A stretch of 64,000 nucleotides of DNA from Candidatus Nezhaarchaeota archaeon (GTDB lineage: Archaea > Thermoproteota > Methanomethylicia > Nezhaarchaeales > WYZ-LMO8). Below are positions 1 through 64,000 of the stretch, one piece after another. The stretch is taken from NCBI GenBank assembly GCA_025059375.1, contig JANXDO010000004.1:1-64000 (forward strand), in the 5' to 3' direction. A model generated the notes under the pieces. The model searched no databases, was not told where the DNA came from, and saw only the letters and a list, made by a program, of their open reading frames with translations. A program made the translations under genes and the position numbers. Position 1 is the stretch's first letter, and the number at the start of each line of letters is the position of its first letter.

Positions 1-3000
1 TTTGAAGACATAACAGGTAACATATCATTTGATGATACTGATACAAAGATTAATACTAGCACTGTGGTCGCCGCTATAAGGCTCGTCGATAAGAATTACA
101 ATGGCTTAGCCCTAGCTGACGTGGAGATTACGTTCCCAGTATATGGTTATAAGTTCATCACCGACTCATCACCGCTCCAAGGTCCTCTCGGTCGTGTTGA
201 TTGGACACCAATACACGATATGGGTTACTACAGGTCGGATGTCATGCCACTACCAACAAGGCATAACGGCAGTGAGCTTACTTTCAGGATTAAAGTGACA
301 TTTGATGGAGTCAAAGTCCTCGATGAAGTTTTCAAGCCAGCAGACCATGCTAAGTGGGGCACTCATCAATTGGGCTTTCCAATGCTCAACTTAGTTTGTG
401 ATGTCTATGAGGTTCAGTTGAAGCTATTGGATGCTCGCAACATGACCTTGAGTGGCAATGCTACGCTAACAATTCGTTATCCCGCTGAAGGCGTTGACGT
501 CGAGTTTCTAGTCGTCAATGGCATTGCTGGCAGGATGCTCCCAGGAGGCTCAGGCTTAACTGCAACAATAAGCTACAAGGATGTGTATGGGTTACCAGCT
601 CTCGAGCCTGTATCGTTCAATATTAGTGATGCAAGCACATCAATAACATTGAGGTTCCCAGTCTACAACCTAGTGCTCTACGTTAATGACTGGTACGGTA
701 AACCTCTAATCGGGCCCTTCGACTGCAACATAACCTTCACCAAGGGTCTATGGGCAGGAATCACTCAATCAGCTTGGTATAACGCCACTGGAAACTTCCA
801 TGTATTTGAGCAGCTACCTAAAGGTGGAAACTACAGCATAAGAGTACTTACGAGACCTGGAGCACCTCTTACACCAGGCTTCGATGCGGGAGGCGCTCTA
901 GGTAAGCTTTTAGGTGCTCTAAACGTAACCATGCCTGGTAGCGACCACACAGCAAGCATAAGGTTGCCCGTCTACAACCCGAGGCTAGTAATCAAAGCCA
1001 TCGATGGCTCAGACATACCAGCAGCCCTTGCAGGGGAAACGTATGTAGTGATACGAGCGAACACAAGCACTATAGAGCCAATATACGTCAATAAGACAGT
1101 TGATATAACTTACGTGTCGAACCAAACATTGGGTGCATGCTTCGTCGGTGGGTGGGTCTACCCGATTAGAGTGTACATAGCTGGAGTAGTCGTCTACGAT
1201 GGAGTTGTATGTCTACCAGACCCATCAGTAGCTACGGTTATAACCCTAAGAGTGAACCTCTACCCATCACTGGCTAGAGTATTGACGTACGATCTAGCTC
1301 GCCCAATACCAAACATATCGATTAGGATAGGCTGGGTAGGCTTAAACGTAACAAACTTCACCGCCCCAGATCTCCTAACGCGTAACTGGGCAATATCACC
1401 TTACGTGGGCAACTTCACGGGTGTTGCGAATTACTCTCCATACACCATCCCATACTGCTTCTCAGCTGTGACTGGCGTAGCTGGTAACGCTACGTTCTGG
1501 ATCCCAGTCTGGAACATAACCGGCTTGAACTACACGACGATCGTCTACGGTGTCTACACGATACCAGGCGTCACAGGAGGAGTTCCAGCAACTGCTCCAT
1601 CAGTTGCTGTGGGACCAAGTATCGTCGAGATACTAGGTATTACTGGTGTACTAACTGACATTACTGCTGTAGTTAAAGATATTGGTAATATTACGGCTTA
1701 TGCCTATAACTTCTACGTTAGGGTGCTTAACTACCTAGATGAACCTCTGGCTAACTACACAGTATTCGTTAATGGCACATACGCGGGCGGCAAGTTCATA
1801 GGGACGATAGCGAGCACCACGACCAACGCTACTGGAATGGCTAGCTTCATATCGGGTATTGGAGGGATATTCTTCTTCGCAAACTACACCTACAACGTGG
1901 GCGCCTTCTTAATGACCGCGCCATATCCACAGATAGTTCTAAGCATGTTAAGAGCCAGCGAATGGGAGCATGAACACCTCGTGACACTAAGGATCCCAGG
2001 CGCGCTCATAATTAAAGCCCTCGACTGGGAGGGCAATCCACTCGCTGGTGCTGAGGTTAGGTTGTTCTGGGCTACTGGTCCCTATGCTGGTAGACTAACT
2101 GCTGTAGCTAAGACTGGCAAGGATGGTGTAGCGACGATCATGATGAACAACGTGACCGACGTGTACACTGTTGAAGTTTGGTGGAAAGGTTCGATTGTAA
2201 ACCGTAAGTACAGGCTTGAAGAGCAATTAGACTTCAGTAGAGTACCTCCAGTCTTTAGTTACACTGAGAGAATGATGGTCTATAACCCAAGGATAACGTT
2301 GGTGAGCGATAGAGGGTTAGCTCTACCGGGTGAGGTAACGGTTAAGGTTACTTGGCCTGATGGTGACGTAAGCTTCCATTGGACTGATGCTACTGGCTCA
2401 GTAATGCTAACTCAAGCACCTATAGGCCAGTATAGAGTAGAGTCAACTTGGAAGGGCATAAAGATCTACGACTCATTAATGTGGATTGAATCCAGTGCTC
2501 CAATGACGTTGAGGACGGCGGTCTATAGTGTAGATCTAAGCTTCCTAACACCAAGAGGTACGCCATTGAATGGTGCTACAGTATTGTTGAGGTATCCTGA
2601 CGGCACTGAAGCAACAGTGATATTAGACTCTGAGGGTAAGGCCTCACTGCCGCTAGTACCAGCTGACGCGGTACGTAACGTGCTCACGGTACTCAAGGTG
2701 ACTTGGCTAGATAGTGCAATAACACTCAAAGATAGTAGAGCAACAATAAGAGCATCAGGACCAGTGACCTTCTATGCAGCTAACGTCCACGCGTTGCTCA
2801 TCACGGTTGTAGGCGCTCTAGGACAACCACTCGATGGAGCTACAGTAGTAATTCTTAGAGACAATAAGACTGTAGCCACGATAGTTGCAGAGGGTGGCAT
2901 TGCCACAGTTGAGCTACCAAAGGCTAACTACACAGTTCAAGCCTTATATCTAGGCAAGAAAGGCGAGGCATCAGTATCACTTGTAGCTGACACTACAGTT

Positions 3001-3159
3001 AAAGTCCCACTAGACGTGTTCATAGTCATAGGTAATGTGGCGTTCAGCACGAGCGAGGTAATACTGTGGACAGTCATAGCCATAGTAGTCATAATAGCTC
3101 TCGCCGCTATAATCATATCACTAACTAGGATAGGCAGGAAGAAAGCTGCTACAGGATGA
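1..3159 (+). CDS. Large membrane-anchored surface protein with repeated Ig-like domains (5' partial)
   Basis: The reading frame is open from base 1, so the true start lies upstream and at least 1052 residues are in the window. The protein is a chain of beta-rich modules, each opening with a segment like VYNPRLVIKA or VYSVDLSFLTPRG followed by G-x-P-L-x-G-A, the look of carboxypeptidase-regulatory/CNA-B Ig-like domains. Many N-x-S/T sequons suggest heavy glycosylation. A single hydrophobic helix near the C-terminus (about nt 3055-3126) followed by R-x-G-R-K-K is a typical membrane anchor with cytoplasmic tail. It is probably an extracellular S-layer-associated or adhesin protein. The precise family is not recognised. 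Confidence 0.85.
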   Translation, partial: FEDITGNISFDDTDTKINTSTVVAAIRLVDKNYNGLALADVEITFPVYGYKFITDSSPLQGPLGRVDWTPIHDMGYYRSDVMPLPTRHNGSELTFRIKVTFDGVKVLDEVFKPADHAKWGTHQLGFPMLNLVCDVYEVQLKLLDARNMTLSGNATLTIRYPAEGVDVEFLVVNGIAGRMLPGGSGLTATISYKDVYGLPALEPVSFNISDASTSITLRFPVYNLVLYVNDWYGKPLIGPFDCNITFTKGLWAGITQSAWYNATGNFHVFEQLPKGGNYSIRVLTRPGAPLTPGFDAGGALGKLLGALNVTMPGSDHTASIRLPVYNPRLVIKAIDGSDIPAALAGETYVVIRANTSTIEPIYVNKTVDITYVSNQTLGACFVGGWVYPIRVYIAGVVVYDGVVCLPDPSVATVITLRVNLYPSLARVLTYDLARPIPNISIRIGWVGLNVTNFTAPDLLTRNWAISPYVGNFTGVANYSPYTIPYCFSAVTGVAGNATFWIPVWNITGLNYTTIVYGVYTIPGVTGGVPATAPSVAVGPSIVEILGITGVLTDITAVVKDIGNITAYAYNFYVRVLNYLDEPLANYTVFVNGTYAGGKFIGTIASTTTNATGMASFISGIGGIFFFANYTYNVGAFLMTAPYPQIVLSMLRASEWEHEHLVTLRIPGALIIKALDWEGNPLAGAEVRLFWATGPYAGRLTAVAKTGKDGVATIMMNNVTDVYTVEVWWKGSIVNRKYRLEEQLDFSRVPPVFSYTERMMVYNPRITLVSDRGLALPGEVTVKVTWPDGDVSFHWTDATGSVMLTQAPIGQYRVESTWKGIKIYDSLMWIESSAPMTLRTAVYSVDLSFLTPRGTPLNGATVLLRYPDGTEATVILDSEGKASLPLVPADAVRNVLTVLKVTWLDSAITLKDSRATIRASGPVTFYAANVHALLITVVGALGQPLDGATVVILRDNKTVATIVAEGGIATVELPKANYTVQALYLGKKGEASVSLVADTTVKVPLDVFIVIGNVAFSTSEVILWTVIAIVVIIALAAIIISLTRIGRKKAATG

Positions 3160-3246
3160 AACCCCATACCTCCCATCTTTATTTAACTTTCTTATTTGTG
3201 ATCTATGGGCTTATTAGGCTAGAGTTTTAAATCCTGCTGAGAAGCA

Positions 3247-3624
3247 ATGAACCTACCATTAAGGATTAGTATTTTAAGCTTGATTCTCGCACTCTTAACT
3301 TCAATACTGCTATGCACCATTGTGTATGCTCAAGCCGAAGAAGATATCAACAAAACCCCTCAATCATTACTCGATAACCTCCTAAGCAGTGTAAGAAGCT
3401 CTATTGACAAGTTCTTAGCGTTAATTCAGGAGACCTTCATATACGTGATTCGTAAGGGATTTGAGGTATTAATAGCAATAGCTCGCGCATCATACGTAGC
3501 TCTTGGAGTCCTTGGTCTAGTGTTATGGGCCACAGGAATATCGCCTTATAGAGGGAGACACTTAATAGTCGGCTCCGTAATCCTCGCTTTAGTATCTGAA
3601 GTAGCTTATACCATGATGAGTTAA
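3247..3624 (+). CDS. Small secreted/membrane protein with two C-terminal helices, possibly TrbC/VirB2-like
   Basis: The protein has 125 residues. Residues 1-29 are a signal peptide-like hydrophobic stretch ending VYAQA-EE. A hydrophilic segment (about 30-60) follows, then two transmembrane helices (about 76-98 and 106-124) split by a short basic loop PYRGRH. Signal peptide, helix, basic loop, helix is the architecture of TrbC/VirB2 pilins and of archaeal CedA1-type proteins of the DNA-import machinery, but I see no decisive motif, so this is only a shape match. The gene sits 1 nt before the radB-like gene and about 90 nt after the surface protein gene. Function unknown otherwise. Confidence 0.7.
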   Translation: MNLPLRISILSLILALLTSILLCTIVYAQAEEDINKTPQSLLDNLLSSVRSSIDKFLALIQETFIYVIRKGFEVLIAIARASYVALGVLGLVLWATGISPYRGRHLIVGSVILALVSEVAYTMMS

Positions 3625-3625
3625 A

Positions 3626-4369
3626 ATGAATAAAGGCTCAATACTAAACATCCAAGAAATTAAGGAGATTTGGAGGAAGATCTATCGAATAGCACTGGGA
3701 TGTCCTCCTCTAGACAAGCTTTTAGACGGTGGCTTCCCATCATCTCACGTAACCTTAATTTATGGTGAGAGATCATCAGGTAAAACCCAGCTCTGTCATC
3801 AATTAGTAGCACATTATTTAACAGTAGAGAGGAATCACTACGCAGTCTACATAGATGTCGACTTAACATTCTCTCCTTCAAGAATCGTCAGCATCGTCAA
3901 GAAATTTGGTGTCCAAGAGCCACGAGACGTTCTTTCACGAATTCTCTACTATAAACCACCAAGTTTTGAAGACCAAGTTAAAGTAGTAGACCTACTATAC
4001 AGTATTCATGATAAGGCACCGCATAAACTCATCATAATAGACTCAATATCCACCCTCATTAGAGGCGAGTATGGATCAGCTGTTATTGAAATGCAAAGAG
4101 CTCTTTCTAATTACATTAAAAAACTTCAGGAATATGCTCTACAAAAAAATGTCGTAGTCATAGTCACGGATAACGTACACTTAGTTAAACAGCTTGATAA
4201 AGAACTCCTTTTACCAGTCTCGCTTTACGCCATGGAAATCTCAGTAACACACTTAAGGTTGATTAGAGGTGTGGGAGCCAAGAGAATATGTCGCGTAGAG
4301 GCTTCCCCAGTAATCCCTGAGGGGGAGGCAGCTTTCTTAATAGCTGAGGAGGGCTTAATAGAAATTTAA
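3626..4369 (+). CDS. RadB-like RecA-superfamily ATPase
   Basis: The protein has 247 residues, the length of the short RadA paralogues (RadB class) that lack the N-terminal helix-hairpin-helix domain. It opens with the RecA-core signature GCPPLDKLLDGGF, then Walker A GERSSGKTQ (about residues 48-56), and a Walker B strand KLIIIDSI (about residues 134-141). In archaea such paralogues assist RadA in homologous recombination. KaiC-like ATPases share the fold, but the length and the GGF-x-S-x-x-V-T-L-I-Y-G order fit RadB better. The start codon lies 1 nt after the stop of the small membrane protein, so the two are very likely cotranscribed. Confidence 0.8.
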   Translation: MNKGSILNIQEIKEIWRKIYRIALGCPPLDKLLDGGFPSSHVTLIYGERSSGKTQLCHQLVAHYLTVERNHYAVYIDVDLTFSPSRIVSIVKKFGVQEPRDVLSRILYYKPPSFEDQVKVVDLLYSIHDKAPHKLIIIDSISTLIRGEYGSAVIEMQRALSNYIKKLQEYALQKNVVVIVTDNVHLVKQLDKELLLPVSLYAMEISVTHLRLIRGVGAKRICRVEASPVIPEGEAAFLIAEEGLIEI

Positions 4370-4379
4370 CGCCACTCGC

Positions 4380-4997
4380 TTATTCACGAGCTACATACTC
4401 ACTTCTACACTCTTCACAAATAAAGTGACCATTAACCTCCCTCAAGTCTTCAGACCAAACACCACAAATCTCACATTCACCGACTTGAACCTCCTTAACA
4501 TAGCTCTCCTCCACCTCACTCTTAGAGGCAAGTATCTCTATGAGTGCTGGCGCCACTTTCAGTATATCCCTCTCCGTAACTATGCCTACAAGTCTACCTC
4601 TATCTAAGACAATAAGTCTCCTCACTTTGTGCCTAGCCATCTTAGACATCGCTGAAACTAGAGGGGCTTGAGGATCAATAGTTATAAGTGGTGAGGACAT
4701 TACCTCTCTACAAGTGACTTCATCACCCTTAAGCCCCCTAGCCATAACTCTTGAAACTAGATCTCTCTCCGTAACTATGCCTATCGGCCTCCTCTGCCCA
4801 TCAACGACTATGACGCAGCCCACACCATGCTTATCCATCAGGATTGCAGCCTTAACAGCACTATCCTCAGCGCTTACAGTTACAGGGTCTGTTGACATGA
4901 CATCAGAAACCTTGACGTCAGGCACTCTCAACTTATGAAGCCCCCGCTTGAGACTTTCCAAAATTCCCTTTAAAAGGATATCGCTATTAACTGTCAA
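4380..4997 (-). CDS. CBS-domain pair protein with C-terminal zinc ribbon
   Basis: Two tandem CBS motifs are visible: VSDVMSTDPVTV (about residue 30) with GIVTERDLVSRV, then VMSSPLITIDP with GIVTERDIL. A C-terminal zinc ribbon follows (CEICGVW, 17 residues, CEEC, about residues 174-198). CBS pairs bind adenine nucleotides or similar ligands and act as sensors. The zinc ribbon suggests contact with nucleic acid or a protein partner. The start is a TTG at 4997, and no better upstream start is present. The gene follows rqcH on the same strand 16 nt downstream, so it may share its transcript. The regulated target is unknown. Confidence 0.85.
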   Translation of the reverse strand: MTVNSDILLKGILESLKRGLHKLRVPDVKVSDVMSTDPVTVSAEDSAVKAAILMDKHGVGCVIVVDGQRRPIGIVTERDLVSRVMARGLKGDEVTCREVMSSPLITIDPQAPLVSAMSKMARHKVRRLIVLDRGRLVGIVTERDILKVAPALIEILASKSEVEESYVKEVQVGECEICGVWSEDLREVNGHFICEECRSEYVARE

Positions 4998-5013
4998 AGC
5001 TCCTATGCAACCA

Positions 5014-6987
5014 TTACTTCTCGTACTTACCGGTCATCCTCACCGTGCCAGGCGGCATTACTCTCACTATGTCATCGCTCTTGACTCTCACACTCAACCC
5101 GATAGAGCGCAGCTTCTCATTAAACACCTTAGCTATTCTAGCAGCTATCTTCGTCTTGTCGACATCGCCCGGAATGAGGGTTACGTACGCTATAGCTTGA
5201 CTCGCAATAGCTGACGGTGGGCCAGAGATTATGAGGACTTCTTCGTTGATCATCGAAAGACCTATGGCTACCTTCAACTCGACACCCCTCAAGTAGCTTC
5301 TATGGCCCCTCACCATAAAGGAGCCTTTGGGTAGATACTCACCTGATGGAGGTGTCTTAGAAACCTGGGAACCATACACCCAATACACATCAATTGAGGT
5401 AAAACCATTTTTCCAAGCCTTCGAATAGCATGCTGCAAACTGAGCAGCTTCACTTATAGTCGTCTGAGGTACCTCCTTACCCTCGCTTTTAACCACTACT
5501 GCCGAGGCTCCAATTATGTCTGCATGAAAGAACATATCTCTATCATCCAAGTACTTTTTGACTAAAACCTCGTTTTGCGTGGCATCTCGACCAGCCACTA
5601 CTATGAATCCATCGCTTGACTTAAACCACAGAAACCTTTCATACCATTGTTTAGGTTCTCTACGCACTCTTATTTTGCTCTTACTATCTTCCTCAACTGT
5701 CTTCCTCTCCTCAATTAACTTAGTTAACTTCTCCTCAAGATCTTTCATAGCCTTAACGCTCGAGTCCATCTTGCTTTTTAACCTCTTTAACTCATCGTAC
5801 AGGCGCGTCATGTTCTTCATCAAGCTTTCATTGAGTCTAAGATTAACTCCCTCATCTTTAATCTTTAACGTAACCACGTTTTCTCTAGGATCAACCTCTA
5901 GGATCTCTACATCACTTAGCTTACTTAAAGTGGGAATCCCCTCTTTTCCCTTTACTACTACTTCGTTTAAGAGATCCTGAAACTCTTCATAACGTTCTTG
6001 AATGAAGTCGATTACCTTCTTAAGATTCTCAATCCTCAAATTCAACTCATTTATCCTTTTCTTTAATTCTTCTATAGTTACTCTAAGCCTTTCTTCCTCT
6101 TTCCTCGCAATCTCATCCATAGATACCGCCTCTTTAAGAGCTTCATAGAAGAAGTCAGCAATAGCCTCATAGAATGAACTGTAATACTTCTTCTCATAAC
6201 GCTCATAAATCATAAATTCTATTGGAACTACTGAGAAGGGCTTTCCGTCAACATAAACTATGTTAGGTTTAGGATGACTCAAGGAATCCACTACGCTCTT
6301 AGAACTCTCCATTATCCTCCTAATCGCGTCTCCGTCCACTCTAGAAATCTTCACTTCAGGGTCGATGCCACTTCTCACTAAGACCTCATATGCCACTTCG
6401 GGAGAACCTACAAGAGAAAGAGCGAAGTAGAAGGCTGTCGACCTCTTAGCTTCTGATAAGACCCTCAAACCCCTCTCTTCACTTAAATCCAGGACTAGAT
6501 TGGGAGGAGGTCTGTAACTTACCCCCCTCTTAATGATCCTGTCCTTGTACTCTACTTCCTTGTAGGCTTTGAGTATTGTGAAGTTGCCATTACATAAAAT
6601 TACATTGCCTTCTCTTACAAGCTCAACTATAAGCCTATAGATTTCACCACCCTTCTCAACATCAATCCTAAGCACTCTATCAAATCCAAGCTGCTCAAGA
6701 GAAACTATCCTTGATCTTCTCAAATACTTCCTCAATAGCTTACAAAATGATGAGACTTTAAGTGGCTTTTCAACATCATATTTTGATAGTGTGACCCATT
6801 GTGGCTGCCTTATCGTTAACAACCTAGTTACCCTATCCTGACATCTTACCTTTAACATTAAGACATGACCGATTACGTAGACGTTAATAATGCTACCTCC
6901 AACTACTAATTGTGTTACCTCATTTAGCAGAGCTTTAAGATCTAGAGCTGAAAGCGCCTTCTTAGGTCTTAACTCAATCCTTGACAT
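5014..6987 (-). CDS. rqcH: Ribosome quality control protein RqcH (NEMF/Rqc2 family)
   Basis: The protein has 657 residues from ATG 6987 (a TTG sits one codon upstream). The order is an N-terminal NFACT-N region starting near residue 10, a long coiled coil rich in E/K/R (about residues 295-345 and 395-435), and an NFACT-R domain with WYERFLWFKSSDGFIVVAGR and ADIIGASAVVV (about 460-520). This is the archaeal relative of eukaryotic NEMF/Rqc2 and bacterial RqcH, which bind the 50S subunit carrying a stalled peptidyl-tRNA and recruit tRNA to add C-terminal tails. The length is as expected. It transcribes toward the CBS protein. Confidence 0.92.
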   Translation of the reverse strand: MSRIELRPKKALSALDLKALLNEVTQLVVGGSIINVYVIGHVLMLKVRCQDRVTRLLTIRQPQWVTLSKYDVEKPLKVSSFCKLLRKYLRRSRIVSLEQLGFDRVLRIDVEKGGEIYRLIVELVREGNVILCNGNFTILKAYKEVEYKDRIIKRGVSYRPPPNLVLDLSEERGLRVLSEAKRSTAFYFALSLVGSPEVAYEVLVRSGIDPEVKISRVDGDAIRRIMESSKSVVDSLSHPKPNIVYVDGKPFSVVPIEFMIYERYEKKYYSSFYEAIADFFYEALKEAVSMDEIARKEEERLRVTIEELKKRINELNLRIENLKKVIDFIQERYEEFQDLLNEVVVKGKEGIPTLSKLSDVEILEVDPRENVVTLKIKDEGVNLRLNESLMKNMTRLYDELKRLKSKMDSSVKAMKDLEEKLTKLIEERKTVEEDSKSKIRVRREPKQWYERFLWFKSSDGFIVVAGRDATQNEVLVKKYLDDRDMFFHADIIGASAVVVKSEGKEVPQTTISEAAQFAACYSKAWKNGFTSIDVYWVYGSQVSKTPPSGEYLPKGSFMVRGHRSYLRGVELKVAIGLSMINEEVLIISGPPSAIASQAIAYVTLIPGDVDKTKIAARIAKVFNEKLRSIGLSVRVKSDDIVRVMPPGTVRMTGKYEK

Positions 6988-7042
6988 CAACTCTCTCTTT
7001 AAACTTTAATATAAATCCTCACGATTAAGGATTGCGAGTCAA

Positions 7043-7351
7043 ATGCGACCTGGAACTAAGATCTATATAACAAGGATAATATTTGCACTAATAGCAGGTC
7101 TCATGAGTACCACAGTAAACCCCATGCTGCTTACCATACAAAGTCATGGCGTGATAGCATCTCTGCTACCCATAATCATAGCGATAATACTCTACATAGC
7201 TTCCTACCACTTCATCAAGCTCGTAATTAAAGTAACGTCATCAATGTTGAATGAGCCCTCCTACATGTATAGAGGCGGTCTCTTCACTTACATCCTAGTA
7301 TGGATAACAACTTGGTCTCTAATAGCCTCCTTCATTCAGCCCTTCGGTTGA
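7043..7351 (+). CDS. Small membrane protein, three predicted helices
   Basis: The protein has 102 residues. Three hydrophobic segments (about residues 10-28, 37-62 and 80-98) are separated by short loops, with the tail ending in IQPFG. I see no signal peptide, catalytic motif or family signature. The arrangement of three short helices in about 100 residues resembles small archaeal insertase-complex-like proteins, but that is shape only. It lies 10 nt upstream of the dihydroorotase gene on the same strand, so it is probably in that transcript, and it starts divergently from rqcH across a 55-nt gap. Unrecognised. Confidence 0.65.
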   Translation: MRPGTKIYITRIIFALIAGLMSTTVNPMLLTIQSHGVIASLLPIIIAIILYIASYHFIKLVIKVTSSMLNEPSYMYRGGLFTYILVWITTWSLIASFIQPFG

Positions 7352-7361
7352 GTGACGCTCA

Positions 7362-8687
7362 ATGAGAACCCTAATATGCAACTGTAAGCTCTACATCGAT
7401 AACAGGATACTTGACAACTGCTTCATATTAATAAACGACGGCTTAATTGAAGACTTTGGAATCGAAAGTTCCTTAATAAGCTCTTACGATGCCAAGTATA
7501 ATGCTGAGGGTAGGTTAATCCTACCAGGAATAGTAGATGTTCATACCCACTTAAGAGATCAGCAACTTTCCTATAAAGAGGACTTTACGAGTGCAACATC
7601 AAGTGCTATCCTGGGCGGAGTCACCTCCCTAATTGACATGCCAAACAATGAGCCACCAACAGATAGTCCAGCTAGGTTAAAAGAGAGGATGAAAGCTGCT
7701 AGAAATAAAATCCTCGCGAACGTCGGGTTTACATGTAAACCGTCACTTGATTACAATGTAAGTAGAGAAATGGCTAATTGTGGGGCTGTAGCTTTCAAAA
7801 GCTTTCTGTACGATTACATTATCGATGGCGAGATGGACACCATTACACTTAATAAGATCATGAGCGGAATTGCTAAGACGAGAAAGAAGCTAATGATTCA
7901 CTGTAACATTAAAGCATCCTATGATGAGGTCCTCCCCCTCGTGAAGAAGGGGAACGTAGCTAAGCTTTGCAGAATTGAAGGACACCTAGCTAGGAAGACG
8001 TTAAGCTTAGCAGCTAAGCATGGCACCAGGATCCACATATGCCATGTTAGTTGCCCAATCACAGTCGACATTATAGAACAATATAGGAACATACTAGACA
8101 TAACTTCTGAGGTCACGATACATCACATTACATTAAGCTACGACTTATTGGAGGAGATGGGTCCCATAGCTCATGTAGACCCGCCACTGAAGAGTCGATA
8201 CACTGCAAAGACCCTGCTCAAGCTACTGAGAAGAGACCGGATAGACATCATAGTTAGCGATCATGCACCTCACGCGTTAAGCGAAAAATTCTCTCAAGAT
8301 CCAAAACCTGGTTTCCCAAACCTACAATTAATGATGCCAGCACTCTTAACTCTAGTTAAGAGGGGGAGCCTATCTATAAGCGAAGTTATGGAAAAAGCTT
8401 CTCGCAGACCAGCTATAATCTTTGGGTTAGAGAGAAGAGGGCTCATAAAGAGAGGTTATTATGCTGACTTAGTGGAAGTGGATGTTAAGAAAAAGCTTAA
8501 AGTAAAAAGCGATATCCTAGCCTCCAAGGCGAGGTACACCCCATTTGAGGGTCTATCCTTCATAGGCCTCCCCGTAAGAACCTTCGTAAACGGCGTGTGC
8601 GTTAACGAGCATTACACGGTAATTGGGCGAGGAGGAGAGGGCATGATTCTTAAAAGTGGGCGTGACCGGCATGAAGCAAGACCATAA
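7362..8687 (+). CDS. pyrC: Dihydroorotase (pyrimidine biosynthesis)
   Basis: The protein has 441 residues. Amidohydrolase metal ligands are all present: DVHTHLRD near residue 60 (H-x-H), an AFKSF lysine near residue 147 that would be carboxylated, MIHCN and HICHVSC histidines, and SDHAPHA (near residue 299) with the fourth metal ligand Asp. MPNNEPPTDS is the class I dihydroorotase substrate loop. It converts carbamoyl aspartate to dihydroorotate. Other pyrimidine genes (pyrB, pyrI) are at 49-51 kb. Allantoinase is a relative, but the NEPPT loop and archaeal context favour dihydroorotase. The 3' end overlaps the start of the Mut7-C gene, indicating coupling. Confidence 0.93.
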   Translation: MRTLICNCKLYIDNRILDNCFILINDGLIEDFGIESSLISSYDAKYNAEGRLILPGIVDVHTHLRDQQLSYKEDFTSATSSAILGGVTSLIDMPNNEPPTDSPARLKERMKAARNKILANVGFTCKPSLDYNVSREMANCGAVAFKSFLYDYIIDGEMDTITLNKIMSGIAKTRKKLMIHCNIKASYDEVLPLVKKGNVAKLCRIEGHLARKTLSLAAKHGTRIHICHVSCPITVDIIEQYRNILDITSEVTIHHITLSYDLLEEMGPIAHVDPPLKSRYTAKTLLKLLRRDRIDIIVSDHAPHALSEKFSQDPKPGFPNLQLMMPALLTLVKRGSLSISEVMEKASRRPAIIFGLERRGLIKRGYYADLVEVDVKKKLKVKSDILASKARYTPFEGLSFIGLPVRTFVNGVCVNEHYTVIGRGGEGMILKSGRDRHEARP

Positions 8688-9165
8688 ACTCCTACTTGAC
8701 GGCATGTGCGGCAAATTGGCTAGGTGGCTTAGGTTACTTGGACTAGACGTCATGTACTTGAAGGATGTAGATGACGAGAACATGCTCTCAATAGCCGAGA
8801 CCTCTGATAGGATAGTGATAACTAGGGATCAAGAGCTTCATAGTAAGGCAATCAAGAGAGGGGTAAAATCGATACTCCTAACATCTACAGAACATATCAA
8901 AAACCTAGGTGAAGTGTTAAGGGAGCTCAAAATCAAAATAACTATACCGCCATTGCTAACCCGTTGCCCTCTATGTAACAATGTACTTAAAGAGGTTGAC
9001 TCGGTAGCTGTAGCAGCCCTACTACCATCTATGAATCTTACAAGCCGCTATAAGAGGTTCTGGCTATGTGATAGATGTAATAAAGCATACTGGATAGGTA
9101 GCCACTGGAAGAATATCGAGAAAATATTAAGCAAGGTGAAGAGGTATATTGAGGAGGGCAGCTAA
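8671..9165 (+). CDS. Mut7-C RNase domain protein
   Basis: The N-terminal half contains LLLDGMCGKLARWLRLLGLDV and later VITRDQEL, the hallmark acidic residues of the PIN-like Mut7-C RNase domain. The C-terminal half carries the matching zinc ribbon CPLCNNVL (about residue 102) and CDRCNKAYW (about residue 132). ATG 8671 gives the family-typical start just before LLLDGM. A GTG at 8656 in the same frame would add five residues. Either start overlaps the end of pyrC. The family is predicted to be a single-strand RNase acting in RNA processing; the substrate is not known. Confidence 0.88.
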   Translation: MKQDHKLLLDGMCGKLARWLRLLGLDVMYLKDVDDENMLSIAETSDRIVITRDQELHSKAIKRGVKSILLTSTEHIKNLGEVLRELKIKITIPPLLTRCPLCNNVLKEVDSVAVAALLPSMNLTSRYKRFWLCDRCNKAYWIGSHWKNIEKILSKVKRYIEEGS

Positions 9166-9167
9166 AC

Positions 9168-9779
9168 GTGAGCGAGCTATCTGATGAAGAAGGGGCCTTC
9201 TTAGTTAAGCTTGCTAGGGAGGCTGTAAGTGAGTATCTAGCGAGAAGGCTCGTGATATCACCACCAAGCAGTGCACCCCCAAAGCTACGTGAGAAACGAG
9301 GTGTCTTCGTGACTATTGAAAGCTACCCCTCACGTGAGCTAAGAGGTTGCATAGGCTTCCCGGAGCCTGTCCTCCCTCTATTAGAAGCGACAATAAGAGC
9401 TGCTTTAAGCTCAGCCTTCGAAGATCCACGCTTCCCACCACTACGCAAGTCAGAGCTGGACCACGTAGTCTTTGAAGTGAGTGTGTTAACACCTCCACAA
9501 CTAATTAGAGTGACAAACCCAACCCAATACTCGCAACAAATAAAGGTCGGTGTTGATGGCTTAATAGTTGAAAGAGGTATCTTTAAGGGTCTACTACTAC
9601 CACAAGTAGCTGTAGAGTATGGCTGGAATGAGGAGGAGTTTTTAAGTCAATGTTGCATTAAAGCAATGCTACCACCTGATGCGTGGTTAAATCGTGACAC
9701 GAAGGTCTACAAGTTTCAAGCAGAGATATTCGAAGAAGAGAGACCAAGAGGATCAATAAGGAGAAAGAAATTAAGTTAA
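9168..9779 (+). CDS. AMMECR1 family protein
   Basis: The protein has 203 residues, starting at GTG 9168, 2 nt after the stop of the Mut7-C gene. The signature is ELRGCIGFPEPVLPLLEA (about residues 57-74) followed by AFEDPRFPPL, the conserved core of AMMECR1 proteins, which also contains the invariant RGCIG. The fold is known from structures, and conserved Cys and basic residues line a cleft, but no enzymatic activity is established. It is probably cytosolic and cotranscribed with pyrC and the Mut7-C RNase. It ends convergently with the GPN GTPase with a 9-nt overlap. Confidence 0.93.
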   Translation: MSELSDEEGAFLVKLAREAVSEYLARRLVISPPSSAPPKLREKRGVFVTIESYPSRELRGCIGFPEPVLPLLEATIRAALSSAFEDPRFPPLRKSELDHVVFEVSVLTPPQLIRVTNPTQYSQQIKVGVDGLIVERGIFKGLLLPQVAVEYGWNEEEFLSQCCIKAMLPPDAWLNRDTKVYKFQAEIFEEERPRGSIRRKKLS

Positions 9780-10508
9780 ATCACCGCAAACACAGAAGGA
9801 TTCTAGGATAAGATCGTACAATCTATCTAGACCTCTTTTCTTTAAGGCTGAGATCGTAACGAGTCTTGAAGGTTTCTCGTATTTAAGTATGGTGTCTACG
9901 AGATCAATAGCTAAGTCGGTAAGGACATCATACTTCAAGCGAAGCTCATCCTTTATCCTCCTATAACTCGACATTAATCTTGACACATCAACTACATCCT
10001 CCTTATTAATGACGGTTACTGCAGGTATATCCAACCTAAGCTCTACTATGAGAGATAGAAGCTTAATGACTAAATACTCAGATGTACTCATAATTGTCTC
10101 AGCATCGACTATATGAACAGCTACAGCTCTACTTACGCACTTAACCCTACTTGCTAATAGGGGGCCAAGACCTCTAAACACAAAGAGCTCCATTTGACCC
10201 GGGGTATCGATTAACACGTAATCTGCCTTTCGTGACATTAACCCTTTCACTATGTCATCGACCCTCTCCTCCATAATCCTTGCAGCCATAATCATGGCTC
10301 CATTAGGTCCAAGTCCCAACTTCCTCATAAGATCACTTATGGTCACTATGCTCCTGACGTCAAACGAAGCATTATAAGGTAAGATCTCTAAACCAGGGTC
10401 TAAGTTAATGTATGAGACACTAAACCCTCTATCCTCTAACCATTCACCAAACGACTTAACTAAGGTTGTTTTCCCACAGCCAGCAGTCCCCACGAACATC
10501 AAGATCAT
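9771..10508 (-). CDS. GPN-loop GTPase
   Basis: The protein has 245 residues. It has Walker A GTAGCGKTT (about residues 7-15), the LDPG switch strand (about residues 37-40), the defining GPNGA loop (about residues 67-71), DTPGQ (G3) and NKED (G4). GPN GTPases are homodimers in archaea; eukaryotic relatives guide RNA polymerase II assembly and nuclear import. The archaeal role is not settled. A second GPN GTPase is at 57336-58133, so the organism has at least two paralogues. It is transcribed away from the pilus operon across a 72-nt gap. Confidence 0.93.
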   Translation of the reverse strand: MILMFVGTAGCGKTTLVKSFGEWLEDRGFSVSYINLDPGLEILPYNASFDVRSIVTISDLMRKLGLGPNGAMIMAARIMEERVDDIVKGLMSRKADYVLIDTPGQMELFVFRGLGPLLASRVKCVSRAVAVHIVDAETIMSTSEYLVIKLLSLIVELRLDIPAVTVINKEDVVDVSRLMSSYRRIKDELRLKYDVLTDLAIDLVDTILKYEKPSRLVTISALKKRGLDRLYDLILESFCVCGDLT

Positions 10509-10580
10509 AGCCTGTTCTCACTTCATTATATGACATAGGGGTTTAAAAGCTCAATGTATTAGGAGATTGACGGTGATACA

Positions 10581-11030
10581 TTGAACAGGAGAAGAGTTAG
10601 AGGGGTCTCAACATTAATAGCCACTCTAATGCTCATAGGTATAGTTGTTGCAATGGGCTCCTTCGTCTACTGGTATGCAGTAGCCTACGCCAAATCGGCA
10701 TCAAAGATAGCAGCAATAGCTATAGTTGAAGCTAAGGTGAGCAAGGTGGGCAATAACACAAACGTCCTCGTGACCATAAGAAACCAAGGAACTATCAGCG
10801 TTGAACTGAAGGACGTCATGATTTATGATGACTCTGGTCAACCCAGAGACCTATTAGATTTACCTGGAACAATCTTATCACCCAACGTTAAGACATTAAA
10901 GCCTGGCGACTCAATAACAGCAGTCTATATTGGTGGAGCTCTCTCCTTAACTCCGGGGAAATCATACACCATAGTTGTCGTGACCGACCAGGGCGCTCAA
11001 CAAATATCTACTGAGTGCATGTATGCTTAA
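10581..11030 (+). CDS. Type IV pilin-like protein (class III signal peptide)
   Basis: The protein has 149 residues. The N-terminus MNRRRVRG followed by VSTLIATLMLIGIVVAMG is a class III signal: basic leader, Gly before the cut, then a hydrophobic helix used for filament assembly. It should be cut by the archaeal prepilin peptidase PibD/FlaK after RG. The rest (about residues 45-149) is beta-rich, as in archaellin-like pilins. The start is TTG 10581: GGTGAT lies at 10572-10577 with 3 nt spacing, and no ATG or GTG start fits. First gene of a five-gene pilus operon. Confidence 0.88.
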   Translation: MNRRRVRGVSTLIATLMLIGIVVAMGSFVYWYAVAYAKSASKIAAIAIVEAKVSKVGNNTNVLVTIRNQGTISVELKDVMIYDDSGQPRDLLDLPGTILSPNVKTLKPGDSITAVYIGGALSLTPGKSYTIVVVTDQGAQQISTECMYA

Positions 11031-11044
11031 AGCGAGGCTAAATC

Positions 11045-11491
11045 ATGACCAAAACGACTACTCTTTTTTTAATTACTTCGAATAGGATCAAAAATAAAGG
11101 AGTTTCTGAATTAATAGCGGCAATAACCCTCTTCACCATAACATTAACGATATCGTGTATATCAATAGCTTTCATAGCTCAAAGAACTTCAATGGCATCT
11201 AAGAGCATAGCCTCAGACGTGGAGCGAGCAATTCTAAAAACAATGTCGCCTATTAAGCTAATAGATATTGTGCATCAAGGTTCTAATGAGAGTTTAATCT
11301 TGCTTTACAATCCATCAGACATCGAGATAGTAATCGACGTCATAATAATCGGAAACTCAAGTCATCGTGTAAATAAGGTATTGAAGCCGATGCAGATAGC
11401 TCAAATCACTATTAGCGGACTCAACTCAACTTCTCGAGATAGAATTTACGTGTTAACGTTGGAGGGGGTCTTAATAGATGTCAAGGAGTAG
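11045..11491 (+). CDS. Second type IV pilin-like protein
   Basis: The protein has 148 residues. After a long basic leader (about 19 residues) comes KNKG then VSELIAAITLFTITLTI, a class III signal with Glu in the early mature helix, as in many archaeal pilins. The beta-rich C-terminal part (about residues 75-148) resembles FlaF/FlaG-like or minor pilin domains, with short immunoglobulin-like strands. It follows the first pilin after 14 nt and overlaps the third pilus gene by 14 nt, so translation is coupled. It may be a minor pilin. Confidence 0.82.
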   Translation: MTKTTTLFLITSNRIKNKGVSELIAAITLFTITLTISCISIAFIAQRTSMASKSIASDVERAILKTMSPIKLIDIVHQGSNESLILLYNPSDIEIVIDVIIIGNSSHRVNKVLKPMQIAQITISGLNSTSRDRIYVLTLEGVLIDVKE

Positions 11492-13142
11492 AGCTATAAG
11501 TTCTATGATCGGCATCATGGTAATGGCCATCATGCTATCCTCCTCTTTGGCTCTGTTCTCATTCCTCTCCCTTTCATTTGTAGACTATGCTACAGCCCTC
11601 TACTATAAGCTTGAAGTAGCAAGCGACATAGAGGCCGAAGAAAAGCTCTCAATCATGGCTTCAAACAATGCTACGCACGTAACATTAACCTTAACAAATA
11701 GGGCGCCGAGAGACGTGGACATAACATATATATGTCTTAAGCACAATGAAAGCCTTCACCTAAAACAAGCTAAGATCAAGATACCGCCCTTCTCAACAAC
11801 CAGCATAACCTTGGCCTTACCAGCAGGCTATTCTAACCCACTAGAGGTCCTACTTATAGCTAAGAGAGGATCTACGCACAAGATTTCAATTACGTCACAA
11901 TCCTCTATAAATGTGGATCGTGTCAAGATACCCTACGATGACATGTGCTTGATAAACGATGTGGATGTAGTAGATCACAGAAAAGGCTTAGTAATCGCGT
12001 CATACAAGAACGGCGGCGTGTTGATGATAGATGTGGGCTCATCGACAATATTATGGTCAAAAGAATTCCTCCAAGCTACAACAGATAATGTGTTTCATAA
12101 TGAAGCCTTAAATGCTACCATAGCATCAATCAGCACTGTTAAGCCAAATGAGGCTAAGACTCTCAGCATACTAGCTCTTAGAGGAGGGCACCTACTATCG
12201 CTAATAAACTTCTATGACCAAAAACTTCTCCAGGTCACAGGGTCTCCCACGGTTAGAGAGACTATATATCAAGTAGCTATACCATGCAGAGGTCAGCCCT
12301 TCATAATCGTACCTCAAAGCTTCTTCTCAGCTAACTACAGTTCAAGCGCAGGTGGCTACTGGCTTTATAATTCAAGAGTCCACATTAACCTGGTGGACCT
12401 TAAGTCGCCCACAATCACAAAGCTTACAGTTCAAAGTGTCTTAATACTAGATCTATACACGGCGATAACACCTGCACGGTATGCAACAAACCCCGATATC
12501 CTCCCCAAGCTGAAGGTTGTTGGATACGTTCACTTAAATGAGAGCTTTGGCATCATGCTAGTAGAACAGGCATTTTATGCAGGTGGCGACATAATATATG
12601 AGAGCACACGCTGCAACTCCATTAAGGTTGGAGATGGCATCATCATACCTCCAACCCTTCACGCCATAGATAAAGGCTCTCTATCATGGTATCGCTCTCT
12701 CTACCCCTGCGACACGACATCACCCAGCTTCCTGGCATGCATAAAGGGCAAGGTAATTGCAACTACAGGGCCTTACCTCTATGTACTGGATGTAAGCGGC
12801 AACATACTTGAAGTTATCAATTTTAGCCCCGAGAAAATAGTCTTCTTAAAGTGTGATGAGCAGTACGGCAAGTTGATAGTCCAATTTACAAACCATAGCC
12901 TAGCAGTGCTGAATAGTAACTTAGTGTTGGAGAAGCTCTTAGCTCTAAGCGATAGAGTGGTTGAAGCTCTTCTCTTGAACCCCTCACGAATCATAGTTCT
13001 CAGTGAAACCCGCATCTATGACCCTGAGAATCCATCGTCATTCGCTATAGACCTTCCTTCAAAACCTTACAAGGCCGTCAGGATAGGAACATCAGGCATT
13101 CTTGTAGCAACGGATCACGGCCTACTTCACTTAAAGACTTAG
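11478..13142 (+). CDS. Pilin-like protein with a propeller-like C-terminal domain
   Basis: The protein has 554 residues. The N-terminus MSRSRA followed by ISSMIGIMVMAIMLSSS is a class III-like signal and assembly helix. About residues 60-145 form a beta domain like the other two pilins. From about residue 155 the chain changes to repeated blades of the PQQ/WD type, for example GLVIASYKNGGVLMIDVGSS, KVIATTGPYLYVLDVSGN and GILVATDHGLLHLKT. I infer a filament-linked propeller, perhaps a tip adhesin or ligand-binding minor pilin. The gene overlaps pilin 2 and ends 11 nt before the ATPase start. No named family recognised for the fusion. Confidence 0.8.
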   Translation: MSRSRAISSMIGIMVMAIMLSSSLALFSFLSLSFVDYATALYYKLEVASDIEAEEKLSIMASNNATHVTLTLTNRAPRDVDITYICLKHNESLHLKQAKIKIPPFSTTSITLALPAGYSNPLEVLLIAKRGSTHKISITSQSSINVDRVKIPYDDMCLINDVDVVDHRKGLVIASYKNGGVLMIDVGSSTILWSKEFLQATTDNVFHNEALNATIASISTVKPNEAKTLSILALRGGHLLSLINFYDQKLLQVTGSPTVRETIYQVAIPCRGQPFIIVPQSFFSANYSSSAGGYWLYNSRVHINLVDLKSPTITKLTVQSVLILDLYTAITPARYATNPDILPKLKVVGYVHLNESFGIMLVEQAFYAGGDIIYESTRCNSIKVGDGIIIPPTLHAIDKGSLSWYRSLYPCDTTSPSFLACIKGKVIATTGPYLYVLDVSGNILEVINFSPEKIVFLKCDEQYGKLIVQFTNHSLAVLNSNLVLEKLLALSDRVVEALLLNPSRIIVLSETRIYDPENPSSFAIDLPSKPYKAVRIGTSGILVATDHGLLHLKT

Positions 13143-13153
13143 TGGTGATTTCT

Positions 13154-14686
13154 ATGGAGACTGCATCCATAGGTTATACTGAACCGTTGAGCTTGCCTCA
13201 AGGCATTAAGAACACGAAAATGGACAAAGAGTTTCGACAATTAGATAAGTACTACGTAGCTGAAGGCCTAGTCGAGGTGATCATAGGCGAACATCGCGGC
13301 TTGGGCTATTACATAGTTAGGGAACCTGAGCTCACCCCCGACGAACTAAAGATCTATAGAGGTCTACTAGAGGAGCTACGATATAGAGCAAAGCCTGACT
13401 ATCAAATACTCACGGACCCTCTAAGCTATCTTGAAAGAGCATTGAAGAGCGCTATAGGTGAACTAGGAGTAGCAAGCAAGATCTATAGTTCAAAAAACAA
13501 GCTATTCTACTACTTAAAAAGGGACATTCTAGGCTTCGGTCCTCTAGAACCATTAATAAGTGACACCGAGATAGAGGATATATCAATTGAAGGTGTTAAA
13601 AGGCCGGTCAGGGTCTTTCACAGACGTTACAGCTTCTACGACTGGCTATATACAAACGTTGTATTTGAGGATGAAAACGAGCTCAACAATTACTTAATAA
13701 AGTTAGCTCATATGGGCGGCAAGCACGTTAGCGTAGCTCACCCAATAGCTGACGTAGTATTGCCTGGTGGTCATAGAGCAACACTAACCTTTTCAAGGGA
13801 GGTCACACCTCGAGGCCCATCACTAACCATTAGGAAGTTTAGAGAAAAACCCTTGACGATATGCCACCTAATAAAGCAGGGAACAATATCCTCATTAATG
13901 GCAGCATACTGGTGGATTCTGCTTGAAAACAAGGCTTTCATAATGATAATAGGGCCCATGGCAAGTGGAAAGACCACTCTCCTTAACAGCTTATCAATGC
14001 TCTTGAAGCCTAATTGGAAGGTCGTAAGTATAGAAGATGTTGCTGAGCTAAACCTACCTCATGCGGGATGGAAACCTCTCGTAGCACGTCATACCTACTT
14101 AGTAGGTGAAAACATAACCGAGATAAAGCTCTTTGATTTAGTGAAGCTTTCCTTCAGGGAGAGGGCCGACTTCATAATTGTTGGGGAGATTAGGGGTGAA
14201 GAAGCTTATGCACTATTTCAGGCAGCAGCTAGTGGTCATGGATGTGCTTGCACCTTTCACGGTTCAAACTTTGAGTCTATGGTTAATAGGCTAACGTCAC
14301 CACCATTAAACGTTGGCCTTGGATACATAGAGCTAATATCGAACGTCATAGTCATAAAGCGAATATCGAAGTCATTCAAGCAGTCTATAAGAAGAGTCAC
14401 AGAAGTCGATGAGGTAGTAAGCTCAAGCAATTACATTAAGATATTCACGTGGGACCATGTTGAAGATAGTTTTCATCCAAGCGATCCCTACGAGCTTATC
14501 GAGAAGAGCGTGGAGCTCAAGCGCATAGCTGAAGCAGTAGGGTTAGATGAAGACACTATGCTAGCAGAGATAATTGAAAGAAAAACCTTCATAGAAAGCC
14601 TTGTCAAAAATAACATCCTCAACTTTGAGGAAGTAACCGAGTGCCTAAGAAGATTCTACTATAGGAGGCATCTTGATGGTGAGTAA
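13154..14686 (+). CDS. Type IV pilus assembly ATPase (GspE/TadA/FlaI family)
   Basis: ATG 13154 is preferred over the GTG at 13142, because GGTGAT at 13144-13149 sits 4 nt upstream; this gives 510 residues. The N-terminal domain has FGPLEPLISD-x-EIEDISIEG, typical of secretion ATPases. The catalytic domain has Walker A GPMASGKTTLL (about residue 273), an Asp box VVSIEDVAEL, Walker B FIIVGEIRGEEA and a His box GHGCACTFH. The hexameric enzyme drives pilin insertion at the cytoplasmic face. It overlaps the downstream platform gene by 11 nt. Confidence 0.93.
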   Translation: METASIGYTEPLSLPQGIKNTKMDKEFRQLDKYYVAEGLVEVIIGEHRGLGYYIVREPELTPDELKIYRGLLEELRYRAKPDYQILTDPLSYLERALKSAIGELGVASKIYSSKNKLFYYLKRDILGFGPLEPLISDTEIEDISIEGVKRPVRVFHRRYSFYDWLYTNVVFEDENELNNYLIKLAHMGGKHVSVAHPIADVVLPGGHRATLTFSREVTPRGPSLTIRKFREKPLTICHLIKQGTISSLMAAYWWILLENKAFIMIIGPMASGKTTLLNSLSMLLKPNWKVVSIEDVAELNLPHAGWKPLVARHTYLVGENITEIKLFDLVKLSFRERADFIIVGEIRGEEAYALFQAAASGHGCACTFHGSNFESMVNRLTSPPLNVGLGYIELISNVIVIKRISKSFKQSIRRVTEVDEVVSSSNYIKIFTWDHVEDSFHPSDPYELIEKSVELKRIAEAVGLDEDTMLAEIIERKTFIESLVKNNILNFEEVTECLRRFYYRRHLDGE

Positions 14687-16496
14687 GGCTACTAAGTTGT
14701 TTCTAACATCTTCAATTATAACCTTAATGATGACGCTAGTAAGCCCGGCAATAGCCTTACTAATATCTCCAATAGTTCTTGCAATTGGGGCTTTAATAAT
14801 CATTAAGAAGATGAAAGTGTACAAGAAGAGGAAGTCATGCGGTAGTCCTAAGCTAAAGCCATTCAACATAGTCATAATTCTTCCCAAACAGCCGCCAGGA
14901 TTAAGGAGATCCTTCTTGAGAGGGCGAGATAAGATCTCCAAGAGTGGGTACCATCCTCCACATCGACAACTCAGAAAGATAGCAAGCTTTTATATCACCT
15001 CACCGCTCCTCATACTCTTAATAATAACCTTCGTGTTAACTAACGACTCAAAATTACTTTTACTTATCGCCTCCTTAACCCTTGTCTCTATAGCACCTTT
15101 AGCTCATCGAAGAATAGTAGAAGCCATGAGGAGACAAAACATTGAAGACGAGCTTCCATTCTTTAGCCTCCTAGCCTCATCGCTATCCCACGCAGGCATA
15201 TCGCTGGCAAGGGCCTTCGACATAATTGTAGGGTCGAAGATACTACCAGCCATAAGCCGAGAAGCTCTCCTCATAAGGAAAGAAGCTCTATTTGTTGGTG
15301 GAGATATGCTGTCAGCCATGGTCTCATATGCCCAAAGACACCCATCAAAAGACTTCTCTCAATTGATTCTAGGCTATGCTAGTATCTTAAGGAGTGGGGG
15401 TGACGTTGTAAAGTATCTTGAAGAGAGGACAAAGGACCTCTTCTCGACACTTAAGGATAGATGGAGTAACTTCGTTAGCCATGTTAGCATAATAGGCGAA
15501 GCGACCTTAACCCTTTTCCTTCTCGCTCCACTGGTCCTCACATTAACCACTACGGTATTTGCATCAGAGATCGATGAGGCAATGTACCAGCTTCTGTTAT
15601 TTGGTATCACCCCACACTTAGCCCTCGCCATACTACTATTGGTTCATGTAGTACGCCCTCAAGATAGTCTTGAATACAAGCCAAGTATAAAGGTAATGGC
15701 GCTATCAGCCTCATCCTTCACTGCAACCCTATGTTCCGGCCTCTTAACCGGCATTTCTACACACAACTTAGTTGTTATAAGCACGCTATCAATAGCTCTT
15801 CCACTACTAATAAGCTATGAAATTGAGAGGGTTAAAAATCATGGAGCAGAGAAAGAGTTAACGAGATTCTTAAGATACCTAGGTGAAAACAAGAAGCTAG
15901 GCATACCACTGCTCGTAGCGCTCGAGAGGACATCGATAGAGTACTACGATAGAGCATCCTCAATTATAAAAGGCATCCTAAGCAAAATGAAGTTAGGCCT
16001 CTCACCATATCAATCCGTCCTTGCTATGAAGATAAAGTCCCGGATCTACAAAGTAGTCTTTTTCGTCATAGACAATCTGATAGCTAGTGGTGGGGGCTCG
16101 CCAATGACATTTGAAGTCATGGCATCATTCGTAGATGAATATCACAAACACGTTTTAAAAGCAAAGAGGAACCTTCATGTATACTCGATCATTGGCTACA
16201 TTACTCCCTTAATATTGGCAGTATGCCTTTCATTGACCTTATCATTCACTGCGATAAGTGAGAAGGAGCTTCTTAATTCAATCACATATGGAGGGACAGT
16301 ACCAAGTCTTAGTGTAACACCCCCTACTATGAGCATAGATCGTGTGATGTTCTACAGCAAGTTAATGATAGTGATATCATCCATAGTAATTGGGATAATA
16401 CTCGGCAAAGCTGTTGACGGCTCAATATTTAGCACAAGACATCTCATAGTCTGCAGCATAATCGCGTTAGCATCCTTAAATTGGCTATTGAGTTAA
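14676..16496 (+). CDS. Type IV pilus membrane platform protein (TadC/FlaJ family)
   Basis: ATG 14676 is chosen: GGAGG at 14664-14668 lies 7 nt upstream. The 606 residues hold two T2SSF-like modules. The first has ELPFFSLLASSLSHAGISLARAFD (about residue 160) and the second GIPLLVALERTSI (about 410), each followed by a long amphipathic part and a pair of membrane helices; further helices lie near the N-terminus and at the very end. This is the polytopic partner on which the assembly ATPase acts. It closes the pilus operon. No prepilin peptidase or archaellum-specific genes are in the window. Confidence 0.92.
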   Translation: MVSKATKLFLTSSIITLMMTLVSPAIALLISPIVLAIGALIIIKKMKVYKKRKSCGSPKLKPFNIVIILPKQPPGLRRSFLRGRDKISKSGYHPPHRQLRKIASFYITSPLLILLIITFVLTNDSKLLLLIASLTLVSIAPLAHRRIVEAMRRQNIEDELPFFSLLASSLSHAGISLARAFDIIVGSKILPAISREALLIRKEALFVGGDMLSAMVSYAQRHPSKDFSQLILGYASILRSGGDVVKYLEERTKDLFSTLKDRWSNFVSHVSIIGEATLTLFLLAPLVLTLTTTVFASEIDEAMYQLLLFGITPHLALAILLLVHVVRPQDSLEYKPSIKVMALSASSFTATLCSGLLTGISTHNLVVISTLSIALPLLISYEIERVKNHGAEKELTRFLRYLGENKKLGIPLLVALERTSIEYYDRASSIIKGILSKMKLGLSPYQSVLAMKIKSRIYKVVFFVIDNLIASGGGSPMTFEVMASFVDEYHKHVLKAKRNLHVYSIIGYITPLILAVCLSLTLSFTAISEKELLNSITYGGTVPSLSVTPPTMSIDRVMFYSKLMIVISSIVIGIILGKAVDGSIFSTRHLIVCSIIALASLNWLLS

Positions 16497-16629
16497 AGCA
16501 ACTTAAGCCTCAGAATTCAATGACAACATAACATCACTCTTACTAAACTTGCTATGTATCCATGCTCGATAGAACAGTGGTCAAAGTTAAACTTTGTTAA
16601 ACAGTAGGCAGCTTAACCTTTCATATCAT

Positions 16630-17215
16630 TTAAGAGAACAAGAGCATAGATCTCTCACCAATCGCTACATGAGCTCCTGCAAGCTCTATCAGTTACCGTG
16701 AGTGCCTCTCATTAACTATGACCACAACGCCCTCAATCATCACATTAGCGATCATCAACTAAGTCGAGATGGTGAGGGGCTCAAATGAACTTTAAACCTA
16801 TTGAAGATCGCAATCAATCCAACCATCGCATAAACGATTACCATCTTTACATTTAAGAAGCTGTTTGAAGTCCCATTTATTAAGCCAACAATTACTATCA
16901 ATATCGACCTAAACCATGAAGGTAACTTTCAATGTAATCTTAATGCTACTATTGCCAAAAGTATGCTTCTTCTTGAGCTAAGGCAGTTAGCACTAAGATG
17001 GCGATGTCTACTGCAGGTATTCGCCACAAAACTTAGTAGCTTACCTTAGTTTTACCTCCATCACCATATACCTTAGCCCACCATGACCAAATAAATCTCT
17101 CTAGGGTGTAGTAATTAAACGAGATGTTGACTGCTCTATTGATCCTTACAGTCCTTCCTAGCACCGACTTATTAGAAGTGAAACTGGAAGTGCCATCTCC
17201 TTGTTAACGAACAAT
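16630..17215 (-). pseudogene. Decayed membrane protein gene (multiple stops and frameshifts)
   Basis: This 770-nt gap (16497-17268) has no intact gene, but its minus strand reads as consecutive protein-like pieces broken by stops and frame changes. From right to left: a piece with FVNKEMALPVSLLI (about 17215-17160); a piece with NISFNYYTLERFIWSWWAKV ending at a stop at 17033-17035; in the same frame beyond that stop, PAVDIAILVLTALAQEE ending at 16949; then, in another frame, FRSILIVIVGLINGT and MVIVYAMVGLIAIF ending at 16755; then VMIEGVVVIVNERHS ending at 16693 and IELAGAHVAIGERSMLL ending at 16630. Together they suggest a former polytopic membrane protein. Family not identified; 16497-16629 shows nothing. 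Confidence 0.45.
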
Positions 17216-17268
17216 TGATAACCCTAAACTTATAGAGAATATTGGATGCGATTAGAGGTTGAGGTTGC

Positions 17269-19053
17269 ATGGAGTATTCATCCCTAGTGGATGTTTATGA
17301 GAAAATAGAATTGACGACCAAGAGACTTGAAATGACCGATCTCCTCGTAGCACTCCTTAAGAAAACTCCTCCTAACATAGTTGATAAAGTTGTGTACCTA
17401 ACTCAAGGCAGACTATATCCTGAGTACATTGGCATTGAGTTAGGAGTTGCAGAGAAGTTAGCTCTAAGAGCCATCGCTCTTGCTAGCGGCATGTCATTGG
17501 AAGAGGTAGAAACAGAGTTCAAGAAGGCAGGTGACATAGGCTTAACCGCAGAAAGGATACTGTCAAGGAGGAAGCTTAAGAGTATCATGGACTTCTTCGG
17601 GCCATCGCAAGAAGCAAGGAGGCTCATGGTCGAAGAGGTTTACGACACCCTCGACAAGGTCGCGAGGACCACGGGCGAGGGCTCTCAAGACGTCAAGATA
17701 TCTCTCATAGCTAGTCTCTTAAGGCGTGCAATGCCCAAAGAGGCTAAGTACCTTCTAAGGACGGTAACGGGCAAGCTGAGGCTAGGGGTAGCGGATATGA
17801 CCATACTAGACGCTCTAGCCATAGCCTTCTGTGGCGGGAAAGACTTTCGTCCTTCTATTGAAAGAGCTTACAACCTCTCAAGCGACTTAGGTTACGTAGC
17901 TAAGGTTGTGGCTGAGAAGGGAACTATCGGCTTAAAAGAGTTTAAAGTAACCATCGGAAGACCGATAAGACCAATGCTAGCTGAACGCCTAACAAGTGCG
18001 GAAGAGATACTAGCGAAACTTGGAGGTAAGTGCATAGCTGAGTACAAATACGATGGCGAGAGAATACAAGCCCATAAATCGAGGTCTGAGGTTGTACTAT
18101 TCTCAAGAAGGCTTGAGAACATAACGCATCATTATCCAGACGCCTGTGACCTTATTAGGGAGCACATAAAGGCCGATGAGGCGATAGTCGAAGCAGAATG
18201 CGTAGCAATAGATCCTGATACTGGTGAAATGAGACCTTTCCAGGAACTCATGCATAGGAGAAGGAAGTACGGCATAGAACAAGCAATGAAGGAATATCCG
18301 GTTTCACTTTTCTTCTTCGACTGTCTCTATATTGACGGAGAAGAGCTCACAGATCAACCTTACCCAAAGAGAAGAGAAATTCTGACGAAGATATTAGAGC
18401 CCGATGATAGAGTAGCATTAGCAAAATACAAGATAATTAGCAGTGTTGAGGAACTCGAACGCTTCTTTGAAGAAGCCGTAAGCGAGGGATGCGAAGGACT
18501 AATATGCAAATCTCTCACATCAGACTCAATATATCAAGCTGGAGCTAGAGGCTGGCTCTGGATAAAGTTTAAGCGGTCATACCAATCAAAACTTGTGGAA
18601 CCAATAGATGTAACGGTAGTAGGAGCCTTCTGGGGTAGGGGTAAGAGAGCTGGCAAGTATGGAGCCTTACTATGTGCAGTATACGACCCTGATGCTGATG
18701 TCTTTAGAACTGTGTGCAAGGTTGGAAGCGGCTTCACTGATGAGGATCTTGAAGAGCTGCCTAAAATGCTTGAGCCCTATGTAATAGATCACCGACATCC
18801 TCGAGTTGACTCTCGTATGAAAGCTGATGTATGGCTCACACCAAGTATAGTAATCGAGATAATAGGCGATGAAATAACGTTAAGTCCACTTCACACAGCA
18901 GGTTTAGGGGCAATAAAGCTCAATGCAGGCTTAGCAATAAGATTCCCACGCTTCACGGGTCGTTGGAGACTTGATAAGAAACCTGAAGATAGCACAACAG
19001 TGGAAGAATTAATTCAAATGTATAAAATGCAGCTAAAGAAAATTGAAATCTAA
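17269..19053 (+). CDS. lig: ATP-dependent DNA ligase
   Basis: The protein has 594 residues, the usual length for archaeal replicative ligases. It begins with the helical DNA-binding domain (about 1-220), then the adenylation domain with EYKYDGERIQ, whose Lys260 forms the ligase-AMP intermediate. Further nucleotidyltransferase motifs follow: FFDCLYIDG (motif IIIa region), EGLICKSL (motif IV) and WIKFKRSY (motif V). A C-terminal OB domain ends the chain. It seals nicks, including those between Okazaki fragments. A purine-rich GAGGTTGAGG precedes ATG 17269. It ends 5 nt before the convergent coiled-coil gene. Confidence 0.95.
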   Translation: MEYSSLVDVYEKIELTTKRLEMTDLLVALLKKTPPNIVDKVVYLTQGRLYPEYIGIELGVAEKLALRAIALASGMSLEEVETEFKKAGDIGLTAERILSRRKLKSIMDFFGPSQEARRLMVEEVYDTLDKVARTTGEGSQDVKISLIASLLRRAMPKEAKYLLRTVTGKLRLGVADMTILDALAIAFCGGKDFRPSIERAYNLSSDLGYVAKVVAEKGTIGLKEFKVTIGRPIRPMLAERLTSAEEILAKLGGKCIAEYKYDGERIQAHKSRSEVVLFSRRLENITHHYPDACDLIREHIKADEAIVEAECVAIDPDTGEMRPFQELMHRRRKYGIEQAMKEYPVSLFFFDCLYIDGEELTDQPYPKRREILTKILEPDDRVALAKYKIISSVEELERFFEEAVSEGCEGLICKSLTSDSIYQAGARGWLWIKFKRSYQSKLVEPIDVTVVGAFWGRGKRAGKYGALLCAVYDPDADVFRTVCKVGSGFTDEDLEELPKMLEPYVIDHRHPRVDSRMKADVWLTPSIVIEIIGDEITLSPLHTAGLGAIKLNAGLAIRFPRFTGRWRLDKKPEDSTTVEELIQMYKMQLKKIEI

Positions 19054-19058
19054 GCAGT

Positions 19059-19628
19059 TTACGAGTGCATCTTCTCTAACATTCGCTCAAACGTCCAGCG
19101 AATTGCATTTTTTAGCTCTCTTATCCTTCTCTCGTCTAAGATATTCTTAACGAATATCTCAGATAGTATGTCCCCCTTAGTCTTGATCTCATAATCCAAA
19201 CACTGGCTTTCCTTAAGTTCTCCGCGCTCAGCAGCTTCTCGATCCCTCTTCCTCATCTCTTCAAGGACTCTCTCTACAAGGAACTGCCTAAAAGGCGGTA
19301 CATTAATATTCAGTTCCACGTCTTGAGCAGGTACTACCCTAATGTATCCCTCGCCCATGTACATTTTACCCAACAGCCTACCGCCCATCCTCTGTGATGC
19401 CGTAATCAAAGTCTCTGTTTCAAGCCCTCTTGGTGTCGGTGGACTCACTTGCTGTACTACTTCTCGTGCAACTTCGAGTGCAGAGCTTGGCTTAAACGAC
19501 AGTTTAGCTAATGCTTCGTCAACGAGCTTTATCAGGGCCTTTATACTATCAACTTCTGCTGACAGTGCAGCAAGTTTATCCTCTAAATACTTCTTCAATT
19601 CTGCTAGATTTTTTACTGTATCCTCCAA
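19059..19628 (-). CDS. Conserved-looking hypothetical with N-terminal coiled coil
   Basis: The protein has 189 residues. Residues 1-42 are a strongly predicted coiled coil (heptads of L, A and I in ELKKYLEDKLAALSAEV). Residues 70-110 hold a small beta segment with GRLLGKMYMGEGYIRVVPAQ. Residues 110-189 are charged helices ending ELKNAIRWTFERMLEKM. It is soluble, without cysteines forming a metal site or a recognisable nucleotide-binding loop. The regular composition and clean start argue for a real gene. I do not recognise the family. It lies between the ligase (convergent) and the nitroreductase (same strand, 52 nt upstream). Confidence 0.7.
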   Translation of the reverse strand: MEDTVKNLAELKKYLEDKLAALSAEVDSIKALIKLVDEALAKLSFKPSSALEVAREVVQQVSPPTPRGLETETLITASQRMGGRLLGKMYMGEGYIRVVPAQDVELNINVPPFRQFLVERVLEEMRKRDREAAERGELKESQCLDYEIKTKGDILSEIFVKNILDERRIRELKNAIRWTFERMLEKMHS

Positions 19629-19680
19629 GCCCTTTCACTTTTCTACACTACTTGCCCTCACATATTTCTACTGTTTGCTA

Positions 19681-20238
19681 CTACCTCCTGCTCCACGCCT
19701 TACCAAAGGCATTATAGTGAACTATCTCCTCAAGTCTCCTCCTAGCGGGAGGAGCTGGAGTCTCTCTAGGCCGTCCAATAGTTACTAGAGCAAGCGGTCT
19801 AACGTTGTCCGGCAACTTCAATATCTTCTTAACTTCATCCTCATAAAAGGCTCCTATCCAACACGTGCCAAGGCCTAAGCTATGAGCTGCTAGCAACATA
19901 TTTTGAGTAGCAGCTGCACAGTCTTGAATGGAGTATAGTCTCCTACCTCTCTCACCATAAATCATCCCAGTCCTATCTAAATCCGCGCACACTGCAACTA
20001 TGTATGAGGCCTCAATCATCCACATTTGATTTAAGGAGGCTCTTGCTAACGCCCTCATAATGTCTCTATCATCAACAACTATGAACTCCCAGGGCTGAAG
20101 GTTGCCAGCTGATGGAGCCCACCTTGCTGCCTCTAATATAGTCTCTAATTGCTTGACATTAACCTCTGAGGGAACATAGGATCTTATAGACCTCCTACTC
20201 TTAATAGCCTCAAAAACTTCCAAGGATTGCATCCCCAT
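19681..20238 (-). CDS. Nitroreductase family flavoprotein
   Basis: The protein has 185 residues. IKSRRSIRSYVP near the start is the FMN phosphate-binding motif of the nitroreductase fold. AARWAPSAGNLQPWEFIVV and AAATQNMLLAAHSLGLGTCWIG are the other family blocks that contact FMN and form the dimer. Members reduce diverse substrates with NAD(P)H, and the sequence does not say which. ATG 20238 and ATG 20232 are both possible starts. It diverges from the HerA-like gene across a 52-nt AT-rich gap that probably holds both promoters. Confidence 0.92.
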   Translation of the reverse strand: MGMQSLEVFEAIKSRRSIRSYVPSEVNVKQLETILEAARWAPSAGNLQPWEFIVVDDRDIMRALARASLNQMWMIEASYIVAVCADLDRTGMIYGERGRRLYSIQDCAAATQNMLLAAHSLGLGTCWIGAFYEDEVKKILKLPDNVRPLALVTIGRPRETPAPPARRRLEEIVHYNAFGKAWSRR

Positions 20239-20290
20239 ACTTTTATTTATTACTATGCTTATTAAAGCTTAATTAAAGTAGTTAAGTGAA

Positions 20291-21709
20291 ATGACAAGGC
20301 TGCTGCTAGTGGAGATCAAGCTCGATATCACTCACACACCTCTTCATCTCCTACTACTGTTCGGGATAGTCCTTCTAGCCATCTTAGTTTACATTAAGCG
20401 AGATATGAGCGGGAAAGTATTGCTTGGCAGGAGATACTTTCTCCCTTTCTACTTAGATCTCAAGGAGGCAAAGCACATAGTGGTTTTCGGCATAACGGGT
20501 TCTGGAAAAACGAATACAGCTAAGTTAATCGTTAAGTCTTTCAAGGGTTCTAAGCTCGTTTTAGATTGGAATGGAGAATACTTGGTTGATAGGGTCGCTA
20601 AGCCATCAGATATAACCATAGGCAACCTCTCAACATTAGAATTCTGTGAAGCTCTTGCCTCAGCTCTTCAACTTACAACCCCCCAATATTCTATGCTCCT
20701 CGATATCGCTAAAGAGTCCAAAAATCTTCAGGAGATAGTGGATAAGCTCAAGAAATATCCCATCGATAGTGACACGCGCAGAGAGATAAGAAATGCGTTG
20801 CTAAGGAGGCTTGAACCGCTATCGTACTTAAACCTATTTTCAGGGTCATTAACGATTGACGTCATTGACACTATAGACCTATCAGGCTTAACTTATGACG
20901 CTAAGAGACTTGTCGCCAACGTGATTTTGAGATTAATTTACAATAACCCTGTAAAGGAGCTTCTCGTGCTCGAAGAAGCACAGAACCTGTTATTGCCGCG
21001 ACGTCCTGATCAACCACCAACAAGTTGCGAGCTAATAATTGATGAGATAAGGAAGCATGGTATGAGGGTGTTAGCCATAGCCCAAATGCCATCGCTAGTC
21101 TCAACAACCTATCGTAATGCAGAATACTTGATAATTCATAGATTGTACTTGACAGTTGAGGAAGCAAAGAACCTCGGGTTAACTGATGAAGAGCGCGAAA
21201 AGGTCGCAAAATTACCAAATGGTATGTGTCTCGTACTCTATAAGGGAAGGAAGGCCTTGGTTAAGGTACTTAAAGTTGATGAAAAATCAAATCCCCATAA
21301 AACATCCTCCATATCTAAGCAAAGAAGGGGCGAAGTTGTGCAGAGTCCTAGGATCTTCAGCGTGAATGATGGCTCTTCAAGTGACATGGTCTTCCTCCTC
21401 CTTGAGGAGGTCAAGGATATAAATAAGTGGCGCAAAGATGTGAGCTTAAACGTAAATAGAATTAGTAAAGAGGTCGACGAGTTAAAACAGTTAATTAAGG
21501 GGCTTACAGAGAAAATGCTTTCTGGAAATCTTGACAATAAGCCGCACAACTTCATAAACTATATCAAAGGCGAAATAGAGAAGGCTAAGACGGAGTTCAA
21601 CAGCAAGGTAGAGGGAATAGAGTATTCTTTGAATTACATAAAGGAAAGACTCCACGAGTTTGAGGATGTTATTAGAAGCTTAAACGCTCGTGGAGGCAAT
21701 GCTCGATAG
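20291..21709 (+). CDS. Membrane-tethered HerA-like ATPase with C-terminal coiled coil
   Basis: The protein has 472 residues. A single hydrophobic helix (about residues 17-36) precedes the ATPase, which has Walker A GITGSGKTN (about 68-76), LDWNGEY (the HerA-type W-x-G-E-Y motif), and Walker B LLVLEEAQNLLLP. RKHGMRVLAIAQMPSLVS supplies the conserved Gln-containing sensor region. The C-terminal about 100 residues form charged coiled coils. Classical HerA is soluble and paired with the NurA nuclease; here there is no NurA, but a membrane anchor, which recalls CedB/VirB4-like DNA translocases. It overlaps the downstream XPD-like helicase by 20 nt. Confidence 0.85.
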   Translation: MTRLLLVEIKLDITHTPLHLLLLFGIVLLAILVYIKRDMSGKVLLGRRYFLPFYLDLKEAKHIVVFGITGSGKTNTAKLIVKSFKGSKLVLDWNGEYLVDRVAKPSDITIGNLSTLEFCEALASALQLTTPQYSMLLDIAKESKNLQEIVDKLKKYPIDSDTRREIRNALLRRLEPLSYLNLFSGSLTIDVIDTIDLSGLTYDAKRLVANVILRLIYNNPVKELLVLEEAQNLLLPRRPDQPPTSCELIIDEIRKHGMRVLAIAQMPSLVSTTYRNAEYLIIHRLYLTVEEAKNLGLTDEEREKVAKLPNGMCLVLYKGRKALVKVLKVDEKSNPHKTSSISKQRRGEVVQSPRIFSVNDGSSSDMVFLLLEEVKDINKWRKDVSLNVNRISKEVDELKQLIKGLTEKMLSGNLDNKPHNFINYIKGEIEKAKTEFNSKVEGIEYSLNYIKERLHEFEDVIRSLNARGGNAR

Positions 21710-23603
21710 CGATTTAAAGGCGCTATCACCATATCCATCACTAAGACCAGGACAGTTGAAGATAGCGAAAACTGTCTACCAGGCAATATTCCATGGATTC
21801 TACGTATTCGTTGAAGCTCCATGCGGCCTAGGCAAAACCCTAGCCTCTCTTCTAGGCATCTTCTATTTATTGAATAGAAACCCTCTTCAAAGAATATTGT
21901 GGTTGACTAGAACAAACAATGAGAGTGACAAAGTTATTGAAGAAGCAAAAAACTTGAAAAGTCAAGAAAAAACAATAAAGGGCTTATCCCTTAGAGGGAA
22001 GTCACAATGTTGCCTATACCTTCAAGGAGTTGATGAAAATCTCATTCGTATAGCTTGCAAAGTTTTGAGAGGTGAAGTATTATGCCCCTATCTAAACCAA
22101 GAGTGGATAGATTCATGCGTTGAGCAGCTTGATCAAGACTTCGATTTTGTAACTGCAAAAGAAGTAGTGGACGTGTGCAAGAAGCATAAGGCTTGCCCGC
22201 ATATTGTAATGAAAAAGCTAGCACATAGTCGTCAATTACTGGTATTCACGTACCCTTACATGTTTAACAAAAACATAAGAAGGGCTTACTTGCAGAAGTT
22301 GTTACCACGAAGCTCTTCTCCTATATCGGCAATAATCGATGAGGCACACAACATCTTAGACCTGGTAGCTGATTACAACTCAAGTTCTCTAAGAATATCG
22401 ACGCTTTACAATTCAATTGATGAGCTTTATCTAAGAGGTGAGACAAGACTTGCCAAGTCACTCGAATACTTCGCTACAAAGCTTGAAAGTTTGGCTATGA
22501 AGAGCGATTTATCACATGGAGTTGAAATACCTAGAAACTTCGTCAACCAAGTAATGGCAGAGTGCAACGAAGAGCTGCCCGGATACCTTAATAAGCTAAA
22601 GGATGTGGCCCTAAACATCATAGCTATGAGAGCAACTCAAGGGCTTACAATACGATGCTATACGCACTCCGTCTATGTCATCTTGAAGTCTATTGTGACC
22701 TCAAGCGATAACGAGATTGTTTGGTTGCATTTAGGGGAGGAGGATGAAACTCCAATCCTTGAAGTAAAACCATTGACCCATGACATCACAGCCATAATAA
22801 AGCCTCTCCATAGCGTGGTATTCATGTCAGGTACTCTCTCCCCAATAACTGCATACATCACCATGCTGAACCTCAACTTTAACCGTAAGGTCAAGGTCAT
22901 GAAGTATGTAAGGCCAAAACATGGATACGCTCTACTCATAATTGACACCTCACTTTCTACATCATTAAAAGAAAGATCAGACAGCCTCTTCAAGAAAATA
23001 GCTTATAAGCTTAAACTCATAAGGGAACGCATCAATGGAGGGCTTGGAGTATTCATCTCCTCGTATAGCATCTTAAAATCCTTAGAGAAGGTGGGCCTTA
23101 AGGATTTATTGCCTGGACTAACCATAGTTAGTAACCGCGAAGGCTCTCTTCACGACATGGAACCGTTGTTACGCTTCAAAGATTACGTAGCAAAAGGCCT
23201 TAACTCTACATTGATAACGGTCGTGGGGGGAAGGTTATCCGAAGGCGTTGACATCCCAAGCTCGATAATGCCTTTAGCGGTAATAGTCGGAATGCCTGTG
23301 CCTGAACCAAACCTCTATTCATTAAAAAGAGTAGAAAAACTAAAGTCGTCCGGGGCTAAAGCTCCACATGATGCTGTCTTCTTAGAGCCAGCAATAAGGA
23401 AAGTTGCTCAGACCATAGGCAGGTTAATAAGATCACCTCATAGCAAAGCATACGTAATACTAATGGACAGGAGATATCAAAGGGACATTCTTATAAAGTA
23501 CATGCCTAAATGGCTAAAATTCACAATCTATACCACTGATAACTCTCTAAGCCTTCTTTGCGAACTTCTTTCTCTTGAGGACAAAATACATACTAAGCAG
23601 TAA
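21690..23603 (+). CDS. XPD/Rad3-like superfamily 2 DNA helicase
   Basis: The protein has 637 residues. Motif I is EAPCGLGKTLASLLG (about residue 43). A cysteine-rich insertion (about residues 110-170, with several Cys including CCLYL, VLCPYL, VCKKHKACP) is the expected iron-sulfur domain. Motif II DEAHN follows, and the C-terminal RecA domain ends with the QTIGRLIRSPHSK motif VI. XPD unwinds DNA 5' to 3' in repair. Start: GTG 21690 or ATG 21699; neither has a well-spaced ribosome site. It is translationally coupled to the HerA-like gene. The 3' end overlaps the transglutaminase gene convergently by 57 nt. Confidence 0.9.
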   Translation: MEAMLDSDLKALSPYPSLRPGQLKIAKTVYQAIFHGFYVFVEAPCGLGKTLASLLGIFYLLNRNPLQRILWLTRTNNESDKVIEEAKNLKSQEKTIKGLSLRGKSQCCLYLQGVDENLIRIACKVLRGEVLCPYLNQEWIDSCVEQLDQDFDFVTAKEVVDVCKKHKACPHIVMKKLAHSRQLLVFTYPYMFNKNIRRAYLQKLLPRSSSPISAIIDEAHNILDLVADYNSSSLRISTLYNSIDELYLRGETRLAKSLEYFATKLESLAMKSDLSHGVEIPRNFVNQVMAECNEELPGYLNKLKDVALNIIAMRATQGLTIRCYTHSVYVILKSIVTSSDNEIVWLHLGEEDETPILEVKPLTHDITAIIKPLHSVVFMSGTLSPITAYITMLNLNFNRKVKVMKYVRPKHGYALLIIDTSLSTSLKERSDSLFKKIAYKLKLIRERINGGLGVFISSYSILKSLEKVGLKDLLPGLTIVSNREGSLHDMEPLLRFKDYVAKGLNSTLITVVGGRLSEGVDIPSSIMPLAVIVGMPVPEPNLYSLKRVEKLKSSGAKAPHDAVFLEPAIRKVAQTIGRLIRSPHSKAYVILMDRRYQRDILIKYMPKWLKFTIYTTDNSLSLLCELLSLEDKIHTKQ

Positions 23604-24803
23604 GCTTATGGTGATTATGCCTAAGAGCGCAAGAACCCCCCATGGGATGAATACCTCACCCGGAGTCATCATGCTTAAAACTTTAAGTTCCTCTTCACAA
23701 ATGTACTTCACTTTGCCAGCGGCTACGGCATTCTCCCATGCTCTAACATCATAGACATACCTTAAGGTTGAAAAATTGGCGTAGATTATTGGATTTGTAA
23801 TGAAATAGGCCGAGTACCTCATTTTTAGCTCCACACCTAAAGGGCTCTTTATGTAAACGAGCATCTCGTCAGCTGGAAAGATGCTTGCACCCATAAAGTA
23901 TGTTAAATCAAGAGGGACCCAACCAAGTTGGGGGACGTAGATCATGCTCCAAGCATGCCACCCAATTCCCTTCGATTTATAAACATAGTTTCCACCATGC
24001 ATAGCTACCTCTTCTTCGTATGCGCTTAATGGTATACAACCCAATTGTAGGAATGCTGGTATTCCAACAGCTCTACACATAGTGATGAATAAGATGCTAC
24101 TATCATCACAATCACCTATCTTCAGCTCGTAAGTTTCATTAGGATATTGAGGACCTACTCTATCCTTAACTTTTCGAGTTAGAGGGTACGCTATTGCATC
24201 TTCAATCCACCTAGAAAAGTTATTCAAAACGTCTAGAATCTTAGTAGTTTCTCCTGCAAGCTCCTTAGAGAGCCTACCTATATCACTTGGAATAATCCAC
24301 GTAGTTTTATTGGCAGCATACGTCTCTACTAAATGAAGCGGTATATCGCTAAGAGATGCATTATAAAGAGCTGACCAGGCTTCGTACTCTATGATGCCAA
24401 CAGGTTCTTTAATTATTAGAACGCTAAAGTAAACATTGATAATGGTTCCCCTACTTAAGTAAGTAGGAAGGTAATTGAAGACAATAATGGGATTACCATC
24501 TTCGTCAACTCTGAAGTGCTTTATGGGGATTTCCACGCCATTAACTACATACTTGATCTCCTCAATAATTATTGACTGTCTACTGGTATTTGGAAACAAC
24601 ATCAACTCATTCATCCCGGGGACATCAGCGGGACTCAAATTATCTAGGAGCTCAATAGTTATATTACACCAGTATCTGTAGTGATAAGTTGGTCTCTCAT
24701 TAAGAGCTGACACACTAATACATTTACTGTCCCTTAACAGTGAAATTGGGAAGAGCGCTAAGGCAATCATGAAGATTATTAAAATTTCCTTTCTTCTACT
24801 CAA
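23547..24803 (-). CDS. Membrane-anchored transglutaminase-like protein
   Basis: The protein has 418 residues. An N-terminal signal or anchor helix (about residues 7-23) and a C-terminal helix (about 385-408) followed by KRKKFAKKA place the body outside the cell. The central domain has the transglutaminase triad: Cys in IGDCDDSSILF (about residue 230), His in GWHAWSMIYV (about 277) and Asp in PLDLTYF (about 297). Such archaeal domains act as peptidases or crosslinkers on the surface; the substrate is unknown. The N-terminal about 170 residues are beta-rich and may bind the substrate or cell surface. Confidence 0.88.
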   Translation of the reverse strand: MSRRKEILIIFMIALALFPISLLRDSKCISVSALNERPTYHYRYWCNITIELLDNLSPADVPGMNELMLFPNTSRQSIIIEEIKYVVNGVEIPIKHFRVDEDGNPIIVFNYLPTYLSRGTIINVYFSVLIIKEPVGIIEYEAWSALYNASLSDIPLHLVETYAANKTTWIIPSDIGRLSKELAGETTKILDVLNNFSRWIEDAIAYPLTRKVKDRVGPQYPNETYELKIGDCDDSSILFITMCRAVGIPAFLQLGCIPLSAYEEEVAMHGGNYVYKSKGIGWHAWSMIYVPQLGWVPLDLTYFMGASIFPADEMLVYIKSPLGVELKMRYSAYFITNPIIYANFSTLRYVYDVRAWENAVAAGKVKYICEEELKVLSMMTPGEVFIPWGVLALLGIITISLLLSMYFVLKRKKFAKKA

Positions 24804-24861
24804 GTCGCTCTCGCTCTTTTACTCTCATAGCTATCCTTAAACCTTTCCTAACTTCTATAAA

Positions 24862-25638
24862 ATGGTAGTGAGAAGGTGGTGGAAGGAGATTGTAGTTAAG
24901 GTTGGTTGCTGTGGATGGGCCGTTAAAGGCGGCATGAAGAAGTACTTTGAACTCTTTGATTTAATAGAGCTCCAGTCAACATTCTACAAATTACCAACTA
25001 TAGAAACAGCAAGTAGATGGCGTGCTGAAGCACCACAAAACTTCACGTACACCATGAAGGCATGGCAGGTCATAACACATCCATCGACAAGCCCCACATG
25101 GAGAAAAAGTGGTCTTAGGATACCTCATGAGCTTCACGAAAAGTATGGCCTCCTAAAGCCAACTGATGAGAATTTTGAGGCATGGAGAAGGACTATAGAG
25201 ATAGCTAAGGCCTTAAGGTGTAGGGTTATCGTGATTCAACTTCCACCATCATTTGTAAGAAACAATGAAAACGTAGTAAACGTTAAGGTTTTTATGAGTA
25301 CCGTCGAGAGACCTGATGGCATTGATGTAGGCATGGAGTTTAGACATGAAAGCTGGGACTTTGCTACAATAAGATCATTATGTGAAGAATTAAACTTAGT
25401 TCACATAGTTGATCCACTTAAACATGAGCCTGCTATAACTACCGGACAAATACTATACTACAGGTTACATGGTCTAGGGGCTAGAGCATACGTCTACGAT
25501 TACAGCATAAGTGAATTACAAACACTTTATAGTAAATGGGTTAAGCCTTACGAAAAAGAGAAGGAGGTTTACGTCCTCTTTAATAACACGAATATGGCTA
25601 ATGATGCCTTGGACCTTAAGAGAATAGCGGTCACTTAA
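24862..25638 (+). CDS. DUF72 family protein
   Basis: The protein has 258 residues. VKVGCCGWAV then YFELFDLIELQSTFYKLP are the N-terminal blocks of DUF72, a TIM-barrel family, and EFRHESW matches the conserved core (about residue 160). The biochemical role is unproven; some propose metal or nucleotide chemistry. A TATA-like CTTAAA at 24836-24841 lies about 24 nt upstream of ATG 24862, consistent with a leaderless message. A GTG two codons later is the alternative start. It ends 8 nt inside the convergent TIP49 gene. Confidence 0.9.
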   Translation: MVVRRWWKEIVVKVGCCGWAVKGGMKKYFELFDLIELQSTFYKLPTIETASRWRAEAPQNFTYTMKAWQVITHPSTSPTWRKSGLRIPHELHEKYGLLKPTDENFEAWRRTIEIAKALRCRVIVIQLPPSFVRNNENVVNVKVFMSTVERPDGIDVGMEFRHESWDFATIRSLCEELNLVHIVDPLKHEPAITTGQILYYRLHGLGARAYVYDYSISELQTLYSKWVKPYEKEKEVYVLFNNTNMANDALDLKRIAVT

Positions 25639-26986
25639 GAAACATCTCTTCATAACTCTTTAAGTAGCTTACAGACTTCTTAACATCTATGAATAACTCT
25701 TGAGCTCTCTTAACATCGTCACTAGTTACTTTCTTCCTACCCTGAAGCTTAGCTAATTCTAATGAAGGAGCGAGAAGCTGAACAGCATATCTCAATGAAG
25801 TTTTAAGGCCTACTTCAGTTAAGTACTCTATCGCATCATCACTGAGCTCCACTCCCTCCTCCTTAGATCTTACATTAATTATTTCTCTAATCTCTTCTCT
25901 GTTATAGGGCTTCATCTTTATGATTAATAACCTGTCAAGTAAGTCAAGAGGTAAGCCGTGAGGTCCTTCTATATCCGTTCCTCTAATCTTAGCCATCCCT
26001 CTGTTAGTAGCTAAGACAATTATTGGTGCCAACTCGCTCTCCATAGCTCTTCCTAAGTAGGCAAGAGCCTCGAGGTCGAGCATGTGCACATCATCTATGA
26101 ACAGCACACCAGGTATTATCTCTGCCCTTCCCTCGTCGACCCATCCCTTAACCATCTTGTCGACCTTCTGTCTATCCTCAGGTGCTATCTCCTTTTCTTC
26201 TCTCCCCCCAAACAGTATGCTAAATATGCTTGATCCACTTCTACTGTATGTAACGTCAAGCTGATGCAGTGTAACAGTATGTACGAATTCCTTCTCTTTA
26301 GCTATGAGACCACTGGGCAATGGAATCTTATTTGCCACCTCAATATCATACTTTTGTTCTACCTGGGCTTCTTCACACCTGCCCAACCTAGTAACACGTC
26401 CAGTCTCAGCATCAATCCATATAACGTCCCCCACTTGGACCCCCTTAGCAATTAACTCCATAGCCACAGCATCATCCACATTGAACATCTTCTCTTCAAC
26501 CTTGGTTTTTAACCTTATCTTAGCTCCGACAGGAACTTGCTGATATGGGTTGTAGGGATGTTTACCCATCCTGATGTCAATTTCAGTAACCATACCCTCA
26601 TAGACCTTCCTCAACTCTCTAATGCGAACACCTATGGCCTTCCTCAGGGCTTGTATAATAAACTCAGACTTCTTTAGCTCAGTTGAATAGACCTCTGAAG
26701 CTGATATGGCTAAGAAAGGTACATCCTCTCCTAACTCTCTAGCCATAGCTGAAGCAAGAGCAGTCTTACCCGTACCTGGGGGACCAACTAGTAGTACTCC
26801 TCGACCGGCCATTTTTCCTCTCTTAACCATTTCCACAACAATAGCTGCAGCTTCTCTTGCCTCTACCTGTCCAACCATGCCATCAGCTACTGGAAGTGCC
26901 TTGCCATCTCTAACACCAAGACCCTTTATATGGCTATGAGCACCCACCCTTTCAAACCTGCTAATTGGTACTACTTGAGAGGACAT
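25631..26986 (-). CDS. TIP49 (RuvBL-like) AAA+ ATPase
   Basis: The protein has 451 residues, the usual size of archaeal TIP49. It opens with RVGAHSHIKGLGV, the RuvBL N-terminal motif, and has Walker A GPPGTGKTALA (about residue 64). A long insertion domain (about 120-270) resembles the OB-fold domain II of pontin and reptin. Walker B reads LFIDDVHMLD, where the family normally has DEVH, so the catalytic Glu is Asp here (GAT). Sensor 1 ATNRG is intact. RuvBL proteins are hexameric scaffolding helicases in chromatin and RNP assembly. It is followed on the same strand by a HAD gene upstream (12 nt). Confidence 0.9.
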   Translation of the reverse strand: MSSQVVPISRFERVGAHSHIKGLGVRDGKALPVADGMVGQVEAREAAAIVVEMVKRGKMAGRGVLLVGPPGTGKTALASAMARELGEDVPFLAISASEVYSTELKKSEFIIQALRKAIGVRIRELRKVYEGMVTEIDIRMGKHPYNPYQQVPVGAKIRLKTKVEEKMFNVDDAVAMELIAKGVQVGDVIWIDAETGRVTRLGRCEEAQVEQKYDIEVANKIPLPSGLIAKEKEFVHTVTLHQLDVTYSRSGSSIFSILFGGREEKEIAPEDRQKVDKMVKGWVDEGRAEIIPGVLFIDDVHMLDLEALAYLGRAMESELAPIIVLATNRGMAKIRGTDIEGPHGLPLDLLDRLLIIKMKPYNREEIREIINVRSKEEGVELSDDAIEYLTEVGLKTSLRYAVQLLAPSLELAKLQGRKKVTSDDVKRAQELFIDVKKSVSYLKSYEEMFLK

Positions 26987-26998
26987 AGCTCATCCCCT

Positions 26999-27691
26999 CT
27001 ACTCACAGGCCCCCCTCATCAAGATAATCTCAAGAGCCTTTAAAAGTGAATTTACACTTCTCTTGAGTCTTATCCCCCTTCTAAATACGTGTATAGCATA
27101 TAAACCTACCCTAAGAGGTCCGACGACATCGTTCTCTACATGATCTCCAACGAAGATTGCTGTAGATGCACATGCTCTCTCTAATGCTCTAAGATAAACA
27201 AGGGGGTGTGGTTTACGCAAACCTAATTGAGCTGAAGTTACAACATCATCTACGTAGCGCATTAAACCTAAACTCTCCAACGACTCCAACGCAATTTGAT
27301 GATCAGGCGTATTGGAGACAACGATTATAGTAGAGCCGGCTTTCTTTAACCCCCTTAAGAAAGTATGGGCATCACCATAAACCTCACGAGTCCTCACATA
27401 TCGATCCACCAATAAATCCCTTAACTTCTCTACAAGTCCCTCATTAATAGAGGTATCTCTTAACGTCATCCTCAACATGCTGCGTAAGCTCACTTCAAGT
27501 AGCATCTTTTTCTTTAAAATCTTCAGCTTATCATATATCTCTTTAAAGGTTTGAAGCAACTTTGCAGAAGACGACAAATCGCTCGTTAGGTTAAGCTCAC
27601 TTCTTAAAACCAGGTCTTTAAAGACTTCTACAATCTTAGGACCATGAATCAAGGTATTGCCTAAATCGACTAAGACAGTTAGCCGAGCCAT
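26999..27691 (-). CDS. HAD superfamily hydrolase
   Basis: The protein has 230 residues. Motif I is VLVDLGNTLI: the nucleophile Asp is present, but the second Asp of D-x-D-x-T is Gly. Motif II is IVVSNTP (about residue 129), the Lys of motif III is in RKPHP (about 159), and motif IV is FVGDHVENDV (about 176). The cap is helical (about 20-95), so subclass C1. The missing second Asp removes the usual general acid/base of phosphatases, so the reaction may differ. The gene faces thiDN across a 139-nt gap with a strong palindrome and ends 12 nt before TIP49. Confidence 0.88.
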   Translation of the reverse strand: MARLTVLVDLGNTLIHGPKIVEVFKDLVLRSELNLTSDLSSSAKLLQTFKEIYDKLKILKKKMLLEVSLRSMLRMTLRDTSINEGLVEKLRDLLVDRYVRTREVYGDAHTFLRGLKKAGSTIIVVSNTPDHQIALESLESLGLMRYVDDVVTSAQLGLRKPHPLVYLRALERACASTAIFVGDHVENDVVGPLRVGLYAIHVFRRGIRLKRSVNSLLKALEIILMRGACE

Positions 27692-27719
27692 GATATTAAC
27701 CCTTTCTTATTTTTAATTA

Positions 27720-27750
27720 GATGATATCAGCCCTGCGTGGGCTCATCATC
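27720..27750. promoter_or_regulatory. Inverted repeat between the HAD gene and thiDN, operator candidate
   Basis: GATGAT at 27720-27725 pairs with ATCATC at 27745-27750, and AGCCC at 27729-27733 pairs with GGGCT at 27739-27743, around the loop TGCGT. It lies between divergent genes, so it is not a terminator for either. The block TCAGCCCT recurs 41 nt further right and CATCATC recurs near 27772-27779. This is where a repressor of thiDN could bind. No TPP riboswitch core is seen. Confidence 0.5.
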
Positions 27751-27830
27751 TCTAAAGTCAGCCCTTTAAAGCATCATCATAAAGCATCTTTTCCACGTTA
27801 AATACTTAAAGCAAAGCTTTAAAGTTTACT

Positions 27831-29237
27831 TTGGGACCTTCCTTGCTACTCTTAAAACAGCTTAGTAAATTAGAGCCCAAGGTTGCACTAGTGATAGGTG
27901 GACTTGACCCCACTACGGGTGCAGGAGTATACATGGATGTGAAGACGTTGTCAGTGATCAAGGTACTCCCTCTAGTTGCAGCAACGTGTATTGTATTTGA
28001 AAATACTCATGGTGTTAGAGGAATATTACCCATATCTTCTGATGCTGTGAGGACGCAAATCAAGATGTCCTTAGACGACTGCTATCCACAGGCTATTAAG
28101 GTAAGTATGATTTATAACCGAGAGAATGCTGAGGCCATAGCTGATGAAGTTCCAAAGGGCATCCCAATCGTCTTAGATCCAGTGCTTGAAAGTTGGGATG
28201 GCTATAAGCTGATAACACATGAAGGATTAGAGACGATGAAAAAGATGCTAATACCAAGGTCAACAGTAATAACACCAAATGCGCTAGAAGCTAGCATACT
28301 AAGCGGGGTTAAGGTTAGTGACTTAAATTCAGCTAAGGAGGCAGCCAAGAAGATAGCAGATTTAGGAGTTAAGTACGTGGTAATAAAGGGCGGGCACCTT
28401 TCTCTAAATAAAGTCATAGACATCCTCTATTACGAGGAAGACTTCTTATTCATCGAGAAAGAGCGATCACACGAAGAGGCCTTTCACGGCTTGGGCTGCA
28501 CCTTCGCTGCCTCGCTTACTGGCTTCATAGCCCATGGCTTAAATGTGGTAGATGCTTTCAAGCAGGCTTCGTCTTTCATGGATCATGCCTTAAGAGGATC
28601 CTATAAGCTGAGAGGGAGAGCTCGTCTTTCAAATCCATTAGAAATTTACTACAAGTCCTTGGATGTAATTAAGGTGTTAGATGATGTTTATGAAGCCTTA
28701 ACAGATATAGAGACCACTAGCGGTCTAGAAAACTTAACACCTGAAGTTAGCATCAACATTATTGAATGTCTAAGGAATCCAATAACATTAGACGACGTCT
28801 GTGGAGTCGAGGGAAGACTAAGACCAGTGAGAGGCTTTCTAAGGGCATATGGAACAATAATGTTTGGAGCCTCTAAGCATTTAGGAAGCATGTTAATAGA
28901 AGTTAATAAGCGTTGGCCATCAATAAGGGCTTGCATGAACATCAAGTATTCTGAAGAGGTCTTAGAGGCCATTAAAGCGCTCGGGTTAAGGGTGGCCCTA
29001 TTCGATAGGAGTAAAGAACCTAAAGAAGTGAAGGAGAAGGAAGGGCTAAGCATGAAGTGGGGTGCTCAAGAGGCACTGAAAGGCCTACCGTCAGAGCCTG
29101 ATATCATATACGACTTAGGCGATGTGGGCAAGGAACCAATGATAAGAGTCTTTGGAAAGGATGCAATTGATGTCGTTAAAAAAGTCAAGCTGATAAGTGC
29201 CAAGTTAAAGGAGCTACAAGAACCCTCTAGAAGCTAA
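27831..29237 (+). CDS. thiDN: Bifunctional HMP(-P) kinase / thiamine-phosphate synthase (ThiD-ThiN)
   Basis: The protein has 468 residues. The N-terminal half (about 1-255) is ThiD: GGLDPTTGAGVYMDVKTLSV, DPVLESWDGYKL, VITPNALEAS and GLGCTFAASLTGFIA (anion hole and catalytic region). The C-terminal third (about 285-468) is the ThiN domain, with GRLRPVRGFLRAYGTIMFGAS. ThiD phosphorylates hydroxymethylpyrimidine phosphate, and ThiN joins it to the thiazole phosphate to give thiamine phosphate. The start is TTG 27831; CTTAAA at 27805-27810 is about 24 nt upstream, consistent with a leaderless start. TTG 27843 is possible. Confidence 0.92.
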   Translation: MGPSLLLLKQLSKLEPKVALVIGGLDPTTGAGVYMDVKTLSVIKVLPLVAATCIVFENTHGVRGILPISSDAVRTQIKMSLDDCYPQAIKVSMIYNRENAEAIADEVPKGIPIVLDPVLESWDGYKLITHEGLETMKKMLIPRSTVITPNALEASILSGVKVSDLNSAKEAAKKIADLGVKYVVIKGGHLSLNKVIDILYYEEDFLFIEKERSHEEAFHGLGCTFAASLTGFIAHGLNVVDAFKQASSFMDHALRGSYKLRGRARLSNPLEIYYKSLDVIKVLDDVYEALTDIETTSGLENLTPEVSINIIECLRNPITLDDVCGVEGRLRPVRGFLRAYGTIMFGASKHLGSMLIEVNKRWPSIRACMNIKYSEEVLEAIKALGLRVALFDRSKEPKEVKEKEGLSMKWGAQEALKGLPSEPDIIYDLGDVGKEPMIRVFGKDAIDVVKKVKLISAKLKELQEPSRS

Positions 29238-29954
29238 AACCCTCCTTAAAGCTGGATCTTTAGATGCAAGCCTCATTAAAGCCCCCTCAATGCTTTCATT
29301 AGGCCCAACTTCATACTTCAAGTAAACGCCTGTCCTACCAACTTCATCTCTGCGTGTAAGGACCTTTATCCTTTCATACACTACATCGAGGCTGACTCCA
29401 ACCTTATTGGCTGCATAGAGCTCTCTACCAATTATGGGCTCCTCGTAATGACCTCGAGGTGATGGCTCTATTAACTTAAGCCTCTTGTCAATGCCGCAAA
29501 CCCTTTTATCATTCTTCAACTCCTCCAAGCTCAACTCACCGCCAAACTTATAGAACTCTCTTTCATGGCGCGTCAGTTCTGTTAGTGGGATGGTAATTAT
29601 CGTCGCCTCATCAAGATATATGTGAGCTTTAACAGAATGAGCTGGTGTTGCCTGAGTTATCATACGCTTTAGGGGTCTCACTCCTAGCTCACTAAGTAAT
29701 AGCTCAATACGGTAAGATGGTACAAGGTATGGAATCACTACATCGACGTCACTCCTAGGGCTTACATCCCCCCTAGCAACACTTCCATGAATTATGGGGT
29801 TAAGCCCCATTCTCTTTAAATTCTCCATGATCTCCACAGCCTTCTTCCTTAATTCAAATAATAATCTCCAATGACCGTCACTATAGATGACTTCTATTCT
29901 ATCCCCCACCTTGACCGGTTTCTTCCTTTTACTCACAAACTTCTTAACAAACAA
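29214..29954 (-). CDS. Nucleotidyltransferase-domain protein (archaeal)
   Basis: The protein has 246 residues. The polymerase-beta fold motif is HGSVARGDVSPRSDVDVVI (about residues 60-78), with the G-S-x-x-x-G...D-x-D pattern that binds metal and nucleotide. The N-terminal segment is basic (KKFVSKRKKPVKVGDR), suggesting RNA or DNA contact, and the C-terminal part (about 150-246) includes EEPIIGRELYAANKVGVSLD. The substrate is unknown. The start is TTG 29954. The first bases of this gene face the radical SAM gene across 26 nt, and its 3' end overlaps thiDN by 24 nt. Confidence 0.82.
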   Translation of the reverse strand: MFVKKFVSKRKKPVKVGDRIEVIYSDGHWRLLFELRKKAVEIMENLKRMGLNPIIHGSVARGDVSPRSDVDVVIPYLVPSYRIELLLSELGVRPLKRMITQATPAHSVKAHIYLDEATIITIPLTELTRHEREFYKFGGELSLEELKNDKRVCGIDKRLKLIEPSPRGHYEEPIIGRELYAANKVGVSLDVVYERIKVLTRRDEVGRTGVYLKYEVGPNESIEGALMRLASKDPALRRVLASRGFL

Positions 29955-29980
29955 GAAAGTATAATAGCCTAGCTCCTATA

Positions 29981-31015
29981 GTGAAATGTAAACATATGTT
30001 CACGCCTGCAAAGAGGGTATTGATAGAAGTACCTGAAGAGTGGCCATTAATAGGTTGCATTGCTTTCGGTATAATAGATAGAGGGACAAGCTTGATTCAG
30101 ATAAGACCTTCCTCCTCGTGCCCTCTATCATGCATATTCTGCTCAACTGATGCAGGGCCCTCATCTAGGAACAGGCAGGCCGAATTCATTGTTGATGTCG
30201 AGCACATCATAAAGTGGATTAAATACGTCCTCAATTACAAGCGCTCAAAAAGCATTGAAGCCCACATAGACACGGTCGGTGATCCACTAACATACCCCAA
30301 AATAGTTGACCTAATTCACAAGCTCTCTGAAATACCTAAAATTAAAGTGATTTCAATGCAGACGCGCGGTACCCTCTTATCATATAAATTGATAGATGAC
30401 ATGGAGGCTGCAGGCCTTTCACGAATTAACTTGTCAATAGATGCCATGAATCCAGAATTAGCAAAGAAATTAGCCGGCACAGACAACTATGACCTCAACC
30501 ATGTATTAAAAATGGCGGAGGCCGTAGCCAATAGCAAGGTCGACCTCCTCATAGCCCCGGTATGGGTCCCAGGATACAACAACAATGAAATACCCAAAAT
30601 AATTGAGTATGCCTTAAAGATTAAGGCAGGAAAGAGATGGCCACCTCTAGGTATTCAAAAATATGTTCCTCATAAATATGGTAGAAAACCTAAGAAAGTT
30701 AAGACGATGACATGGTTTAAGTTTTATAGAGAGCTAAGAAGACTTGAAGAAATGTTCCATGTAAAGTTAGTACTAACCCCTGAGGATTTCGGAATAGTTG
30801 AGGATACTAAGCTTCCACTAAGCTTTAAGAGGGGGGACAAGGTGAGCGTCCACGTGGTAAGTCATGGCTGGCTAAGGGGTGAAAAACTCGCTATAACACC
30901 ACGTGAAAATAGGTTAGTCACTCTCATTAATGCATCGCACATCAAGATAGGTTCTAAGGTGCTCTCTAGAATATTAACTTGCAAGGATAACGTGTATGTA
31001 GCTGAACCCTTATGA
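29981..31015 (+). CDS. Radical SAM enzyme with C-terminal TRAM-like domain
   Basis: The protein has 344 residues. RPSSSCPLSCIFCSTDAGP carries the C-x3-C-x2-C cluster-binding motif (about residues 43-56). IDTVGDPLTYPKIVDL and INLSIDAM fit the SAM-binding barrel. The last about 70 residues (FKRGDKVSVHVVSHGWLRGE) look like a TRAM or OB-type RNA-binding domain, suggesting a nucleic acid substrate. The specific reaction is unknown. GTG 29981 and ATG 29996 are both possible starts. Its stop overlaps the start of the GNAT gene (ATGA), so the two are coupled. Confidence 0.85.
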   Translation: MKCKHMFTPAKRVLIEVPEEWPLIGCIAFGIIDRGTSLIQIRPSSSCPLSCIFCSTDAGPSSRNRQAEFIVDVEHIIKWIKYVLNYKRSKSIEAHIDTVGDPLTYPKIVDLIHKLSEIPKIKVISMQTRGTLLSYKLIDDMEAAGLSRINLSIDAMNPELAKKLAGTDNYDLNHVLKMAEAVANSKVDLLIAPVWVPGYNNNEIPKIIEYALKIKAGKRWPPLGIQKYVPHKYGRKPKKVKTMTWFKFYRELRRLEEMFHVKLVLTPEDFGIVEDTKLPLSFKRGDKVSVHVVSHGWLRGEKLAITPRENRLVTLINASHIKIGSKVLSRILTCKDNVYVAEPL

Positions 31016-31485
31016 AGAGCTTTGAAGAAGGCAAGATAGCTATAAGGAAAGCCTCTCCACTAGACTTTGCCCAGATAGTTGAAGTTGAAAATATTAGTTT
31101 CAAGAATCCCTACCCTCCTGCCTTGATTCTATCCTTCCTACATCTTCATGATGACTCCTCCTTTGTTGCTACAGCTAATGATAAGATAATCGGCTACGTC
31201 ATAGGTGCAAGAAAAAGTAAGGCTCGTGGTCACATAGTCTCGATAGCAGTAAGACCAGAATGGAGGAGGAAGGGTATAGGCTCAAAGCTAATGAACACTC
31301 TACTTGACCTCTTTAAACAGGAAGGATTAAAGTTCGTAGAGCTTGAGGTTGCTGTCAGCAATGAGGAAGCTATTGCTTTCTACGAATCTTTAGGTTTTAG
31401 AAAAGTGGGCGTGGTGAAGGGTTACTACTCGTGGGGTGAAGACGCTTACATAATGGTTAAGAAATTACAGAGTAACATGCACTAA
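31012..31485 (+). CDS. GNAT N-acetyltransferase (RimI-like)
   Basis: The protein has 157 residues. The acetyl-CoA loop is VRPEWRRKGIGSKLM (about residues 81-95), the R/Q-x-x-G-x-G motif of GNATs. AVSNEEAIAFYESLGFRKVG is the family C-terminal block. It most resembles archaeal RimI/Naa10-type N-terminal acetyltransferases. ATG 31012 overlaps the radical SAM stop by 4 nt. DNA polymerase begins 43 nt downstream. Confidence 0.9.
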   Translation: MKSFEEGKIAIRKASPLDFAQIVEVENISFKNPYPPALILSFLHLHDDSSFVATANDKIIGYVIGARKSKARGHIVSIAVRPEWRRKGIGSKLMNTLLDLFKQEGLKFVELEVAVSNEEAIAFYESLGFRKVGVVKGYYSWGEDAYIMVKKLQSNMH

Positions 31486-31528
31486 GCTTATCTCCGAGCA
31501 ATCCCTCCATTCTATGGGAATGTAAGAG

Positions 31529-33913
31529 ATGCCTCAGAAGCTTTTGTTCTGGTTACTGGACGTCAACTACGATGTTGAAGAGAAAGTCCCCGTAATAAAG
31601 TTATGGGGTTTAACTAGGGATGGGAAGCGAGTATTAGTAAAGGATCATAGTTTCAGGCCTTACTTTTATGTCTTACCCAAGATCAATACTGATACGCTTA
31701 AAGCTATTAAAGACATAAGGATGCTCGAAGACCCTGCTGAGCCTCTACTATCCATAGACCAGGTGGATAAGAAGTTCTTTGGCAAGTCTGTCAAAGCTTT
31801 AAAGATAACGTGTCAGCTTCCTCAATCAGTACCCTCATACAGAGAAAAGTTAGCTAAACTAGAGTGGGTTGAAGCTGTTCTTGAGGCCGATATAAGGTTT
31901 TACATGAGGTACCTAATAGATAATGGGATTAGTCCTTGCGATTGGTGCGAGTGTGAAGTTGAAGAAGATGAGAAAGCAGGAGGAGATTTGAAGGTCGACG
32001 CTGTCTACAAAGCTATCACCAGGCCAAGACCCTATTCTCTAGATGAGGTTCCTAGGCTTAAAGTGTTAGCTTTTGACATAGAATGCTATAACAGAGCTGG
32101 TTCTCCAGTTCCTCATCGAGATCCAATAATCATAATCTCCCTCGCTTGTGAGCAGGGGACAAAGGTATTAGCGGCTGATGATCATGATGATTCCAGAATA
32201 ATTAAGGAGTTCATTGATTTCGTCTTAACGTATGACCCCGACATGATAGTGGGCTATAACAGTAATCACTTTGATTGGTTATACTTACAAGCAAGAGCTA
32301 AGCTACATGGTATAAAACTGAGAGTCAGCAGAGAGCTATCAGAGCCTCATCAAAGCACATACGGACACATATCCATTATTGGAAGGATAAATCTAGACCT
32401 ATACGACTATGCTGAAGATCTAACTGAGGTGAAGATCAAAACCCTTGAAAATGTTGCGGAGTACTTGGGGGTTATGTCTAAAGATGCGAGGGTTCTCATA
32501 GATCACTTAGAAATAGCAGATTACTGGGATGATCCTTTAAAACGAGATGTGCTGAAGAAGTACGCTCAAGAAGATGCAATCTCAACTTATGGCATTGCCA
32601 TGGAGGTGCTACCCTTTGCCATACAACTCTCTAAGCTTACAGGAGTTCCCCTCGATCAGGTGCTAGCAGCATCAGTAGGTTTCAGAGTTGAATGGTATTT
32701 AATGAGGGTTGCTTACGATGAGAATGAGCTTATACCCAATAGGGAAGAGAGGAGGTACGAGACGTACAAAGGAGGACTAGTCTTAAAGCCGAAGGAGGGA
32801 CTTCATGAAAACGTGGCCGTCCTTGACTTCTCAGCCATGTACCCACACTTAATGATAAAAAACAACATAGGCTTTGACACTTACGTTCCTCCAGAAGAGC
32901 CCTGCGAGCCCGATGAATGTAACATAGCACCTGAGGTTGGTCACCGTTTCAGGAAGAAACCCCATAGTCTCTATAGGAAGGCGCTTGAAAGACTCCTAGA
33001 ACTTAGGAGAAACATAAGGGAGCAGATGAAAAAGCTTGAACCCAAAGATCCTTGCTATGTTGTCCTTGATAACAGACAAAAGGCTATTAAAACTATGACA
33101 AATGCAATGTACGGATACTTAGGCTGGACGGGTGCGAGGTTTTACCTAAAGCCATGCGCAGAAGCAACAGCAGCTTATGGTAGACATACCATATTAAGAA
33201 CAATAAAGATGGCCAAGGATATGGGCCTCCAGGTAATTTATGGAGATACCGACAGCATATTTGTTAAATATGATGAGAGTAAAATTAAGACCTTCATAGA
33301 GCATGTTGAGAAGGAACTTGGTCTCGAAATAAAGCTAGAGAAGGTATATAAGGTCTGTTTCTTTACGGAAGCCGCAAAGAAGTATGCAGGTCTAACGATT
33401 GATGGCAAGATAGATGTTGTTGGGTTTGAAGCCATCAGAGGGGACTGGTGTCAATTAGCACAAGATGTTCAATCAAAAGTCCTAGAAATAATCTTGACAA
33501 AGAAGGATGTTCAGGCAGCAGTAAATTATGTCAGGGACATAATAAATAAGATCCGGGCAGGTAAAGTTGACATCAAGAGCCTCGTGATATGGAAGACTTT
33601 GTCAAAGTCCCTGGACGAATACGAAGTAGAGGCAGCTCACGTTCAAGCTGCTAAGCAGCTGATGGCAGCAGGATATAAGCTTGAAATAGGAGATAAAGTA
33701 GGCTTTGTGGTTGTTCAAGGTGCGTCAGAGAAAGTATCAGAGAGAGTTAAGCCCTATGCCTTCACTTCAATGAGTGAAGTAGATAAGGAGTATTATGTTA
33801 GGAAGCAAGTCATAGCGTTAGCCTTGAGAGTACTAAAGTACTTTGGGGTAAGCGAGGAACAGCTACTATCAGGGAGTAGGCAGGTCTCACTTTTTGACTT
33901 TTTCAAAAAATAG
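31529..33913 (+). CDS. polB: Family B DNA polymerase with PCNA-binding tail
   Basis: The protein has 794 residues. Exonuclease motifs: FDIECYN (Exo I), VGYNSNHFDW (Exo II) and YAQEDAISTY (Exo III). Polymerase motifs: DFSAMYPHLM (motif A, about residue 434), KTMTNAMYGYLG (motif B, about 524) and YGDTDSIF (motif C, about 571). All catalytic acids are present, so proofreading and synthesis should both work. The C-terminus QVSLFDFF (785-792) is a perfect PIP box for sliding-clamp binding. It converges on the GAN/RecJ gene with a 27-nt overlap. A replicative polymerase. Confidence 0.96.
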   Translation: MPQKLLFWLLDVNYDVEEKVPVIKLWGLTRDGKRVLVKDHSFRPYFYVLPKINTDTLKAIKDIRMLEDPAEPLLSIDQVDKKFFGKSVKALKITCQLPQSVPSYREKLAKLEWVEAVLEADIRFYMRYLIDNGISPCDWCECEVEEDEKAGGDLKVDAVYKAITRPRPYSLDEVPRLKVLAFDIECYNRAGSPVPHRDPIIIISLACEQGTKVLAADDHDDSRIIKEFIDFVLTYDPDMIVGYNSNHFDWLYLQARAKLHGIKLRVSRELSEPHQSTYGHISIIGRINLDLYDYAEDLTEVKIKTLENVAEYLGVMSKDARVLIDHLEIADYWDDPLKRDVLKKYAQEDAISTYGIAMEVLPFAIQLSKLTGVPLDQVLAASVGFRVEWYLMRVAYDENELIPNREERRYETYKGGLVLKPKEGLHENVAVLDFSAMYPHLMIKNNIGFDTYVPPEEPCEPDECNIAPEVGHRFRKKPHSLYRKALERLLELRRNIREQMKKLEPKDPCYVVLDNRQKAIKTMTNAMYGYLGWTGARFYLKPCAEATAAYGRHTILRTIKMAKDMGLQVIYGDTDSIFVKYDESKIKTFIEHVEKELGLEIKLEKVYKVCFFTEAAKKYAGLTIDGKIDVVGFEAIRGDWCQLAQDVQSKVLEIILTKKDVQAAVNYVRDIINKIRAGKVDIKSLVIWKTLSKSLDEYEVEAAHVQAAKQLMAAGYKLEIGDKVGFVVVQGASEKVSERVKPYAFTSMSEVDKEYYVRKQVIALALRVLKYFGVSEEQLLSGSRQVSLFDFFKK

Positions 33914-35158
33914 GAACCTTTCAAGGGTCAAAGAACCTTTCTTTAATTCTTCAGCTCCTTTAGTAATGATTTTATCCATTAGCTCAATAAACTCTCTCTC
34001 TTTACCCTTAGGTATTATGCCACTGGCGGCTGCAGCATGCCCATCACCGAAACCTCCAACACTCTTAGCTGCTTCAGGAAGAGCTTTTGATAGAGGCTCT
34101 AGAGCTCCTAATTCGATTAAAGATAAAACCCTTCTTGGAGCCCTTGCTGAAACTTTAACGTAGTCTTCATCTAGATTGCCAATGCCAGGTATCTCTCGCC
34201 TCATATTCATTACACCCACCAAGATTTTATCATCATCAACAAGTTTTTGGTGCATTAAGTAACTACAGAACGTCCCAATAACTTTCGTCCCCATATCGCG
34301 AAATTCATCCTTCACATGAAACCATTGAACCCTCTTAAGCTTCTCTAACCCCTCGTATCGTAATTTAGCTATTACGTTAGAGTAAGCCTTCCTCCTTTTT
34401 TCCTCTAATCTATTTAAGTAATCCCCGATTTCCGCCCACGAGCTTTTAATGCAAGCCTCAAGCGCTTTTTTAGGACCTTCCTCATAGTAACCCACTGAGG
34501 CTAGGATTGTCAACTTAGTCGATAGGCTCTCAGGGTTTACAAACCTTCCATCCCACAATACACTTCTCTTACCTGATAATTTATCGTAAGTAGCAACCCC
34601 AGCTCTTACAGCACTTTCTAATGCTAAGAGATTGAGTCCTTTAACCTCGCCAGGTATCTCTACCGAGCCTATCACTGCTAAGTGTGCGTACCTACTGAGG
34701 TCCTTACCTATTGACCTGGTGAACACGTAAGCGAGACTTGCACCACACGCATATACCTCGCCACTTACTCCGTATACCTCAGGATTTAGCAATGCTACAT
34801 ACTCGTCTGAAAACCTAGTGCCCTCTATATCATGATGGTCCAAGATTACTATATCCCTCTTTCTAGGGTTCAAGGAGGCTATAACATGCAAATGGGGTGC
34901 GCCTAAGTCAACATAAATTATAGGTTCATCACCGCTATCTTGTATCTTTTTAACTGCTTGAGGATAGACCTTTTCAAGGCATATTGTACTTACTCTGTAC
35001 TCATCCTCTAAAGCTAATTTAAGCAGAGCGCAAGCTGCAACTCCATCCGCATCGTCGTGGTGAATGACAGTTATACCTCTACTTGTTTTTTCTAAAAGCT
35101 TTTTAGCAGCTTTTTCGCTCTCCTCAATAAGCTTATTTAACATCTCCTCATAAGACAT
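33887..35158 (-). CDS. DHH-family nuclease (archaeal RecJ/GAN-like)
   Basis: ATG 35158 is chosen; it lies 1 nt after the dnaG stop, while a longer frame would intrude 74 nt into dnaG. The 423 residues carry HHDDADGVAACAL (motif I), DLGAP (II), DHHDIEG (III) and the DHHA1 loop GGFGDGHAAAASG near residue 378. Archaeal RecJ homologues include GAN, which associates with GINS and the replisome, and Cdc45-like relatives. Because all metal ligands are intact, an active exonuclease is likely. It is tandem with dnaG and convergent with polB. Confidence 0.9.
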   Translation of the reverse strand: MSYEEMLNKLIEESEKAAKKLLEKTSRGITVIHHDDADGVAACALLKLALEDEYRVSTICLEKVYPQAVKKIQDSGDEPIIYVDLGAPHLHVIASLNPRKRDIVILDHHDIEGTRFSDEYVALLNPEVYGVSGEVYACGASLAYVFTRSIGKDLSRYAHLAVIGSVEIPGEVKGLNLLALESAVRAGVATYDKLSGKRSVLWDGRFVNPESLSTKLTILASVGYYEEGPKKALEACIKSSWAEIGDYLNRLEEKRRKAYSNVIAKLRYEGLEKLKRVQWFHVKDEFRDMGTKVIGTFCSYLMHQKLVDDDKILVGVMNMRREIPGIGNLDEDYVKVSARAPRRVLSLIELGALEPLSKALPEAAKSVGGFGDGHAAAASGIIPKGKEREFIELMDKIITKGAEELKKGSLTLERFLFFEKVKK

Positions 35159-35159
35159 C

Positions 35160-36335
35160 TTAAAGCCCCAGATCACTGAATGTGAGGATTTCAAGTGACA
35201 TTGGTCGATGGGTAATGTTGCCAATCCTGCCACCTATGAGTGCTTTAATACCTCTTACTTCTGCTACTTCTACAAGCCTCTGCGTTATCACTCCATCAAA
35301 AATAACATACTTTATAGGCTCATTAGAGGATTGTAAATAATTGGCTAAATCCTTCACAGGCACCTTTACTATAAGCTTCCAATTCTCATCATAAAGCAAT
35401 GATTCTAAGCTTCCTTTAAGCTTCTCAACTTCCTTCAAGACGTCTTGCGTTAGTGATATCTTTGGAGTGCCCTCTACAGGTCCATGAGCTGGCTGGGCTC
35501 TTTCCATAGCTGTTAAATACTCACTTAAGGAGACTTTATCTCTTAAGCACTTTGCTATTTCCTTTCCGGTAAGCTCTTCAACTTCTTTACCGGGCGGTGC
35601 TCTTGCAACATAATCTACATCAGCCACTTGAATTAACTTTCTTAATACAAGCTCTCCTCCCCTGTCACCATCTATGAACGCTATGGTTGTCTTCTCCTTT
35701 GATAAATTGATTATCGTCTTAGGGATTGATGCGCCCTCTATTGCGATGACGTTACGATAGTCGTGTCTTAGCAAGTTAACGACATCTGCTCTACCTTCAA
35801 CTATTATTATCGTGTCGCTCTTATCTATATCAGGACCTGCTGGTAATTTCTCAGAACCATAGGCTATTAATTGTGCTTCTCTAACAGCTTTCAGTATTTC
35901 CTCGGTTATCTCTCGAGTGTCAGGTAGGCTTTCCTTCCACTTTGCTAGCAGCTCCTTGGCTCTCTCGACAATCTTTTTCCTCTTTTCTTCTCTAACGTCC
36001 TCTATTTTGGTCACCGTCACCTTTGCATCATAAGGTCCTACTTTATCAACTGTCTCTATGGCAGCTGCGATTAGAGCTGTCTCGACTCTATCGAGATTAG
36101 ATGGTATTTCAATAATTCCACCGCATTTATTTCCCTTCTCTTCAAGTACGACGTGAACTCTTCCTATCCTACCCATCTTCTGCAATTCTCTTAAGTCTAA
36201 CTTATCACCCAATAGTCCCTCCGTTTGACCGAAGAGTGCACCTATCACATCAGACTTATCAACTATACCATCAATCTCTATTGCGGCATAGATGACATAC
36301 TTAGCTGTAATCGCAACTCCACCCATACCTGTCAC
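35160..36335 (-). CDS. dnaG: Archaeal DnaG-type primase
   Basis: The protein has 391 residues, typical for archaeal DnaG. The TOPRIM domain has IIIVEGRADVVNLLRHDY (about 172-189, catalytic Glu) and IAFIDGDRGGELVL (D-x-D, about 218-231). The N-terminal about 170 residues match the archaeal DnaG start (YVIYAAIEIDGIVDKSDVIG). In archaea DnaG is linked to the exosome as well as priming; the C-terminal tail here (about 290-391) is helical. ATG 36335 and ATG 36326 are possible starts. It leads the GAN/RecJ gene. Confidence 0.94.
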   Translation of the reverse strand: MTGMGGVAITAKYVIYAAIEIDGIVDKSDVIGALFGQTEGLLGDKLDLRELQKMGRIGRVHVVLEEKGNKCGGIIEIPSNLDRVETALIAAAIETVDKVGPYDAKVTVTKIEDVREEKRKKIVERAKELLAKWKESLPDTREITEEILKAVREAQLIAYGSEKLPAGPDIDKSDTIIIVEGRADVVNLLRHDYRNVIAIEGASIPKTIINLSKEKTTIAFIDGDRGGELVLRKLIQVADVDYVARAPPGKEVEELTGKEIAKCLRDKVSLSEYLTAMERAQPAHGPVEGTPKISLTQDVLKEVEKLKGSLESLLYDENWKLIVKVPVKDLANYLQSSNEPIKYVIFDGVITQRLVEVAEVRGIKALIGGRIGNITHRPMSLEILTFSDLGL

Positions 36336-36399
36336 CGAACCCCCTCCAATTCTTACATTTCACTATGAGTTTAACAACACAATCATAGTGTTATCTTAC

Positions 36400-37467
36400 T
36401 TATCTAGTTATCGTAGCCCTCTTCATAGTCTCAAGCAGGTCCCTTGCTTCTTTGTTACTCTCAAAATATCTCCTCACGGGCTCAAGCATATTAGATAGGG
36501 CCTTAGAGACAGCTTGCTTAAGATCTTGGGGGTGAAGATCTCCCTTAGCATATAACTGGGCCAGCTCAGTATAGCTTTCAACGTATAAATCACCGCCATA
36601 CTTATCCTCACGCTCAATGTAAAGCCTGAAGCTTGGATCTGCAAAAAGCAAGTGCTTACATATTTCAATTAGGGGATTCATTTCGATAACTCGAGGGGGA
36701 CAATACGCTGAGTTAATCTTCCTCGCTATCTCCTCCGGTGTATCGTGGACGAAAATGCAGGATTCAGGTTTAGATTTGCTCATCTTGATGTCAGTTTCAT
36801 CTACCTCTTTTAATTCAAGAGGCGGTCTTAGACCTATGAGAAGAGGGGTATGAAGAGCAACAGGCTTTTTCCACTTATTTTTCTCAGCTACCTCTCTGGC
36901 GAGAACATGGGCCTTACGTTGATCAGTACCACCTAAGCATAAGTCGAGGTCCATGTAGAAGATGTCAGCTACTTGCATGCACGGATAGATGAGCTTTGAG
37001 AAGTCAAGGATACTTTCGCTCTCCTTCCTCCCCATTATGGTTACAGCTCTACGAACCCTCGCTAGCGACACATTCTTAGCTACTGTAATTACAAGCTTCC
37101 AATAATCGGGATCGCTAACTAGCTTCTCAGCTCTTATGTACTCTATATCGCCCTTATCAATACTTAGTGCCTTAAGTACATGCTCCATGTATGTAGCACA
37201 CTTATGTATCACGTCAAGATCTCCACTGAGCTTATCATTAATCCATGCATGCCATGTAGCCTCCAAGATCTTCATCTTAACACCAACATCCAGTAAGTCT
37301 CTGACTTTTCTTGCCCAGATGAGCCAGCCAATGTGAAAAAGTCCTGAGGGCTCAACCCCTATATAGCCCTTAATGTTGCCCCCCCTCAAAGTCTCAATAA
37401 CCTCAGAGAGCGTCAAGGTCTCAACAACATTCCTAGTTGCTACTTTCACTTTCTCCTCAAGATCCAT
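36400..37467 (-). CDS. tyrS: Tyrosyl-tRNA synthetase
   Basis: The protein has 355 residues, the archaeal/eukaryotic short form. GVEPSGLFHIGWLIWA (about residues 36-51) contains the class I HIGH-type motif, and DIKMSKSKPE (about 237) the KMSKS motif. DLCLGGTDQRKAHVLARE is the tyrosine-binding helix. It attaches tyrosine to tRNA-Tyr. The gene follows the structured RNA candidate at 37490-37600 on the same strand, 23 nt downstream of it, so the RNA could lie in its leader. Confidence 0.95.
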   Translation of the reverse strand: MDLEEKVKVATRNVVETLTLSEVIETLRGGNIKGYIGVEPSGLFHIGWLIWARKVRDLLDVGVKMKILEATWHAWINDKLSGDLDVIHKCATYMEHVLKALSIDKGDIEYIRAEKLVSDPDYWKLVITVAKNVSLARVRRAVTIMGRKESESILDFSKLIYPCMQVADIFYMDLDLCLGGTDQRKAHVLAREVAEKNKWKKPVALHTPLLIGLRPPLELKEVDETDIKMSKSKPESCIFVHDTPEEIARKINSAYCPPRVIEMNPLIEICKHLLFADPSFRLYIEREDKYGGDLYVESYTELAQLYAKGDLHPQDLKQAVSKALSNMLEPVRRYFESNKEARDLLETMKRATITR

Positions 37468-37489
37468 AGTATTACCCTCTCACACAATT

Positions 37490-37600
37490 AAGCCGCGCCG
37501 GCTGTCACCGCGCACTGACCCACCCGATATCATAGTCTCGGGCCTGATGCCCCCTCCATGGGACTCTCTAAATGCGCGGATGAACAGCGCCGGCGCGGCC
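37490..37600 (-). ncRNA. Candidate structured RNA B upstream of tyrS
   Basis: Very GC-rich compared with flanking genes. Plus-strand coordinates of the stacked helices: 37492-37500 pairs with 37591-37599 (9 bp), 37501-37505 with 37584-37588 (5 bp), 37508-37513 with 37574-37579 (6 bp). On the minus strand the inside holds two more hairpins (CCCGA/TCGGG and GTCCC/GGGGC), so a multibranched RNA. A TATA box (plus CCTATAAAGG, 37622-37631) centres 26 nt before the G at 37600. I do not recognise RNase P, SRP, H/ACA or C/D features, and the class is unknown. A protected leader of tyrS is the alternative. Confidence 0.6.
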
Positions 37601-37601
37601 T

Positions 37602-37641
37602 GAAATATCCTTTTAACAAAACCTATAAAGGTTAACGTGGA
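37602..37641. promoter_or_regulatory. Shared 40-bp AT-rich gap with two opposing TATA boxes
   Basis: CCTATAAAGG (37622-37631; read on the minus strand as CCTTTATAGG) is centred 26 nt from the minus-strand RNA start near 37600. CTTTTAAC (TTTTAA at 37611-37616) is centred 26 nt from the plus-strand RNA start near 37639-37640. Upstream purine and AAC runs could serve as BRE for each. The geometry supports divergent transcription of RNA B and RNA A. Confidence 0.55.
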
Positions 37642-37745
37642 GCCGCTGGGTTTGTGCCGCAGTTGGGTAAGGTGGTAGCTCATGCGTCGGGAAACCCCCT
37701 CATCGTCACTCCACCCCGTCGCTGCGGTTTTAAGAACCCAGCGGC
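37639..37745 (+). ncRNA. Candidate structured RNA A, antisense to the pheT 3' end
   Basis: GC-rich hairpin with three coaxial helices: 37642-37652 with 37735-37745 (11 bp, GCCGCTGGGTT), 37657-37662 with 37722-37727 (6 bp), 37671-37675 with 37711-37715 (5 bp), and a GGG/CCC cap (37689-37697). A 13+13 internal loop with GATGA and CATGAG elements could form a kink-turn. T-rich sequence follows the helix. A promoter-like TTTTAA is centred 26 nt upstream on the plus strand. Orientation is inferred from that; it could instead be the folded 3' end of the pheT mRNA. Class unknown. Confidence 0.5.
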
Positions 37746-39452
37746 CCAAATATTGTTCTGCTTTAAGGGGGTATTAATGCTTGTATTCAATAGTTCAAGT
37801 ATTTTTGAAACGCTTATTTCAAAAGCTGCCACGGGCATTTGAAGTCCAAATTTTAATAGAACTTCAGGCTTGACTTCACCTAAATAGCCTACCTCTATTC
37901 CACGCGCTCTTACTGAACCGCATCGCCCATCAATCATTAAGCCCATACGTGAGCTTTGAACTTCAAACTTTAGTCCAAGACTTCTAAGTAACGAGTATAG
38001 TACTGCTTGAATGTCTTCATACCCAACCTTGTAATCGGCATGCAATGCAGCTAGCCTTCTCTCTGAGAAGCTCATCACATCATAGCGATCGTCAATCAAC
38101 ACGACATCACCTACCTCGAATATTTTTTGAGGATACTCAACGTGAGTATTCTCCGATAGAAAATCTAGAAGTGGAGGTATGAGACTAGTTCTCAGGCACG
38201 TATAATCAGATGATACTGGTTTAGTAACCTTAGCACGTTTACCGTACATAAATGCACTGTCGAGTTTAACATCACTTGTAATCATGTAGCTTACAACCTC
38301 TTGAAAACCATATCCTATCATCAGTTCACGGCACAATCTGCTGAAAGATGTTATCTTTAGCTCCATGCCATGTGCTGTAATCGGCAGCATAATTGGGGAT
38401 ATTCTATCATACCCATAACCAATAGCATACTCCTCGGCCACATCAACATCGTCCATTATATCAATGCGATATGGTGGTACTAAAACATCTATGGTTTCAT
38501 CGCCTCTTATCATTGCTTCCATTCTGACGCGCCTTAGGCTCTTAATCACCCTAGTAATAGGCTCCTCTATCCCGGTAATTTCGATGAGGCGCTTATGACT
38601 TACAGTTATGATATTACACTCCATTAAGGGTTCTACCCTCTCTACGTCACCTTCTTGGTGTACCTTGAATTGAACTATTTTACCTCCTCTTTCAGCTAAA
38701 TTGCAGGCTAAGATAGTCAGGGTCCATCTGACAGCCTTCAAATCAATGCCCGTAACGTCTATTAATATGTTCCTTGTTTGAGGAGTAACTTTCGTCAAGT
38801 TCGAATTTATTATGGGGGGCATGGAAAGTATATTATTACCAGAATCAATAAGTAAAGGAGCTTTAGCCTTTTCTCCAATTATCCATCCATACTCCTTACC
38901 CTTAGCATGCTTTTCAAGTATTTCTCTACCAGTCATTTTAATGTCTTCTCCGAGAGGCACGAAGGAAAATGAGTCAAAAGGCTTAGCTGTGTATGTGATA
39001 GGTGGGTCTATGACGTCAAAGTTATGTAAGCCTATAGCAAATTTTCTTCGATTCCTACCATGGGTTCTATGTAGTACCTCCTGTAATTGGATTAACTGTC
39101 TAAATCCCTCATATCCAAGATTGCACTCTTTAACTACAGCGCAAGCAACATATGGCCTCACATCTCGCACGATATTCTCAACATAAACAGCATAATCCCT
39201 TTCGGCCCCTTCCACCATGTAATTAGGTAGACCAACTTCAACCTCAAGGAAACCTTTTAAACTTCGCGCAATACCCTCTGTTGAGAACATGTCAGGTCTA
39301 TCAGCTGTAACCTCAATTAGCACCTCATCAGGTCCAAGGCTTTTAACCTCAGCCTTCATCAGATTTAAGGTATTCACTAATTCCTCATCCGTTAAGTCCC
39401 TCTTACCGACTAGTTCAATTAAGTCCTTCTTACTAATGCTTATTGTAGGCAT
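37680..39452 (-). CDS. pheT: Phenylalanyl-tRNA synthetase beta subunit
   Basis: ATG 39452 shares a base with the pheS stop (TGATG), with GGTGAT 6 nt upstream; two GTG codons before it are less likely. The 590 residues show archaeal PheT blocks: LIEVTADRPDMFSTEGIARSL, LLIDSGNNILSMPPIINS and VDVAEEYAIGYGYDRI. The B1-B5-like core ends by about residue 560 (AFEISVSKILELL); the last about 30 residues (from QNNIWAAGF) lie inside the GC-rich RNA A element and look like run-on coding rather than a conserved tail. Confidence 0.93.
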   Translation of the reverse strand: MPTISISKKDLIELVGKRDLTDEELVNTLNLMKAEVKSLGPDEVLIEVTADRPDMFSTEGIARSLKGFLEVEVGLPNYMVEGAERDYAVYVENIVRDVRPYVACAVVKECNLGYEGFRQLIQLQEVLHRTHGRNRRKFAIGLHNFDVIDPPITYTAKPFDSFSFVPLGEDIKMTGREILEKHAKGKEYGWIIGEKAKAPLLIDSGNNILSMPPIINSNLTKVTPQTRNILIDVTGIDLKAVRWTLTILACNLAERGGKIVQFKVHQEGDVERVEPLMECNIITVSHKRLIEITGIEEPITRVIKSLRRVRMEAMIRGDETIDVLVPPYRIDIMDDVDVAEEYAIGYGYDRISPIMLPITAHGMELKITSFSRLCRELMIGYGFQEVVSYMITSDVKLDSAFMYGKRAKVTKPVSSDYTCLRTSLIPPLLDFLSENTHVEYPQKIFEVGDVVLIDDRYDVMSFSERRLAALHADYKVGYEDIQAVLYSLLRSLGLKFEVQSSRMGLMIDGRCGSVRARGIEVGYLGEVKPEVLLKFGLQMPVAAFEISVSKILELLNTSINTPLKQNNIWAAGFLKPQRRGGVTMRGFPDA

Positions 39453-40957
39453 CACCACATCACCATCTTACTTCTAAGAAACCTTAGATCGCGAGAACAA
39501 AGCTCTCTTATGTCTGAAATTTCAAGCATTGCCATGGCTAGCCTATCTATCCCTATACCCCATGCTGCAACTGGATAGTCTACACCAAGACTTCTAAGCA
39601 CCTCAGGCCTAAACATCCCAGCACCGAGACATTCTATCCAGCCGAGTTGTGGATGGTGTACTGCACCCTCAATGCTAGGTTCAGTGAATGGGAAGTAGCT
39701 CGGTCTAAACTTAATTTCTTTAAAACCCAATCTCTTAACTAAATCTTGCAAGATCCCGAGCAATATTCTAAGGTTTACCCCTTTATCACCATAGATTCCA
39801 TCAACTTGAGTAAACTCTATGAAGTGAGTAGCGTCAATGACGTCTGGTCTAAAGACCTTCGACACGCAAAACATCTTAACAGGTGGTTTAGGCCTCTTTG
39901 CTAAATATCTCGCTGAAACAGCTGTTGTGTGACTTCGAAGTATAAGTCTTGATGCTTGCTCCTCACTCCAACTATAACCCCATTTCTCTTCATGCACCCT
40001 CTTAACCCTCTCAACAAGCTCTCTTTCAGGTAATTTACCTCTTAACGGCTCTGAAAGTATAAAGCAGTCATGGATTTCTCGTGCAGGATGGTCTTGAGCC
40101 TGAAACAGCACATCAAAATTCCAAAATTCCATTTCGACGTAGGGGCCTTCTGCCTCCACAAAACCCATTCCTACCAATATTCTTTTAACCTTATCAAGAA
40201 ATTCTGCGTAAAAGTGTTTTCGTGCAGGATAAATAACAGGCGGCTCTGCTGACACATCATAGGGCTTCAAGCATACATGTCTCCACTCCCCACTTTTAAT
40301 TAAGTCTGCAGTAAGAGCTCCAACAATCTTAAAGCTCAAAACATTTTCTATAACCTCTAGACAGCGGTCAGTCATTGAGACTATGATCCTCTTACGAGGC
40401 GTCATAGTAATGAGTTTCCGCATTTTCAACTCCATTAAAACTTCCTGAGATAACTCTTTCGAGTTAACCCTTCCATTCACTAATACTCGTTTCAACCATT
40501 CTTCAATTGGATCACTCTCACTGAGACGTTGTACTCTAACAACCTTCTTGTTGTCGATCACTATAACGTCTCCTAAACACTTCTTGCGGATCCAGCCCAA
40601 TGCAACTCTTATCTCCTCATCCTTCATATCTACCATGGTTTTCAAACTCTTTAATGGGACCTGTCCTCCAGCCTCCATAACTTTCTTTGCCAATCTCCTC
40701 TCAGGCAAACCCTCTATGGCATATCTCTTGCCCTCGTCTGTTAACTCAACGTACTCCTCCTCTACCGTAAGAATCTCTATGAGACCCTTTTGACCTAGAG
40801 CCTCAATATAAGACATGACAGAGCTTAGACTCAAACCTGATGTCTCTGCAAGCTTTTGCACATCCACACCTCTTCCTCCAACCTCTCTTAAGCGCTTTAA
40901 GAGTTCCACTTCGCCCTCTGAGAGCTTTATCTCCTCCACTGACACATTACCCCTCAT
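39452..40957 (-). CDS. pheS: Phenylalanyl-tRNA synthetase alpha subunit
   Basis: ATG 40957 has GGTG 6 nt upstream; GTG 40966 is the longer alternative. About 501 residues. The N-terminal about 180 are winged-helix modules (for example GVDVQKLAETSGLSLSSVMSYI), as in archaeal and eukaryotic PheS. The class II catalytic core has FWNFDVLFQAQDHPAREIHD (motif 2 region), SHTTAVSARYL and GIGIDRLAMAMLEISDIRELC (motif 3). It forms the alpha2beta2 enzyme with PheT. Together with tyrS and the divergent trpS it makes a synthetase cluster. Confidence 0.95.
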   Translation of the reverse strand: MRGNVSVEEIKLSEGEVELLKRLREVGGRGVDVQKLAETSGLSLSSVMSYIEALGQKGLIEILTVEEEYVELTDEGKRYAIEGLPERRLAKKVMEAGGQVPLKSLKTMVDMKDEEIRVALGWIRKKCLGDVIVIDNKKVVRVQRLSESDPIEEWLKRVLVNGRVNSKELSQEVLMELKMRKLITMTPRKRIIVSMTDRCLEVIENVLSFKIVGALTADLIKSGEWRHVCLKPYDVSAEPPVIYPARKHFYAEFLDKVKRILVGMGFVEAEGPYVEMEFWNFDVLFQAQDHPAREIHDCFILSEPLRGKLPERELVERVKRVHEEKWGYSWSEEQASRLILRSHTTAVSARYLAKRPKPPVKMFCVSKVFRPDVIDATHFIEFTQVDGIYGDKGVNLRILLGILQDLVKRLGFKEIKFRPSYFPFTEPSIEGAVHHPQLGWIECLGAGMFRPEVLRSLGVDYPVAAWGIGIDRLAMAMLEISDIRELCSRDLRFLRSKMVMW

Positions 40958-41052
40958 TTCCTGCACCTACTCTAACTTGAGAAAGACAGATGTTGTGGGG
41001 GAAGTTTTAATTTTCGCTTTGAACTGAGGAAGTCTAGTTACTGGTGATAATC

Positions 41053-42159
41053 TTGAGGGACTCAAGAAGCACCATCATAGACCCCTGGGGCTCAACAGCA
41101 ATAGAGAGCTATGAAAAGTTATTTGAGGAATTCGGAATTCAGAAGATAGATACATTAGTTGAAAAGCTGCCTCACAAACCATCCTTTATTCGTAGAGGCA
41201 TAATTTTTGGCCATAGAGACTTTGAGCGTGTAGTTGAAGCGATAAATGGGAAGCAAGCGTTTGCAGTAATGAGTGGCATTAAGCCGACAGGTCCTCTTCA
41301 TGTTGGGACGATCTTAACCTTAAGGGAGATAATATATTTTCAACAACTAGGAGGTGTAGCCTTTTACTGCATAGCAGACATAGAAGCTTACGAGGATAAT
41401 GGGATACCATTCGAAGAGAGCGAGAGGACATCATTAGATAATTTACTCGATGCATTAGCTCTTGGGTTAGACCCATCAAGAGCCTATATCTATCGACAGT
41501 CTAAAGAGAATGACGTTAAGGATTTAGCTTTCATCTTTGCTAGATCCGTTACTCTATCAACCATTGAAGCTATATATGGAGCAAGGCATATGGGTCTATA
41601 CTTATCTGCTCTTATTCAAGCGGGTGATATACTACTTCCGCAACTTACGCGCTTTGGAGGACCAAAGCCAACAGTAGTCCCAGTTGGCATCGATCAAGAC
41701 CCTCACATTAGGTTATGTAGAGACCTCGCCTATAAATTTAGGGAGAAGTACGGCTTTATACCACCGTCAGCCACCTACCACATGCTAATTAAAGGACTAG
41801 ATGGTAGCCCCAAAATGAGCAAGAGGAACCCTATGAGCTACTTTACATTAACTGAGGACATAGAAAGCATAGCATACAAGTTAAGGAATGCGTTTACAGG
41901 CGGTAGGCCAACAGCAAAAGAGCAGAAAGTGCTAGGCGGTGAACCTGAAAAATGCCCAATATTTGATCTCTACAAGTTCTTTTTTGTAGAGGATGATCAG
42001 AAGCTACTCGAAGTTTACTATAAATGCAGGAATGGTGAAATACTCTGTGGTGAAGATAAGGCATTCGCAGTGGAGGTGGTAACATCATTCATAAAGGAAC
42101 ATCAGCGTAAAAGAACATCATTCATAGATAAAGCTAGGGAGATCTTAGGTTTGCTTTAA
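41053..42159 (+). CDS. trpS: Tryptophanyl-tRNA synthetase
   Basis: Class I signatures are GIKPTGPLHVGTILTLREI (HIGH-type, about residue 75) and GSPKMSKRNPMSYF (KMSKS-type, about 256); DQDPHIRLCRDLAYK is the tryptophan-pocket helix. The length of about 370 residues is archaeal type. TTG 41053 is favoured over GTG 41044 because GGTGAT (41043-41048) sits 4 nt before it and overlaps the GTG; a TATA-like TTTTAATT near 41010 fits a short leader. It diverges from pheS and its 3' end overlaps the coaD-like gene by 26 nt. Confidence 0.94.
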   Translation: MRDSRSTIIDPWGSTAIESYEKLFEEFGIQKIDTLVEKLPHKPSFIRRGIIFGHRDFERVVEAINGKQAFAVMSGIKPTGPLHVGTILTLREIIYFQQLGGVAFYCIADIEAYEDNGIPFEESERTSLDNLLDALALGLDPSRAYIYRQSKENDVKDLAFIFARSVTLSTIEAIYGARHMGLYLSALIQAGDILLPQLTRFGGPKPTVVPVGIDQDPHIRLCRDLAYKFREKYGFIPPSATYHMLIKGLDGSPKMSKRNPMSYFTLTEDIESIAYKLRNAFTGGRPTAKEQKVLGGEPEKCPIFDLYKFFFVEDDQKLLEVYYKCRNGEILCGEDKAFAVEVVTSFIKEHQRKRTSFIDKAREILGLL

Positions 42160-42661
42160 CGCTCTTCAACAACAATTCACCTTCTTCATCTATCTCCCCT
42201 CGCCTTATTCTTGTAGATGAAATAGGTTTACCATCACGAGCTAATACCATAGGCATTACGATGATGATAAGGGGTTTAAGCCCCCTCTCAATCCTAATCT
42301 TATTTATCGTAATAGCTCTTTGATAAGTCTCTTCACTTACGACCAGGGCCTCAAGTCTATTGTCATAGATAGCTGTACCATAAACATCGTTGATCAGAAC
42401 TATCTCATGATCAGCCTCTTTTGCTAACCCCTCTTTCTCAATCCACTCCTCTAGCCCTTTTTTCCTATCTTCAAACTTACTTATTGAAGCGTTTCCTTTA
42501 GTCCTAGCAACCATTTCATCGCTTGTAAGACCTATTATGACCTTCTCGCCAACCTTAAATGCGGTTCTCAACAGCTCTTTATGTCCTCTATGTAGCCTAT
42601 CAAAAGTACCACCTACAGCTATGAGGCTAAATGGCTTAACCTTTACATCAGCTGAGCCCAC
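42134..42661 (-). CDS. coaD: Phosphopantetheine adenylyltransferase (archaeal CoaD type)
   Basis: The protein has 175 residues. VGGTFDRLHRGHKELLRTAF (about 16-35) is the nucleotidyltransferase HxGH-type motif, and SSTRIRRGEID (about 148) the ISSTxxR motif. VVSEETYQ lies between, as in archaeal PPAT. It transfers AMP from ATP to 4'-phosphopantetheine to form dephospho-CoA; a UPF0200 kinase-like gene at 61.6 kb might act near the next step. The start is GTG 42661. Confidence 0.92.
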   Translation of the reverse strand: MGSADVKVKPFSLIAVGGTFDRLHRGHKELLRTAFKVGEKVIIGLTSDEMVARTKGNASISKFEDRKKGLEEWIEKEGLAKEADHEIVLINDVYGTAIYDNRLEALVVSEETYQRAITINKIRIERGLKPLIIIVMPMVLARDGKPISSTRIRRGEIDEEGELLLKSVKANLRSP

Positions 42662-42765
42662 TTTGTCGCTGATAATCTCGCCCCACAGACTATCCGCTAA
42701 GCTCCCGCTCTCTTAAAGAAATATTACTGTCGCTTCTGCTTGAAAAATGTGTTTGGTGTGCCACC

Positions 42766-43659
42766 GTGCTCAATGAGGAGGAGTTGAAGTACCTAAGAAA
42801 GGCGGGTAAAGCGGTGTCAGATACCTTAAGGATGGTAGTATACAAGGTTCATGAGGGCATGCCATTAATTGAACTCTGCGAGTTAGTCGAAAAGACAATA
42901 AGATCTCTTAACTGTGAACCAGCCTTTCCATGCAATGTATCAATAAATAGCATAGCTGCACACTACACCTCATACTTAAGTGATACCTCTGTTGTACCCC
43001 CGAAAAGCTTAGTTAAAATAGACGTAGGCGCACACGTCAATGGCTTCATAGCCGATGCTGCTGTAACTATAGCCTTATCGGATGAATATGAGCCATTAAT
43101 CCGTGCAGCAGAGAAAGCACTAAATGTGGCAATAGATAACATTAGACCAGGGGTAAAAGTAGGGGTTATAGGCTCCCTCATAGAATCAACAATAAGAAGC
43201 TTTGGTCTTAGACCTATCAGAAACCTATCAGGCCATATGCTTGCACAGTATACTTTGCATGGAGAAAAGGTCATACCGAACGTGTCAACGGAGACTAAGA
43301 CCTCAATAGAACCCTTTGAAGTTTACGCCATAGAGCCATTCGTAACAAACGGCTTTGGATTAGTTGTAAGCTCACCTGGAACCTACATATTCCGCTACAT
43401 AAGCCCAAGAAACGTTGGGAAACACGATAAGGAGATTTTAAAAGCCATTTGGGCTCGCTTCAAAAGCTTACCCTTCTGTGATAGGTGGGTTAAAGACTTA
43501 ATAACCGGTAACCCTCTTGCTAAACTCCTAGAGTTAGCATCTAAAGCCTCACTCCACGGCTACAATGTACTAGTTGAGAAGGGAAGAGGACTTGTCGCTC
43601 AAGCTGAGCACACAGTCATAGTCCACGAGGATGGAGTTGAGGTAACAACGAGCCTTTAA
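42766..43659 (+). CDS. map: Methionine aminopeptidase type II
   Basis: The protein has 297 residues with a GTG start at 42766. Metal ligands: KIDVGAHVNGFIADAAVTI (two Asp, about residues 85-103), SGHMLAQYTLHG (His, about 155), EPFVTNGFG (Glu, about 192) and QAEHTVIV (Glu, about 284). The insertion around residues 210-270 is the type II helical subdomain. It removes initiator methionine from nascent proteins. It overlaps the small zinc-ribbon membrane gene at the 3' end convergently by 4 nt. Confidence 0.95.
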   Translation: MLNEEELKYLRKAGKAVSDTLRMVVYKVHEGMPLIELCELVEKTIRSLNCEPAFPCNVSINSIAAHYTSYLSDTSVVPPKSLVKIDVGAHVNGFIADAAVTIALSDEYEPLIRAAEKALNVAIDNIRPGVKVGVIGSLIESTIRSFGLRPIRNLSGHMLAQYTLHGEKVIPNVSTETKTSIEPFEVYAIEPFVTNGFGLVVSSPGTYIFRYISPRNVGKHDKEILKAIWARFKSLPFCDRWVKDLITGNPLAKLLELASKASLHGYNVLVEKGRGLVAQAEHTVIVHEDGVEVTTSL

Positions 43660-43991
43660 GATGGCTTTTCCGAAATTCCATAAATCATGGATATGTAGAG
43701 AGGCCCCCCACACTTTATGCATGCTCCAATTCTTTTAAGTACATAATCACCTCGCTGAAATTCTCTTTCCTCCTTGTAATCACAGCTCTCACACTGAAGC
43801 ACTGTTATAGCCCTTTGTGTCTTCATAGCTACTAATGATTTACGCCTGAGGGCTGAGAGGAACATACTAATTATGAAGAACATTAGGAGGAGAAGAAGCA
43901 TGTAGTACATTAAGACCTCGTACATACCTTCTCCCTGTTTAATAGGTGCTATTAACCCCAAGACTGAGCGAGTGATATTAGGACTAACCAT
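43656..43991 (-). CDS. Small membrane protein with cytoplasmic zinc ribbon
   Basis: ATG 43991 is preferred (GGTG 6 nt upstream; GTG 44000 is the longer option), giving about 111 residues. One hydrophobic segment (MYYMLLLLLMFFIISMFLSAL) is followed by a basic stretch and a zinc ribbon CESCDYKEE...CIKCGGP (about residues 67-97). The gene overlaps the end of the DUF1512-type gene by 8 nt, so both should be made together. The ribbon is of the rubredoxin-like/ribosomal type; the role is unknown. Confidence 0.75.
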   Translation of the reverse strand: MVSPNITRSVLGLIAPIKQGEGMYEVLMYYMLLLLLMFFIISMFLSALRRKSLVAMKTQRAITVLQCESCDYKEEREFQRGDYVLKRIGACIKCGGPLYISMIYGISEKPS

Positions 43992-45141
43992 TACCAACAC
44001 CTATTGTGTTGCCTATACCCGCTACTATTGCAACGGAACCCTCCGGCACCTTCTCCCTTACAACTCGCTTTATTACCTCAATAACCTTATCCGCGGCCTC
44101 CGCGATTTCCTTCCTCATAACTGTTAACGCCTCATTAAATCCTTGCTTAATGACTATCGCATCTAAGCCAACACCTAACTCCAATGCTACTTGCTCTATC
44201 TTGTACTTTTCCGGTCCTGGATCACCTATCGCAGCACCAACACCTTCAGCTATTTGCCCTGTATTCTCACCCTCCATTTTAACTGCAGCATCGACGGTTA
44301 TTATTCTTCTTAAGGTATCCTTATACTGTCGCGCGAGCTTAGCTATGGCCTCACCGGGCTTACCGACTCTACCTCCAGGTCCCATCGCCTTTACGATCAC
44401 AAGAAGCCTACCTTCAAATGGCACTTCAGCAGCAACAACCTCATCTCCAACATCCTTGTATGGTCGCCCCCTCATTAGCTTAGCCGCAACTAAAGGACCT
44501 ATGCCGTCACCAATTGGTATACCCTTTATAAATGAATCTAACGAATTAAAGTAAGCCTCAGCTAACCTCATTATTATCGGCAAGTTATACGCTATTTGCA
44601 TAATTATCAACATGCTCTTAGTTTTCTTCCCAAGTAAAGTGTAATGCCTAACTACCTTGTATATGTAATTAACAGCTAATGTGGCTGCAAACGAAGATTC
44701 TATGTTTGCTTTCTCTTCACTATCAGCATTGGGTGCGACTTTTGCCACTATATCTTTAAACTTTTCCCTCTCAACATCAAGTATGTGCTCCAACCTCTTT
44801 AAAACACCAAAGGGATCCCTGTCGACAGGCTCTATAATGAAGAAGTCCATGAACCTCTCGACGTCCCCCGCAGGATCCTTATCAGGCTTCCCCAACTCTT
44901 TTATAGCGTTTATGAGCATTTCTTTGCTCTTTTTGGCCATAACCTCCAACTTCATAGTTGCTTTTTCGGCATCACGAAGCCATAAGTAAAATTGATACCT
45001 TTGACCTATGAATGTCCATAGCAGGATAAAAAACAATAATGTTGCTACATACACTAATATGTAAGTGTAATCAACTCCCGTTGGTATTAATTGTCTGATC
45101 TCACCAAAAATAGCCATCACCAACCCAGTTCTTCTCCACAT
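43984..45141 (-). CDS. DUF1512-type archaeal membrane protein
   Basis: The protein has 385 residues. A membrane helix near the N-terminus (about residues 27-46, YILVYVATLLFFILLWTFIG) leads into a large cytoplasmic domain of mixed helices, with IVKAMGPGGRVGKPGEAIAK and VAIVAGIGNTIGVGNG as glycine-rich stretches that may bind a ligand. These blocks match what I recall of the archaea-specific DUF1512 family. ATG 45141 and ATG 45117 are both possible starts. It diverges from the 5S rRNA. Function unknown, but the overlap with a zinc-ribbon membrane protein suggests a small complex. Confidence 0.8.
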   Translation of the reverse strand: MWRRTGLVMAIFGEIRQLIPTGVDYTYILVYVATLLFFILLWTFIGQRYQFYLWLRDAEKATMKLEVMAKKSKEMLINAIKELGKPDKDPAGDVERFMDFFIIEPVDRDPFGVLKRLEHILDVEREKFKDIVAKVAPNADSEEKANIESSFAATLAVNYIYKVVRHYTLLGKKTKSMLIIMQIAYNLPIIMRLAEAYFNSLDSFIKGIPIGDGIGPLVAAKLMRGRPYKDVGDEVVAAEVPFEGRLLVIVKAMGPGGRVGKPGEAIAKLARQYKDTLRRIITVDAAVKMEGENTGQIAEGVGAAIGDPGPEKYKIEQVALELGVGLDAIVIKQGFNEALTVMRKEIAEAADKVIEVIKRVVREKVPEGSVAIVAGIGNTIGVGNG

Positions 45142-45200
45142 TTATCAAACTAAGCAAAAAACTTTTCCGAGAAATATGTTTCTCTGATCATCGAAAAACC

Positions 45201-45206
45201 TTTATA
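45201..45206 (+). promoter_or_regulatory. TATA box of 5S rRNA
   Basis: AAAACCTTTATACTTC holds TTTATA at 45201-45206, whose centre is 26 nt before the first base of the 5S helix (45229-45230). An A-rich run upstream fits a BRE. Strong placement for a rRNA promoter. Confidence 0.7.
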
Positions 45207-45228
45207 CTTCATTCCCAAAATAAGTGAT

Positions 45229-45359
45229 GGGGTTGTCGCCGACCATAGTGGGCGGGACCCACCCGGTCTCATCAGAACCCGGAAGTTAAACCGCCCAACG
45301 CGCTCTCAAGTACTAGGCTCCGCGAGGGCCTGGGAAAGAGGCGTGTCGGCGGCAACCCC
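45229..45359 (+). rRNA. rrf: 5S ribosomal RNA
   Basis: It carries archaeal 5S features: GGGCGGGACCCACCCGGTCTCAT, then CAGAACCCGGAAGTTAA, the invariant loop B/C sequence, and a terminal helix formed by 45229-45242 (GGGGTTGTCGCCGA) with 45346-45359. The length of about 131 nt is normal. 16S and 23S are not nearby, as in many archaea with unlinked 5S. The downstream tRNA 42 nt away may share the transcript. Confidence 0.95.
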
Positions 45360-45401
45360 TTAAAAAAGTTTAAGAAAAGGAAAATATGACATTATCTCCG
45401 C

Positions 45402-45558
45402 GGGGCCGTGGTCTAGCAAGGTAGGACGACATCGACCTTAACTCGACGTTAAGGGCTCCAGAAGCCTATGAAGAATGGGTCTGCAGACCTAACGGGATGA
45501 CGATCTTCTGGAGCGAGAGACCCGTTGGTCGGGGGTTCAAGTCCCCCCGGCCCCACCA
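45402..45558 (+). tRNA. Intron-containing tRNA, best reading tRNA-Val(GAC)
   Basis: The acceptor stem GGGGCCG (45402-45408) pairs with CGGCCCC (45548-45554), then A and an encoded CCA (45556-45558). The D arm is GTCT/GGAC; the T arm is GGGGG-TTCAAGT-CCCCC. After the D arm about 63 nt are inserted before the anticodon stem ACGGG (45492-45496), which pairs with CCCGT (45521-45525). The loop region between them is 24 nt, so a second intron of about 17 nt is likely. Removing both gives 74 nt with loop ATGACGA, that is anticodon GAC. The two introns share a 10-bp complement (45455-45464 with 45505-45514). The anticodon is less certain than the tRNA itself. Confidence 0.75.
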
Positions 45559-45660
45559 TAAGCGGAAGATAAAATGCCTTCTTTATGCAACTCTACTTAC
45601 ACTACAGCGACTCTCTCGATCTCAGTTTAAAATTTTGCAGGGTTGAGAAATTGTTCATGA

Positions 45661-45732
45661 AGCCGGGGAGGGGATTCGAACCCCTGTAAAGCGGGTCTGC
45701 AGCCCGCCGCCTAACCACTCGGCTACCCCGGC
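45661..45732 (-). tRNA. tRNA-Cys(GCA)
   Basis: Read on the minus strand: acceptor GCCGGGG/CCCCGGC, D arm with GAGTGGTTAGGC, anticodon arm GCGGG-CTGCAGA-CCCGC with anticodon GCA, T arm AGGGG-TTCGAAT-CCCCT, discriminator T as in tRNA-Cys. No intron and no encoded CCA. A TATA-like CTATAAA on the minus strand lies about 30 nt upstream. Confidence 0.95.
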
Positions 45733-45847
45733 CTATAAATCCAACACTCAAGACTCCTCTTTATAGCTTTCGAGCACTATTGATATCATGTTCTCATAGC
45801 TGATTAAGGGAAGCCTTTTAGAATGACTCTTAAAACTTTGATGATTA

Positions 45848-45920
45848 GGGGCCGTAGGCTAGCTTGGTAGACTGCGAGGCTCGGGCCCTCGTGACCCAGG
45901 TTCAAATCCTGGCGGCCCCA
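45848..45920 (+). tRNA. tRNA-Pro(CGG)
   Basis: Acceptor GGGGCCG/CGGCCCC with discriminator A. The anticodon arm is CGAGG-CTCGGGC-CCTCG, anticodon CGG with G37, as expected for proline. T arm CCAGG-TTCAAAT-CCTGG. No intron and no encoded CCA. A TATA-like CTTTTAGA is centred about 30 nt upstream. Confidence 0.95.
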
Positions 45921-46386
45921 CTAAGTATAAGTTAACATACCCATTTACATAATCGCATATGAAGATAGTAAGCTCGACCACTATTTCTTTTTAGACTCGC
46001 CCCCTCAGCTATGCATAACACCTAATGGTTAACGTGGGTGTAGTCAATAACCTTAGAGTCTCAATCGGACTCGCCCCTCACTTCTGCAACACCTTAAGTC
46101 ATGGTCATTGGTTCAACATTCCTAGACTCTCTGCATCTAGTCATTTAGCGTCTTAGCACTATCGTTTACGTGTTACAGCACATAACTAGACGTTTAGAAG
46201 TTCCATTGATAACCGTACCTCCTTAGAGAGACATATCCTTTCAGTTTAAGCGCATTTAACCTCGACCCTTCTAAGCAATGATGCTAAAAGTTAACCTGTA
46301 AGCCGTTTAGACTCACTCTGAGAGTTAAGGATCTTGAAGGAGGATTCTCATTACCCACTTCATAAAGAAGGAGAGGGTACAGCGTA
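45921..46386. other. Intergenic stretch with no gene
   Basis: Between tRNA-Pro and the Lrp-like gene I find no intact gene. The minus strand has short protein-like stretches (for example LLLYEVGNENPPSRSLTLRV near 46330-46385 and LNALKLKGYVSLRRYGY near 46220-46275), each ended quickly by stops, which might be remnants of a gene. The left part contains the degenerate direct repeat listed separately. No stable GC-rich helix stands out. Confidence 0.4.
45994..46096. repeat. Degenerate direct repeat pair (about 30 nt each)
   Basis: GACTCGCCCCCTCAGCTATG (start 45994, continuing CATAACACCTAA) and GACTCGCCCCTCACTTCTGC (start 46068, continuing AACACCTTAA) align along about 30 nt, 74 nt apart. Only two copies and clear divergence argue against a CRISPR array; a duplicated remnant is more likely. 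Confidence 0.5.
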
Positions 46387-46390
46387 ATGT

Positions 46391-46396
46391 TTTATA
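46391..46396 (+). promoter_or_regulatory. TATA box of the Lrp-like gene (leaderless)
   Basis: TTTATA is centred 26 nt upstream of ATG 46420, so the message likely begins at the start codon. This rules out the longer reading from 46387, which would include the promoter. Confidence 0.65.
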
Positions 46397-46419
46397 CCTT
46401 AAAAATTACATTCTTAATT

Positions 46420-46650
46420 ATGGTTGAAGCCTACATACACATCAGGGTTGAAGCTGGCAGAGGTCTTGACGTAATAAAGCAGTTAAAAATGCTTCCTGAA
46501 GTAAAGGAGGTACATCCAGTAACCGGTCCCTATGACATTATAGCAAAAGTGGAAGTAGCTAATACGAAGGCGTTAGCAGAGCTTTTAGTGTCAAGGATTC
46601 ACAAGATAAGCGGTATTAGGGACACCACAACATCAATAGTACTAGATTAA
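46420..46650 (+). CDS. Stand-alone Lrp/AsnC ligand-binding (RAM) domain protein
   Basis: About 76 residues: VEAYIHIRVEAGRGLDVIKQ, PEVKEVHPVTGPYDIIAKVE and HKISGIRDTTTSIVLD are the whole AsnC_trans_reg alpha-beta domain, with no helix-turn-helix. Such stand-alone domains bind amino acids and form octamers or mixed assemblies with full Lrp regulators. The start at ATG 46420 is supported by a TATA box exactly 26 nt upstream; the in-frame ATG at 46387 lies before that box. Confidence 0.9.
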   Translation: MVEAYIHIRVEAGRGLDVIKQLKMLPEVKEVHPVTGPYDIIAKVEVANTKALAELLVSRIHKISGIRDTTTSIVLD

Positions 46651-46720
46651 GCACTCTCTTTCATAGTCTCGAGTTAGGGATAAATTTAACCTTTCATTTT
46701 TTATAAGCCCGGCGAATTAA

Positions 46721-48160
46721 ATGTACGACTTAGAGTCTGACGTAATTATAGTCGGCTGTGGTCCAGCTGGAATCTTCACAGCTCTTGAGTTAGCTAAGAG
46801 AAGTGACTTAAGTATCATAATGATCGATAGGGGACCTGATCTAGAAAAACGACGCTGCCCTTCAAGGATAGGTTATGAGTGTGCTAATTGTAGTCCTTGT
46901 GCTATGTTATGTGGTTGGGGTGGAGCAGGAATTTTTAGTGATGGAAAGCTGACATTGTCAGCCGATGTAGGTGGATGGTTAGAAGAGTACATAGGAAGAG
47001 ATGAACTCATTAAGCTCGTAGACTATGTCGATAAAATGTACCTTGCATTTGGTGCTCCAACAACACTATTTGGTGCCGATATGGATGTGATAGAGCGACT
47101 TCAAAGACGTGCACAACTAGCGGGATTGAAACTCATACCGATGAAGGTCAGACACCTGGGTACCGAAAAGTGCTTTGAAGTAATTAAAGCGATGAGAGAC
47201 TATCTATCACAGAGGGTAAAGATTCTTACTGAGAAAACTGTTCAGAAAATCCTCATAGATGGCTCTCAAGTAACTGGAGTGAAATTGGCTGATGGAACTA
47301 AGATTCATGCTAAGTATGTTGTGTTAGCTCCAGGAAGAAGTGGAGCTGAATGGCTAAAAGAGCTCTCATCAGAGTTGAACTTCAAGACCTACAATAACCC
47401 TGTTGATATAGGGGTTAGAGTTGAGGTGCCAGCATCAGTTATGGAACCCTTAACAAAGTACCTTTATGAGCCCAAACTACTCTACTACTCAAAAAGCTTT
47501 GACGATAAGATCAGAACATTCTGCTTTAACCCTTACGGAGAGGTAATAACAGAATCCTATGACGGTGTGGTGACGGTCAACGGTCACAGCTTTCTTAATA
47601 AGAAGACTGGAAACACCAACTTCGCCGTTCTCGTTAGTACATCCTTCACAGAACCCTTCAAGGAGCCCATAGCTTATGGCAAGTACATAGCCCGTTTAGC
47701 AAATCTATTAAGCGGGGGCATCATAGTTCAAAGACTTGGAGACCTTGAGGAGGGTAGGAGGTCAACCCAAGAAAGGATAAAGAGAAATATAGTCGAGCCA
47801 ACGCTAAAGTCAGCCACACCAGGCGACCTCAGCTTTGTCCTACCATACAGGTATCTTACAAATATACTTGAAATGCTTCAGGCAATGGATAAAATAACTC
47901 CAGGAGTATATTCAAGGTATACACTACTGTATGGTGTTGAGGTGAAATTCTACTCTTTAAGGCTTGAGTTGAGTAAGAACCTTGAGACCAAGATCGAAAA
48001 CTTATACGCAGCAGGCGATGGTGCTGGCATTACAAGAGGCCTAATTCAGGCATCATCCTCAGGAGTTGTAGTCGCTAGAAGCATACTTCAGAGAGAGAAC
48101 ATCCCAGTTCCAGAGCTTAATGATGAGAGCTTACCTATGAAGTTTCCATCCAAGTCGTAA
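46721..48160 (+). CDS. FAD-dependent dehydrogenase (COG2509 type)
   Basis: The protein has 479 residues. VIIVGCGPAGIFTALELAKR (about 8-27) is the dinucleotide-binding fold and the GxGxxG motif. A Cys-rich block CPSRIGYECANCSPCAMLCG (about residues 46-65) and WGGAGIFSDGKLTLS are characteristic of this uncharacterised flavoprotein group. NLYAAGDGAGITRGLIQASS near the end is the C-terminal FAD motif. The Cys block may bind an iron-sulfur cluster or be redox active. Substrate unknown. The 3' end overlaps the phosphoesterase gene by 73 nt convergently. Confidence 0.9.
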   Translation: MYDLESDVIIVGCGPAGIFTALELAKRSDLSIIMIDRGPDLEKRRCPSRIGYECANCSPCAMLCGWGGAGIFSDGKLTLSADVGGWLEEYIGRDELIKLVDYVDKMYLAFGAPTTLFGADMDVIERLQRRAQLAGLKLIPMKVRHLGTEKCFEVIKAMRDYLSQRVKILTEKTVQKILIDGSQVTGVKLADGTKIHAKYVVLAPGRSGAEWLKELSSELNFKTYNNPVDIGVRVEVPASVMEPLTKYLYEPKLLYYSKSFDDKIRTFCFNPYGEVITESYDGVVTVNGHSFLNKKTGNTNFAVLVSTSFTEPFKEPIAYGKYIARLANLLSGGIIVQRLGDLEEGRRSTQERIKRNIVEPTLKSATPGDLSFVLPYRYLTNILEMLQAMDKITPGVYSRYTLLYGVEVKFYSLRLELSKNLETKIENLYAAGDGAGITRGLIQASSSGVVVARSILQRENIPVPELNDESLPMKFPSKS

Positions 48161-48867
48161 ATGTAGCCTCTTGCGGGATTTATGAGCTTCCTGAAAAGAG
48201 GGCTTAATCTTCGAAATGACTCTTCACTCAATTCACCATAGCACGAGTAGTTGCTGTAAGCCGGATGAACTATTAACCTATTGATGTTGATGTCTACACC
48301 AAAAAGTCTACGCATCCTCTCCTTAAGCTTCCTGCCAATATAGTAAATTACCCATACTTTACGTGCCCCCAACCGTCTGGGTAAAATCGGGTGTAAATGC
48401 CCCATTAAAAGGATTCTCCCTGCAAGCAAGGATGGATGCGGCCAAGCATTACCATGAATTAGAGAGACATCATCTATTGAGACTCCAGTCGACCGATGTA
48501 TTGCAATCCCCATATGCCCTAGCTTCTTCAGCGACCCATCATGGTTACCCATTATTATTACGACTTCCCCACCCCAGCTCATTATGGCTCGAATTAAGTC
48601 CTGAACCTCACGCCTTACCTTCCCGTTAAACCCCCCAATTTTATGCTTAAGATCTCCCAAGATTGCTAGCACATCAGGTTTAGTTGCTGATAAGAGCTCG
48701 GATAAGGCTTTAATTACCCTCTGAGTTTGTGATGGTAGCTTGAACCCGAGGGTCTCAAGTTCATACTCAACTCCTATATGCAAGTCAGATATTGTTAAGA
48801 TCTCTCTACCTCGATTTGTGGTAATAAGTGATGCGGGAGTGTTTGGTATGAATTTTACCTTAACCAT
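48088..48867 (-). CDS. Calcineurin-like metallophosphoesterase (ICC-like)
   Basis: The protein has 259 residues. Metal motifs: SDLHIGVE (D-x-H, about residue 28), LGDLKHKIGG (G-D, about 72), IIMGNHDGS (GNHD, about 103), IHGNAWPHP and MGHLHPIL (G-H-x-H, about 154). This matches the small archaeal ICC-like group (COG1407). The reaction could be a phosphodiesterase or nucleotide hydrolase; I see no Mre11 capping domain, so it is not a Mre11. It diverges from the SWIM gene across about 70 nt. Confidence 0.9.
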   Translation of the reverse strand: MVKVKFIPNTPASLITTNRGREILTISDLHIGVEYELETLGFKLPSQTQRVIKALSELLSATKPDVLAILGDLKHKIGGFNGKVRREVQDLIRAIMSWGGEVVIIMGNHDGSLKKLGHMGIAIHRSTGVSIDDVSLIHGNAWPHPSLLAGRILLMGHLHPILPRRLGARKVWVIYYIGRKLKERMRRLFGVDININRLIVHPAYSNYSCYGELSEESFRRLSPLFRKLINPARGYIYDLDGNFIGKLSSLSSGTGMFSL

Positions 48868-48937
48868 TAAGCCCCCTCATTATCATCATTGCAAACATTT
48901 ATCTAAAATTCTATCGAAGTAAGATTTGACCTTATGC

Positions 48938-49285
48938 ATGGAGGTTCTACGAGAACTAGGACTTTCATTTGAAGAGGTTAAACCAGGCCGAGTTGACAAG
49001 GCTCTTAAAATAGTAAATGAAGGTAGAGTTAAGAAGTACGTGTTTAAGCCTAGCAACAGAATTGTATGGGTAGTTGTGGGTAAGAAGAGGGATTACTGGG
49101 TAATTCCAAGATTATACTGTCCTTGCGATGATTTTTACATAAACGTTGTTTCGAGGAGGAAGAAAGTTCTGTGCTACCATCTAATCGCTCAAGCTTTAGC
49201 TGAGAGATGGAGTAAGTACGAGACATTTCACTTAACAGATGAGGAAGGAGAGAGATTAGAACTTGAGTGGCGTGAGGTTGACTAG
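48938..49285 (+). CDS. Small SWIM zinc-finger protein
   Basis: ATG 48938 gives 115 residues (TTG 48926 is the longer option). The zinc motif is CPCDDFYINVVSRRKKVLCYH, written here as C-P-C, a 16-residue spacer, then C-Y-H (about residues 66-86), the C-x-C-n-C-x-H SWIM finger. Small SWIM proteins of the Sws1 type partner Rad51 paralogues in eukaryotes; archaeal SWIM proteins are thought to bind DNA or proteins. A RadB-like protein exists at 3.6 kb, but no direct link is shown. Confidence 0.82.
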   Translation: MEVLRELGLSFEEVKPGRVDKALKIVNEGRVKKYVFKPSNRIVWVVVGKKRDYWVIPRLYCPCDDFYINVVSRRKKVLCYHLIAQALAERWSKYETFHLTDEEGERLELEWREVD

Positions 49286-49302
49286 TATCATGACATCGCT
49301 CC

Positions 49303-50226
49303 TTAAGTCAATATCATCTTCAACAGCGCCATTCTAATTAAGAGGCCATAGTAGACTTGCTTAAAGTACTTAGCATACGGTGTTCTATCTATTTCTATGT
49401 CCATTTCATCAACTCTTGGAAGAGGATGAAGTATTATTAAGTCTTCCTTAGCATACTGAAGATGGCTTAAGGTCAATTTATATGAACCCTTTACTCTTTC
49501 ATAGTCCATAGGGTCAGCGAACCTCTCCTTTTGTATTCTAGTCACGTAAACGACATCAGCTTTTCCCACAACTTCTGGTGTTAATGAGGTGAGTTCAACG
49601 TAAGAAATACCTGATGACTTAAGATCTTCTCTAACTTCCTCTCTTAACATTAAGTACTTTGGAGAAACAAGCAGTAAGTTGACATCGAAGTTAAGTAACC
49701 CATAGACTAATGATCGTACTGCTCGGCTGTACTTAAGGTCTCCAAGCAGTAAAATCGTTAGTCCATCTATCCTCCCTTTCTCTCTCCATATTGTGTAGAG
49801 GTCTATCAATGTCTGAGTTGGATGCGATAAAGCACCTGAACCAGCATTTATAACCGGCACTTCAACGACATCAGCTATCGCTTTAGCAGCACCTTCATAT
49901 GGATGTCTTACAACAATTATGTCAGCATAGCTCTCGAGGACCTTAGCAGTATCTATTAAGCTCTCGCCTTTGGCCATTGAAGTCATTGATGGCTCCTCAA
50001 AGCCTATGACATCACCACCTAGTCTCTTCATAGCGACCTCAAAACTTAGTCGAGTCCTTGTACTGGGCTCAAAGAACATCAGTGCCATAACCTTTCCTTT
50101 AAGTATATCGCTTTTTGACTTGGCATTGACTTCAAGTAGATTAGCCTCTTTAAATATAGCATAGATTTCATCCTTTGTGACGTCCTTGATCGAAATTATA
50201 TCTCGTCCATGTAGAGGTGAGGGCAA
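49303..50226 (-). CDS. pyrB: Aspartate carbamoyltransferase catalytic subunit
   Basis: The protein has 307 residues. FFEPSTRTRLSFEVAMKRLG (about 53-72) binds carbamoyl phosphate, HPTQTLIDLYTI (about 134) follows, and LHPLPRVDEMDIEID (about 262) is the aspartate loop. It makes carbamoyl aspartate for the dihydroorotase at 7.4 kb. The start is TTG 50226; no ATG is near and the next conserved block begins 9 residues later. It is divergent from pyrI instead of cotranscribed, with CTAAATAG on the minus strand about 24 nt upstream, so leaderless is likely. Confidence 0.95.
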   Translation of the reverse strand: MPSPLHGRDIISIKDVTKDEIYAIFKEANLLEVNAKSKSDILKGKVMALMFFEPSTRTRLSFEVAMKRLGGDVIGFEEPSMTSMAKGESLIDTAKVLESYADIIVVRHPYEGAAKAIADVVEVPVINAGSGALSHPTQTLIDLYTIWREKGRIDGLTILLLGDLKYSRAVRSLVYGLLNFDVNLLLVSPKYLMLREEVREDLKSSGISYVELTSLTPEVVGKADVVYVTRIQKERFADPMDYERVKGSYKLTLSHLQYAKEDLIILHPLPRVDEMDIEIDRTPYAKYFKQVYYGLLIRMALLKMILT

Positions 50227-50242
50227 CTTACTTCCCTCACAA

Positions 50243-50272
50243 ACTATTTAGATATGCTGGCTTAAAGTATTT
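50243..50272. promoter_or_regulatory. Divergent promoter region of pyrB and pyrI
   Basis: CTATTTAGA (50245-50253; TCTAAATAG on the minus strand) is about 24 nt before TTG 50226 of pyrB. CTTAAAG (50261-50267) is centred 25 nt before ATG 50289 of pyrI. Both genes appear leaderless and share this 62-bp gap. Confidence 0.5.
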
Positions 50273-50288
50273 TAAGGTGCACGTCAGC

Positions 50289-50756
50289 ATGATCGAGAAG
50301 GAACTCCGAGTCCAAAAGATAAAGGAGGGTATAGTTATAGATCACTTGAGAGCTGGCTCAGCTCTCAAGGTTCTTGAACTGCTAGGTATTACTGGGAAAG
50401 AAGGTTTTGTGATAACGGTGGCAATGAACGTACCAAGTCAAAAGCTAGGAACTAAAGATATAATAAAGATAGAAGGAAGATATCTGAGCCCATCTGAAGT
50501 AAGTAAGGTAGCATTACTTGCACCTAAAGCAACGCTAAACATTATAAAGGACTATAAGGTTGAAAAGAAGGAGAGGCTCAAGTTTCCAGAGAAGATAGTG
50601 GGGATTGTGAGGTGTAGTAATCCAACTTGTGTTACAAACCATGAACCCCACATTCAAAGTAGGTTCTCTATCATAAGTCATGACCCCTTAAAGATTAAAT
50701 GCGAATATTGTGAGACTGTAATGACGCAAGAAGAGATAACTAAAATGCTGAGTTGA
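50289..50756 (+). CDS. pyrI: Aspartate carbamoyltransferase regulatory subunit
   Basis: ATG 50289 (MIEKELRVQKIKEGIVIDHL) is the family-typical start; a longer frame from 50217 would run into pyrB. The 155 residues show the nucleotide-binding domain (GLDH-like IVIDHLRAGSALKVL, NVPSQKLGTKDIIKIEG) and the zinc domain with four Cys (CSNPTCVTNHE...CEYCET, about 114-145). It binds CTP/ATP and tunes PyrB. A TATA-like CTTAAAG about 25 nt upstream suggests a leaderless start. It runs into the atpF gene (15 nt gap), an unusual neighbour. Confidence 0.95.
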   Translation: MIEKELRVQKIKEGIVIDHLRAGSALKVLELLGITGKEGFVITVAMNVPSQKLGTKDIIKIEGRYLSPSEVSKVALLAPKATLNIIKDYKVEKKERLKFPEKIVGIVRCSNPTCVTNHEPHIQSRFSIISHDPLKIKCEYCETVMTQEEITKMLS

Positions 50757-50771
50757 TGAGAGGCGACCCTC

Positions 50772-51086
50772 ATGAAGATCGTGGCTGTAGGAAGCCAGGA
50801 CTTCGTAGCTGGTTTAAAGCTTGCTGGAGTAAGTGAAGGGTACGTGATTCAGACTCCTCAAGATGCTGATATGAGGTTATCAACCCTTATAAAAAGAGGA
50901 GGCCCCGCTTTAATAATGATAGAAGAACGTTATGCTGTTGAAATACCAAACTTCTATGACAAGTACTTGAAGCTAAGACAACCAATAATAGCGGTGATCC
51001 CAAGCGGAAGAGTTAAAGAGGGCTGGCGCGACTACATGAGTGAACTCATCAAAAGAACTGTTGGAGTTGAAGTTGTAGTTAGGTGA
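50772..51086 (+). CDS. atpF: A-type ATP synthase subunit F
   Basis: The protein has 104 residues. [19 protein letters not shown] (2-20) is the N-terminal core of the V/A-ATPase F subunit, followed by [14 protein letters not shown] and [10 protein letters not shown], which form its Rossmann-like fold. It sits in the central stalk and helps couple the rotor to the A3B3 head. It precedes atpA with a 10-nt gap containing GGTGAT. Confidence 0.95.
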
Positions 51087-51096
51087 TGGTGATATC

Positions 51097-52884
51097 ATGC
51101 CTAGCATAGGGAGGATAGTTCGCATTGCAGGTCCCGTAGTTGTGGCTAAGGGTATGAGAGGTAGCCAGATGTTTGAGCTAGTCCGTGTAGGTGAATTAAG
51201 CCTAATAGGTGAGATCATCAGGCTCCAAGAAGACTTAGCTACAATACAAGTCTACGAAGAAACAAGCGGACTAAAACCTGGAGAAAGGGTTGTAGGTACA
51301 GGACAACTACTTTCAGTTGAGCTAGGTCCAGGAATATTGACGCAGATCTATGATGGCATCCAAAGACCATTAGAGATAATAAAGCGAACCTCAGGGGACT
51401 TCATAGCAAGAGGGCTGACAGCACCTGCTCTTTCAAGGGATAAAGAGTGGCTATTTACGCCGACAGTGAAAGCAGGTGATAAAGTAACGGGAGGAGATAT
51501 TCTAGGAGAAGTACCTGAAACTCCCCTCATTCTTCATAAGATAATGGTTCCTCCAGATATAGCAGGAATAGTGGAAGAGATAGTGCCAGAAGGTAACTAC
51601 AGGATAGAGGAAGTTATAGCTAAGATTAAAGCACCCGATGGCTCGATACATGAAGTCAATATGATGCAGAGGTGGCCTGTCAGGAAGCCAAGGCCCTACA
51701 AGATTAAGCTAGAGCCCGTTGAACCATTAATAACTGGACAGAGAGTTATCGATACATTCTTCCCAATAGCTAAAGGAGGCACAGCAGCAATACCTGGTGG
51801 CTTTGGTACGGGAAAGACTGTGACGCAACATCAATTGGCACAGTGGGCTCATGCGAAGGTAATAGTGTACATAGGTTGTGGCGAAAGAGGTAATGAGATG
51901 ACCGAGATGCTAGAGCGCTTCCCCGAGTTGAGAGATCCAAAGACTGGAAGACCCCTCATGGAGAGGACAATAATGATAGCCAATACAAGTAACATGCCGG
52001 TAGCTGCGAGAGAAGCCAGCGTATATACAGGTGTTACAATAGCAGAATATTTCAGGGATATGGGTTACGATGTAGCCTTAATGGCGGATTCGACCTCAAG
52101 ATGGGCTGAAGCACTCAGAGAGATCTCAGGTAGACTTGAAGAGATGCCTGGAGAAGAAGGTTATCCACCATACTTGAGCGCAAGGTTGGCTGAATTCTAT
52201 GAGAGGGCTGGTAGGGTAATAACGTTAGGATCTGAAGATAGGGTAGGATCGCTTTCGATCATAGGTGCGGTCTCACCGCCTGGCGGAGACTTCTCTGAAC
52301 CTGTCGTACAGTCAACACTTAGGATAGTCAAGGTCTTCTGGGCCCTCGACACTGCTTTAGCATATAGAAGACACTTCCCAGCCATAAACTGGCTAACGAG
52401 TTACTCCCTCTACTTAGAGACATTAGAAGACTGGTTTAGGAAGAATGTAGCTCCTGACTGGCCTGAGCTTCGAAAGGAGGCTATGGCCATACTTCAAAAG
52501 GAGGCAGAGCTGCTCGAGATAGTAAGGCTTGTAGGTCCTGATGCCCTGCCCGAGGCAGATAGGGCTATCCTCGAGATAGCAAGGATGATTAGGGAGGATT
52601 ATCTAATGCAACACGCATATCATCCAGTAGACTCTTACTGTCCATCGGATAAGATGTATCAGATGTTAAAGACAATACTCTACTTCAACCAGAGGATAAA
52701 AGAGGCAATTTCAAAAGGTGTATCACTAGTTGAGATACTAAAATTACCCGTAAGGGAGGAAATAGCTAGAATGAAGATCGTTCCCTACGAGAAGGTTAAA
52801 GGGGTCGCAGAGGACGTGAGAAGGAAGATTGATGACCAAGTAACCTCATTAATTAAAGGTCGTGAGGTCACGCTATCAGCTTAG
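51097..52884 (+). CDS. atpA: A-type ATP synthase catalytic subunit A
   Basis: The protein has 595 residues. [15 protein letters not shown] (about residue 230) is the catalytic P-loop, [13 protein letters not shown] follows, and [19 protein letters not shown] holds the arginine and signature region. The bulge domain (about 115-190, with the nonhomologous-region fold) is present, as in V/A-ATPases. GGTGAT with 3 nt spacing precedes ATG 51097. No intein is seen. It is the ATP-hydrolysing/synthesising subunit of the membrane-bound enzyme. Confidence 0.97.
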
Positions 52885-52894
52885 GGTGATCGTC

Positions 52895-54301
52895 ATGTCT
52901 ATCTCAACTTCAGCACTTAAAGCAAGGAAGTATAGAACCGTAAGCGAGATTACAGGACCTCTCCTCATAGTCAAGAGCGTTAATGATGCAGCTTATAACG
53001 AGCTTGTAAAGATTGAGACAGGTACAGGTGAGATCAGGACAGGAATCGTTCTAGAGTCAGCTGAAGGTTACGCCATCGTTCAAGTGTTTGAGGGTACCAG
53101 TGGTCTCGATGTCGATAAGACTGCAGTAACCTTCCTAGGTGAGACGTTGAAGGTCCCCGTCTCTATTGACATGCTTGGCAGAATTTTTGACGGTAAGGGT
53201 CAGCCAATAGATGGTGGACCACCAATAATACCAGAAGAAGAGCGTGATGTGTACGGATCGCCAATAAATCCATCAGCCCGAGAGTACCCGAAGGAGTTCA
53301 TACAAACAGGTATAAGTGTGATAGACGGCATGAACACCTTAAGTAGGGGGCAAAAGCTTCCACTATTTACTGAAGCAGGTCTACCTCACAACATAATAGC
53401 AGCTCAAATAGCTAGACAAGCAACTATTCCAGGCAAGGAAGAAGAATTCGCTATCGTATTTGCTGCCATAGGAATTACAGCTGAAGAAGCTATGTTCTTT
53501 AAAAGTGAGTTTACAAGAACAGGAGCGATAGAGAGGTTAGTAACATTCTTAAATTTGGCCGAAGACCCAGCCATAGAGCGTGTTGTAACTCCTCACGTAG
53601 CCTTAACAACAGCTGAATTTTTGGCGTATGAGTATGATATGCACGTTCTAGTCATAATGACAGATATGCTGAATTACGGTGAAGCGCTAAGAGAGATAAG
53701 TGCTGCAAGAGCTGAGGTACCTGGAAGAAGAGGTTATCCAGGTTACCTCTACACAGCTTTGGCTCAAATATATGAGCGATGCGGAAGGATACATGGAAGG
53801 AAGGGCTCAATAACACTTATCCCAGTAGTTACGATGCCAGGAGGGGATATAACTCACCCCATAGTGGATTTGTCAGGCTATATAACTGAAGGTCAGCTAA
53901 TATTAAGCAGAGAATTACATCGTAAAGGCATATATCCTCCGTTGAATCCACTACCATCGTTAAGCAGGCTGATGAAGGAGGCTACGCGATACACTAGGAA
54001 AGATCACATGCAGCTAAGCGACATGCTGTATTACTGCTATAGCGAGGCTGTGGACTTAAGAAGCTTAATAGCCGTTGTTGGAGAAGAAGCGCTAACTGAA
54101 AGAGATAGGGCTTACTTAGCCTTTGGAGAAGCTTTTGAACGACGCTTTATAAATCAAGGGGTCTATGAAAATAGAGATTTAGATACAACCCTTGAGATAG
54201 CGTGGAATCTACTAATAGAGTACATACCTGAGTCAGAGTGGAAGAGGCTAGATCCAGAGGTAATAAAGTCTTATTGCCCGAAGTACCGTGGCAAGAAATG
54301 A
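52895..54301 (+). CDS. atpB: A-type ATP synthase subunit B
   Basis: ATG 52895 is preferred because GGTGAT (52885-52890) lies 4 nt upstream; the longer frame from 52862 overlaps atpA. About 468 residues: [14 protein letters not shown] at the start, [56 protein letters not shown] and YCPKY at the end. The P-loop is degenerate, as expected for the regulatory B subunit. No subunit D follows; instead GGGP synthase converges 3 nt away. Confidence 0.96.
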
Positions 54302-54303
54302 TC

Positions 54304-55086
54304 TTAACTTTTCCTAATTTTATAACAGCCGCCAGCATGCACCCCTTTAATTACACTCCTAAGCCTATCTTCAACCCCATCCTCCTCTAATATTGTACCT
54401 GTAACTATCACATTAGCTCCAGCTCTAGCTATAGATTCTGCTTGTTCTCTTGTCCTAATGCCTCCACCAACAACTATCTTTATGTCTACCATGTCCCTTA
54501 CATATTTGACTGTAGTTGGTGGGACTGGCTCAGGCGCTCCTGATCCGCTTTCAATGTACACATATCTCATGCCTAAATACTGCGCAGCTAACGCATAAAG
54601 TGCTATGACCTCAGCCTTAGTGGCTGGAATGGTTCTCACTTGACCCACTATACCCACCGTGCCACCATCACCTACCACGATGTAGCCCATCGGTATAGCC
54701 TCAAGTCCGTACCTCTTAACTATAGCAGCACCTTGAACTTGTGCCCCCACTATGAAGTAGGTGTTTATGGAGTTAAGCAGGGACATGAACCATATAGCAT
54801 CGGCATAGCGGCTTATACTACTTACATTACTGGGAAATATTATTACCGGTAAGCCACAGTTTTCCTTTATCACCTTTATTAGCTCATCCATAGAGCTCTC
54901 ACTAACATTGAGGCTGCCACCAACCATGATAGCTGAACTCCCAGCTCTCTCAATTATTTTAGCTAGGCTCCCAGCACTTTCAGGTGCCAGCTTGTCCGGG
55001 TCGACAAGCGATATGTGTATGCATCCCTTCCTCTCTATCTCATCATTAAGGTACCTCTCTACCTTCACGGCTTTAACCTCCGACAT
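54304..55086 (-). CDS. Geranylgeranylglyceryl phosphate synthase
   Basis: The protein has 260 residues. HISLVDPDKL (about 24), MVGGSLNVSE (about 55), IIFPSNVSSISRYADAIWFM (about 78), YIESGSGAPEPVP (about 178), VVGGGIRTREQAESI and AGANVIVTGTILEE are the phosphate-binding and active-site loops of GGGP/heptaprenylglyceryl phosphate synthases. It makes the first ether bond of archaeal lipids from glycerol-1-phosphate and geranylgeranyl diphosphate. It overlaps the elf1 gene by 14 nt. Confidence 0.95.
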   Translation of the reverse strand: MSEVKAVKVERYLNDEIERKGCIHISLVDPDKLAPESAGSLAKIIERAGSSAIMVGGSLNVSESSMDELIKVIKENCGLPVIIFPSNVSSISRYADAIWFMSLLNSINTYFIVGAQVQGAAIVKRYGLEAIPMGYIVVGDGGTVGIVGQVRTIPATKAEVIALYALAAQYLGMRYVYIESGSGAPEPVPPTTVKYVRDMVDIKIVVGGGIRTREQAESIARAGANVIVTGTILEEDGVEDRLRSVIKGVHAGGCYKIRKS

Positions 55087-55321
55087 TTAGCTGACCGGCA
55101 TAATACTTATCAACAAAGATGTTGTAGTAATGAACAGGCTCATAATTTCTTACCTTGCTCGTCCTCAGTATAAGACCGCAATTAGAACATGCAACAATAA
55201 CATCCTCCTCTTTATCGTTTACGGTTACGCTGACGGCATCACAGCTAGGACATCTAAATACTTTAGGAGGTTTCTTAACGACCTTCCTAATGACCTTCCT
55301 CCTTCTCCTTCTACCTCCCAT
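55073..55321 (-). CDS. Elf1-like transcription elongation factor
   Basis: The protein has 82 residues. A very basic N-terminus (GGRRRRRKVIRKVVKKPPK) precedes a zinc ribbon CPSCDAVSV (about 24-32) and CSNCGLIL (about 45-52), the Elf1 arrangement. RNAPII-associated Elf1 and its archaeal relatives act in elongation with Spt4/5. It overlaps the start of GGGP synthase by 14 nt, so the two are translationally linked. Confidence 0.88.
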   Translation of the reverse strand: MGGRRRRRKVIRKVVKKPPKVFRCPSCDAVSVTVNDKEEDVIVACSNCGLILRTSKVRNYEPVHYYNIFVDKYYAGQLNVGG

Positions 55322-55355
55322 TCAATACACCCTTGCCTACTGGTTAACAATGGTG

Positions 55356-56483
55356 TTATCGTTTTAATTTTTCGTAAGCAACGAAGAAAGCTGTTAATGT
55401 TGCGCTTACGGTCACAGCTATGGCCATCCACGTAGCAAAAGTCAAAGGCGATCTACTAGGATCCAAGAGAAGTAATGCCATTTCCACGAGTGGTTGCCTC
55501 AATAGTATGCAAAACATAGCTGAGACAACTTCATGCCACGTCTTTTGCCCTCCAGATAGGTGTTTATGAAGTCCTTTAGCAGCTAATATTATAGTCACGG
55601 CAACTATAACAAGGTCCAATGTCGTAATATCGAATACCATCCAATCCTCTGCATAGCTTTTAGGACCTAGGAGGAAAATACCCAAGAGGATTCCGGTTTT
55701 GAAAAAGTTCGCCAATGAAGGATCATTGGTTATAGCATTTGCTACCGCTGCCCATCCTAAATAGAATGCAACTGCAAAGATTATCGCCGACACTATCGAG
55801 CCAAAGAATGGGACAGGGGCTGCAGACCAACTTCGAGAGAGCCTCTCATCTAAGTTAAAGCCCTTTATCAAGAGCGTAAAGCCTAAGATTAAAAGCAACG
55901 CTATCCCAGCATACTGTGCATAGCCTATGCTTACGAGTATGGCTAAGGCAATTAGAAATATGCCCGGCAAACCTAGCAAATACAGTGAGTAGCGAGGGTT
56001 CTCAGTTATAGCCTTCCAATACTTAATTAACAAAGAGTAAGTGTCTTCTATCCCACGTACTTGCTTAACCAAGATCCTGTTAATTGAAACCACAGGGACT
56101 CTTGCTTGCAATATCGGTATGACCTTTTCATCGGAGGCTCCGTCACTCACGAATACTATCCCATCAGCATTATAACTTTCGAGTACTTTGTCAAGCTCAT
56201 TAGCGATCTTCATGTCAGCTTTAATGCCACCCTCTCTAACCCCCGAAATTGTCGCTATTTCGCACTCAAAGCCCTCCTTAATAAGGTCGTCATACAGTTT
56301 TATTGCTGCAAAAAGGGCATTAGCATCAGCATCATCAGGTACCTTCAATATGAAGTCGATCGCCATTTTGAAATTAGCATCTCTGCCAATGATTGGTGTA
56401 TTAACCCCTGTAACATAACCCACATCGCCATCTCTATCAACACAGAGCACAAGAAGTTTTCTTCCAAGTAGCGAGCTTCTCAT
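55356..56483 (-). CDS. DUF373 family membrane protein
   Basis: About 375 residues from ATG 56483 (GTG 56492 is also possible). The N-terminal half is a Rossmann-like domain with LLVLCVDRDGDVG, AIDFILKVPDDADANALFAA, IATISGVREGG and DGIVFVSDGASDEKVIP, the DUF373 core. The C-terminal half (about 180-375) is a string of seven or so membrane helices. The family is archaeal and uncharacterised; the acidic motif DRDGD suggests metal or phosphate binding. Confidence 0.88.
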   Translation of the reverse strand: MRSSLLGRKLLVLCVDRDGDVGYVTGVNTPIIGRDANFKMAIDFILKVPDDADANALFAAIKLYDDLIKEGFECEIATISGVREGGIKADMKIANELDKVLESYNADGIVFVSDGASDEKVIPILQARVPVVSINRILVKQVRGIEDTYSLLIKYWKAITENPRYSLYLLGLPGIFLIALAILVSIGYAQYAGIALLLILGFTLLIKGFNLDERLSRSWSAAPVPFFGSIVSAIIFAVAFYLGWAAVANAITNDPSLANFFKTGILLGIFLLGPKSYAEDWMVFDITTLDLVIVAVTIILAAKGLHKHLSGGQKTWHEVVSAMFCILLRQPLVEMALLLLDPSRSPLTFATWMAIAVTVSATLTAFFVAYEKLKR

Positions 56484-56493
56484 GGTTAACACT

Positions 56494-57336
56494 TTATAAC
56501 CTTATCCTCTTTCCTTTCATAAGGTCCTTAAGCATATTCTCATAAACTTTCTCAAACTCTTCCTCTCTCCTCATAAACTTCTCTACTTCTTTCTTTACTT
56601 CTTCACCTACAAGCTCCTCTTCGAGTTCTTGCTTTTCCTTTATTATGCTTCTCAAGGCCTCTTTAAGCTCCTGCTTCTTAGACTTCAGAAATGAAATCCT
56701 CTCCAATATGCTCTTTATGTGCTCGTCCATCTCTCTTCTTCTTTCAAAAAGAACCTTAATTTTACTTTTCAGTTCATCTCTCTTCATTTTAACGTCATTT
56801 AATTCCTTTCTCAACCTTTCTATATCTTCGATTTCAACTTCATAAACTCTCCTCTTATCTTCAAGCTCTCTTTCTTTCTTCTGTAATTTTTCAGCTACAT
56901 AAACTAATGCTCTTGTTTTTTCAATGAGCTCAACCATGCTTCTATCTTCCTTGAGGCTCAGAGATGAAGTCTGATAGCCCCACTCCAAGTCCTCTAACGA
57001 TTTTTTAAGTTCTTCTGGATCTCGCCGTCCTAACCTCGATTTTAAGCTATTTATCTCCTCTTTTAACTTCTTTATTTCATCTCTTAACCCCTTTAAGCTC
57101 CTCTCTCTTTTTGCGATCTCCCCCCTCTTGCTATTGATCTCTGATCTTATGCTGCTTACCTCATTTAGCAAGTTGCGTATCCTTTCATTTAAGTCCCTTC
57201 TTTTCTCACGATCTTCTCTAAGCTCTATATAGAGACTTTCAAGCTCTTGTTTTAACTTCCTTAATTCACCTCTTAATCTAAGCTCTTCTTTGCCAAGCAT
57301 TTCCCTTTTTTCTTGCTTTTCACGCATAGTCTCCAT
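56494..57336 (-). CDS. Archaeal coiled-coil protein (COG1340-like)
   Basis: About 280 residues (ATG 57336 shares a base with the GPN GTPase stop as TAATG; ATG 57345 is the longer alternative). Almost the whole chain is heptad-repeat coiled coil, KREMLGKEELRLRGELRKLK through ELVGEEVKKEVEKFMRR, with no cysteine and no globular motif. This matches the COG1340 group of archaeal coiled coils of unknown role. Its conserved place next to a GPN GTPase is suggestive of partnership. Confidence 0.8.
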   Translation of the reverse strand: METMREKQEKREMLGKEELRLRGELRKLKQELESLYIELREDREKRRDLNERIRNLLNEVSSIRSEINSKRGEIAKRERSLKGLRDEIKKLKEEINSLKSRLGRRDPEELKKSLEDLEWGYQTSSLSLKEDRSMVELIEKTRALVYVAEKLQKKERELEDKRRVYEVEIEDIERLRKELNDVKMKRDELKSKIKVLFERRREMDEHIKSILERISFLKSKKQELKEALRSIIKEKQELEEELVGEEVKKEVEKFMRREEEFEKVYENMLKDLMKGKRIRL

Positions 57337-58133
57337 TAGTACCATGCCTCATCCACTTTAAATGGATCCACATCAACATACTCCTCTCCTCCGCCAGCAA
57401 AAATTCTTTGAAGATGCGCAAATAACTCATCAACCCCCTCACCCGTCACTGAGGATATGGGTATGATATGTGTCAAACTTTCAAACTCCATCAATACATT
57501 CATGATACTTCGACTGAAGGAACCAATCAATGCACTTTCCTTCTTCATCATAACAGAATATATGTAATCAACATGTTCAAACCATCTTGTAACTATTTCA
57601 CGCTCCTTCTTGGTTAAAAGATCAGACTTAGATAATACATTGACTTGAGGTTTTTGAAGTCTAAAGAGTACCGATGCAGATAGTAGTAGTGAGGCAGTAA
57701 GACTACTTGGCCTCCTCATGAGGGTTGAGTCAATGAGGTAAACAACGGCAGTCCTCTCAGAACATAAGGTCGAGACTATGACTTGACTTGCCTCTCTAAA
57801 GGCGAAAAGCTCCATTTGACCTGGGGTGTCTATGAGGATGTATGTAGGGTTCTCCTTCTCAACCTCCCTCTTAAGTTCGTCAGCAAAGCTCGCTATCATG
57901 TCTGCACAAGCTACTAGTGCACCATTAGGTCCTAGTGAAAGCTCGCTCATGACCTTTTCAACGCTCACGTAGTCTCTAACATCCACATCCGGTCCATAAG
58001 GTAGCCACTTAGCCCCTGGATCTAAATTGACTGTAACAACATCCTGTTCATGTCCTTTAAGCCATCGTGAAAACACATCAACTAAAGTTGATTTCCCTGC
58101 GCCAGCTGTACCAACAAAGTAAACGTAGAACAT
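57336..58133 (-). CDS. GPN-loop GTPase (second paralogue)
   Basis: The protein has 265 residues. Walker A is GTAGAGKSTLVDVF (about 7-20), the switch strand is NLDPGAKWLP (about 36-45), the GPN loop GPNGAL (about 68-73), G3 DTPGQMELF, and G4 SKSD, with SSVTGEG (G5-like). It is clearly homologous to the gene at 9771 but distinct. It shares its 3' end with a coiled-coil gene (TAATG overlap) and follows a small zinc-ribbon gene 28 nt away, so three genes form one unit. Confidence 0.93.
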   Translation of the reverse strand: MFYVYFVGTAGAGKSTLVDVFSRWLKGHEQDVVTVNLDPGAKWLPYGPDVDVRDYVSVEKVMSELSLGPNGALVACADMIASFADELKREVEKENPTYILIDTPGQMELFAFREASQVIVSTLCSERTAVVYLIDSTLMRRPSSLTASLLLSASVLFRLQKPQVNVLSKSDLLTKKEREIVTRWFEHVDYIYSVMMKKESALIGSFSRSIMNVLMEFESLTHIIPISSVTGEGVDELFAHLQRIFAGGGEEYVDVDPFKVDEAWY

Positions 58134-58161
58134 GGTTTACCCATTGCCTCCACTACTGCAG

Positions 58162-58362
58162 TTACTTCTTCTTACTCAACCACCACTTAAGGTAATCCCT
58201 CCTCACCGAATCTTCTTTGCTAACTTTCTCCCTCTCTTTATGACTTTTATAGAACTCGTCCCTCGACATAGTTAGGCCGCAGTCTCTACATACGTAGCGT
58301 TGCATGTGCCTATCATACCTAAAGTCTCCACCACATTCAGGACAATTAACCGTAATTACCAC
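58162..58362 (-). CDS. Small zinc-ribbon protein
   Basis: The protein has 66 residues. NCPECGGDFRYD (about 6) and CRDCGLTMSRDEF (about 24) make a four-Cys zinc ribbon, followed by a charged helix KEREKVSKEDSVRRDYLK. The size and layout resemble archaeal transcription or RNA-binding ribbon proteins, but I do not identify the family. It is first in a three-gene set with the GPN GTPase and the coiled coil. Confidence 0.75.
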   Translation of the reverse strand: MVITVNCPECGGDFRYDRHMQRYVCRDCGLTMSRDEFYKSHKEREKVSKEDSVRRDYLKWWLSKKK

Positions 58363-58404
58363 CTTTTCTTAGGAAACTAGGCTTCCAACGGGGATTTAAG
58401 CCTT

Positions 58405-59484
58405 GTGAAGTTACATGGTGACAAACTTAATAGCTTCGTTCCTTATCACTCTCTCGTGCATAAGCTTCTATTAGTGCTTTCAGGAGAGCATCAATCATTA
58501 CCAGCTGCAGAGGTTAAGGCCGTTCTTGAGGCTGAACGCTACAACTTCAATGTCATTCACCTAAGACCTCCAATAATGATCATTGAGGTTAATGAGCAAG
58601 ACCCAAGCAAGATTTTAGAAAGAAGGCTTGCGATGACTATGGAGGGGCTAAACTTGCTTTTCACTTCCAATCTTGATGTTGCTGAGGTTGAGAGGACCTT
58701 AAGGGAAGTGGACCTAAGCTTCCTAGAAGGTAAAACTATTGCTGTGAGGGTACTTAAGAAAGTTCGCTGGAACATGATGAGATCTGTTGCATTAGAAAAG
58801 AGGTTGGGGTCAATAATCCTTGAAAAAACTAGAAACGTAAAGGTGAATCTAGAGAATCCAGACGTAGTGCTTAAAGCAGTAATAGCGGATAATTTTTACT
58901 TTGGTTTCAAGAAATTTGAGGTTAACAGAGGAGCTTACGACCTACGAAGACCTCGATATAGACCATTTTTCCATCCAGGTAGTCTTGAACCTAGAGTCTG
59001 CAGACTCTTCGTTAATTTAGCGAGAGCTAGAGAGGGATCTCTCTTCCTAGACCCATTCAATGGTACTGGAGGTTTTGCTATTGAAGCAGGTATGATAGGT
59101 TGCCAAGTCTTGGGCCTCGATGTAGATGATGAGATGTGTCATGGCTCATCGAAAAACTTGAAGGCCTTAAGGCTCCAAGCCATAAGTATACTACGAGGTG
59201 ACGCGAGAAGACTTCCTTTTAGAGAAGGTTCAATAGAAAGCATGGCTACAGATCCACCCTATGGTAGGTCAACATCATTGAAGAAAGCTGCTCTAGAAGA
59301 GCTTATCAACATACTCTTACAGCAAGCTGAAGCCCTATTGAAGAGGGGATGCTACTTATGCTTAGCACACCCCTCATGGCTCAGTGACTTGAGGATTCCA
59401 GATAGACTGTCCTTGATCGAGCAGCATGAGATGTATGTTCATAAATCATTAACCAGGAAGATCACCGTCTTAAGGAGGAGTTAA
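58405..59484 (+). CDS. tRNA guanine-N2 methyltransferase (Trm11/TrmG10 type)
   Basis: The protein has 359 residues, GTG start at 58405. The N-terminal about 150 residues form an NTPase-free THUMP-type RNA-binding module. The catalytic part has LDPFNGTGGFAIEAGMIG (SAM-binding, about 209-226), LGLDVDDEM, and MATDPPYGRSTSLKK (about 283), the DPPY motif of N2-guanine methylation. In archaea this enzyme makes m2(2)G10 in tRNA. A 16S or 23S N2-G methyltransferase is the alternative. Confidence 0.9.
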   Translation: MKLHGDKLNSFVPYHSLVHKLLLVLSGEHQSLPAAEVKAVLEAERYNFNVIHLRPPIMIIEVNEQDPSKILERRLAMTMEGLNLLFTSNLDVAEVERTLREVDLSFLEGKTIAVRVLKKVRWNMMRSVALEKRLGSIILEKTRNVKVNLENPDVVLKAVIADNFYFGFKKFEVNRGAYDLRRPRYRPFFHPGSLEPRVCRLFVNLARAREGSLFLDPFNGTGGFAIEAGMIGCQVLGLDVDDEMCHGSSKNLKALRLQAISILRGDARRLPFREGSIESMATDPPYGRSTSLKKAALEELINILLQQAEALLKRGCYLCLAHPSWLSDLRIPDRLSLIEQHEMYVHKSLTRKITVLRRS

Positions 59485-59488
59485 CTTG

Positions 59489-60388
59489 ATGAGAATTCTC
59501 TTCTTAGGCACGTCGGCAAGCATTCCAACAAAGAGGAGATCCCTACCATCAATTATGATCATGAGAGAAGGAGAGCAGCTGCTCTTTGACTGTGGAGAAG
59601 GAGCTCAAAGACAGATGATTGAAGCTGGAATAGGAATGAGGAAGAGACTTAGAATATTCATCACACACATGCATGCTGATCATGTTTTAGGATTAGCAGG
59701 CATCCTTATGACTTTATCTCTAACTGGTAGGAAGGACCCACTTGAAATCTATGGACCCTCAGGGCTAGAGCTCTTTATAGATTGCCTAAGAAACATCTTT
59801 AACTTTAGCCCACTTTTCAATTTAATAGTACACAAAGTTTCTAAGGGTACCATTTACCACGGAAAGGGCTTCAGGGTTGACGCCTTTGAGGTGCATCATG
59901 TGACAGAGTCTTACGGGTATGCGGTCATAGAGGATCCAAGACCAGGTAAATTTGACCCAAAGAGGGCTGAGTATCTCGGAGTTCCAAGAGGTCCCCTCTG
60001 GAAAGCCCTTCAAGAGGGCAAGTCGATCACCATCAATGGTCGCGTAGTAAGACCTGAAGACGTTATGGGTCCACCACGCCCTTCAATTAAAGTAGTATAC
60101 ACTGGGGATACAGCTCCATCAGACGAAGTGGTGAAAGTGGCAGAGGAAGCGGATTTACTGATTCATGAGGCAACATTTGATAATTCATTAGAAGAGCTAG
60201 CGAAGGAAGAATTGCATTCCACAGCTGCTCAAGCAGCCACCATAGCCTTAAAAGCTAGGGTTAAGAGGCTTGTACTAACACACATAAGCCCAAGATATGA
60301 TGACGTAAACCCCCTCCTTAATCAAGCAAAGCAAATATTCGAGAACACGTTAATAGCTGAAGACTTAATGGACTTAACAGTCCCATGA
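59489..60388 (+). CDS. rnz: Ribonuclease Z (tRNA 3'-endonuclease)
   Basis: The protein has 299 residues from ATG 59489 (TTG 59486 precedes it; an AAGGAGGAG site is upstream of both). FLGTSASIPTKRRSLPSI at the start, THMHADHVLGLAGIL (H-x-H-x-D-H, about 59), VYTGDTAPSD (about 206), HEATF and LTHISPRYDD (about 266) are the metallo-beta-lactamase motifs in order. The length fits the short form. It cuts tRNA precursors 3' of the discriminator; the window holds tRNAs without encoded CCA. Confidence 0.95.
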   Translation: MRILFLGTSASIPTKRRSLPSIMIMREGEQLLFDCGEGAQRQMIEAGIGMRKRLRIFITHMHADHVLGLAGILMTLSLTGRKDPLEIYGPSGLELFIDCLRNIFNFSPLFNLIVHKVSKGTIYHGKGFRVDAFEVHHVTESYGYAVIEDPRPGKFDPKRAEYLGVPRGPLWKALQEGKSITINGRVVRPEDVMGPPRPSIKVVYTGDTAPSDEVVKVAEEADLLIHEATFDNSLEELAKEELHSTAAQAATIALKARVKRLVLTHISPRYDDVNPLLNQAKQIFENTLIAEDLMDLTVP

Positions 60389-60394
60389 GCTGAT

Positions 60395-61195
60395 TTACTT
60401 TGTATTTAACATCCTTGACAGTGTCTTCAAGCTCTCCCTCGCAGCATCCAAGCTCAAGACTTCCAGCGTCATCCCTCCTATCAGCTTAAGTCTGCTCACC
60501 TTGTTTGTAAATGCCTCCCACCTTATGCTTCCAAAGCCTATGGGTAAGTGATCATCTATTTCACCATTATTATCGTGCAAGTGTACATGGATTATGTGAT
60601 TTCCTAAGTGGTCAAGAAATGCCTCCACCTCACTACCGTCGATGGTGTTTGAATGACCTACATCGAACGTCAATCCTATCCTATCAAGAGACTGCATGTG
60701 TTCTAAGAGTGATACAGCGTCCTTGTGAGAGCTAATTAGAGCGAACGAATATTTAGGTAGATTCTCAACCCCAACGTAAACATCTAAGCTCCCAGCAACT
60801 TTATTAACGAACCTTAACACGTTAAGGAATATGTTCCAGCTAGTCCTTGGTTTATAGTAATCTAATGGAGACTTAAATCCTGAGTGGATGACCACAATTC
60901 TCGACTCTACTTTATGTGCACTCTCCATGGACTTCTTTATTAGTTTCAGAGAACATTCCCTTAAGTAGAGTTGAGGTGTTGATATATTTATACCATCAAA
61001 TGGAGCATGCACCAAGTACTGCAAGGAGTATGAGTCTCTAAGCTCTTTAAGCTCTCGTATCCTCTCATTAGAACTTAATCTATGCTTCCATTCATCTAAT
61101 ATCTCTATGTTCTTGAAACCCTCGCTAGCTGCCCTGATTATAAATTTATTTAGAGGCTTAAGCACCCCCGCTAACGATGATAAGTAAATGTCCAT
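60395..61195 (-). CDS. AP endonuclease 2-like / sugar isomerase TIM-barrel protein
   Basis: The protein has 266 residues. HAPFDGINIS (about 60), VVIHSGF (about 99), VGVENLPKYSF, GLTFDVGHSN (about 176) and HVHLHDNNGEIDDHLPIG (about 202) are the metal ligands of the xylose-isomerase/endonuclease IV-like barrel. Substrate may be a sugar or abasic DNA; the size is a little short for endonuclease IV. The start overlaps the UPF0201 stop (TAATG). Confidence 0.88.
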   Translation of the reverse strand: MDIYLSSLAGVLKPLNKFIIRAASEGFKNIEILDEWKHRLSSNERIRELKELRDSYSLQYLVHAPFDGINISTPQLYLRECSLKLIKKSMESAHKVESRIVVIHSGFKSPLDYYKPRTSWNIFLNVLRFVNKVAGSLDVYVGVENLPKYSFALISSHKDAVSLLEHMQSLDRIGLTFDVGHSNTIDGSEVEAFLDHLGNHIIHVHLHDNNGEIDDHLPIGFGSIRWEAFTNKVSRLKLIGGMTLEVLSLDAARESLKTLSRMLNTK

Positions 61196-61629
61196 TATTC
61201 ATCACCTGGTGGTCCTCTTTCAAAAATTGGTTTACCTTTAGATGTTGGTGGCGCAAGCCAGTCTATTACTGATTTAGCATCAACACCAGTAATTTCAACC
61301 TTTATAGGTCCTAGAGGGGATTCCCTGCTTGGCAGGCAGAAGGTGATGTTATTCATGAAAGCTGCCTGCTTGTGAAGGTAGAATACTACTTTGTCTTCAC
61401 TTGACCATCTTAGCATCATCAACCTTGCAGAGTCTAAGATTTGTTGCTGCCTTATTCTCTGATGCAATCTCTCAAGGGCTTTAGGTCTTTCAGCTTCAGC
61501 TATAAGTATCTTGCCCGTACCTAAGTCCTCAATCTTGAGGCTTGATGGTGTGATGACGTTAAGCACTGCGGTCCTCACCTTCTCTTCATCTTCTGTCGGC
61601 CTTATCTCCGCTCTAACTATTATCTTCAT
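61195..61629 (-). CDS. UPF0201-type protein
   Basis: The protein has 144 residues. KIIVRAEIRPTEDEEKVRTA is the N-terminal block of UPF0201 (COG1931), and a double ferredoxin-like beta-alpha layout follows, ending with a Pro-rich tail. These proteins are archaeal, of unknown activity, and usually encoded next to UPF0200 kinase-like proteins, exactly as here. It begins 1 nt after the stop of the UPF0200 gene. Confidence 0.88.
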   Translation of the reverse strand: MKIIVRAEIRPTEDEEKVRTAVLNVITPSSLKIEDLGTGKILIAEAERPKALERLHQRIRQQQILDSARLMMLRWSSEDKVVFYLHKQAAFMNNITFCLPSRESPLGPIKVEITGVDAKSVIDWLAPPTSKGKPIFERGPPGDE

Positions 61630-62184
61630 TTATGAACCCCTCTCTGCTAAGCTCAGCAGAACTTTCTTTGCTTTCTCCTTAAAGTCCTCCAAAGTACCAT
61701 CATTAACCATCATGAGATCGGCTAGTGCTATTACATTCCCTAAGCCGAGTGATAACTCCTTAAAATCACGATCTCTCATCTCCTCAAGACTTTTAGGATC
61801 ATCCTCCCTATTCCTCCTTCTCAACCTGATATACCTATCAAGCGGTGAGCTATGTATTGCGAGGATAATAACATTACCTACGGTCTTGAACTCTTCTATC
61901 TCTTCAAGGCTCCTCACGCCCTCGATAATAGCAACATCCCACTCATCCTCCATCATTACCTTAACCACTCTCTTAGCAATAGCTCTAGGTCCCTCTCTCC
62001 TTCTCAGCTCAAACATGGCCTTCTTAACCTCTTCCCAAGAGATGTGACCTTTCTCCTTTAAGACCTCTTCACGTACCACGTTACCCATTGAATATACTCT
62101 AAGACCTAGCTCTCGTGCTACTTCTGCCACTACAGTCTTTCCAGCACCTGGCATTCCAGTTAAGCAGATGAGCTTCCTTGCCAT
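61630..62184 (-). CDS. UPF0200-type P-loop kinase-like protein
   Basis: ATG 62184 lies 1 nt after the radical SAM gene stop, giving 184 residues (an upstream frame to 62205 overlaps it). LICLTGMPGAGKTVVAEVA (about 4-22) is the Walker A, YSMGNVVREEV resembles the adenylate-kinase-like substrate region, and LRRRNREDDPKS forms a basic lid. The family resembles dephospho-CoA kinase and adenylate kinase; a role in CoA synthesis is possible but not shown here. Confidence 0.88.
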   Translation of the reverse strand: MARKLICLTGMPGAGKTVVAEVARELGLRVYSMGNVVREEVLKEKGHISWEEVKKAMFELRRREGPRAIAKRVVKVMMEDEWDVAIIEGVRSLEEIEEFKTVGNVIILAIHSSPLDRYIRLRRRNREDDPKSLEEMRDRDFKELSLGLGNVIALADLMMVNDGTLEDFKEKAKKVLLSLAERGS

Positions 62185-62185
62185 T

Positions 62186-62950
62186 TCACCTCGCAACCCT
62201 CTCAAGACCGTTCTCTCGTGTCCTTATGTAAACGTTTTTAACTCCTTCACTAAGAGCTGCCTTCGCCATTATAAGAAGCTCCTGTTTGGTGGGTGGCCTC
62301 ATGGACTTAAGGCTTTGATCTAATAAATCAGCTTCGGGTCTAAATTGCTGTATTACGAACTTTGTGACTCCTACTATTCTTCTCGCTATCATCCTGATAC
62401 TATCAACATCATCCAAAAAGCCAGGAACTATAAGAGTTCTCACCTCAACTTCAACATTTGATCTCAAGAGGATGTCAAGGGTCTTCTCAACCTCCTTAAT
62501 AACCCTCTCCCCATGACCTGGCAAGCCTATTGCCTTTTCATACGCTTTTGAGTCCAAAGGCGCCTTAACATCAAGGGCCACTCTATTTATAATGTTCTCC
62601 TCCAATAGGAGCTCGATGACTTCTGGTGTTGATCCATTAGTGTCTACACCTACCTCTAGACCCTGCCTTCTTAGCTCTCTGCATAGTTCAATTAGCCCCT
62701 CGCGTTGTAGAGTGCACTCACCACCTGTTATTACAACTCCATCGATTAGTGGCTTGCTTTTAAGGATCAGATTAACTAGGCTCCTTACCTCTATCTCTCT
62801 CCCATAACTTGCATCTACAAGTTTACCATTTTGACAAAAGGGGCATCTAAAGTTACACCCAGAAAAAAATATTACGCTGCAAACTTTTAACGGCCAGTCA
62901 ACCGTTGATAAATCAATAATGCCACCCACTCGTATCTTTTTGCTACTCAA
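62186..62950 (-). CDS. Radical SAM activase (PFL/anaerobic NrdG activator-like)
   Basis: The protein has 254 residues. VIFFSGCNFRCPFCQNG carries C-x3-C-x2-C (about 30-37), and VITGGECTLQ and GVDTNGSTPEVIELL are the SAM-binding barrel. It is the glycyl-radical activating enzyme type (COG1180), which uses SAM to install a radical on ribonucleotide reductase or a formate lyase; no partner is in the window. It is followed by UPF0200 with overlapping end. Confidence 0.92.
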   Translation of the reverse strand: MSSKKIRVGGIIDLSTVDWPLKVCSVIFFSGCNFRCPFCQNGKLVDASYGREIEVRSLVNLILKSKPLIDGVVITGGECTLQREGLIELCRELRRQGLEVGVDTNGSTPEVIELLLEENIINRVALDVKAPLDSKAYEKAIGLPGHGERVIKEVEKTLDILLRSNVEVEVRTLIVPGFLDDVDSIRMIARRIVGVTKFVIQQFRPEADLLDQSLKSMRPPTKQELLIMAKAALSEGVKNVYIRTRENGLERVAR

Positions 62951-63032
62951 GAAGTAACACCACTAGAACACTCTCATACCTCTACCCGAAAGCATTTTTC
63001 TTCTTTACGCTAGATAAGTTTAGGGGCTATCA

Positions 63033-63920
63033 ATGCCAGTCCTAGTGCCAGGACCTGCATCTCCATCCTTAACACAACGTATGGCGATGCTCAGCAACTT
63101 TGCAATGGTTAAGGTAAGTTATAAGGTCTTCCCCGACGGTGAGTCCTACATTCGATTGGAAGAACCCATTAAGGATGACGTAGCAATAGTCGTCCAGTCG
63201 TGCCCTCCCCCTCAAGACAAGAGGATTATAGAGCTACTTCAATTGATAGACGCCTCTCTGCGGGCAGGAGCTTCAAAAGTTGTGGTTATAGTTCCATACC
63301 TTGCCTATTCAAGGCAAGATAAAGTCTTCTTAAACTATGAAGCCTTAAGTTCTAAGATAGTAGCAAGAGTTATAGAGTCCGTGGGAGCCCATGCTTTCAT
63401 CACAGTTAATGCTCACAGCGAGATGGTGTTAAGCTACTTCAAGATTAAGGCCTTAAGTGCTGATGCCTTTCCGGAGATAGCTGCTTACCTATCATCATTA
63501 AACTTGAAGAACCCACTCATTCTATCGCCAGATAAGAAGCGATACCCTGAAGCTCAACGCGTTGCTAAGCTACTCAATGCTGAGGCAACTTTTTTCGAGA
63601 AGAAGAGAGACTTGGTGACAGGAGGTATAACAACTGAAGAAAGACCCTTAAATGTCGAGGATAGGGATGTGATAATAATTGATGATATAATAAGTAGCGG
63701 GGGGACAGTGGCGAACGCAGCAAGAATAGTCTCTAGAGGTAATCCAAAAAGGATAGTTGCAGCATGCATTCATGGTCTTTATGCAGCAGGTGCTGTAGAC
63801 AAGCTGGTAGCGGCAGGAGTCCAAGAGATCATAAGCACTGACACCATAGAAACCAAGACGTCAAGAATAAGTGTAGCAAGACCTTTGTTAGAATCACTAA
63901 GGCAAGTAGTGGAGGATTAG
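63033..63920 (+). CDS. prs: Ribose-phosphate pyrophosphokinase (PRPP synthase)
   Basis: The protein has 295 residues, the archaeal short form. KVSYKVFPDGESYIRLEEP (about 28-46), VVIVPYLAYSRQDKVF (about 87), TVNAHSEMVL (about 128) and VIIIDDIISSGGTVANAARI (about 213) are the metal, ATP and PRPP loops. It makes PRPP for pyrimidine (pyrB, pyrI, pyrC here), purine and histidine synthesis. ATG 63033 is the family-typical start. Confidence 0.95.
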   Translation: MPVLVPGPASPSLTQRMAMLSNFAMVKVSYKVFPDGESYIRLEEPIKDDVAIVVQSCPPPQDKRIIELLQLIDASLRAGASKVVVIVPYLAYSRQDKVFLNYEALSSKIVARVIESVGAHAFITVNAHSEMVLSYFKIKALSADAFPEIAAYLSSLNLKNPLILSPDKKRYPEAQRVAKLLNAEATFFEKKRDLVTGGITTEERPLNVEDRDVIIIDDIISSGGTVANAARIVSRGNPKRIVAACIHGLYAAGAVDKLVAAGVQEIISTDTIETKTSRISVARPLLESLRQVVED

Positions 63921-63921
63921 G

Positions 63922-64000
63922 ATGTCAAGCAGCCTCATCCGGTGCTTCATAGCAATTGACGTTGATGACCCTAAGGTAGTAAGCAAGATTATGGAGATAC
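63922..64000 (+). CDS. thpR: RNA 2',3'-cyclic phosphodiesterase ThpR (3' partial)
   Basis: Only the first 26 residues are in the window: SSSLIRCFIAIDVDDPKVVS. The start RCFIAIDVDDP is the 2H phosphoesterase N-terminal motif of archaeal ThpR (2'-5' RNA ligase-like). It begins 1 nt after the prs stop with GGAGGATTAGG as ribosome site, so the genes are cotranscribed. The rest is outside. Confidence 0.75.
   Translation, partial: MSSSLIRCFIAIDVDDPKVVSKIMEI

Follow-up and report, generated by a model that had tools for sequence, protein, structure and literature searches.

Linked H/ACA guide RNAs in archaea

The guides of the Pyrococcus H/ACA set combine a lower stem of 8-9 pairs, a pocket, a GA stem of about ten layers and a K-turn, and their ACA lies 14-16 nt below the top of the pocket, at 14-15 nt in the productive folds (PMC4652768). 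The same range of 14-16 nt from pocket to ACA is given more generally (PMC4652768, PMC7991803). Haloarchaeal Psi2586 and Psi1915/1917 are known and have been assigned to two linked H/ACA hairpins, the euryarchaeal Pf7/Pab40 and HP1-HP2 of Haloferax; in Thermococcales the two are adjacent hairpins of one RNA (PMC2584109). Among hyperthermophilic Thermoproteota, H/ACA guides occur in Pyrobaculum, where most members have lost the lower stem and sR201/sR202 have short ones.

The window analysed here, a stretch of 64,000 nt from a Nezhaarchaeota-like genome, carries between pheT and tyrS a right element (R, 37642-37745) and a left element (L, 37492-37599), which are interpreted, with a probability of about 0.87, as tandem minus-strand box H/ACA guide RNA genes. 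The class itself is well known; R and L add new, unannotated members to it and form a conserved, mostly syntenic pair. With the Pyrococcus set they share the lower stem, the pocket, the GA stem of about ten layers, the K-turn and the position of the ACA, and the upper stem of R has ten layers, like productive Pyrococcus guides; they differ from it in the lower stem of R, which has 7 pairs, in the 16-nt spacing of L, in an extra outer stem directly after the ACA, and in that the Rfam archaeal H/ACA models match neither element. Unlike most Pyrobaculum members, R and L retain the lower stem, and they add the outer one. Their predicted target regions, and the order of these, are the same as for Pf7/Pab40 and HP1-HP2, the R-L linkage being observed whereas the targets are predicted only; in contrast to the single RNA of Thermococcales, R and L are separate units, each with an outer stem, and in some genomes they point in opposite directions. 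No description of the R/L family, of its genomic address or of the outer stem was found in the limited set of open-access literature searched.

Genomic layout, folding and strand

Read along the minus strand, pheS and pheT are followed by R (37745-37642), then by an AT-rich gap of 42 nt, by L (37599-37492) and by tyrS (36400..37467; tRNA-synt_1b family), whose start codon lies about 25 nt past the end of L. The pheT reading frame (Phe-tRNA synthetase beta, 37680..39458, minus strand) has no stop before R: along 37680-37770 it continues about 30 codons into R and ends at the K-turn UGA. This use of the R K-turn TGA as the pheT stop is restricted to the window genome, pheT of the relatives ending before R.

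The original prediction had described two GC-rich structured stems flanking an AT-rich gap, and both the fold and the shuffles bear this out. The minimum free energy z-scores on the plus and minus strands were -5.05 and -5.05 for 37492-37599 and -4.60 and -3.92 for 37642-37745, with 0-1 of 200 shuffles equally stable for either stem. Since R and L each greatly exceed shuffles in fold stability on both strands, the strand cannot be chosen from folding alone. The ACA, the K-turn and the guide arms are present solely on the minus strand, in R and L alike, which places the two in tandem and leaves the gap with the promoter of L only. A DNA search matched the region in every one of the six family genomes and in no genome among 35 others, and pheT, R, L and tyrS are collinear in all six. 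Family-invariant in both elements are the ACA under the inner stem and the GA and UGA atop the upper stem.

Upstream of L, a TATA-like box CCTTTATAGG (37622..37631, minus strand) lies about 26 nt from the base of the L stem, and its position is conserved in six genomes: it is found 22-23 nt from the stem in 6/6 family genomes (exact in five), and the distance is unchanged in G002, where R sits about 95 nt further off. By sequence alone the box is not unusual within the window, where the sole other exact copy of CCTTTATAGG lies at 61299-61308 on the plus strand. Of the two TATA-like boxes originally proposed, one pointing each way, the one beside L is thus kept in the family, whereas the plus-strand CTTTTAAC was seen in this genome only.

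Anatomy and homologues of the right element

With its outer stem, R occupies 37642..37745 (minus strand) and is delimited by its fold, a six-genome alignment, covariation and homologues; its core, from lower stem to ACA (37653..37728), is matched by models R1 and R3 with an E value of 1e-17. The 5' strand of the lower stem, ACCGCAG (37722..37728), forms seven pairs with CTGCGGC (37656-37662), two of which show two-sided changes within the family, and the minus-strand consensus is RCCGCAG/CUGCGGY with the ACA 0-1 nt after the stem. The pocket is formed by the 5' guide arm CGACGG (37716..37721), which is family-invariant, with the GG conserved and A at its fourth base (q4) in 31/35 loci, and by the 3' guide arm TTACCCAA (37663..37670; consensus UUACCCA), whose first base lies 15 nt before the ACA and in which ACCCA is present in 35/35. 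Above it, the 5' strand of the upper (GA) stem GGTGGAGT with the GA of the K-turn (37706..37715) faces the K-turn ATGA and the 3' strand GCTACCACC (37671..37683), giving eight pairs with one bulged base plus GA opposite UGA; the UGA is family-invariant and the stem covaries. The box ACA itself (37653..37655) is invariant across all aligned homologues, and right past it begins the outer helix, in which GCCGCTGGGTT (37735..37745) pairs with 37642-37652.

In an unfitted MAFFT alignment of six genomes, 94.4% of the cells of R were paired and 6/18 pairs showed two-sided changes, with a covariation score reached by 0/500 shuffles. Across 34 distinct homologues all 18 pairs showed two-sided changes, again with 0/500 shuffles reaching the score, in an alignment that was fitted to the model and is biased to it, although slid controls dropped to 25-47% paired.

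Model R1 matched R in further families of the order and the class, and a second R model, R3, for which 13 hits served as input, detected a single R in each of 55 genomes out of 299 sampled across the phylum. Of 35 fetched R loci, two of which (L068 and L135) represent one site, 25 have a PheT match immediately upstream of R and 28 have one within about 1.5 kb, and named examples of R just after pheT include one Methanomethylicota and one Bathyarchaeota record. An R-like match in Candidatus Baldrarchaeum yapensis (L169:1501-1585, E 5e-5) has an AACCCA 3' arm, an ACA and an outer stem directly after it, and no PheT or TyrS match within the 3 kb fetched. R3 gave no match in two Thermococcus genomes (L109, L129), a distance that may exceed its sensitivity. 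Five genomes, that of the window among them, have a third H/ACA-like hairpin in the leader immediately ahead of 16S rRNA (L011:3118-3194, minus strand, own genome; L012:1302-1380; L013:3124-3200, minus strand; L014:1299-1378; L048:1309-1388), with R3 matches of E 1e-5 to 3e-4 and guide arms that differ from those of R.

Anatomy of the left element and its relation to tyrS

L with its outer stem (37492..37599, minus strand) was defined by fold, alignment, homologues and covariation, and its core from lower stem to ACA (37503..37579) is matched by model R2 with an E value of 2e-21. The 5' guide arm AGAGAGT (37563..37569), of which GAGAGT is conserved beyond the family, complements ACUCUCU of 23S helix 69, and the 3' guide arm GGGTCA (37516..37521), starting 16 nt before the ACA, reads GRGUCA in 9/9 sequences. 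Between the arms, the upper stem consists of CCCATG with the GA of the K-turn (37555..37562) and of the K-turn ATGA with the 3' strand TATCGGGT (37522..37533), amounting across sequences to 7-8 pairs plus GA opposite RUGA or GGA, with one mismatch. The lower stem has 7-8 pairs and covaries. The ACA (37503..37505), 1-2 nt after that stem, is invariant in nine sequences. In the outer stem, 37590..37599 forms ten pairs with 37492-37501, with 100% of cells paired and two-sided changes at 2/10 pairs.

Within the family L is near-invariant and its minimum free energy fold is a three-way junction. A three-way-junction model suits the family and was rejected, its inner hairpins being broken in three outside genomes (G006, G007 and G008). 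The L homologues of these three fit an H/ACA hairpin with a GAGAGU 5' arm and a GRGUCA 3' arm 16 nt before the ACA, at 17 nt in G007, whose lower stem contains a single bulged base. Because L is so highly conserved inside the family, its fold is settled by just these three sequences. An alignment of eight sequences, from which the window sequence was excluded as its 5' end misaligns and from which the bulged C of G007 was removed by hand, had 97% of cells paired and two-sided changes at 7/14 pairs, with 0/500 shuffles reaching the covariation score.

L adjoins R throughout the order, and in the main family of the class an L-like architecture with an AGAGAG 5' arm, an ACA and an outer stem was recognised, by eye only, between R and tyrS. 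Both in the family and in G007, tyrS immediately follows L. G006 instead has tyrS first, then L past its stop and then R, and in G008 L and R lie on opposite strands and face each other, L and tyrS also converging; in these two genomes, therefore, L is not in the tyrS 5' leader. R and L remain neighbours while the order and orientation of tyrS vary, which argues that L is not primarily a tyrS leader. In the window the tyrS transcript likely includes L, whose end lies about 25 nt short of the start codon, and L could for that reason have a secondary regulatory effect. The tyrS genes of G006 and G008 (L023:1756-2862 and L025:200-1309) are 45-48% identical to that of the window, vs 54-58% for more distant families, and their order or orientation differs, a pattern that replacement of the gene, with the RNA pair left in place, would give.

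Class assignment and alternative readings

Both elements carry a lower stem, an open two-armed pocket, an upper stem leading to a K-turn, and an ACA at the foot. Their lower stems (R 7, L 7-8 pairs) fall within the canonical 7-9 pairs, and their distances from pocket top to ACA (R 15, L 16 nt) within 14-16 nt. The original prediction had found no H/ACA signature and left the class unknown; on both counts it was mistaken, while its description of two unannotated, structured and probably thermostable non-coding RNAs is supported. The covariation test that it had proposed was passed by both R and L, and the Rfam scan, at gathering as well as permissive thresholds, returned no relevant match for either. 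ARAGORN found no tRNA and a repeat search found nothing at the two elements. Pieces of a split or permuted tRNA, of RNase P or of SRP were considered and are not supported. The genome also encodes cbf5, apparently spread over two frames (TIGR00425 match, E 9e-104). The gene, at G000:C4:130491-131464 outside the window, shows two overlapping matching stretches, the 5' one with internal stops, and looks split by an intron or a frameshift; archaeal cbf5 introns are known (PMC2738675).

By analogy with the known H/ACA family, L7Ae would bind the K-turn and Cbf5 the pocket and the ACA, and the resulting RNP would turn a uridine of 23S rRNA into pseudouridine. L would be directed to helix 69 (U1917, perhaps U1915) and R to the peptidyl-transferase loop (U2585 or U2586). 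Transcription of L probably starts from the TATA box beside it and, in this genome, continues into tyrS, and R follows pheT; the GC-rich stem after each ACA probably protects the RNA or helps to free it from a longer transcript.

Three other readings of the locus were weighed. An unlikely one is that L is a cis-regulatory tyrS leader, either a riboswitch or an L7Ae-bound K-turn controlling translation of the synthetase. In the family and in G007, a transcript from the promoter box would indeed begin at L and extend into tyrS, and translational control by L7Ae through K-turns has been proposed in archaea (PMC5539422); against it, L follows the tyrS stop in G006 and converges with tyrS in G008, R has the same architecture and follows pheT, and the ACA and the guide arms would have no role in a leader. 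The suggestion of a tyrS leader plus a pheT 3' element thus describes the position of the elements in this genome and misses their main identity, the arrangements in G006 and G008 being different. It is more improbable still that the hairpins serve the pheT and tyrS transcripts as terminators, end-protecting stems or processing sites, as their place between two genes and their very high GC content might suggest, but the unpaired pocket bases, the ACA and the K-turn are their most conserved parts. A scan for bacterial-type promoters and terminators found nothing, including no terminator-like site, with a bacterial consensus that is ill-suited to archaea.

Hardly credible, finally, is the arrangement first proposed, in which two divergent RNAs of unknown class share one promoter region, with R on the plus strand. 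Good folds on both strands and the TATA-like CTTTTAAC facing right had spoken for it; however, CTTTTAAC is not conserved, and R as well as L bears its ACA, K-turn and guide arms on the minus strand, so that the right element is a minus-strand gene and the divergence falls away.

Predicted targets

Target scans used a fixed pocket geometry and covered the uridines of 23S and 16S rRNA. Around an unpaired UN the arms of R showed complementarity at two sites and those of L at helix 69; each site outscored permuted guides and none was perfect; the candidate 23S segments are helix 69, UGGGUUUAGACCGUC and GGGUAAGUUCCGG. For L, U1917 in helix 69 was the best of all 16S and 23S uridines as a mean over five genomes (25.4), a score matched by 0/300 permuted guides in one multi-genome test and by 1/100 in another. 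On single genomes the signal was weak, with 15, 23 and 3 of 100 permuted guides as good, and the 3' arm forms only about four contiguous pairs at U1917. From its sequence, L likely guides modification of helix 69, at U1917 and perhaps at U1915 in some families.

R has two candidates above chance, U1955 (24.5) and U2585/U2586 of the peptidyl-transferase loop (22.9), against permuted means of 17.5-18.7. The strictly matching target GUGGGUAA-UN-CCGUCG (15-nt register, two-base gap) is absent from 16S and 23S rRNA of this genome. That R guides U1955 in 23S helix 71 is possible, though the less probable of the two options: in the window's own family this site offers seven contiguous pairs with GGGUAAG and 5/6 with CCGGCG, has the normal two-base gap and scores above the peptidyl-transferase loop, and in multi-genome scans it is the top uridine, with 1/300 permuted guides as good. 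The peptidyl-transferase pairing, for its part, leaves 4-5 target bases unpaired vs the usual two. The two are separated by conservation of the guide. Position 9 before the ACA (p9) is A in 35/35 loci and q4 is A in 31/35, and these bases pair with the peptidyl-transferase site, whereas at U1955 the conserved p9 pairs in 0/35 and q4 in 4/35; U1955 would also demand an ACA spacing of 16 nt and an upper stem whose closing pair is opened. As judged from pairing and conservation, the most likely target of R is therefore the peptidyl-transferase loop (U2585 or U2586).

The outer stem below the ACA

A GC-rich helix within two bases of the ACA was found in 25 of 35 R loci (p<=0.05) by a strict test for contiguous pairing that overlooks gapped stems, such as those of G007 and G008, which are gapped but fold as outer stems. 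Those L sequences that were inspected likewise have an outer stem after the ACA. In the literature, the ACA is given as the end of archaeal H/ACA motifs (PMC4652768). The outer stem probably protects the RNA or aids its excision from a longer transcript, which is the least certain step of the proposed mechanism. Its recurrence after the ACA poses the question of how archaeal H/ACA RNAs leave mRNAs.

Implications

R and L represent a covariance-supported guide RNA family, absent from Rfam, that extends across Methanomethylicia-like and Bathyarchaeota genomes and whose position in the genome, immediately past pheT, can be predicted; this makes the pseudouridylation of helix 69 and of the peptidyl-transferase centre testable in uncultured archaeal lineages. 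That two such guides are linked in archaeal groups so far apart suggests that the pairing may be old. Tentatively, and at well below even odds, R and L may be the Thermoproteota form of an ancient linked peptidyl-transferase/helix 69 guide pair that shares its origin with the euryarchaeal Pf7/HP1-HP2 pair, and in which an outer helix closes immediately below the ACA; if so, an internal loop would contain the ACA, an arrangement that might serve circularisation or controlled release from pheT and tyrS transcripts.
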